Below are positions 1-34,325 of a stretch of DNA of 34,325 nucleotides, one piece after another (position 1 is the first letter of the stretch; each line of letters opens with the position of its first letter). The notes beneath the pieces were generated by a model that saw nothing but the letters and a program-made list of their open reading frames with translations, did no database searches and was not told where the DNA came from. The stretch is from Pedosphaera sp. (lineage in GTDB: Bacteria > Verrucomicrobiota > Verrucomicrobiia > Limisphaerales > F1-12-MAGs170), in assembly GCA_009695275.1 (NCBI GenBank), contig SIBF01000027.1, positions 1 through 34,325 on the forward strand, read 5' to 3'. A program made the position numbers and the translations under genes.

Positions 1-143
1 TGGGGCGTGCCATGGGCCGATTCCCACTGTTGCAGTTGCGCTTGGTCGCTTGGACTCAGCAGGATCGGAAAACTCGGCTTACGCATGCAGGAAACTCAAC
101 CATAGTTGCGAGCATACGTAAATCTATTTAAGAGACACTACAC
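1..143 (-). mobile_element. 5' end of an IS630-family-like insertion sequence, with the transposase N-terminus running off the left edge
   Basis: The reverse complement of 1..86 reads ATG CGT AAG CCG AGT TTT... = MRKPSFPILLSPSDQAQLQQWESAHGTP, resembling the N-terminal helix-turn-helix start of IS630-type transposases (PIxLSxxxxxxLxxWxxxxxTPQ). The putative element end (gtgtagtgtctctt on the minus strand) abuts a TA at 144-145. Confidence 0.6.
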
Positions 144-533
144 TAGCTGGGATGGTCCATTTTCATTTGGTATGAAATAGAGAGTGTAGGCGCCGGCAGG
201 AATGGTTTTTCCACCGGCCACGATCGCTCTCGTCGTCATCAATAGCGTGGATTCATCCGCTCCCTTGCGCCAAGCATGTCCGTACGGCACCAACTTTCCC
301 CATATCTTACGAGTCTCGCCTGTCTCTGGATCCTTTGAATAGGGCCGTCCGTAAACAATTGTGATCCGCGTTCCAATTCTCGTGGAATCGTGAGGCCCAA
401 TGAGTGCGGTGTAGGTTACGTGTGGACTTGTGCGTTCAATGAAAGTGGTTTTTAGGATTTTCTGTTCAGGAGCACTGAGTGTGACAATCCAAGTCACCGC
501 AAAGAAACAAAGTGCAATGGTGGCTTTTTTCAT
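138..533 (-). pseudogene. DUF2911-family protein, 3' truncated by the adjacent insertion element
   Basis: Signal-like N-terminus MKKATIALCFFAVTWIVTLS, then DUF2911-like text: RITIVYGRPYSKDPETGETRKIWGKLVPYGHAWRKGADESTLLMTTRAIVAGGKTIPAGAYTLYFIPNENGPSQLV*. The stop falls in the putative IS end. Confidence 0.65.
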
Positions 534-853
534 GGTCGTCGCGAGTTTGTTGTTTGGTTTCGAAAAACGGGTCAGGAACGGGTCACTCCCCACTCTTGAC
601 ACAGGTTGGGGGCGGATTCGTGGTCGGGTTGAGCGGGGTCATGCAAGAGTTGGTTGGCCACAGGTCTCCATGGCGGGGCGGTCCTGAGTATTTGGCAATG
701 CATGGTGTTGGGTCGATCAATCTCTCAGCGATGGCATGGGTCGATCCGTTCACGCCGTCATCGGGTTCATGGCGTTTTACTCTGCACCGGAATTCAGGAT
801 GCGCAACACTCCTGACATCAAACTCCTGACCACCGCTGATCATGGATTGCGGC

Positions 854-990
854 CGATCCGCGTGCCGAAGGCAATTCGCGACGAGAAATGGGTGCCCGCG
901 TCGGCGGGAGGTGATTTTCGGACCAAAACTGTCCTCCCGCGTCGGCGGATGGAGGTTTTTCGACAAAAATTTACTTCCCGCGTCGGCGGG
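854..990. repeat. Short tandem array with 41-bp period and hairpin core CCCGC-GTCG-GCGGG
   Basis: Cores cccgcgtcggcgg start at 895, 936 and 977 (exactly 41 bp apart). A more degenerate unit lies just upstream (~857 tccgcgtgccgaagg). The inter-core sequence is also related between units. Confidence 0.8.
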
Positions 991-1258
991 AAGTGGCCTC
1001 CACACGAGTAGCGTGGGGCAGCGGTGTCCCCACCGCGCCGTGGCGTTGGGTGGATGCGGAAGTCCATTCGACGTTCGCGGCGGGCTGAGGACAGGGCCAC
1101 GCCCTGCCGGTCGGTTCAACGGGAGCTGCCACCTCCAACTTTCGGACGCGCATCGGGGCGATGAACCAGGGCGGGAGAGGATGTCTTCCCTCTCGCTTCC
1201 AAAAAAGAGCCGGTTACTGGGCAGGGAACACTTCCAAGAATTGGACATGAATCGAGGC

Positions 1259-1690
1259 CATGAACCTCGGAGGGACGAGTTACAGGAGTCCCTGACTGAA
1301 ATCGAGCATGGATCTCAGAATGGGCCTCGTGTAACTCGGCCCTCCGATGCTGACTCCGAGACAGGCGTTTCATGGGGAGCCTCCACGATCTCCAAATCGC
1401 GCATGGGGACCATGAACTTCGGAAGGACGAGTTACAGGAGTCCCTGACTGAAATCGAGCATGGATCTCAGAATGGGCCTCATGTAACTCGGCCCTCCGAT
1501 GCTGACTCCGAGCAGGCGGTTCATGGGGAGCCTCCACGATCTCCAAATCGCGCATGGGGACCATGAACTTCGGAAGGATGAGTTACACGAGTCCCCATCT
1601 GGAATTGGTCGCCTTTGAGAGAGTGGGCCTCCTGAAACTCGGCCCTTCGATGCTGACTCCGAGGCCGGCGTTTCATGGAGAGGGAGTAAC
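1259..1690. repeat. Three ~151-bp tandem repeats (two near-identical, one diverged)
   Basis: catgaac(c/t)tcgg(a/g)agga(c/t)gagttaca(g/c)gagtcc recurs at 1259, 1411 and 1562. The first two units share nearly all bases; the third diverges in the middle. Confidence 0.85.
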
Positions 1691-1925
1691 GCCACGCTTT
1701 GCAGCGCTTTTGTTTGGTATGCGTAAGCTCTGGTCACGAAAGCAAAATGGCTTGAAATGCAAGTCAACCATCCGGTAGTTGATAGCGTCCAATCCAGCAG
1801 GCGCAGCTTGAACTTGTTCCCTTGAGGAGCGAGGCTGCGTCTCAGAGTTTGTGGTACGTCGGGGGAATTCACGCGGCAAAAGGCAAAGTGACGACGGTTG
1901 TTGCGTGCGGCTGATTAGGCAGCTT

Positions 1926-3317
1926 ATGGCGGCTTCTGAACACGGCGAGTCCAGGGTCACGCGGCGCGAATTCCTCATGGGGTCCGCGGCAATCGCGGCG
2001 TCCATAGCCGGGACGAGCCTCTCGCAGGCAGAGACGAACCCGGCAGGCGATTCCAAACCCGAAGCGCTCCTTTTCCTCCTTCCACTGCTCTCGTGCCCGA
2101 CAGAAACATCGATTCGCATCACCGCGCTCAACGACAAGCAGCCAATGGAAGCCGTGGTCGAATTGCGCAAGGAGGGTGCGCAGGAATGGGAACGCAAAAA
2201 ACCTGTCTTGAAGCTTGCGGCTTACGAGATCCTCAACTGGACCGTGAAGGATCTCTCCCGCGCGACTCGATATGAGTATCGGATCTTGCTCAAGCAGGGA
2301 ACGGATGAAACCTGGCGACCGGCGGCTGGTGGCACCTTCAGGACCCAAAGGAAAGGCCCCGCGAGCTATACCGCAGTTCTGATAACCGACCCACACACGG
2401 GATCGTTTCCCGCAGGCAGCGGACCCGTCCTCACACTCGACAAGGTCGTCCAGAATGCTTCTCGCGCGAAGCCGGAGTTCGTTCTGGACCTTGGAGACAA
2501 TGTTGCCTGGCCAGGCTCACGGGAATTTCCACAGAAGGATCCCAACGGGGCCATGAATGCCTACGCGCGATACCGCCGGCAGATCGGGCCGCTCTCGATC
2601 AATGCTCCTCACTTCGCCATCGTCGGGAACTGGGGGGGAGAGAACGGTAAATTTCCCGAGAAGAGCATCGAGATCGTGGCCGCCGTTCGCCGATCATTGC
2701 TGCCGGCTCCTGACCACAAGACGTATCCACAAGGCGGCAGTGAAAGAGAGGATTATTACGCGTTCACATGGGGCGATGCGCTCTATGTCATGCTGAACAT
2801 TCAAACCTATTCCAAGCCTTCCAATCCTGAGGGTCTCCCGAGTCTCATGGCGGATGTGAACCAGATTACTGAATGGACGCTGGGCGAAAAGCAAATGGCC
2901 TGGTTTGAAACCACGTTGAAGAATGCAACTGAACGCTTCCGATTCGTATGCATGCATCATCCTGCGGGAGGCAACGCGGGTGATCCGATGAACACCTTGT
3001 ATGGACGTGGCGGTGCGCGTGCCTGGAATACGGGAGAGCAGGTCAGAATTCACGCCTTGATGAAGAAGCATAAGGTTCAGATCTTCTTTTATGGGCATGA
3101 TCATGTCTTCGTGGATGACGTCGTTGAGGGGATTCACTACACCTTGCCCGGAAGCTGTGGTGCCCCGTGGAAATTCACCAAAGCAGAAACCGGCTATGAA
3201 CGTTTCTGGCCCGATTCCGGTCACGCGCAATTGGACGTAACTCCCGAAAAAGCGACCGTTACCTTCATCAACCTCGAAGGCAAAGTTCTTCACAATTTCT
3301 CCGTCCTTCCCGTTTAG
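1926..3317 (+). CDS. Tat-exported metallophosphoesterase, purple-acid-phosphatase-like
   Basis: Twin-arginine signal TRREFLMGSAAIAASIAG; metallophosphoesterase motifs FVLDLGDNVAWP, FAIVGNWGGENG, FVCMHHP and IFFYGHDHVF. Confidence 0.85.
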   Translation: MAASEHGESRVTRREFLMGSAAIAASIAGTSLSQAETNPAGDSKPEALLFLLPLLSCPTETSIRITALNDKQPMEAVVELRKEGAQEWERKKPVLKLAAYEILNWTVKDLSRATRYEYRILLKQGTDETWRPAAGGTFRTQRKGPASYTAVLITDPHTGSFPAGSGPVLTLDKVVQNASRAKPEFVLDLGDNVAWPGSREFPQKDPNGAMNAYARYRRQIGPLSINAPHFAIVGNWGGENGKFPEKSIEIVAAVRRSLLPAPDHKTYPQGGSEREDYYAFTWGDALYVMLNIQTYSKPSNPEGLPSLMADVNQITEWTLGEKQMAWFETTLKNATERFRFVCMHHPAGGNAGDPMNTLYGRGGARAWNTGEQVRIHALMKKHKVQIFFYGHDHVFVDDVVEGIHYTLPGSCGAPWKFTKAETGYERFWPDSGHAQLDVTPEKATVTFINLEGKVLHNFSVLPV

Positions 3318-3330
3318 GAGCGCGCATCAG

Positions 3331-3480
3331 ATGAAAAAAAGCCTCCACGACCTTGAAACCGTCTGTGAGGAGAGCAGTCATTTGAAGGCATGGGCGGCCA
3401 ACTGCTTGGCGCTGACAGGTTTTCCCGGAATTCGGGCGCGATATGACATTCTCACCAGAGCAAACGAAATCGATAGTTGA
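3331..3480 (+). CDS. Possible 49-aa small ORF overlapping the cysQ start
   Basis: ATG at 3331 preceded by AGGAG; translates [49 protein letters not shown]; it overlaps the cysQ ATG at 3443. No family recognised. Confidence 0.3.
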   Translation: MKKSLHDLETVCEESSHLKAWAANCLALTGFPGIRARYDILTRANEIDS

Positions 3481-4294
3481 GAAGCTTTGCCTCCTGGCTG
3501 AAAAAGCGGGCGCGGAAGCAATGCGGTTCTACAAGGGTGGCGTGTCCGTCACTTTGAAGGATGATTCGTCGCCGCTCACCAATGCCGATCGTGCTTCTCA
3601 TGACTATCTGATGAGATTTCTTCCCGGCTTGATTTCTGACGTTCCGGTCATTTCCGAGGAATCACAGGATCCAACACACGGCCTCGCGGATGCGGATGGG
3701 CGTTTCTGGCTGGTGGACCCTTTGGATGGCACGAAGGAGTTTCTCAAAGGCACGGGTGAGTTCACGGTCAACATTGCTCTGATCGAGCGGGGACGGCCCG
3801 TGCTTGGCGTGGTCCACGCCCCAGCAATTGGACTGACCTACTTTGCGGATTTGGAGAACGGAGCGTTTCGACAGGAGAACAATGAGGCACCTACGCCTAT
3901 CCGTTCCCAACGCTCCAATCTTGAGTGTCTCAGAGTTGTTGCGAGTAAGGATCATGCCGGCCCACTCGTCCAAAAGATGCTGTCTCACATCCCCAACGCC
4001 GAGCTGAAATCGATGGGAAGCTCGCTCAAGTTTTGCCTCGTTGCTGAAGGAAGCGCGGACATTTACCTGCGAGATGTTCCCACGATGGAATGGGACACGG
4101 CGGCGGCTCAGTGCATCGTTGAAGCGGCGGGCGGCAGGGTATGCACGCTGGATGGCAATCCGCTTCGCTACGGCAAACCGGGATTGAAAAATCCGGCGAT
4201 CATCACCATCGGCGATTCAAATCTGGAGTGGACAAAGCTGCTCGATTCCAATTTATTGACACCCAGTCCTTGGTCCACTGATTCCAAAGCCTGA
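3443..4294 (+). CDS. cysQ: 3'(2'),5'-bisphosphate nucleotidase (inositol monophosphatase superfamily)
   Basis: [46 protein letters not shown] and [17 protein letters not shown] are CysQ/IMPase motifs. Confidence 0.92.
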
Positions 4295-4329
4295 CAACCT
4301 GTCATACGATCGCTGACCGACCGCCTCGC

Positions 4330-5142
4330 ATGGACCACCTTTCCAAACTCGAAAGCCAAAGCGTCTATATCCTGCGCGAAGCGCATAACAAGTTTGAGCA
4401 CCTAGCGATGCTCTGGAGCATCGGCAAGGATTCCACGGTGCTACTCTGGCTGGCGCGGAAGGCGTTCTTCGGGCATGTGCCATTCCCGCTTGTCCACATT
4501 GATACCAGTTACAAAATCCCGTCGATGATCGAGTACCGCGACAAGCTGGTGCGCGAGTGGGGGCTCAATCTCGTCGTCGGCAGAAACGAGCCGGTGCTCC
4601 GGAGCGGCGTCACTTATCCGAATGGCAAGGCGACGCGCGTCGCGTGCTGCGGCACGCTCAAGAAGGACGCGCTCAAGCAGGTGCTCGATCAGCTCGGATT
4701 TACCGGCCTTATTGTTGGCGTGAGGCGTGACGAAGAACCGACTCGAGCCAAGGAACGTTACTTCAGTCCGCGCAACAAGCACATGGAATGGAACGTGGAA
4801 GACCAGCCGCCCGAGCTTTGGGACCAGTTCAAAACGGAGTTCGAGCCCGGCGCGCACATCCGGGTTCATCCGCTCTTGCACTGGACCGAGCTGAACATTT
4901 GGGAATACATCGAGCGCGAAAACATTCCGATGATCCCGCTCTATTTTGCCAATGCAGAGGGCATGCGGTATCGGAGTCTGGGTTGCGCGCCCTGCACATT
5001 TCCGATTCACTCGAACGCCCGGACAGTTCGGGAAATCATCGAGGAGTTGCGTACAACCCGCGTGCCGGAACGAGGTGGACGCGCCCAGGACAAAGAAAGT
5101 GAGGACGCTTTCGAGAAACTACGCCGGGACGGATATATGTAA
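4330..5142 (+). CDS. cysD: Sulfate adenylyltransferase subunit 2
   Basis: [52 protein letters not shown] and [14 protein letters not shown] match CysD. Confidence 0.95.
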
Positions 5143-5228
5143 CCCGGAGGTGCTGGCGCGTAACCTGCGATGACCTGCGGAACCGTCCCGTTTTTCACCA
5201 GCACCCGCGCTTCCAAGTACACCTGCTT

Positions 5229-7262
5229 ATGCCCGCCAACCCCATCGAAACCCAATCGGTCGAAGCGATCAGCGAGTCTCCGCAGCCGCAAGTTGCGTGC
5301 GCTGGGACCAACACGGCGACACCTCCGCAAACGGCGGCTCAACAGTTGAAGATCGTGATTGTAGGTCATGTGGACCACGGCAAGTCCACCTTGATCGGGC
5401 GATTGCTGCACGACAGCGGTTCGCTTCCTGAGGGAAGATTGGAGCAACTGCGTCAAGCGTCGGCGCGTCGTGGCGCTCCTTTCGAGTGGGCAAATCTGAT
5501 GGATTCGCTCCAGGCGGAGCGGGATCAAAACATCTCGATCGAAACGACCCAGATTTGGTTTCGCACCAGAGTGCGCGAGTACGTCATCATCGATGCACCC
5601 GGGCACAAGGAGTTTCTCAAGAACATGGTGACGGGTGCTGCGAGTGCGGACGCGGCCCTCCTGCTGGTCGATGCCCACGAAGGAATTCAGGAGAATTCCC
5701 GGCGGCACGCATACCTGCTGCACCTCCTTGGGATTCGGCAGCTCGTAGTGCTGGTGAACAAGATGGACCTGGTGCGATACGACCAGGAGGTTTATGCACG
5801 AATCGTTTCGGAATACTCCCAATGGATGCGATCTGTCGGACTTGTATCGCTGGCTTTCATACCCATTTCTGCGAAGCAGGGGGACAATTTGACCAGCCGT
5901 AGTCCGTCCCTGCATTGGTGGACTGGACCAACGGTGATGGAGGCGCTCGACAGTCTCAAGCCGCACACCGCTCCCGAGAATTTGCCTCTGCGTTTTGTGG
6001 TGCAGGACGTCTATCGTTTCGACGCGCGACGCATTATCGCCGGCCGCATCGAAGCCGGCAGGCTAAAGACAGGAGACCGCGTGTTTTTTTCTCCCGGCGG
6101 CAAGTCCAGTGAAGTCAAATCGATTGAGCGGTGGGCCAGCGCACCGAAGAATATCGCCGAAGCCGGAGAGAGCATCGGCATCACCTTGACCGAGCAGATA
6201 TTCGTCGAACGCGGTGCCATAGCAGCCCATGTCGAGTCGCCGCCCTACGAACTCACGCGGCTCAAGGCCCGGCTGTTCTGGATGGGTCGCCGTCCACTTC
6301 GATTGGGCTGCCCTTACCGTATCAAGCTGGCCGCACAGGAGGCCGAATGTGAGATCGAGCGCATCGAAAGAGTCCTTGATGCATCCACCCTTGCCACCGT
6401 TGGCACACCAGGCGAGGTCTCGAAGGTTGATCGGCATGAAGTAGGAGAGGTCATCATCCGCGCTCGAAAGCCGCTCGCATTTGATTTGGCGGAGGAAATC
6501 GTGTCCACCGGCCGGTTTGTAATTGTGGACGGGCTGGATGTCGCAGGTGGCGGCATTGTCATTCCCGACGCGTATCCGCGGATTCGCCACGACACTCAGC
6601 AAAAGAGCGAACATATCTATTGGACTCATGGGAAGGTCACCACTCAACAGCGGGAGACCCGGAGTGGGCACCCAGGTTGCGTGCTCTGGCTGACGGGACT
6701 GTCCGCGTCTGGAAAATCCACCATCGCCACGGAGCTGGAGCGGCAGTTGTTCAACCGAGGCAATCAAGTCTGCGTGCTCGACGGCGATAACGTTCGCCAC
6801 GGCTTATGCTCGGATCTGGGCTTTTCCCCGGAAGACCGGACCGAGAACATCCGACGCATCGGCGAAGTCTCCAAACTGCTCGCGAGCTACGGGGTCATTT
6901 GCATCACGGCGTTCATTTCGCCTTACCGTGCCGATCGTGAACTGGTTCGGAAAATCATGCCGGAGGGTCGTTTCATCGAAGTTTACATCAATGCGCCAAT
7001 CCAAGTCTGCGAGGCCCGCGACCCGAAGGGCCTCTACGCGAAGGCCAGAGCGAACCAGATCAAGAACTTCACTGGAATTTCCGCACCCTACGAAGCCCCA
7101 GACCGTCCGGAGTTGGTACTGCGGACTGATCTCCTTGGTTGCGAGGAGTGTGTCTCCAGCATCATCGAATATCTGAATGCATGCGCGGAAGCATGGCGCT
7201 CCACCGATGGAAAAACACAAATGCCATCGGCAATCCTCCCGCCGTCACCATCCTCCCAATAA
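5229..7262 (+). CDS. cysNC: Bifunctional sulfate adenylyltransferase subunit 1 / APS kinase (CysN-CysC fusion)
   Basis: GTPase motifs [31 protein letters not shown] and VNKMDL; C-terminal APS kinase [44 protein letters not shown] and [12 protein letters not shown]. Confidence 0.95.
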
Positions 7263-7466
7263 CGGGCGGCACCGATTTTGACGGCTCGTCCACGTGGAAA
7301 CATCTCATCCTTTTTCCATGCCGAGCATCTTCCTGGTGCGGACTATAACCGCCACATTTTCATCCCAAGCTTCGGAGCTCGGCGGTGTTTAGTGTGATGA
7401 TCGCCGCGTTGGGCTGGCGAAAGCTTGGGGAGTGAATCTGTTCCTGCAATTTCAAATCAAATGTTA

Positions 7467-8120
7467 TCAGCCAAAAGCTATCCCAGTTCCCTTGTTTGCG
7501 GACTCCGCGCCGGCATTGGAGTTTTCCCCACCCGGCGGTTCATCCAATGTTGCGTTCGCGTCGGGGTGAGAATTGAGCGAAATTTGGCTCTTGCTTGGCA
7601 GTTCCATCTCTTCCGAATTCATTTGGACTGGACGCTCCAAAGCGGGCGACCGAACGCTCCAGCTGAGGCAAGTCACGACCGCTTCATCGTGGATGTAAGC
7701 TCTGAATTCTTCGAGATTGCGACTCGCGACGCCTTCGTTCCGGAATGTTCGCGCGAGTTCAACCCCAATCCGGTTCGCGTAAATGAAGAAGAACGTTTTT
7801 GAACGATGCTTTGCCCGGATGTGCTGCATCTTGTACAGGATGTCTTTCGTGGAACGGGATCGATTCTGGCATTCAATGAGGAAGTGCCGTGCCTCGTGCG
7901 GACGTTCTATCTTCACGCTGAAATCAGGCTTGAGCACCTCTCCATTCTGAAGTCTCAGCTTCGGCGTCGACTTGAAAGTAATCAGACCCCGTGAGATATC
8001 GTTCGCTTCCTCCAAAACCTTGCGTACTTGATTTTCAAAGTGGCGACCCTTCGCCGTATTTTGTGAATTTTTCAGACCAACGGAATTTTCAGGGACTCCA
8101 TGTGTTTGCATTCGATCCAC
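7467..8120 (-). CDS. Putative PD-(D/E)XK-fold nuclease-like protein
   Basis: GRHFENQVRKVLEE...LKPDFSVKIERPHEARHFLIECQNRSRSTKDILYKMQHIRAKHRSKTFFFIYAN: an acidic helix E, PDF and IECQ arrangement typical of PD-(D/E)XK cores. The start codon is uncertain. Confidence 0.5.
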   Translation of the reverse strand: MDRMQTHGVPENSVGLKNSQNTAKGRHFENQVRKVLEEANDISRGLITFKSTPKLRLQNGEVLKPDFSVKIERPHEARHFLIECQNRSRSTKDILYKMQHIRAKHRSKTFFFIYANRIGVELARTFRNEGVASRNLEEFRAYIHDEAVVTCLSWSVRSPALERPVQMNSEEMELPSKSQISLNSHPDANATLDEPPGGENSNAGAESANKGTGIAFG

Positions 8121-8500
8121 CTTTCACTGCGCGCTGGTTCACTCGATCTTGAATCGTTCCGGAGAGTACTCATACGCCGAGCACTCCCAAATCCACTGCC
8201 GACATTGTCGCGTCAATCGGAGTTGGTTTATCGGGTCTGAAATAAAGGCTACTTCCAAGTGTCCAGAAGTTTGGCACACTAATGCCAATCGATAGGCATT
8301 CCCCTTCTGCCGTGCGACAGCCTCTTCATTGCTCGTTAAGGTGAATGCCTGTCCTGGATGGTGGTCGATCGCCTTAACTTCACTTCATCTTCTCCGTGAT
8401 GTGAAAGGAGTCAGGGTTCTCGTGATCCTTCACACCGATGACGGCGCGAATGGCGGGGAAAAATGTCGCAAACGGCGTACAGTTGTTTGGCATAATCATC

Positions 8501-8935
8501 TTATGGTTGAACGTGCAATCCAGCGAGCCGGGCAAGTTTGGCTTGGCGCGTGTCGAAAGTGCAAAACTCGGTTGCACCCAACACCAATGCGGTCGCCACG
8601 TGCAGAACGTCCAAGCTGCGGCTGCCAATCGTTGGAGTGTGATGCTCCGCCAGACTTTCTGCTTCGCGAAGAAGTTTCCCCCAAAGATCAGGTGCGCGCA
8701 CCAAGAGACCAGTCACCAAATCCTGCTGGACCTCCTGCCACGCTGCCAAAGATTCCGAAGAGGTTAGTCGTTGTTGAAAGACGGCAAGGCTCAAGGCGTT
8801 TCGGAGTTCAATGCGGTGAAAAGTGGTGAAGTCAATTGGAAGAGGGTTCGCCTGACGCCAGGCATCTGCCTTGGGAGAGTTGGAGTCCGGGGCGTAAAGC
8901 GAAAAAAGGACGCTGGTATCAACGTAGATTTTCAC
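8501..8935 (-). CDS. PIN-domain toxin (VapC-like)
   Basis: MKIYVDTSVLFSLY, central E (FHRIELRNALSLAVF) and SRSLDVLHVATALVLGATEFCTFDTRQAKLARLAGL are PIN-domain acidic motifs. Confidence 0.85.
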   Translation of the reverse strand: MKIYVDTSVLFSLYAPDSNSPKADAWRQANPLPIDFTTFHRIELRNALSLAVFQQRLTSSESLAAWQEVQQDLVTGLLVRAPDLWGKLLREAESLAEHHTPTIGSRSLDVLHVATALVLGATEFCTFDTRQAKLARLAGLHVQP

Positions 8936-9165
8936 CAGCGCTCCTCGTCACGGCCAACCAGGACCATGTTTGGCAGTACTTTGTTGCCGAAAATTATTCG
9001 CCTGCGCGCCGCGTAGTCCGGAAGACTGATCGGCGCTCGAGTTGGCAATGCATCCTTCCTGGTGCCTTGTTGGTCCAAATAGATTTGCAACCACCGGGCA
9101 ATGGCCTGCGCATCGTGGAGGGACAATTGTTTCAATGCGGCCTCGATTTCAGTGGTCGTGCTCAT
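8932..9165 (-). CDS. Putative antitoxin partner of the PIN toxin
   Basis: 77-aa ORF directly upstream of, and overlapping by 4 bp with, the PIN gene; helical N-terminus MSTTTEIEAALKQLSLHDAQAIARWLQIYLDQQ. Confidence 0.65.
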   Translation of the reverse strand: MSTTTEIEAALKQLSLHDAQAIARWLQIYLDQQGTRKDALPTRAPISLPDYAARRRIIFGNKVLPNMVLVGRDEERW

Positions 9166-9285
9166 ACAGAATATTTAGAGGTGCCCGCAAAGCTTGCCAA
9201 TTCAAATTCTGATGTTGTGCCGGGTAGGTTCATTTTCGCGTAGCCGTCGAACACAAGGCTCGTATCCAGGACGCCCTCCCGTCGC

Positions 9286-10173
9286 TCATTTCAACGGCAC
9301 ATGAAACTCATCCGCGTGGTAGGAACTGCGCACCATGGGACCGCTAGCAACATGGACGAAACCCATTCGTTCCGCCAAGGACCGATACTCGTCGAACTTC
9401 GCTGGCGTAACATATTCGACGACTGGCAAATGATCGCGCGTCGGCTGGAGATACTGGCCGAGAGTGAGGATGTCGCATTCAGCGGAGCGCAAATCATCCA
9501 TCGCTTCGAACAATTCCAGTTCGGTCTCGCCGAGTCCCAACATCAGGCCGGACTTGGTGTGGAGCCTGCCACCTGCGCGCACCTTCACTTTACGCAGAAC
9601 ACTCAGGGAGCGCTCGTAAGTGGCCCGTGAGCGAACCGTCGGCGTCAAGCGACGCACCGTTTCGAGGTTGTGATTGAAGATCTCAGGCTTCGCCGCGAGG
9701 ACAGCGTCGATTGCGGAATCCTTGTCGAGAAAATCGGGCGTGAGCACTTCGATGACGATTCCAGGATTCAATTCCCGCACGGCCTCTATGGTCTTCCGAA
9801 AATGCTCCGCTCCTCCGTCGGCCAGATCATCACGAGCTACGGCGGTGATTACGACGTGCTTCAACTTCATTCGCCGCGTCGCTTCGGCGACACGTTGCGG
9901 TTCGTCGGCTTCGAGCGCCAGAGGCTTCGCCGTCGAAACCGCGCAAAAACCACAAGCGCGTGTACAACGATCACCCGCGATCATGAAAGTTGCCGTGCCT
10001 TTGCTCCAGCACTCCCAGTGATTCGGACATTTGGCGCTCTCACACACCGTGTGGAGTTTCAGGTCCGTCAGGAGCGCGCGAGTCTTGAAGAAGGTGTCAC
10101 TGTTCGGGAGCCGGATCCTGAGCCAGTCTGGCAGGCGTTGTCGGGGCTTAAGATCGATCTCGGCGGTCATCAT
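9286..10173 (-). CDS. lipA: Lipoyl synthase (radical SAM)
   Basis: CESAKCPNHWECWSKGTATFMIAGDRCTRACGFCAV (CxxxxxC...CxxxCxxC), VEVLTPDF-like and HNLETVRRL, SGLMLGLGET, SGPMVRSSYHA. Confidence 0.96.
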   Translation of the reverse strand: MMTAEIDLKPRQRLPDWLRIRLPNSDTFFKTRALLTDLKLHTVCESAKCPNHWECWSKGTATFMIAGDRCTRACGFCAVSTAKPLALEADEPQRVAEATRRMKLKHVVITAVARDDLADGGAEHFRKTIEAVRELNPGIVIEVLTPDFLDKDSAIDAVLAAKPEIFNHNLETVRRLTPTVRSRATYERSLSVLRKVKVRAGGRLHTKSGLMLGLGETELELFEAMDDLRSAECDILTLGQYLQPTRDHLPVVEYVTPAKFDEYRSLAERMGFVHVASGPMVRSSYHADEFHVPLK

Positions 10174-10191
10174 TGCGCGGCGGATTGTGAG

Positions 10192-10506
10192 CTAGCTGGA
10201 AGGCTGTTCCAGCTTTTTCCAGAATTCCTCCAATTGATCGGTGTCGAAATCAGCCAGCACCCGGCCATCCACCTCGATCACGGGTGCAAGCGTTTGGCCT
10301 GACAATTCGCGCATTTCACGGCGCGCATCGGAGTCAGTGATGACATTGAGGGTCTCGTAGTTCAACCCGCGCTCATCGAGCCAGTCCTTCGCTTCGTGAC
10401 ACCATCCGCAAAATGGTTTTATAAACAGTCGAATCTGCTTTGGCTTCATCGCGGGCGGAAAGTGCTTCATCCCCAACCGGTCGTCAACTTGCAGTTCCGC
10501 GATCAT
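10192..10506 (-). CDS. Glutaredoxin family protein
   Basis: IRLFIKPFCGWCHEAKDWLDERGLNYETLNV...APVIEVDGRVLADFDTDQLEEF; CxxC (CGWC) glutaredoxin fold. Confidence 0.88.
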   Translation of the reverse strand: MIAELQVDDRLGMKHFPPAMKPKQIRLFIKPFCGWCHEAKDWLDERGLNYETLNVITDSDARREMRELSGQTLAPVIEVDGRVLADFDTDQLEEFWKKLEQPSS

Positions 10507-10868
10507 GACTCGGTGATGAATGTGTCGTCATGTTCGTAAGCCGGCGCGCAGCAACAGAGCAGCTTCAAGATTTCTGAACCGGTGTTCCAGATTTTGTGCT
10601 TTTGTCCCGGAGGAATGGCGATGGCGTCCCCGGCTTTGACCTCACGCGCCTCGCCTTCAATCTTTATGAGGCCTTCCCCGGAGGTGATGTAATAAATCTC
10701 CTCCGTCATCTTATGATAATGCTCCTGAGTGCTGCCGCCTGCGGCCAGTCGCGCCTCGGCCAGGCTCTGTTGGCGGATGACGGAATTCCGATACGCCAGC
10801 AGTTCTCGAATCTCCGAGCCGTCCTTCGTGATAAAGGGAGCAACTCCTTCAATGTTGCGAATGTCCAT
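10503..10868 (-). CDS. Cupin-domain protein
   Basis: AGGSTQEHYHKMTEEIYYITSGEGLIKIEGEAREVKAGDAIAIPPGQKHKIWNTG; cupin motifs 1 and 2. Overlaps the glutaredoxin ORF by 4 bp. Confidence 0.88.
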   Translation of the reverse strand: MDIRNIEGVAPFITKDGSEIRELLAYRNSVIRQQSLAEARLAAGGSTQEHYHKMTEEIYYITSGEGLIKIEGEAREVKAGDAIAIPPGQKHKIWNTGSEILKLLCCCAPAYEHDDTFITES

Positions 10869-11006
10869 GCAATGCCAATGAAGGCATGTTCATGCCGCCC
10901 TTCAAGTCGATTATAGGACATCGTGATTTTCGCAATTGCCGATGTCCCGTAGATGTCGATTGCGCCCTGACTCCAAACGATGCAGGGTGTCAGCAAATTC
11001 CCTATG

Positions 11007-13097
11007 CCATCCGCCACCCAGATCGGTTCTCCGAACTTCAAATGCGATCTGTCGCACCTCGGAGCGGTCCGTGTGTCGAGTCTGCTCCTTGCGAGTTGTG
11101 TGATTCTGTGGTGCGCGGCCGCCGGGGCTGTCGACACGACTGGAGTGAAGAAATTCCGAACCGAGATTCAGCCTATCTTGAAGGAGTATTGCTACGAGTG
11201 CCACGGCGATGGAACCGACAAAGGTAAAGTGGTGCTTGATCAATTCGCATCAGACTCGGCCATGGCCGGCGATCAGGATCTCTGGCTGCGTGTTCTGAAG
11301 AATGTCCGCGCGGGTTTGATGCCGCCAGCAAAGAAGCCGCAACCTCCAGCAGCGCATAAACTGCAACTGGAGCAATGGATCAAGACGGCAGTGTTCCAGA
11401 CAGATGCCAGCAACCCTGATCCCGGCCGTGTGACAGTGCGCCGCCTCAACCGCGTCGCGTATCGCAATACGATCCGCGATTTGATGGGTTTGGATTTCGA
11501 CACTGAGAAGGAGTTTCCGCCCGACGATTCCGGCCATGGCTTTGACAACATCGGGGACGTGCTCACGCTGCCGCCCATGTTGTTGGAAAAATATCTCACC
11601 GCAGCAAAGACCATTGTTACCAGAGCCGTGCCCGCCGTGCCTGGTGTGCCGGAGGAGATGATCAGCGTCGGTCGGAACTTTGCCGGGGCGGAGGGGCTGG
11701 CATCCAGCCGGACCAATCGAATGGCGAAGTCTCCTAACGCGCTTAATCTTTCGTATTACGAACACGCCTCGGTTTCGAACACGTTCAAAGCCGTGCATTC
11801 CGGAAAATACCAATTGCTCCTGGACTTCGCCGCGAACGAGAGGTTCGTGGACAATCAATTCGACTACAACAAGTGTCGGCTCGTATTCAAGGCGGATGGC
11901 CGGGAGCTGCACAGCAAAGAGTACACGCGCGAAGGCGGCCGAAGGGCGAAGGCAAGGAGTTCGAATTCAGCCGCACCCTGAAGCCACTGGAACCGATGCG
12001 CCAGCACTTGCAAGTGCTCGGCGGACTCGATCAAAAATCCGCTGAAGGCGGCCCCGATGGCGGTGGTGATCATGCCCGCGGCAATGGTGTCTTCCTCACC
12101 GGCGTTCGGCTCAAGAAGAGCGCGACGGACATTCGCGCGGGCATCTCCATAGAAAAGCCATCGCGCGCGAGATCGGCCATCTCACCCGGTTTCCTTCATT
12201 GGAATTGAGCAGCGACGACATCCGAACCTCCGGCGCGTGCGACTCGGGTTACGCTTGCGCCTACCAGTTCAACCTTTCGTGGAGCTCCACCACGACTCCG
12301 GTCGCCGCAGAATCCAATCCACGGATGGTTTTCGAGCGGCTCTTCGGCACCGGCGCTCCCGGCGAGCGCACGGCGAACATGAAGCGCCGGCAACAGGAGC
12401 AACGTTCCGTGCTGGACTTCGTGCTGGAGGACGCACGCGGGATGAACCGCCGGCTCAATGGGCGCGACAAGGATAAGCTGGACCATTACCTCACAGGCAT
12501 CCGCGAAATCGAGACCAGCATCCAGAAGGCGGAACGGTTTGGCGTGGCAAAGGATCCGGGCACTGAAACACCGCCGGGAATCCCCCAAGACCGCGCGCAG
12601 TACATTCAGCTAATGTTCGACATGCTCGCACTGGCCTTCCAGACTGACTCGGCACGCGTCGTCACGATGCTGCTCGGGCACGACGGCGACAACCGTTCGC
12701 TCCCCGAGATTGGCATTGCGGAAGGTCATCACGACCTCTCGCATCACTTCAACAGCGAAGACAAGATTCAAAAGCTCAAGGAAATCGACCTGTGGTACGG
12801 AAAGCAGTTTGTAAAGTTTTTACAGAAGCTCCAGGACACCAAGGACGCGGATGGTAATTCAGTCCTGCACAACTCGATGATCCTTTACGGAAGCGGTAAC
12901 GCCGACGGCAACCGTCACACACACTCAAACCTGCCACTCATCCTTGCGGGTGGTGGTGGCGTGTTGACGCCTGGCCGCTCTACGTCCAACACGGTTCAAA
13001 GCCCATGACCAACCTGTTCCTGAGCATGGCGGACAGGATGGGGGCGCAGAAGCTGGGCAGTTTTGGGGATTCGAGCGGCCGGCTTGAGGATGTGTGA
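11007..13097 (+). pseudogene. Chimeric pseudogene: N-terminal DUF1587/planctomycete-type cytochrome-c gene fused by deletion to a frameshifted DUF1552 gene
   Basis: The frame to 11981 carries EIQPILKEYCYECHGDGTDKGKVVLDQF...VTVRRLNRVAYRNTIRDLMGLDFDTEKEFPPDDSGHGFDNIGDVL. From ~11940 another frame carries GEGKEFEFSRTLKPLEPMRQHLQVLGGLDQKSAEGGPDGGGDHARGNGVFLTGVRLKK, then ISI, then (shifted) AREIGHLTRFPSLELSSDDIRTSGACDSGYACAYQFNLSWSS...GGGVLTPGR, then (shifted) MTNLFLSMADRMGAQKLGSFGDSSGRLEDV*. Confidence 0.8.
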
Positions 13098-13145
13098 GAA
13101 TCAGGGATGGCAGGGAGCCTGGCCAAAGGGTTCAACACACCGAAG

Positions 13146-14255
13146 TCAGTTCCGCCCGATGCGCAGGCGAAGATCCACGATCTCTCCGGAAATCAGGTTC
13201 AGGGATTTGGGAAGACTGACAAGAAGCGGCAGGCCCATCTCTGTTCCACGCTGCATTCCGGGCGACAAGAGTGTGGCTTTGATTGGCTCCAACTGTACAC
13301 CAACATTCAGGACGGTTGCTTCCGCAATCTCATGCTTGAACGAGCGAGTGCGGACCTCGACCGACATTCCTTGCTTTGGCGACATGAAGAAAGGTTGACG
13401 CACGTAGGCCACGATTTTGTCAGACTGCCCGCTGGTAATGGTCACGATGGACTCGCCCGCCATGACTGATTCTCCCGACCTTCTGAGGATTGAACTCACA
13501 ACACCATCGATGGACGCGTACAAGGAAATCGGGCTCATCTCGGCTTCCGTGAGACGCAGCTTCTCTTCCTGAACGTGTATCGATGCCTGGAGGATGGATT
13601 GCGCCGGCAACGCGTTGGTCGAGCCTGGAACTTGCGGTTCGCGCAACTGTAGAGCCGCGAGGTTCTTCTGCTGTTCAGAAATTAGTAGCGTGCGCTCTTT
13701 GATTTCAGCTTCGAGTCGTTCCTTCGTGATCCTTGCCTGGTCGTACAACTGTTCTGAAAGGATCTGTTGTTTGAATAGTTGTTCTGCGCGGCGAAATTCG
13801 CTCTCCGCCAGCTGCAACCTGGTCTGCGCCGTCGTCAGCACCACTCGTTGCTCCATCCAGTCAAGCCGAAGGCGGTCATAGGCCAAAGCGTACCGCTGCT
13901 CACCGAGGAGAGGCTCGAGATTGACTTTCAACAATTGGATTTCCGCCAGAATGACTGCCAGCGATGATTGAAGTACTCGTGGGTCTGCGATGATGACCTG
14001 GGCTACCCGGTCGCCAGCCTTGAGATGCTGCAGCCTCGAAACGTTGAGGTCGGCGAGCACACCGGACTTATGGCAGGAAACGCTTGCGTTCACCGGTTCC
14101 ACCTCTCCCACCAAAACCGTCGTCGGCACCTGCTGGGTCCAAAGCCAGGCCGCCGCAGACACGGTGGCAAGGAACATGATCACAGGCACGATCCGGATGC
14201 GGAACTCGCGCCATCGTTGAGCTGCTGGAATCGGGATGGGGCTAAGGTCAGTCAT
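13146..14255 (-). CDS. HlyD/RND-type periplasmic adaptor (membrane fusion protein)
   Basis: N-terminal TM, VGEVEPVNASVSCHKSGVLADLNVSRLQHLKAGDRVAQV, long coiled-coil, SPISLYASIDGVVSSILRRSGESVMAGESIVTI. Confidence 0.85.
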   Translation of the reverse strand: MTDLSPIPIPAAQRWREFRIRIVPVIMFLATVSAAAWLWTQQVPTTVLVGEVEPVNASVSCHKSGVLADLNVSRLQHLKAGDRVAQVIIADPRVLQSSLAVILAEIQLLKVNLEPLLGEQRYALAYDRLRLDWMEQRVVLTTAQTRLQLAESEFRRAEQLFKQQILSEQLYDQARITKERLEAEIKERTLLISEQQKNLAALQLREPQVPGSTNALPAQSILQASIHVQEEKLRLTEAEMSPISLYASIDGVVSSILRRSGESVMAGESIVTITSGQSDKIVAYVRQPFFMSPKQGMSVEVRTRSFKHEIAEATVLNVGVQLEPIKATLLSPGMQRGTEMGLPLLVSLPKSLNLISGEIVDLRLRIGRN

Positions 14256-14259
14256 GCCT

Positions 14260-14946
14260 TTACAGTTCGGACTCCTCTTCCGCTTTCAAACTGGCTACTC
14301 GTGACACTCCCTGCAAGACCCGGAGCTCATTGATCAATTCCTCCACCCGGCTTGAATCGCGCAAAAGCAATCGGTAAGAGAGATCGGTTCCGTCGTAACC
14401 TTCTTGAGATCGTTGGCTGGCGCAATGATTGGTCAAACTGTAGCGAGTCAACAACTGATGGAGATAAGTTAGATCCGACAATGGTCTGGCCCAGTGGAGA
14501 TTCAGTATCAAATCGTATCGCTGGCGGCTGCCAAACGCCGAGTACCAAAGCAACAACAACACACACACCAACACCAGACATCCGACGATCGCTGTGGCGA
14601 ATTTCTGGGTTCCGCACGCCATTCCAAGCACAATGACGGCAAGCACGTAAGTCGTGTCGAAGGTATCGCGCAGGATGTTGCGAAATCGTACGATCGCAAA
14701 GATCGCCATCAAGCCGAAGGCCGTGACCAGATTGTTGTTAAGAACTTGCATCACAAGCGCCACCAACATGGGCATTACCACCAGTGAATTCACGAATGAC
14801 TTGGAATAGGAAAGTCCCGCGTGAGTCAACATGTAAACCCAGGCGATGATCTGGCCAAATGCGAAAGCCAGCAAAACCCCGAGGAGCACCATTGGCAGGT
14901 TCGTCGGGGCGGCGGCGTAATCTCCGCGCATCATTGATTCTATCAT
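14260..14946 (-). CDS. DUF4956 multi-TM membrane protein
   Basis: Hydrophobic N-terminus; VTAFGLMAIFAIVRFRNILRDTFDTTYVLAVIVLGMACGTQKFATAIVG is the DUF4956-type signature. Confidence 0.82.
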   Translation of the reverse strand: MIESMMRGDYAAAPTNLPMVLLGVLLAFAFGQIIAWVYMLTHAGLSYSKSFVNSLVVMPMLVALVMQVLNNNLVTAFGLMAIFAIVRFRNILRDTFDTTYVLAVIVLGMACGTQKFATAIVGCLVLVCVLLLLWYSAFGSRQRYDLILNLHWARPLSDLTYLHQLLTRYSLTNHCASQRSQEGYDGTDLSYRLLLRDSSRVEELINELRVLQGVSRVASLKAEEESEL

Positions 14947-15797
14947 GCAAAACTTAGATTGAATGTTCCAGCGGCGGCGCGCTTCAAGAACTCCCGCCGG
15001 GCGGCGAGATTTTCCATCGTCTGCGCCTCAGTTGGAGACTCGAAGCTTGGCCCCGTCAACCGACGTTCGCCGAGCAACACCACACCATCAGCATATTTCG
15101 CGGCAGAACATTGCACCAGACCAAAAAGTCTGACCAGTTCCCCAAACCAGTCGGGAAAACGTCCGGTGAACTTGAGCTCCAGCACGACCTGGCCATCGAA
15201 AACCCGCGTCGGCCTGATCATGCTTGTCAGAAACCTGATCCCGGGTTGGGATTCGCAACAAATATCCCTGTCCATCGTAATCCGAACGGCGTTGTTCTGC
15301 GGGCTGATCCAGGCTTCTCGAAGATAGGAAACGTGAGCTTTTGGATTGGCCCGATTCTCCAGCATCAACTGGTTGAAGCGCTGAAGGGCTCCAAGATCTT
15401 TGGCGGACGCAGGCTTGACGAGATCGGCGGGAGCGGGGAGATGCCCCGCGATGAGAGATGCCACCCTCTCTCGTCGAACAGCGCCTCGCTGTTTTAGGAT
15501 TGCGTCATTCATCCGACGCTTGATCTCGAAAAAGACTGGGGATTCCGGTTTCTCATCGTAGTATCGGATCCGTAGCTTGTAGCGGTTCCTGTTGCCGTTT
15601 ATGGTCTGCCAGTAATAGTCAAGCTGGTCAGAATCCAAATACAGGCTGTGGACGGGATAAGACAGATTGGGGCGTGTGGCTCCGAATTCATCCACCTCCA
15701 GATGCGAACGAACAAACTCCCGAACGTTGACTGCTACAGTTTCGCGAACGATGTATTTGAGTTCGAATCTCTGTTGCTGGAGGTTGTCGGTAGCCAT
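14943..15797 (-). CDS. VTC-domain protein (polyphosphate-polymerase/TTM-fold-like)
   Basis: RFELKYIVRE, YPVHSLYLDSDQLDYYWQTINGNRNRYKLRIRYYD, PVFFEIKRR, VVLELKFTGRFPDWFGELV; alternating charged strands of VTC tunnel domains. Overlaps DUF4956 by 4 bp. Confidence 0.85.
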   Translation of the reverse strand: MATDNLQQQRFELKYIVRETVAVNVREFVRSHLEVDEFGATRPNLSYPVHSLYLDSDQLDYYWQTINGNRNRYKLRIRYYDEKPESPVFFEIKRRMNDAILKQRGAVRRERVASLIAGHLPAPADLVKPASAKDLGALQRFNQLMLENRANPKAHVSYLREAWISPQNNAVRITMDRDICCESQPGIRFLTSMIRPTRVFDGQVVLELKFTGRFPDWFGELVRLFGLVQCSAAKYADGVVLLGERRLTGPSFESPTEAQTMENLAARREFLKRAAAGTFNLSFA

Positions 15798-16141
15798 CTA
15801 TGGTGGACCTTTGACGAGTTCCTTATCAGGTTGTTGCAAGATTGTCACTCTATGTCATGTGTTGTTCACATTGTCGCCCATCGGGGACGTTCCGTTATCA
15901 ATTACTAGTGCCGTGTTCATTTCAAGAGCGAACAGGCTCGGAGAATTCTTAGCAAGGGTGATGCCATGAGCTCAACAAGTTTCAGCGATTAGACCTTCTG
16001 AGAACAACTCAATCATCGCCATGATTCCAACTGCCACTAAAATTGGACAGTGTGCTCAAAATTCTGGCAGATTTGTTGTTCGTAACTCATCGTTGCTTCC
16101 GATCCGGCATCGTGATAGATTGCCCCGCAATTTGATCAGTC

Positions 16142-18145
16142 ATGTCTGAAGATAACAAGCAGATGAATCGTGGCGGCAAGAACACCGAGCTCAAGGTGCC
16201 GCCGAGAAACTGGTTGCTCTGGATCCTTATCCTGGGGTCCATCCCGCTGCTGGTGATGCTTCAAAGGAGCAATGAAGCGCACTACACAGAAATCAGCCGG
16301 CAACAATTGATCGAGTACGTGGACAAGGGATGGGTTCAGAAGGGCGTGATTCACTACAACCCTCAATCGGCGATTCTTTATGACATCACGGGTGAGTATA
16401 AGAAGGAGGGCGCGGGGCGTTTCGAACCATTCAAAGTCAAAACCCGGCTCAACGACGAACTTGAAAAAAAGCTTTTGGACTCAGCTGAATTCCGGACTGT
16501 CGAGCCAAACACCTTTCTTCTTAACTTGTTCGTCACGATTCTCCCGATTCTGTTTGTTGCTTTTCTGATTTATTTCTTCTTCATCCGGCAGATCAAGATG
16601 GCTGGCAAGGGAGCATTGAGCTTCGGCAAGAGCAAGGCCCGGATGCTGAACAAGGAACGCAACCGGACGACGTTCAAGGATGTCGCCGGCGTGGAGGAAG
16701 CCAAGGATGAGGTTTCTGAGTTGGTGGAATTCCTGAAGGATCCCAAGAAGTTTCAGAGGCTGGGCGGCAAGATTCCAAAAGGCATCCTGATGGTCGGCCC
16801 TCCGGGAACAGGAAAGACGCTGCTTGCCAAGGCAATCGCAGGCGAAGCGGATGCCTCCTTCTTCAGCATTAGTGGATCGGACTTTGTGGAGATGTTCGTG
16901 GGTGTCGGCGCGAGCCGTGTGCGGGACATGTTTGAGCAGGCGCGGAAGAACACGCCTTGCCTGATTTTCATCGATGAAATTGACGCGGTCGGTCGCAGCC
17001 GTGGACACGGACTGGGCGGCGGCAACGATGAGCGCGAGCAGACCTTGAATGCGTTACTCGTCGAGATGGACGGTTTTGATACGCAGGAAGGCATCATCAT
17101 CATCGCCGCGACCAACCGGCCAGACGTGCTTGACCCGGCTCTGCTTCGGCCAGGCCGCTTCGATCGACAGATCACGGTGAATCTTCCTGACGTGCGGGGT
17201 CGCGAGGCGATTCTGAAGGTCCATGCGCGCAACGTGAAGCTCGATCCATTGGTGGACCTCAGTGTCATCGCGCGCGGCACACCAGGCTACTCTGGTGCTG
17301 AGCTGGCGAACCTTTTGAACGAAGCTGCGCTTGCAGCTGCTCGCGCCAACAGAAAGGCCATCGGAATGGCTGAACTCGAGGAAGCGCGCGACAAAGTCCG
17401 CTGGGGTCGGGAACGCAGAAGCATGGCCATGTCGTCCGAGGAAAAGCGTGCCACCGCCTGGCACGAAGCCGGACATGCCCTTGTCAACGTCCTGCTGAAG
17501 CACACACATCCGCTGCACAAGGTCACCATCATCCCACGCGGGCGCGCCTTGGGTGTGACGATGTCGCTGCCGAAGGAAGACGTCCTTAACATGCGAAAAA
17601 AACAGGCGACCGACACGATCATCATGACAATGGCGGGCCGCATCGCGGAGGAAGTCGTGATCGACGACATTTCAAGCGGTGCTGCGAGCGACATTCAACA
17701 GGCTACTGCGATGGCCAAGGCAATGGTGATGCATTGGGGAATGAGCGAGAAGCTGGGCAACGTTCTCTATGGTGAAAGCCAGGAGTATGTGTTTTTGGGC
17801 CGGGACATGATGCGGACGAAAGATTACTCGGAGAGGATAGCCCAAGAGATTGACGCCGAGGTGAAGCGCATCATTGACGACGGCTACAACACGGCCAAGG
17901 AAATCATCACAAGCCATCGTGATAAACTTGAGCTGATTGCCAAGGCACTGCTCGAGTACGAAACTCTCGATGGCAAACAAGTTGAGGACATCGTGAGGAC
18001 CGGGAAGTTCACGCCACCCGCCCCCATTCCTCCGAGCCTCGATCCTCCAATGGGCGCGATCGCGGCGACGCCGCTGCCGGAAGTTTCGAAGCCCACGCCG
18101 CCAGAACTCCCCGGTCTGGGGACTCCCGCTCCGGTCACAGCCTGA
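16142..18145 (+). CDS. ftsH: ATP-dependent zinc metalloprotease FtsH
   Basis: [61 protein letters not shown]. Confidence 0.97.
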
Positions 18146-18172
18146 TACAAGGAACTTTCACAGTCACAGTTC

Positions 18173-18210
18173 GACCCGTTGCCGTATTTTTTGCAGCGGG
18201 TCTTTTCTTT
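18173..18210 (+). terminator. Rho-independent terminator after ftsH
   Basis: gacccgttgc-cgtatttttt-gcagcgggtc (10-bp stem, one GU) followed by ttttcttt. Confidence 0.8.
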
Positions 18211-18307
18211 CGCAGGCCGTTGGTGAACGTGAAGCAGTGAGCCACGGCTGCGAGGTATCAGAGTGGAATCGTTGACTCACAGAGCCGTTTCATTAACTTC
18301 TTCGCCC

Positions 18308-18985
18308 ATGATTATTGCGCCTTCGCTACTCGCTGCCGACTACGGAAATTTCGCGCGCGACAGCATCAAAGCGCAGCGAGCCGGTGGAGAATGGCTTCAC
18401 CTGGACATCATGGACGGCCATTTCGTGCCGAACATCTCATTCGGGCCGGCGACGGTCAAAGCGCTTCGTCCGTTGACCCGGTTGTTTTTCGACGTGCATC
18501 TCATGTGTTCGAAACCGGAGGTGCTTCTGGAATCGTTTTCCAAGGCCGGGGCAGATCAGATGACGGTGCATGTCGAACTGGGAACCCGTGTCGAACCACT
18601 TCTTTGGAAAATTCGATCGCTGGGAAAGAAAGTGGGGCTGGCGGTGAATCCACCCACCAACATCGCTAGCGTTCAGCCGTACCTCGACAAGATTGATCTG
18701 TTGCTGGTGATGACCGTAAATCCGGGTTTTGGCGGACAGCCGTTCATCGAGGAGACTCTGCCAAAAATCCAGCAGGCTGCCGTGTGGCGCCGTGAGCGGA
18801 GGTTGAAATATCGCATCCAAGTCGATGGAGGCATTACCTTTACTACGGCGGCCGAATGCGCACGCGAGGGTGCCGATACTTTCGTCAGCGGCACCGGACT
18901 CTTTGGCCAGCCACGCATGAAGACCGCCGTGGCAAAGATGCGGAAGATCGTGGAGGAAGCCCGGCCAGCCTCGGCTGCCGCATAG
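18308..18985 (+). CDS. rpe: Ribulose-phosphate 3-epimerase
   Basis: MIIAPSLLAADYGNF, WLHLDIMDGHFVPNISFGP, FDVHLM, VMTVNPGFGGQPFIE, IQVDGGI. An in-frame ATG at 18308 fits better than the ORF-track start. Confidence 0.95.
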   Translation: MIIAPSLLAADYGNFARDSIKAQRAGGEWLHLDIMDGHFVPNISFGPATVKALRPLTRLFFDVHLMCSKPEVLLESFSKAGADQMTVHVELGTRVEPLLWKIRSLGKKVGLAVNPPTNIASVQPYLDKIDLLLVMTVNPGFGGQPFIEETLPKIQQAAVWRRERRLKYRIQVDGGITFTTAAECAREGADTFVSGTGLFGQPRMKTAVAKMRKIVEEARPASAAA

Positions 18986-19012
18986 TCGGGGGAAAGTTTT
19001 TCGTCAGTCCAC

Positions 19013-20434
19013 ATGAGCGATATCAAGTTTGGTACCGATGGATGGAGGGCGGTGATCGCGGAAGGATTCACGTTCGCGAACCTTGAGCGAGTGGCGCAAG
19101 CAACCGCAGACTATTGGAAGCAAAATCCCGCGCCCGGCACCACTCGGAGAGTGATCGTCGGTTACGACCGGCGCTTTCTGTCGGACCAATTTGCCTGCCG
19201 CACGGCCGAGGTGCTGGCTGGGAACGGCATCGAAGTAATACTGACGGGCGAGCCGACGCCCACGCCTGCCGTGTCGCTTGCCGTCCGGGAACAGAGGGCG
19301 GTTGGAGGTGTCATGATCACCGCGAGCCACAATCCCGCTGCATTTAATGGTTTCAAGCTCAAGGCGCATTACGGTGGCTCTGCCTACCCTGGGCTGTGCA
19401 AGGGCGTTGAAGCCTTGCTGGATAAGAATCCTGTTCAATCCACTCCTTTGAACAAAGCGCTGAAATCGAAACGTGTTAGGATCAGAAACCTTCGAGCGCC
19501 CCACTACGCAGCCGTGAAGAAGCTGGTGGATTTTCCGCTCATCACGAAGTCGAGGTTGAAGTTCGCGCACGAGGCGCTCTTTGGCGTTGGTGCCGGTTGT
19601 TTCGATGCGATACTCGCCGGAACAACATGCAGCGTGACGACGCTGAATGCCGGTCACGATGTAAATTTTGGCGGAATCAACCCCGAGCCAATCGCGAAAA
19701 ACTACCGCCTGAGCTCGGCTTTTCTGCGCCGTCATCCGCACGACCTTTGCCTTGTGACGGACGGTGATGCCGATCGTGTTGGTGGAATGGACGGACATGG
19801 GAACGCTTTGAGCACTCACGAGTTGATTTGTCTTCTCCTGCGCCACTTCATCGTGAATCGAAAGGCGACTGGACGCGTAGTGAAGGCCTTGACCACAACT
19901 TCAATGGTGGACCGAATTTGCGAAAGGTACGGGTTGGAACTTGTCGAAACTGGAGTTGGCTTCAAATACATCTGCGCCGAGATGATCAAAGGCAATGTGC
20001 TGCTCGGCTTTGAAGAGAGCGGAGGAATAGGATTTCCAGGTCATGTGCCCGAGCGCGACGGAATCCTCGCGGGCCTGATGCTCCTTGAAATGCTCGCGAC
20101 TGAAAGGAAGCCGCTCTCCAGGCTCCTGGCAGATCTAACGAAGGAATTCGGTCCGCATCATTATGCGCGGGTTGACACGCAATTCCCGTTGGAAAAGCGC
20201 GCCGCGCTTATGGAGTTCTGCAAGACCAAACCTCCCGTGAAATTACTTCGCTCGCCTGTGCGGGATGTGAAGTCTTACGATGGCGTGAAGTTTGTCGCGG
20301 CTGACGGATCGTGGCTGATGCTGCGCGGCTCCGGCACCGAGCCAATTCTTCGGATCTATGCCGAGGCCGGGTCACAATCCGCCGCCGAAAAACTGACCCG
20401 ACTTGGAATGGCCATTACACGTCGAGTCCAATGA
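19013..20434 (+). CDS. Phosphoglucomutase/phosphomannomutase family (alpha-D-phosphohexomutase)
   Basis: IKFGTDGWRAVI, MITASHNPAAFNGFK (phosphoserine loop), TDGDADRVGGMD, GFEESGGIGF, LRGSGTEPILRIYAE. Confidence 0.93.
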   Translation: MSDIKFGTDGWRAVIAEGFTFANLERVAQATADYWKQNPAPGTTRRVIVGYDRRFLSDQFACRTAEVLAGNGIEVILTGEPTPTPAVSLAVREQRAVGGVMITASHNPAAFNGFKLKAHYGGSAYPGLCKGVEALLDKNPVQSTPLNKALKSKRVRIRNLRAPHYAAVKKLVDFPLITKSRLKFAHEALFGVGAGCFDAILAGTTCSVTTLNAGHDVNFGGINPEPIAKNYRLSSAFLRRHPHDLCLVTDGDADRVGGMDGHGNALSTHELICLLLRHFIVNRKATGRVVKALTTTSMVDRICERYGLELVETGVGFKYICAEMIKGNVLLGFEESGGIGFPGHVPERDGILAGLMLLEMLATERKPLSRLLADLTKEFGPHHYARVDTQFPLEKRAALMEFCKTKPPVKLLRSPVRDVKSYDGVKFVAADGSWLMLRGSGTEPILRIYAEAGSQSAAEKLTRLGMAITRRVQ

Positions 20435-20504
20435 CTAAATGGGTCGCGTGATCTCTTCCAACCGCTGGAGGCTCGGGTTTTGAAGTCCGGGAAGGGGATC
20501 GCCT

Positions 20505-22028
20505 CTACGGCTTGCCTGTCTTGGGCTTGACGGGCTTTATCGCCAATGCCTCCCGCAACGCAGCTTCAACCTGATCGGCACTCTGGCCAGTTGCCTTGTA
20601 GCCGGCGGCCGTCCCGCTCACATAGGCTGTCGAGGCGGATGTCCCAGAGATGACGTAAGACTCGCCCGCGAACTGCACCAGACTGGTTCCAGGAGCGATC
20701 ACATCGACAAAGCTTCCCCGATTGGCGTAGGGAGCGATGTTGCCGCGAGGATCACTAGCGGTGACGGCAACGACTCCCGGATACGCGGCTGGATAGGTGG
20801 GTGCCGTGGTTGGCTCGTTGCCGGCGGCGCCGAAGAACAAGACGCCTTGCTTTCGCGCATCGGCGATCATGTTCGAAAGGAATTTACTATCGCCGTCGCC
20901 GGAGAGGCTCAGATTGATGACTGTGGCGCCGGAATTGATGGCGGTGTAAATGCCCCGGCCCACCTCGAAAGTTGTCGTCTGTTCATGGCCGCCATAAATG
21001 TCCACAGGCAATATCCGTACGGACGAACCATCAGTCTCTTTCGGTGCGAGGCTCAGGCCCTGCAATATAGTCTCCGCCATTGAAGTGCCGTGTGTCACCT
21101 GATTTTGGGGAGTCGAGCCGGAGCCGTCCATGCTGGCGTTCTGAGCTGGTAGCAGAAATCCGTTCATGTCCTTGGGCAAGGTCTGTACCGCCGTGTCGAT
21201 CAAGCCAATAATTACCTGGCTCGTGTCAGTGCTGACTCTTGGTTTAATGGGAAATGGAATGGCCATGTTGCTGGAGACCCGATCCAAACGGGCGGGGTGG
21301 TCCACCGCGTAGTTCAGATCTGATTCAGCATCGGTGCTTCCAGCCAGCGCCTTGTCGGCAGCGCTTGCAGCCATTTCATTTTCGAACTGTAGCCGGTAAC
21401 TGTTCTGTCCGTCGATCTTTCCGATGACCTTGGCTCCGAGCTCGCTCGCGAGTTCTTCGATCGTCTTCTTGGAGCTGCGCTTTAAGGTGATGATCCGCTC
21501 GTTTGGGATCGCCTTTGATTTAGGCTCTTCCTCAGTCGTCGCCGTTGCTGAAACTGATAACGTGGCGCGTTGAAGCGCTGTCCGAAAGACATAGAGCCTT
21601 GAGCTTCCTTCCTTTTGAGGAACCAATGCGTAATTCAAATCACCTAGCAGGAGCTTGAGCGCTTCATTTGAAGGAGTGTCTTTGAATTTCACCGAAACTT
21701 GCACGCTGGTGTCCGGTTCCACGAAGACGCTCCAACCCGTTTCCGTTGCGATGCGCCCCAACAGGTTTTGAAGGTCCATCGCTTCGATTTGGGCATCGAC
21801 ACGATTTTGCCGGGTCCGCCACCGGATGGTGTCGGATGCCTTGACAGGCGAGAACAAACTGAGCGCAAGGACGAGCAGGACCAGGCGTTGGCTGTGCCTG
21901 GTGAAGGCTGCAACTAACGAAACTGCCTTCCAGATCAACAAGCCTGAGGACGATCGGAGACATTGATTACCACCGGGTTTGAGGCTCGTCAGATTAGTCG
22001 CCAGGGAGATTTTAGGATGCCTCATCAT
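20505..22028 (-). CDS. Secreted S8 (subtilisin-family) peptidase with N-terminal STN-like domain
   Basis: Subtilase triad motifs: IIGLIDTAVQ (D), THGTSMAETI (H), ISGTSASTAYVSGTAA (S). N-terminal MDLQNLLGRIATETGWSVFVEPDTSVQVSVKFKDTPSNEALKLLLGDLNYALV resembles a secretin/TonB short N-terminal domain. Confidence 0.85.
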   Translation of the reverse strand: MMRHPKISLATNLTSLKPGGNQCLRSSSGLLIWKAVSLVAAFTRHSQRLVLLVLALSLFSPVKASDTIRWRTRQNRVDAQIEAMDLQNLLGRIATETGWSVFVEPDTSVQVSVKFKDTPSNEALKLLLGDLNYALVPQKEGSSRLYVFRTALQRATLSVSATATTEEEPKSKAIPNERIITLKRSSKKTIEELASELGAKVIGKIDGQNSYRLQFENEMAASAADKALAGSTDAESDLNYAVDHPARLDRVSSNMAIPFPIKPRVSTDTSQVIIGLIDTAVQTLPKDMNGFLLPAQNASMDGSGSTPQNQVTHGTSMAETILQGLSLAPKETDGSSVRILPVDIYGGHEQTTTFEVGRGIYTAINSGATVINLSLSGDGDSKFLSNMIADARKQGVLFFGAAGNEPTTAPTYPAAYPGVVAVTASDPRGNIAPYANRGSFVDVIAPGTSLVQFAGESYVISGTSASTAYVSGTAAGYKATGQSADQVEAALREALAIKPVKPKTGKP

Positions 22029-22104
22029 GTCGTGACTAAGATACTATGTGAATACCCGTTTGTCACAACTGGTTTCACTCAAGTGTAGTGAAGTCAGCGC
22101 GAGT

Positions 22105-22561
22105 TCAGGAAGTCGTTCGAGAGCCTGGATGACGGGCGTGAATGCAGCGGAAGGCTTGGTGATGATGTCCGGTGTGCATGGAGGTAAAGAAGTCAGTGGT
22201 GGTTTTGTAGTGGTGTTTGCTCTGCCGGTAGCGCCAGTGCATGAAGAGGCTGTTGTTCAAGCGCCGGAACATCCCGATCCCCCACATCGACCGCAGCTCG
22301 CGCACACGGTAATGGTCGTCCTGATGGGACACATCCAGGCGTTGGTATGCAAGGCAACGAAAGTCTCCACTATGTTTTTGACTTCGTCTCTTTCACTTTC
22401 AGCGGCGGTGGCACTTGCGCCGAGCGAATCCGTCGCAGTAGTTGGGGCGGCAACTCCCAACCCAGTTCTCCAACACCAGCCCCTGTTCGGGCTCCGGTTT
22501 GGTGTAGCGGGGCAGCCCCAGCTCCCGTCCGTCGGCCAGGGGCAAATGGACATCGAGCATC
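22105..22561 (-). pseudogene. Degenerate DDE transposase remnant
   Basis: Minus-strand fragments in different frames: MLDVHLPLADGRELGLPRYTKPEPEQGLVLENW and, after a frame disruption, RCLAYQRLDVSHQDDHYRVRELRSMWGIGMFRRLNNSLFMHWRYRQSKHHYKTTTDFF. The LDVxxxxDxxRVRE stretch resembles the C-terminal part of ISAs1-like DDE transposases. Confidence 0.45.
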
Positions 22562-22709
22562 AGGCTAACTTTACCAACTGGTAGAACCCTTGTCGCCCTT
22601 CGCTGACGGAAGCGGTGAAGCGGGCTGAAGTTCCATAAGTCACGATGACGGATTGGCTGGAGCGGGAGCGCATCCGCGCTCAGCTCTCGGAGCGTGAGTC
22701 CTTGTAGCT

Positions 22710-22777
22710 CGCAGCAGCTTCATCCGCAGAGAGTCGTTGGGAACTTCGAATCAATTATTCCGCTCCAAGCTGCTGCG
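22710..22777. repeat. Perfect 11-bp inverted repeat upstream of rho
   Basis: cgcagcagctt (22710-22720) and aagctgctgcg (22767-22777), separated by 46 bp. Confidence 0.6.
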
Positions 22778-23018
22778 AACCGGGACCGTCCGTGCACCAG
22801 GGGCAGTGTCAAAAAGCACGACTGCGAGTGGTCGCCAGGAAAAAATTAGTTGCGCCTGCCCGGGATTGCGCTTACATAACGCCCGTCACAGGTCTAACTG
22901 ACAGTGCCCAGCACAGAGCTTCGGGCCGTCAGTTCTCCCTAATTCAAAGTTTCCGGGTGTTTTACGCGGCGATTTCTTGGGACAGACCCTTCGGACACAC
23001 ACATAATTGGATTGAACT

Positions 23019-24143
23019 ATGAGTAATTCGGCAAACGGGACCCAGGAAGTCGGGTCAGGGTATCTCGAGATATCGGAAAAGGGCTTCGGTTTTTTGCGTT
23101 CCTCGGATCACCATTTCCAGCCCAAACCCGTCGATATCTTTGTCACTCCGGACACCATCAAGAAGTGTTTTCTTCGCGAAGGGTGTCTGGTCGAGGGACC
23201 TACCCAATCTCCGCATCGCGGCACCAGCCCGCAGCTCAAGGAAGTGTATTCCGTCAACGGCATGCCGTTCGCTGATTACACGAAGACGATGCGGATCGAG
23301 AATCTCACCACGATCGATCCGACGGAGAAATTTCGGTTGGAAACGTCGCCCGACCTGATTGAGACACGGATCATTGACCTCGTCACACCCATCGGCAAGG
23401 GGACCCGGGGGTTGATCGTCGCGCCTCCGCGGACGGGCAAGACAACGATCCTCAAGCAGATCGCCAACGCGGTGACGACCAACCATCCAGAAGTGCATGT
23501 GCTGGTGCTGCTGATCGATGAACGACCGGAGGAAGTCACCGACTTCCAGCGTTCGGTGAAAGCCGAAGTCGTCGCCTCCTCGAATGACATGGATCTTGAA
23601 ACGCATGTGCGTCTGTCGCGGTTCATGATCGAGCGTTGCCGCCGCATGGTGGAGGCTCGCAAGGACGTCCTGGTGCTCCTGGATTCGATCACCCGCGTGG
23701 CACGCGCCTACAACAGCGTGCATGGGGGAAGCGGACGTACGATGACTGGCGGTGTGGATGCCCGTGCGCTGGAGATCCCGCGCAAAATGTTCGCCTCCGC
23801 GCGTAAAATCGAAGAGGGAGGTTCCCTGACCATTCTGGCCACGGCGCTCGTGGACACAGGATCCCGGATGGACGAGCTGATTTTCCAGGAGTTCAAGGGC
23901 ACCGGCAACATGGAACTCATTTTGGACCGGAAGCTCTCCGACCGGCGGCTGTTCCCGGCGATCGACATTCCAAAGAGCGGCACGCGCAAGGAAGAGAAGC
24001 TCTTTCTCAAGCACCAGATTGAACCGATCCGGAAGCTCCGGCGCACAATGGTGGATCTCAATCCCGTTGAGGCGATGGAGACGCTCATCGCCGCGCTGAA
24101 GAAGCACAAGACGAACGAGGAACTGCTGAGCAAGCTGCTTTGA
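23019..24143 (+). CDS. rho: Transcription termination factor Rho
   Basis: GYLEISEKGFGFLR, APPRTGKTTILKQIANAV, LIDERPEEVTDFQRSVKAEVVAS, LVLLDSITRVARAYN, GTGNMELILDRKLSDRRLFPAIDI. Confidence 0.96.
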   Translation: MSNSANGTQEVGSGYLEISEKGFGFLRSSDHHFQPKPVDIFVTPDTIKKCFLREGCLVEGPTQSPHRGTSPQLKEVYSVNGMPFADYTKTMRIENLTTIDPTEKFRLETSPDLIETRIIDLVTPIGKGTRGLIVAPPRTGKTTILKQIANAVTTNHPEVHVLVLLIDERPEEVTDFQRSVKAEVVASSNDMDLETHVRLSRFMIERCRRMVEARKDVLVLLDSITRVARAYNSVHGGSGRTMTGGVDARALEIPRKMFASARKIEEGGSLTILATALVDTGSRMDELIFQEFKGTGNMELILDRKLSDRRLFPAIDIPKSGTRKEEKLFLKHQIEPIRKLRRTMVDLNPVEAMETLIAALKKHKTNEELLSKLL

Positions 24144-24173
24144 TCGCGTAGAGCACTATTATCCCGGATTTAG

Positions 24174-24208
24174 AAGGTCACAGCGAGCCGATGCTCCTGT
24201 GACCTTTT
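24174..24208 (+). terminator. Rho-independent terminator after rho
   Basis: aaggtcacag-cgagccgatgctc-ctgtgacctttt: 10-bp stem with U tract. Confidence 0.8.
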
Positions 24209-24223
24209 CAGTTTCCATCAACC

Positions 24224-25243
24224 ATGCCCAGGAAGCCAGCCAGCGCGCCGAGCCGCAAGAGCCGTCCACTTTTGGAGCGCATGTTGCGCATACATCAGGC
24301 CCTGCAAACCGGCGGTCATCCGAATGCTTCTCAGCTCGCTCGCGAATTCGAGGTGAGCACCAAGTCGATTTATAGGGACATCGAGTTCATGCGGGACCGG
24401 CTCGATCTACCGGTTGCCTATGACGCATCAAGAAACGGCTTCCATTACACCCAGGAGGTCGGAAGCTTCCCCACCTTGCAGATCACCGAGGGCGAACTTT
24501 TCGCGCTGCTTGTGGCTGAAAAGGCACTGCAGCAATATCGTGGAACCAACTTCGAGAAACCTCTCGTCAGCGCGTTCCGCAAGATGGCGGATTCCCTGCC
24601 CGAGACCATCTCGCTAAATCTTGCCGATTGGGAACAATCCATTTCCTTTCGCACCAGTGCCGAACCGATCCTGGACCTGGAAATTTTTGACAAACTTGCC
24701 AAAGCCACAGCCCGGCGCCAGCAGTTGCAACTTATCTACCGCAAGCCCGGCCAGACCGGTGCCGAACCTCGCATCGTCGATCCCTATCATCTGGCCAACA
24801 TCAATGGTGAATGGTTTCTCTTCGCCTTCGATCACCTTCGGAATGACATCCGCACTTTCGCGCCCGCCCGCATTCAGGAGATCAGACCGACTGGGAAGAC
24901 CTTCAGCCGGACCCGGAAATTCTCGCTTCACAAACGACTACGCGACAGCTTTGGTGTCCATGCCGGACAAGGTGAATTCTCGATCCGCATTCGCTTCAAC
25001 GAGCTGGTTGCCGACTACATCCGGGAAAAAAAGTGGCACCCATCGCAGCAGCTTGTGGAAATTCCCGACGGCAGTGTCGAACTGCACTTGAAACTCTCCA
25101 GCCTTGTGGAAATTCAACGCTGGGTTCTTGGTTGGGCCGGCAATGCCGTGGTTCTCGAACCTCCGCAGTTTGTGGCGGCAATCCGTCACGCAGCCACGGC
25201 GATGATCGAGAATTACCCTGTCGCACCCGACTCTTCCGGTTAG
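24224..25243 (+). CDS. HTH + WYL-domain transcriptional regulator
   Basis: MLRIHQALQTGGHPNASQLAREFEVSTKSIYRDIEFMRDRLDLPVAYDASRNGFHY and IVDPYHLANINGEWFLFAFDHLRNDIRTFAPARI. Confidence 0.9.
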   Translation: MPRKPASAPSRKSRPLLERMLRIHQALQTGGHPNASQLAREFEVSTKSIYRDIEFMRDRLDLPVAYDASRNGFHYTQEVGSFPTLQITEGELFALLVAEKALQQYRGTNFEKPLVSAFRKMADSLPETISLNLADWEQSISFRTSAEPILDLEIFDKLAKATARRQQLQLIYRKPGQTGAEPRIVDPYHLANINGEWFLFAFDHLRNDIRTFAPARIQEIRPTGKTFSRTRKFSLHKRLRDSFGVHAGQGEFSIRIRFNELVADYIREKKWHPSQQLVEIPDGSVELHLKLSSLVEIQRWVLGWAGNAVVLEPPQFVAAIRHAATAMIENYPVAPDSSG

Positions 25244-25273
25244 CCCAGACCGACAGGAAATGCGTCGCTCGTC

Positions 25274-25558
25274 CTATTTCGCAATCCTATCGAATTCAGA
25301 ATCGTCGAACGCCTGCATCGTCTCAGTGCGGACATTGCCAAGCGCGGCGAGTTCCGTCAGGAGATGCAGCACCTTCTTCTCGTTGTCGGCACTGACGATG
25401 AGGACGCCGTCATAGCGGCCCATTGTCCAGTATTGGCCAGCCACTGTGACTCCGGATTTGGCGGCCAGCTTGTCGAAGTTGTGGGCGCGAGCGGTGGACT
25501 TCTTTATGTTGTTAGCGCCTTGTTCGGTGAATTTCAGGAGAGCGATGTAGCGGGGCAT
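25274..25558 (-). CDS. GYD-domain protein
   Basis: MPRYIALLKFTEQGANNIKKSTARAHNFDKLAAKSGVTVAGQYWTMGRYDGVLIVSADNEKKVLHLLTELAALGNVRTETMQAF. Confidence 0.88.
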   Translation of the reverse strand: MPRYIALLKFTEQGANNIKKSTARAHNFDKLAAKSGVTVAGQYWTMGRYDGVLIVSADNEKKVLHLLTELAALGNVRTETMQAFDDSEFDRIAK

Positions 25559-25872
25559 GTGGTTCTTTGCTGTGGAAAACCATGAAAACACGATGGCGCA
25601 GAAAGGCCATCCAGCCTTGGCGTGCTTGTGTATTCGCGGTTCATATTTGGCCTTCAAACCCCGACACTCGTGGCGAGTGCTGGTAGTGAAGGGTATCTAC
25701 TCTCAGACTTATGGCGGTGAGGCTGCCAAAGCGCTTTGCAGAAATTGCTGAACGCGGGTCGTGGATTGAGAAAAGCTCCTTGAAGATTCGATTCAACCGT
25801 TGGAAGCCCACCTTGCTTCACGCTTGATGAATTGAAACGATAGGGTCGGGTTCGCTGGTCGGACTGTTCGAC

Positions 25873-26799
25873 TCAGTTCTTCGCGCCAGGGATGTTTATG
25901 GTTTGTCCCACTCGCATACGGCGCGGCTCCAGGCTGGGATTTGCAGTCTGCAACGCCGAGAGCGAGACGCCATACTTGCGCGCAATGCTGGCGGGAGTGT
26001 CGCCCTGCTGGACTTTGTGGATGCGAGATGATGCGGTTGAGGTTGAAAGAGATGCCGGGCGGGAGTTTTGCTGGACGGAAGGCTTCATTATTTGTCCGCC
26101 CTGTTTCCCGATCTGGCCGCCGCTTGGCGCAGGAGGGGTCGGCGAGGAAGCGGGTGCTTTCGGGCTCGGCGCCGGATCGCCAGCGGACGGAGCGTTTCCC
26201 TGCGAAGCCGCTACTCTGGCATTCAATGCGGCGGTGTATTCGGCCTGGAGCGCCGCAATGCGGTTCGAGTGGGCGAAAGCTTGCTGCGCCATTTCAACTC
26301 TGAGCTGTTCAATTTGCGCGCGTTGAGTGGTATTAGTGCGATGCAGGCGTTCGAGCTCGGTTTGCACTGTGCTGGAAAATTGTGTGAACGACACCGTTCT
26401 TGCCAGTTCAAGCTTGCATGCGCTTATCTGCTGTCTCACACGGTCTCCCAGCACGGGATTGGGGCTCAGATGCAGATAGTTCTCCAGGTGATAAATCGCC
26501 GATGCGTAGTAGCGGTCCCGTTCGTCTTCGCTTGCAGGGTTTTCGTTGAGTTTATCGGCATAAAGCAGGCCCAGTTCGAGATGCGCCGAAGCGGACTGAG
26601 GATTGACTTCGATAGCTTTCTTGAATGCGTCCGCGGCTCCCTTGTAGTCACGCCCCTGCACGCGGCTCTTGCCGGTAAGGTAGTGTGCTTCCTTTTGTTC
26701 GTCGGATTCATTGTTTCCGGTAAAAACATTGCAGCCAACGAGCATCAGACCCAGCAATGCGGGCCCAAACCAACGGCTGGCAGCCAAAATCAAATTCAT
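25873..26799 (-). CDS. Lipoprotein with TPR-like repeats and C-terminal LysM domain
   Basis: Lipobox-like LMLVGCNVF; DYKGAADAFKKAIEVNPQSASAHLELGLLYAD; C-terminal IHKVQQGDTPASIARKYGVSLSALQTANPSLEPRRMRVGQTINIP (LysM). Confidence 0.88.
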   Translation of the reverse strand: MNLILAASRWFGPALLGLMLVGCNVFTGNNESDEQKEAHYLTGKSRVQGRDYKGAADAFKKAIEVNPQSASAHLELGLLYADKLNENPASEDERDRYYASAIYHLENYLHLSPNPVLGDRVRQQISACKLELARTVSFTQFSSTVQTELERLHRTNTTQRAQIEQLRVEMAQQAFAHSNRIAALQAEYTAALNARVAASQGNAPSAGDPAPSPKAPASSPTPPAPSGGQIGKQGGQIMKPSVQQNSRPASLSTSTASSRIHKVQQGDTPASIARKYGVSLSALQTANPSLEPRRMRVGQTINIPGAKN

Positions 26800-27547
26800 G
26801 AGCCCAAGCTAAACGAAGGACCTGGTGAGCGCAACGGAAGCGTGGTATTGCCGCACACGCTCCTGGAAGCTTAATCCTGGAGTTGGATGAGCCGAAAGAA
26901 ACGAAAATGATAAGAGAACCAGGAGGTTGGGTTGAGTGCTGACACCGCCAAGATGCACTCAAATTGGTGAAGGCATCTTCTTCGGCAAAGACCGAATGAC
27001 GTTGCCCGAAGAAGCCGCGCGGCGCTCGAAAAGTGATGAATGAACCATCAGGTAATTGGAGAGTTGATCCTGTCACAAAAACTGGCTGTGAGCCCGTCTG
27101 ACTTAGCGTTTGAGCGCCTGACCCATGTATTGCTCCACCAGGCCTGATCCACCTGAACTGCTGATTTTTGTGAAGCCGACAAACCGTGAATGCCAGCCCG
27201 TCGGCGTCTGAAGGAAGCAGACAGTCTAAAAGGAGCCAGGCATCTCTCTCCACCGGGTTTTTCAGCTCCTTGCCGCCAGTTTTTGCCCCTCGCCCGGACA
27301 ATTACACGGATCGAGGATGAGTGGCGGCTAACTTTGAAAACCAATATGTGAATGGAAATCAGTGACGGTCGAGATTTGTAATTCCCGAGTGCGTTCTTTG
27401 AAATAATTCAGTGAGGGCGAAACGTGGTCGCATTGATCTGGACTTGCGCCCGGGCAATCTCGAACATGCTACGCGAAGTCGGGGCAGTCAGCGTCGGTTC
27501 GCGCGAGTTCAACGCGCTGCCGGCTTTCGCACCCCGAGCCACCGATC

Positions 27548-28579
27548 ATGAAGCAAAAAGAACTCATTCCAGCAACCGTCCTGACTGGTTTTCTCGGAGC
27601 AGGCAAGACCACCCTGCTTAACCGTCTTCTCTCGCAGAATCATGGCTACAAATGCGCCATCATCATCAACGAATTCGGAGCCATCAGCATCGACAATCAA
27701 CTGGTCATCGGCGCTGACGAGGAGATCATCGAACTCTCAAACGGCTGTCTTTGCTGCCGTGTCCGTGCCGACCTCATCAAGTGTCTGACCAACTTGTTCC
27801 AGAAGCAAAAGCGTTTCGATTACGTGTTGATCGAGACGACAGGCCTGGCTGATCCGGGTCCGGTCGCACAGACTTTTGGGATGAAGGATCTCGCAGACAA
27901 ACTCCGGCTCGACGCCGTCGTCACTGTTGCGGACGCCAGGCACCTGGAGAAGGAACTTTTAGACTCCCCTGAAGCCAGTGCTCAGATTGCCTTTGCCGAT
28001 GTGGTCCTCCTGAACAAAATGGACCTCGTTGGCCAGGAGGACTTGGATCGGGTCGAAGCCCGGATTCGCCGGATGAACTCGCTTGCTCTAATTCACCGGA
28101 CTCAGGGATCGGAGATCGAGTTCGGGAAGATTCTAAACATCAAAGCACGCCACATCACGGCTCCCCTGGTGGTTTCCGGAGCGAGAAAGATCGGCCTCAC
28201 CGCGCACCGCGATCACGCCCCTGCCACAGGTGACCAGCACGGTCATCGTGAAGAAGTTCACGAGCACCACCATCATGATGACGCCGTGACTTCAATCTAT
28301 TTTCGCGAGGAGCGTCCTCTGGATCTTCCAAAGCTGGAGCAATGGCTTGGCGATGTGATCAACACGTTGGGACCGACGATTTATCGCAGCAAGGGGATAC
28401 TTCACATCAAAGGGCAGGCGAAGCGTGTCGTCTTCCACGGAGTTCAGATGATGTTCGAGTCCGCGCCTGACCGTTTGTGGAACGTCGCTGAGAAGCGTGA
28501 GAGCCAGCTCGTGTTCATTGGGAAGGATTTGAACGAAACAAAGATACGCGAAGGGTTCGATGCCTGTATTGCAATGTAA
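27548..28579 (+). CDS. COG0523/CobW-family GTP-binding metallochaperone-like protein
   Basis: ATVLTGFLGAGKTTLLNRLL, SNGCLCCRVRADL (CxCC), LIETTGLADPGPV, LLNKMDLV; His-rich HGHREEVHEHHHHDD. Confidence 0.93.
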   Translation: MKQKELIPATVLTGFLGAGKTTLLNRLLSQNHGYKCAIIINEFGAISIDNQLVIGADEEIIELSNGCLCCRVRADLIKCLTNLFQKQKRFDYVLIETTGLADPGPVAQTFGMKDLADKLRLDAVVTVADARHLEKELLDSPEASAQIAFADVVLLNKMDLVGQEDLDRVEARIRRMNSLALIHRTQGSEIEFGKILNIKARHITAPLVVSGARKIGLTAHRDHAPATGDQHGHREEVHEHHHHDDAVTSIYFREERPLDLPKLEQWLGDVINTLGPTIYRSKGILHIKGQAKRVVFHGVQMMFESAPDRLWNVAEKRESQLVFIGKDLNETKIREGFDACIAM

Positions 28580-28913
28580 GTCCTCGTCATCGTGTTCGAG
28601 CGTGAGCGATGGGACGGTTCCCGCTGCCATTCGACCGATCAAGCGACGCGCGAATCTTTTTAGAATGCTGTCGCTCCTCTGGATTTTCCCATCTTCCGGA
28701 GCCCTTTGGATCATCCTGGCGGAGCGTTCAGCATGGCGGCAGGGGCTCACGGTACTTCAGCGGTTGCAGGAGGTAACGCTTGAGCAATGGATTGCCAGCG
28801 CGATCCTGCTGGCGCACGCCGCTTTTTTGTGGTTTGCCCGCCACTACGAGCGGACGGAATCACCTCGACTCCCGGTACCGGACCCCTCCGATTCATTTAA
28901 TCCGCCTTCTTGA
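28560..28913 (+). CDS. Hypothetical protein with two hydrophobic segments
   Basis: ORF in a coding-dense region; LSLLWIFPSSGALWIILAE and WIASAILLAHAAFLWFARHYE. The start may be the ATG at 28665. Confidence 0.45.
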   Translation: MPVLQCKSSSSCSSVSDGTVPAAIRPIKRRANLFRMLSLLWIFPSSGALWIILAERSAWRQGLTVLQRLQEVTLEQWIASAILLAHAAFLWFARHYERTESPRLPVPDPSDSFNPPS

Positions 28914-28952
28914 CTTCCCAGTGCAGGAAATCGACTTTGTGCTCACAACATC

Positions 28953-29198
28953 ATGCCACTTTACGAATACGAAATATGCGAGGGCGGCTGCGTGGTCTGC
29001 GGAGGGCGATTTACGCTTCGCCGACCCAGCGAACGTCGAGACCTCAAAGAGTGCCCCGCTTGTAAAAAACCGGTCAGGCGCGTTTTCTCACCTGTCAGTT
29101 CACCGATGAAACTCAAGCCGCTCTCAATCTCAGACGCCAAGAAGTCCGGTTTCACCGTCTTGAAGAAAGTGGGCAAAGGTGAGTACGAGCGGCAATAG
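28953..29198 (+). CDS. FmdB-like zinc-ribbon protein
   Basis: MPLYEYEICEGGCVVCGGRFTLRRPSERRDLKECPACKKPVRRVFSP: two Cys pairs and the PLYEYxC start. Confidence 0.85.
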   Translation: MPLYEYEICEGGCVVCGGRFTLRRPSERRDLKECPACKKPVRRVFSPVSSPMKLKPLSISDAKKSGFTVLKKVGKGEYERQ

Positions 29199-29345
29199 CC
29201 CTGCGTTGGGATGACCGTGATATGCGCGAAACTCTTTCAACGGTAGCCGGTCTATCCTTTATGCTGAAGAAAGAACTCAGGATCTCAATCGACCAGTTTG
29301 CCCTCGCAAATCCGGGTTTGGTATTCCCAATATGAGCCACAAACC

Positions 29346-31283
29346 ATGAGCGAACTGCAAACCATCGAGGAGTTGTTGCAACGCACGGCAAGCCGCCGGC
29401 GCATGCAGCAAGGTTGGCGCGGGCTTTGGCAGGGTTTCCTTGTTGGCGCGATCATCTGGCTGGCGGCCCTGGCCCTCTACAAAGTGGCACCAGTTCCAAC
29501 TGTCACTCTCGGCCTTGCCGGGGTCTTCGCCGGTCTCGCGATGACCGTCGGTTTCATCGTCGGGTGGTCGCGGAAATTCTCCATGGCGCAGGCGGCACGC
29601 TGGCTCGATTCTCAACAGGGACTAAAGGAACGCCTTAGCACAGCCCTGGAAATTTCACACGGCAAGACCTCAGAAGAATGGAAGACTCTTGTTGTCACTG
29701 ACGCCGTCCAATGCCTTCCAGAAGTCAATCCCTCTCAACTCCTGCCCTGGCGGCTTCCAAGAGCAGCTCGATGGAGCGTCCTCGTGCTGGCGGTCGCGGC
29801 GGGCCTTGGCTTTGTGCCGGAATACAGAACTCAAAAGTTCGTTCAACGCCGACGAGATGCCGATGCCATAAAAGAGAGCGGCCAGCGCCTTCTCGAACTC
29901 GCCCGGCGCAATCTCGAAGCGCGGCCACCCGCGCTCGAAACCACGCGCCAGTCCCTCGAAAACGTCGCCGAACTCGGTGATCATCTCGCGAAAGCCCAGC
30001 TCACCCGCGCCGAAGCGCTGAAGGATTTGTCGAGTGTCGCCGAGAAGCTCAAGGAACAAGTGCGCGAACTTGGCAGGAATCCCGCCTTTCAATCCATGGA
30101 AAAAGCCGCGCGAAGCGTCGAGCGCGGCGGGACTCCCGGTTCCGCCGAACTCCAGAAGCAGATCGATTCGCTCCAAAAGGCTCTAAGCGATCAAGCGAAA
30201 GAGCCAAATGCTCTCGATAAGTTCAAGAAGGACGTTCAAAGCGCTCGGGAAACTGCGGCGAACATGCCGGACAAAGATTCTCCCGGTGGAGCGGAAGCGG
30301 CGGAAAAGCTCGCCCAAACTCTCTCCAATCTTTCGCGTCAAGCCACGGACATGGGGCTTTCACTTCCCGCTCTCGAAGAAGCCATCGCCGCGCTGGCAGC
30401 CAGCCAGACGGATCAACTGGTGCGCGATTTGAAGACCACGGAGATCGAACTCGACAAGTTGCAGGCAATGGCAAAGGCGCTCAAGGAACTCCAGGCTCAG
30501 GCTGACAAGGTCGGCAAGGATTTACCCGAGCAGCTTGAGTTCGGACAGGCGGAAGCGGCGCAGTCCACGCTGGGTCGAATGGCAGAGAAGTTGGAGAAGG
30601 CGGGTCTCGACTCGGAAGAACTCAAACGCCTCGCCGAAGAGATTGGCCGCGCCATTCATCCAGCCAGCCAGTACGGGAAAGTCTCTCAACTCCTCAAACA
30701 GGCATCTCAGAAAATGGAAGGCGGACAAAAGAGTGATGCCGCCAAGGATCTCAATGACGCCGCGAAGGAGCTCCAAAGCTTGATGAAGGAGATGGGCGAT
30801 GCGCAGTCCATGATGGCCTCGTTGGATGCTCTTCAACAGGCGCAGATGGCCATCGCCAACGGCCAGGCTTGGAGCCAGTCGAAGTCAGCACCGCGCGCTG
30901 GCCGGGGTGGTGGTGTCGGTCAAGGAGTCGGCGCCTGGGCTGAGAATGAAGGCCGCCTCATGGACATCAATGACATCAAGGATCGCTGGGACAACTCAGG
31001 TGTGGTCCGTGAAGATCAGGATCCACGTGGCATCGCCGATCGCGGCGATGCACAGCTCGCAGACAATCTTGCTCCCACAAAGATCAAAGGCCAGATCAAG
31101 CCTGGTGGTCCCATGCCGAGCATCACACTCAAGGGAGTAAGCATCAAAGGCATGAGCCGGGTGCAAGTCGAGGAGGCTTCCACCGCTGCGCAGAGCGCCG
31201 CGCAAAGCGCACTCAGCCAGGAGCAGGTGCCCCGCGCCTATCGCGGCGCCGTGCGTGATTACTTTGATGATTTGAAGAAATAG
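29346..31283 (+). CDS. DUF4175-like membrane-anchored coiled-coil protein
   Basis: N-terminal hydrophobic segments, long Lys/Glu/Gln-rich helical region and disordered Gly-rich C-terminal part, directly upstream of a moxR gene. Confidence 0.65.
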   Translation: MSELQTIEELLQRTASRRRMQQGWRGLWQGFLVGAIIWLAALALYKVAPVPTVTLGLAGVFAGLAMTVGFIVGWSRKFSMAQAARWLDSQQGLKERLSTALEISHGKTSEEWKTLVVTDAVQCLPEVNPSQLLPWRLPRAARWSVLVLAVAAGLGFVPEYRTQKFVQRRRDADAIKESGQRLLELARRNLEARPPALETTRQSLENVAELGDHLAKAQLTRAEALKDLSSVAEKLKEQVRELGRNPAFQSMEKAARSVERGGTPGSAELQKQIDSLQKALSDQAKEPNALDKFKKDVQSARETAANMPDKDSPGGAEAAEKLAQTLSNLSRQATDMGLSLPALEEAIAALAASQTDQLVRDLKTTEIELDKLQAMAKALKELQAQADKVGKDLPEQLEFGQAEAAQSTLGRMAEKLEKAGLDSEELKRLAEEIGRAIHPASQYGKVSQLLKQASQKMEGGQKSDAAKDLNDAAKELQSLMKEMGDAQSMMASLDALQQAQMAIANGQAWSQSKSAPRAGRGGGVGQGVGAWAENEGRLMDINDIKDRWDNSGVVREDQDPRGIADRGDAQLADNLAPTKIKGQIKPGGPMPSITLKGVSIKGMSRVQVEEASTAAQSAAQSALSQEQVPRAYRGAVRDYFDDLKK

Positions 31284-31365
31284 GCGTCTCAGTTTCGAAG
31301 CGTGCTCAACGAAAAAGACTGGAGAACCCTTCGACGATTTATCTGTTCAACAACTCAATCGTTTC

Positions 31366-32367
31366 ATGAACACCGAAACTCAAATTCAATCCTTCCGCCA
31401 AACCTACTCCGCGCTCCGTGACGAAATCGGCAAGGTTATTGTTGGCCACAATGAAATCGTCGAGGGCACACTTATCTCGTTGTTCGCTGGGGGGCACATC
31501 CTGCTCGAAGGCGTTCCGGGCCTCGGCAAAACGCTGCTCGTCCGAACCCTCAGCGAAGTGCTGGACCTGTCATTCAACCGCATCCAGTTCACGCCGGACC
31601 TGATGCCGGCGGACATTCTAGGAACAAACCTTGTCAACGAGACACCCGAGGGAAGGCGCGAATTTCAGTTTCAGCGCGGCCCGATCTTCGCCCATCTGGT
31701 TCTCGCCGACGAAATCAACCGCGCCACCCCGAAGACTCAATCGGCACTCCTCGAAGCCATGCAGGAGAAGCAGGTCACGGCTGGTGGGGAGATTCGGAAA
31801 CTGGCTGAACCGTTCTTCGTCTTCGCCACGCAAAACCCGATCGATCAGGAGGGAACTTATCCGCTGCCCGAAGCGCAGTTGGACCGCTTTTTCTTCAAAC
31901 TGGTGGTCGGCTACCCTTCAGCGGCGGACTTGACAGAAGTGCTCAACCGCACGACCGAGGGGATCAAGCCACAAGTCAACAGGGTCTTGGATGGTGCCGG
32001 CTTGATCGAATGGATGCGCCTTGTCCGGCAGGTTCCGGTGGCCACGCACGTCAAGGATTACGCAGTCCGGCTGACACTCGCCACTCATCCCAAGACTGAG
32101 ACAGCGCTCCCAATTGCAAATCAGTACCTTCGCTTCGGCAGCAGTCCGCGTGGAGCACAATGCTTGATTCTCGGCAGCAAAGTCCGCGCACTCATCCAGG
32201 GCCGGTTCAATGTCAGCTTCGACGATATTGATGCCATCATCCGCCCGACGCTGCGCCACCGCCTCATCCTGAACTTCGAAGCCGAGGCTGAAGGCATGAC
32301 CACGGATCATGTGATTGATCAGGTGGTGAAGGAGGTGCCGAGGATGGCGGAGACCGTGAATGTATAA
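31366..32367 (+). CDS. MoxR-family AAA ATPase
   Basis: GHILLEGVPGLGKTLLVRTLSEVLDLSFNRIQFTPDLMPADILGTNL, LADEINRATPKTQSALLEAMQEKQVT, FATQNPIDQEGTYPLPEAQLDRFFFK. Confidence 0.95.
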   Translation: MNTETQIQSFRQTYSALRDEIGKVIVGHNEIVEGTLISLFAGGHILLEGVPGLGKTLLVRTLSEVLDLSFNRIQFTPDLMPADILGTNLVNETPEGRREFQFQRGPIFAHLVLADEINRATPKTQSALLEAMQEKQVTAGGEIRKLAEPFFVFATQNPIDQEGTYPLPEAQLDRFFFKLVVGYPSAADLTEVLNRTTEGIKPQVNRVLDGAGLIEWMRLVRQVPVATHVKDYAVRLTLATHPKTETALPIANQYLRFGSSPRGAQCLILGSKVRALIQGRFNVSFDDIDAIIRPTLRHRLILNFEAEAEGMTTDHVIDQVVKEVPRMAETVNV

Positions 32368-32380
32368 CAATAAAAGAGGC

Positions 32381-33100
32381 ATGTCATCGGACAAGTCTTT
32401 TGTAGGGAAGGTTGAAGAGGCCGTTGACGATCTCAACAAGGTTCGCAAACGAAAGCCTTGGTTGTTTTTTCTCATAGTGGCAGGACTCTTTGGGTTCGCG
32501 GCGCTTTACGTTTTCGAGAAATTCTGGGGCATTCCTAGATTAAAGGAGCAAATATCCGTGCAAAAGGAAGAAATGAGTGAGTTGAAGCGTGATCGCGATG
32601 CGAAGGCAAACCAACTCGCCCCTTTTCTTGCCTTTGCGAGCAAGCAATTTCCAAATCAAACCGAACCAGAGAGGCTTGGGAAACTGTTACAACAAATCGA
32701 GGAAGCCACGGCTCAAATGAAGCAAATCGGCGACTCGCTTCCGCGCCCAAGAAGGATAGCGGACGGAAACGCTCAAACAATCGTTACGCTCCTTAGTCAA
32801 GCTCCGAAGTTTTCTGTCACCATTACATACGAGAGTAGTCAACGAGACGCTGAAGGACTAGCCAACCAGTTACGGTCCATTTTTGAAAAAGGAGGGTGGC
32901 AGGTCAAAGGACCTCAACCTGCGATGATCATTTTGAGCGGTTCGCAACCGTCTTTTCAAATCAGCGTCAAGGAAATGCCTCCAAGTTCGGTGCAACGTGT
33001 ATTGTCCGAACTTTTCGATTCATTGCACCTGAAAAGAGCCATCGCCAAGAAAACTGACATCCCCACGAACGAGCTGAGTATTTACGTCGGCCACCAATAG
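32381..33100 (+). CDS. Hypothetical single-TM protein with coiled-coil segment
   Basis: KPWLFFLIVAGLFGFAALYVF TM, then a charged coiled coil and an alpha/beta-like C-terminal domain; no family recognised. Confidence 0.6.
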   Translation: MSSDKSFVGKVEEAVDDLNKVRKRKPWLFFLIVAGLFGFAALYVFEKFWGIPRLKEQISVQKEEMSELKRDRDAKANQLAPFLAFASKQFPNQTEPERLGKLLQQIEEATAQMKQIGDSLPRPRRIADGNAQTIVTLLSQAPKFSVTITYESSQRDAEGLANQLRSIFEKGGWQVKGPQPAMIILSGSQPSFQISVKEMPPSSVQRVLSELFDSLHLKRAIAKKTDIPTNELSIYVGHQ

Positions 33101-33240
33101 TCTCTGGCATGAAACAACCGGAATTCCTTGTAGATTCTTCTCTCAGCTCGATGGTCACGGGTCACTCGCTGCGCGCTTCGGTCTTCCAGGACGCGCAAGA
33201 GAAGTTCCGATCGTGCATTGCTGGGTGGAGTAAGTTTGAG

Positions 33241-33720
33241 GCCACGCCCGTCCTCACCCCAACCCTCTCCCCCAGGAGAGGGAGAATCCTCTGCCGCGTG
33301 TTGAGTTATCGAACGCCGCCCGTCCTTCGTTCGCCGTCTCCTACTAGCCGACAACCAGCGGTGACGGGCAATTCGACGTTTGAAATTTCTGAGCGCATCC
33401 GCTCGCTGTTCCCTCTCCCCGGGGGAGAGGGTCAGGGTGAGGGCGAGCGCTACACTAATTTAAACGCCAAACTGGTCCTGGGCCGGGTTGTTGAGTTTGT
33501 TGCCACGCCCGCCCTCACCCCAGCCCTCTCCCCCAGGAGAGGGAGAAACGTTCACCGCGCGTTGAGTCATTGGAAGCTGCAGGTTCTCGGTTCGCAGTCT
33601 TCCACAAAACACAGCCCGGTGGTGATAGAGCGTTTCCCCCCCATTCCGCCTGTACCGCTCGATTGCAGTTCCCTCTCCCCGGGGGAGAGGGTGAGCGAGA
33701 GGGTGAGCGTTTCACTAAAT
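33241..33720. repeat. Two diverged ~260-bp tandem units, each with inverted GC-rich ends
   Basis: Left ends gccacgcccg(t/c)cctcacccca(a/g)ccctctcccccaggagagggagaa at 33241 and 33502 (period 261). Right ends gttccctctccccgggggagagggt at 33409 and 33669 (period 260). The right end is approximately the reverse complement of the left. Confidence 0.85.
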
Positions 33721-34125
33721 TGTTTCCTTCCCTCCAACCTCCGGCGGCGCCATCGGCTTCGTGTAGTGAGGCGCAGGATGCGGCGCGCGTTCTTGAAGCG
33801 CATTGAAAATTGCATCCCGCACGAGCTGTTTTTCCCGCCGCAATTGCCAGTTCCAAAAGCGAAGTTCCTTTATTCCCATCGAGGCGAGAAACTTCGTCCG
33901 CTCGGCGTCGTGCACCTGTTGATCTGGTTGCCCGTGGTGCCCGCCATCGAGCTCGATGGAGAGGCTTGCCTCACGGCAGTAGAAGTCGAGGGAGTATGCG
34001 CCAATAGGAAATTGACGACGAAACTTGTATGCGCTGAACCGCCGGTCGCGCAACCAGCTCCATACGAGTTTTTCAGCCCAGGTCTGCTTCTTGCGCAAGG
34101 TGCGTGTGAGCGCTGTATCGGGCAT
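33715..34125 (-). CDS. DUF559-domain (Vsr/PD-(D/E)XK-like) endonuclease-like protein
   Basis: MPDTALTRTLRKKQTWAEKLVWSWLRDRRFSAYKFRRQFPIGAYSLDFYCREASLSIELDGGHHGQPDQQVHDAERTKFLASMGIKELRFWNWQL. Confidence 0.92.
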   Translation of the reverse strand: MPDTALTRTLRKKQTWAEKLVWSWLRDRRFSAYKFRRQFPIGAYSLDFYCREASLSIELDGGHHGQPDQQVHDAERTKFLASMGIKELRFWNWQLRREKQLVRDAIFNALQERAPHPAPHYTKPMAPPEVGGKETI

Positions 34126-34325
34126 GTCGGAAATGTTCTCTGTTTTGAGTGGGATGAAAAGAATAGTGTTTACTTCCGCCCTCACCCCGGCCCCACTGCC
34201 ATTGAATTAGATTGCAAGTGGTTTATAGTTAGATATTTACATTGTACAAATTGGACTGCGCACCTATTAGCCTTGGGATGCGAACAATTCTGCATGATAT
34301 TCCTGAGCATCTCATCATCCTTGTC

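Follow-up and report, generated by a model that had tools for sequence, protein, structure and literature searches.

The intrastrand-triplex repeats called BoxC, PIT or TM have been known from E. coli since the 1990s. Their consensus, TM_ECO (formerly named BoxC and PIT), reads CCCTCNCCC-N3-6-GGGNGAGGG-N3-GGGNGAGGG; E. coli MG1655 carries 23 copies, and a related motif occurs in more than 260 prokaryote genomes (Holder et al. 2015, PMC4666352). TM_ECO oligonucleotides form a stable triplex in vitro, and TMs block polymerase in vitro and are associated with local genome instability and high local variability (PMC4666352). The same paper reports neither a function nor a linked transposase or integrase for TM_ECO, cites an earlier study in which TMs were without promoter or terminator activity, and is silent on ycjD, DUF559 or any nuclease.

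On the enzyme side, Kosinski et al. 2005 (PMC1189080) took YcjD as an established PD-(D/E)XK protein with Vsr as a near relative. That paper concerns the same YcjD/DUF559 family and the same fold prediction; its accessible portion gives no genomic partner or function, and the repeat association is what we add here. Two structures of related proteins have been solved. NGO0050 of N. gonorrhoeae (PDB 3HRL) is DUF559-like (E 4e-38) and was deposited as putative endonuclease-like only, while I-Bth0305I (PDB 3R3P) resembles the family in fold and, weakly, in sequence (E 8e-5; Foldseek E 8e-4). I-Bth0305I was deposited as a mobile intron protein, whereas DUF559 genes are free-standing between triplex repeats, with no intron.

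In genomic layout, the likeness is to RAYT/TnpA_REP and its REP/REPIN repeats, where a low-copy nuclease gene is flanked by dispersed short intergenic palindromes (PMC3733652, PMC3116915, PMC8266576). In both cases inverted pairs dominate and the type of repeat matches the enzyme clade. The components differ, however: the enzyme described here is PD-(D/E)XK/Vsr-like (PF04480) rather than an HUH Y1 tyrosine transposase, and TMs are triplex-forming repeats with a G-rich third strand in place of the GTAG tag of REPs. Since the enzyme is not HUH Y1 and the GTAG tag is absent, the DUF559-TM pairing is not a RAYT (PMC3733652).

The window, a stretch of 34,325 nucleotides from Pedosphaera sp. (contig SIBF01000027.1), contains such a pairing (Table 1). 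As the preliminary description had noticed, two similar blocks of about 260 bp are present together with a third, partial end. The blocks are spaced 260-261 bp apart and match along two stretches, 33233-33344 against 33494-33605 (79% identical) and 33400-33461 against 33660-33721 (84% identity). The further proposal that the 260-bp unit is itself mobile had to be abandoned, as the conserved element is a single TM of 33-36 nt, usually arranged in tails-outward pairs. From the orientations of the four elements, the apparent 260-bp units are tails-outward inverted pairs of about 190 bp plus a spacer; elements 1 and 2, and likewise 3 and 4, form two such REPIN-like pairs beside an intact DUF559 gene.

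Table 1. Repeat elements and nuclease gene in the window
Feature	Position	Strand	Remarks
TM element 1	33252-33282	(-)	Hairpin CCCTCTCC-TGGG-GGAGAGGG, then TT and third strand GGGGTGAGG
TM element 2	33411-33443	(+)	Exact fit to the published TM_ECO/BoxC consensus
TM element 3	33513-33543	(-)	
TM element 4	33671-33703 (or to 33707)	(+)	1 mismatch vs consensus; third strand faces the DUF559 gene at its 3' end
Remnant of a fifth TM, 18-19 nt	34176-34194	(-)	Third strand GGGGCCGGGGTGAGGGCGG alone; hairpin truncated; points to the 5' end of the gene
Inverted pair A	33245-33449		32-nt arms, 84% complementary
Inverted pair B	33506-33710		Copy of pair A at 260-bp spacing
ORF of DUF559 (PF04480), predicted Vsr-like PD-(D/E)XK nuclease	33715-34185	(-)	E=2e-31

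Each TM of about 33-36 nt consists of a pyrimidine arm CCCTCTCC, a loop of 3-5 nt, a purine arm GGAGAGGG, 2-3 further nt and a G-rich strand GGGTGAGGG, this third strand being the mirror of the purine arm. The consensus order of arm, loop, arm, N3 and third strand is matched exactly by element 2, whose DNA hairpin has a folding energy of -9.3 kcal/mol, and with a shorter stem or a mismatch by the other three. The truncated end upstream of the gene is indeed present; what had been taken for a left end is the third strand of a TM that has lost its hairpin, and this fifth TM is intact in a same-genus relative (G001, loci L060/L141) whose DUF559 protein is 84% identical.

Judged by its sequence, the window repeat is the already known BoxC/PIT/TM intrastrand-triplex motif, an identity that the preliminary description had missed. 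It shares with BoxC/PIT/TM_ECO an identical consensus, an intergenic position and the frequent occurrence of inverted pairs. It differs from published BoxC/TM in that a dedicated nuclease gene is linked to it, and in that divergent subtypes can be recognised by the mirror rule. The repeat is dispersed: a 20-nt end was found in 29 copies genome-wide (at most 2 mismatches; intergenic position scored for part of the copies) compared with 0 for the reversed control, and the only DUF559 gene of this genome lies inside the repeat cluster, both of which argue against chance. An Rfam search of the TM-bearing loci returned no family match.

The gene call made in the preliminary description was sound. 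The window protein scores 108 bits against PF04480, for which the gathering cut-off is 20.6. The stop codon lies at 33715-33717, and the conserved ATG at 34125 is the most likely start, with a GTG at 34185 as the alternative. DUF559 proteins are small, about 115-150 aa, and the repeat-derived peptide tails that the same description mentioned for them are real. In an alignment of 56 homologues with the window protein first, R19, W30, F43, C58, E66, D68, G69, H72, D81 and R97 are invariant, including an E-x-D-G-x2-H signature. Among these are the putative catalytic residues E66, D68, H72 and D81, with D55 nearly invariant; the active-site residues are constant across 56-57 homologues. An AlphaFold2 model of the window protein (pLDDT 86.6) gave Foldseek matches to 3HRL, to the homing endonuclease I-Bth0305I and to Vsr, and the predicted fold is that of a Vsr-like nuclease.

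Upstream of the DUF559 unit, a MoxR-like ATPase gene and its neighbours (window 29298-33100) are syntenic in a Baikal Pedosphaera (L061), with 77% identity for MoxR. Because a DUF559 gene also follows there, the occupied neighbourhood is common to both genera. The ORF at 32360-33100 had no Pfam match.

To avoid circularity, the linkage of gene and repeat was assessed with a motif-free triplex detector, which asks only for a hairpin with a purine arm and, after it, a third strand in mirror order to that arm; it replaced an initial alignment of left and right flanks, which had scored high in a few GIY controls too. A TM lay within 250 bp of 124 of the 133 standalone DUF559 loci. By group, the counts were 32/33 in Verrucomicrobiota, 28/29 in Alphaproteobacteria and 29/29 in Patescibacteria (for the last two, the best-scoring copies from evenly drawn genomes), and 35/42 in mixed phyla. 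For GIY-YIG nuclease control loci in the same Verrucomicrobiota genomes the count was 0 of 27. This comparison with control genes, which the preliminary description had called for, strongly supports its claim that DUF559 genes and the repeats are associated. The density of TMs is 3.8-6.0 per kb near DUF559 and mostly at most 0.4 per kb beyond 500 bp, and the same detector placed TMs on both sides in 86 copies only out of 133.

Within 97 genomes of the same order, nearly all standalone DUF559 genes adjoin such elements. TM-flanked DUF559 genes with other stem sequences occur in Gammaproteobacteria, Alphaproteobacteria, Elusimicrobiota and Patescibacteria, and DUF559 loci of a cyanobacterial plasmid and of Neisseria likewise carry TM-like elements, with TM-like hairpins on both sides in N. 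gonorrhoeae (L216). A DUF559 gene is found between TM copies in at least five bacterial phyla. TMs and DUF559 were each known before, and the link between the two appears to be new: in the open-access literature (subscription papers and preprints lie mostly outside this coverage), we found no paper joining DUF559 with intrastrand triplexes and no demonstration of TM mobility by DUF559.

Changes in the purine arm are matched, in mirror order, by the third strand. Among 115 asymmetric arms, the tail agreed better with its own arm's mirror image in 51 cases and better with a direct copy in 9, and the mirror fit to the own arm is 0.793 compared with 0.700 for the arms of other copies (sd 0.007). 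A hand count over the dispersed copies listed for the 97 genomes, restricted to the 150 able to carry C or T in the stem, gave C.G.G in 134, T.A.A in 14 and a mixture in 2. With only two mixed copies, this three-strand covariation indicates that the triplex rule is conserved and not just a fixed sequence. The mirror covariation thereby supports the view that window-type TMs may form a triplex.

Repeat copy number tracks the nuclease, and repeat subtype tracks the nuclease clade. The median control-subtracted excess of repeat ends was 37 in the 29 genomes with full-length DUF559 and 2 in the 68 without (p=1.2e-8), so that the copy-number comparison raised in the preliminary description also came out in favour of a link. 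Two order-level relatives (G052 and G096) are exceptions, having more than 250 repeat ends each and no full-length DUF559; their nuclease may have been lost or may lie in a missing part of the assembly, or the repeats may be served by some other enzyme. When the three repeat subtypes were placed on a tree of 29 Verrucomicrobiota nucleases, they needed no more than 2 changes, the fewest possible, compared with a shuffled mean of 6.6 (0 of 200 shuffles as low). Five subtype-B nucleases from five host families nevertheless form one group on the tree, and one genome (G062) contains two dispersed TM subtypes together with nucleases flanked by each. This tree test superseded a nearest-nuclease test of repeat similarity among co-resident copies (17/23, duplicate loci included). 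Among the copies listed, a hand count gave about 27 close-spaced pairs that are tails-outward and REPIN-like, and just two tails-inward pairs within 1 kb, both enclosing DUF559. The analogy to RAYT/REP drawn in the preliminary description is strongly supported by the flanking repeat family, the dispersed inverted pairs and the subtype match.

Gene and repeats come and go together at a site. Two orthologous sites in Rhodanobacteraceae, one between a lysA-like gene and the next gene downstream and the other between hppD-like and hmgA-like genes (all named from sequence context), have the gene and TMs present, degraded together or both absent, depending on the species. This presence/absence polymorphism, for which the preliminary description had proposed a search, is shared with free-standing homing endonucleases at conserved sites. 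A single tail-less TM-type hairpin is kept in four gene-free genomes (L172, L182, L203 and L211), as expected after recombination between the two palindromic hairpins, or if the nuclease unit targets such a hairpin. Left and right ends match as inverted repeats; divergence of the empty sites blurs the boundaries and any target-site duplication. In Rhodanobacteraceae, a test for concerted evolution between the two ends of a unit gave no clear signal (0.75 within units vs 0.68-0.88 between orthologous ends). When co-resident copies were compared, no recent within-genome amplification of the DUF559 gene was detected; because these nuclease copies are mostly diverged, no fresh gene jumps are seen.

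The YcjD protein of E. coli K-12 belongs to DUF559 (E=1e-49), and ycjD is present in 3366 of 5426 complete E. coli genomes. The gene occupies the slot between sapF and fabI, where eefRABCD is found in other lineages (PMC12817139), and in K-12 the interval from ycjD to fabI contains no. 9 of the published TM_ECO copies. On the 5' side of K-12 ycjD, the intact TM is gone; this unit looks partly decayed. The median number of BoxC-like sites per genome is 18 with ycjD and 13 without (p=9e-8), a difference confounded by phylogroup and for this reason rejected as independent proof. Strains lacking ycjD still keep TMs. Three PLSDB records (NZ_CP141089, NZ_OL790696 and NZ_CP119142) are E. coli or N. 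gonorrhoeae chromosomes filed as plasmids.

The reading towards which we lean is a two-component system, in which the DUF559 nuclease acts on the bracketing TMs and repair then spreads or maintains short pairs. The bracketing TM (BoxC/PIT) would be the dedicated DNA substrate of the nuclease. The enzyme would recognise the folded hairpin or triplex, probably on single strands exposed in replication, and may nick or cut beside the TM; repair could then copy or re-insert short TM pairs elsewhere. A single-copy, mostly vertically inherited gene would in this way maintain dispersed non-autonomous repeats, by the same logic as RAYT and REPINs but with an unrelated enzyme, related instead to homing endonucleases. 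The nuclease and its repeat have the look of complementary parts of a single element, selfish or domesticated.

A homing-type process would account for the same pairing differently, and we regard it as somewhat unlikely. Here the nuclease would cut a tail-less, solo hairpin as the empty target, the gene with its TM tails would be copied in by double-strand-break repair with the palindromic hairpins as homology, and loss would occur by hairpin-hairpin recombination that leaves one tail-less hairpin. The closest characterised structural relative is the homing endonuclease I-Bth0305I, and the solo hairpins of the four gene-free genomes, at two orthologous sites, are what such a process would leave. 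Each hairpin being a palindrome, the left and right ones repeat each other in direct as well as in inverted orientation, which we also count in its favour. However, the gene copies at separate loci are old, diverged ones, and none was seen that had recently arisen at a new place; the excess of dispersed TM pairs over genes is left unexplained, and the solo hairpins could have been left by deletions or be terminators of another kind. A maintenance role, in which a structure-specific DUF559 nuclease would clear away or mend the hairpins or triplexes formed by TMs and would not spread TMs, would suit the repair-nuclease-like (Vsr) fold and the reported polymerase blocking in vitro and local genome instability of TMs (PMC4666352). 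We consider it distinctly unlikely, since a repair enzyme acting in trans would not need its substrate on either side of its gene, as is seen in at least five phyla, and genomes with the nuclease have more TMs, not fewer.

DUF559 might instead be one of many genes landing between TMs that serve as general recombination or insertion platforms, or as terminators or insulators. TM loci are variable in E. coli (PMC4666352), and the presence of ycjD in the slot that holds eefRABCD in other strains (PMC12817139) would fit such hitch-hiking. Yet the GIY-YIG controls gave nothing, subtype and clade match, tails-inward pairs enclose DUF559 only (among the copies listed), and the earlier study cited by PMC4666352 saw no promoter or terminator activity, so that we hold this explanation to be very improbable. 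Base composition or chance is a negligible prospect. The window's genome and many hosts are G/C-rich, such genomes are rich in CCCTC runs, and the reversed-pattern control was above zero in some genomes; the effect nonetheless holds in Patescibacteria with different, more A/T-rich stems, and the full 33-mer TM pattern gave 0 control matches in all 97 genomes. A composition artefact was rejected on the reversed-pattern controls and on the Patescibacteria with other stem sequences.

Under the two-component reading, two orphan problems, the BoxC/PIT/TM repeats and YcjD/DUF559, would become one system testable in E. coli K-12. The pairing would be a candidate non-HUH counterpart to RAYT-REPIN systems and a candidate cause of the genome instability reported near triplex repeats. 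A wider proposal, which we offer tentatively as a possibility, is that DUF559 proteins are structure-specific nucleases for intrastrand-triplex DNA and, with TM/BoxC, make up a class of mobile or domesticated element, spread across bacteria and so far overlooked, whose transposon end is a hairpin able to form a triplex; the class would have no relation to RAYT, IS or intron homing systems. Recognition of triplex DNA by the enzyme, if it occurs, would be a new kind of nuclease specificity.

Several variants of the arrangement were seen in other hosts. In plasmid pAQ6 of Picosynechococcus PCC 7002 (L218), many hairpins of the type CCCCCGATTCGGGGGCTAGGGGGC lie on both sides of the DUF559 gene and are apparently a further TM subtype. 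Four Patescibacteria with genomes of 1.1-2 Mb (G099, G102, G433 and G413) have five to eight DUF559 matches each, and in G099 and G102 most DUF559 copies have their own hairpin pair. In Alphaproteobacteria (L080, L081, L126, L128-L130, L229 and L240), an extra variable hairpin separates the purine arm of the TM from its third strand, as in GGGACC-hairpin-GGTGGAGGGG, and is often of the same kind at both ends of the gene.

DUF559 domains also occur in frame inside the type I restriction subunit HsdR of Verrucomicrobiota relatives (L031-L035, L038-L041 and L145); in L032, HSDR_N, SWI2_SNF2 and T1R_D3 surround the inserted domain. On either side of the inserted domain, TM sequence read in frame encodes linkers such as PSPAGRGVGGEG; these TMs are oriented the opposite way (tails-outward). 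Judging from sequence context, insertion probably took place at two or more points close to helicase motifs I and II.
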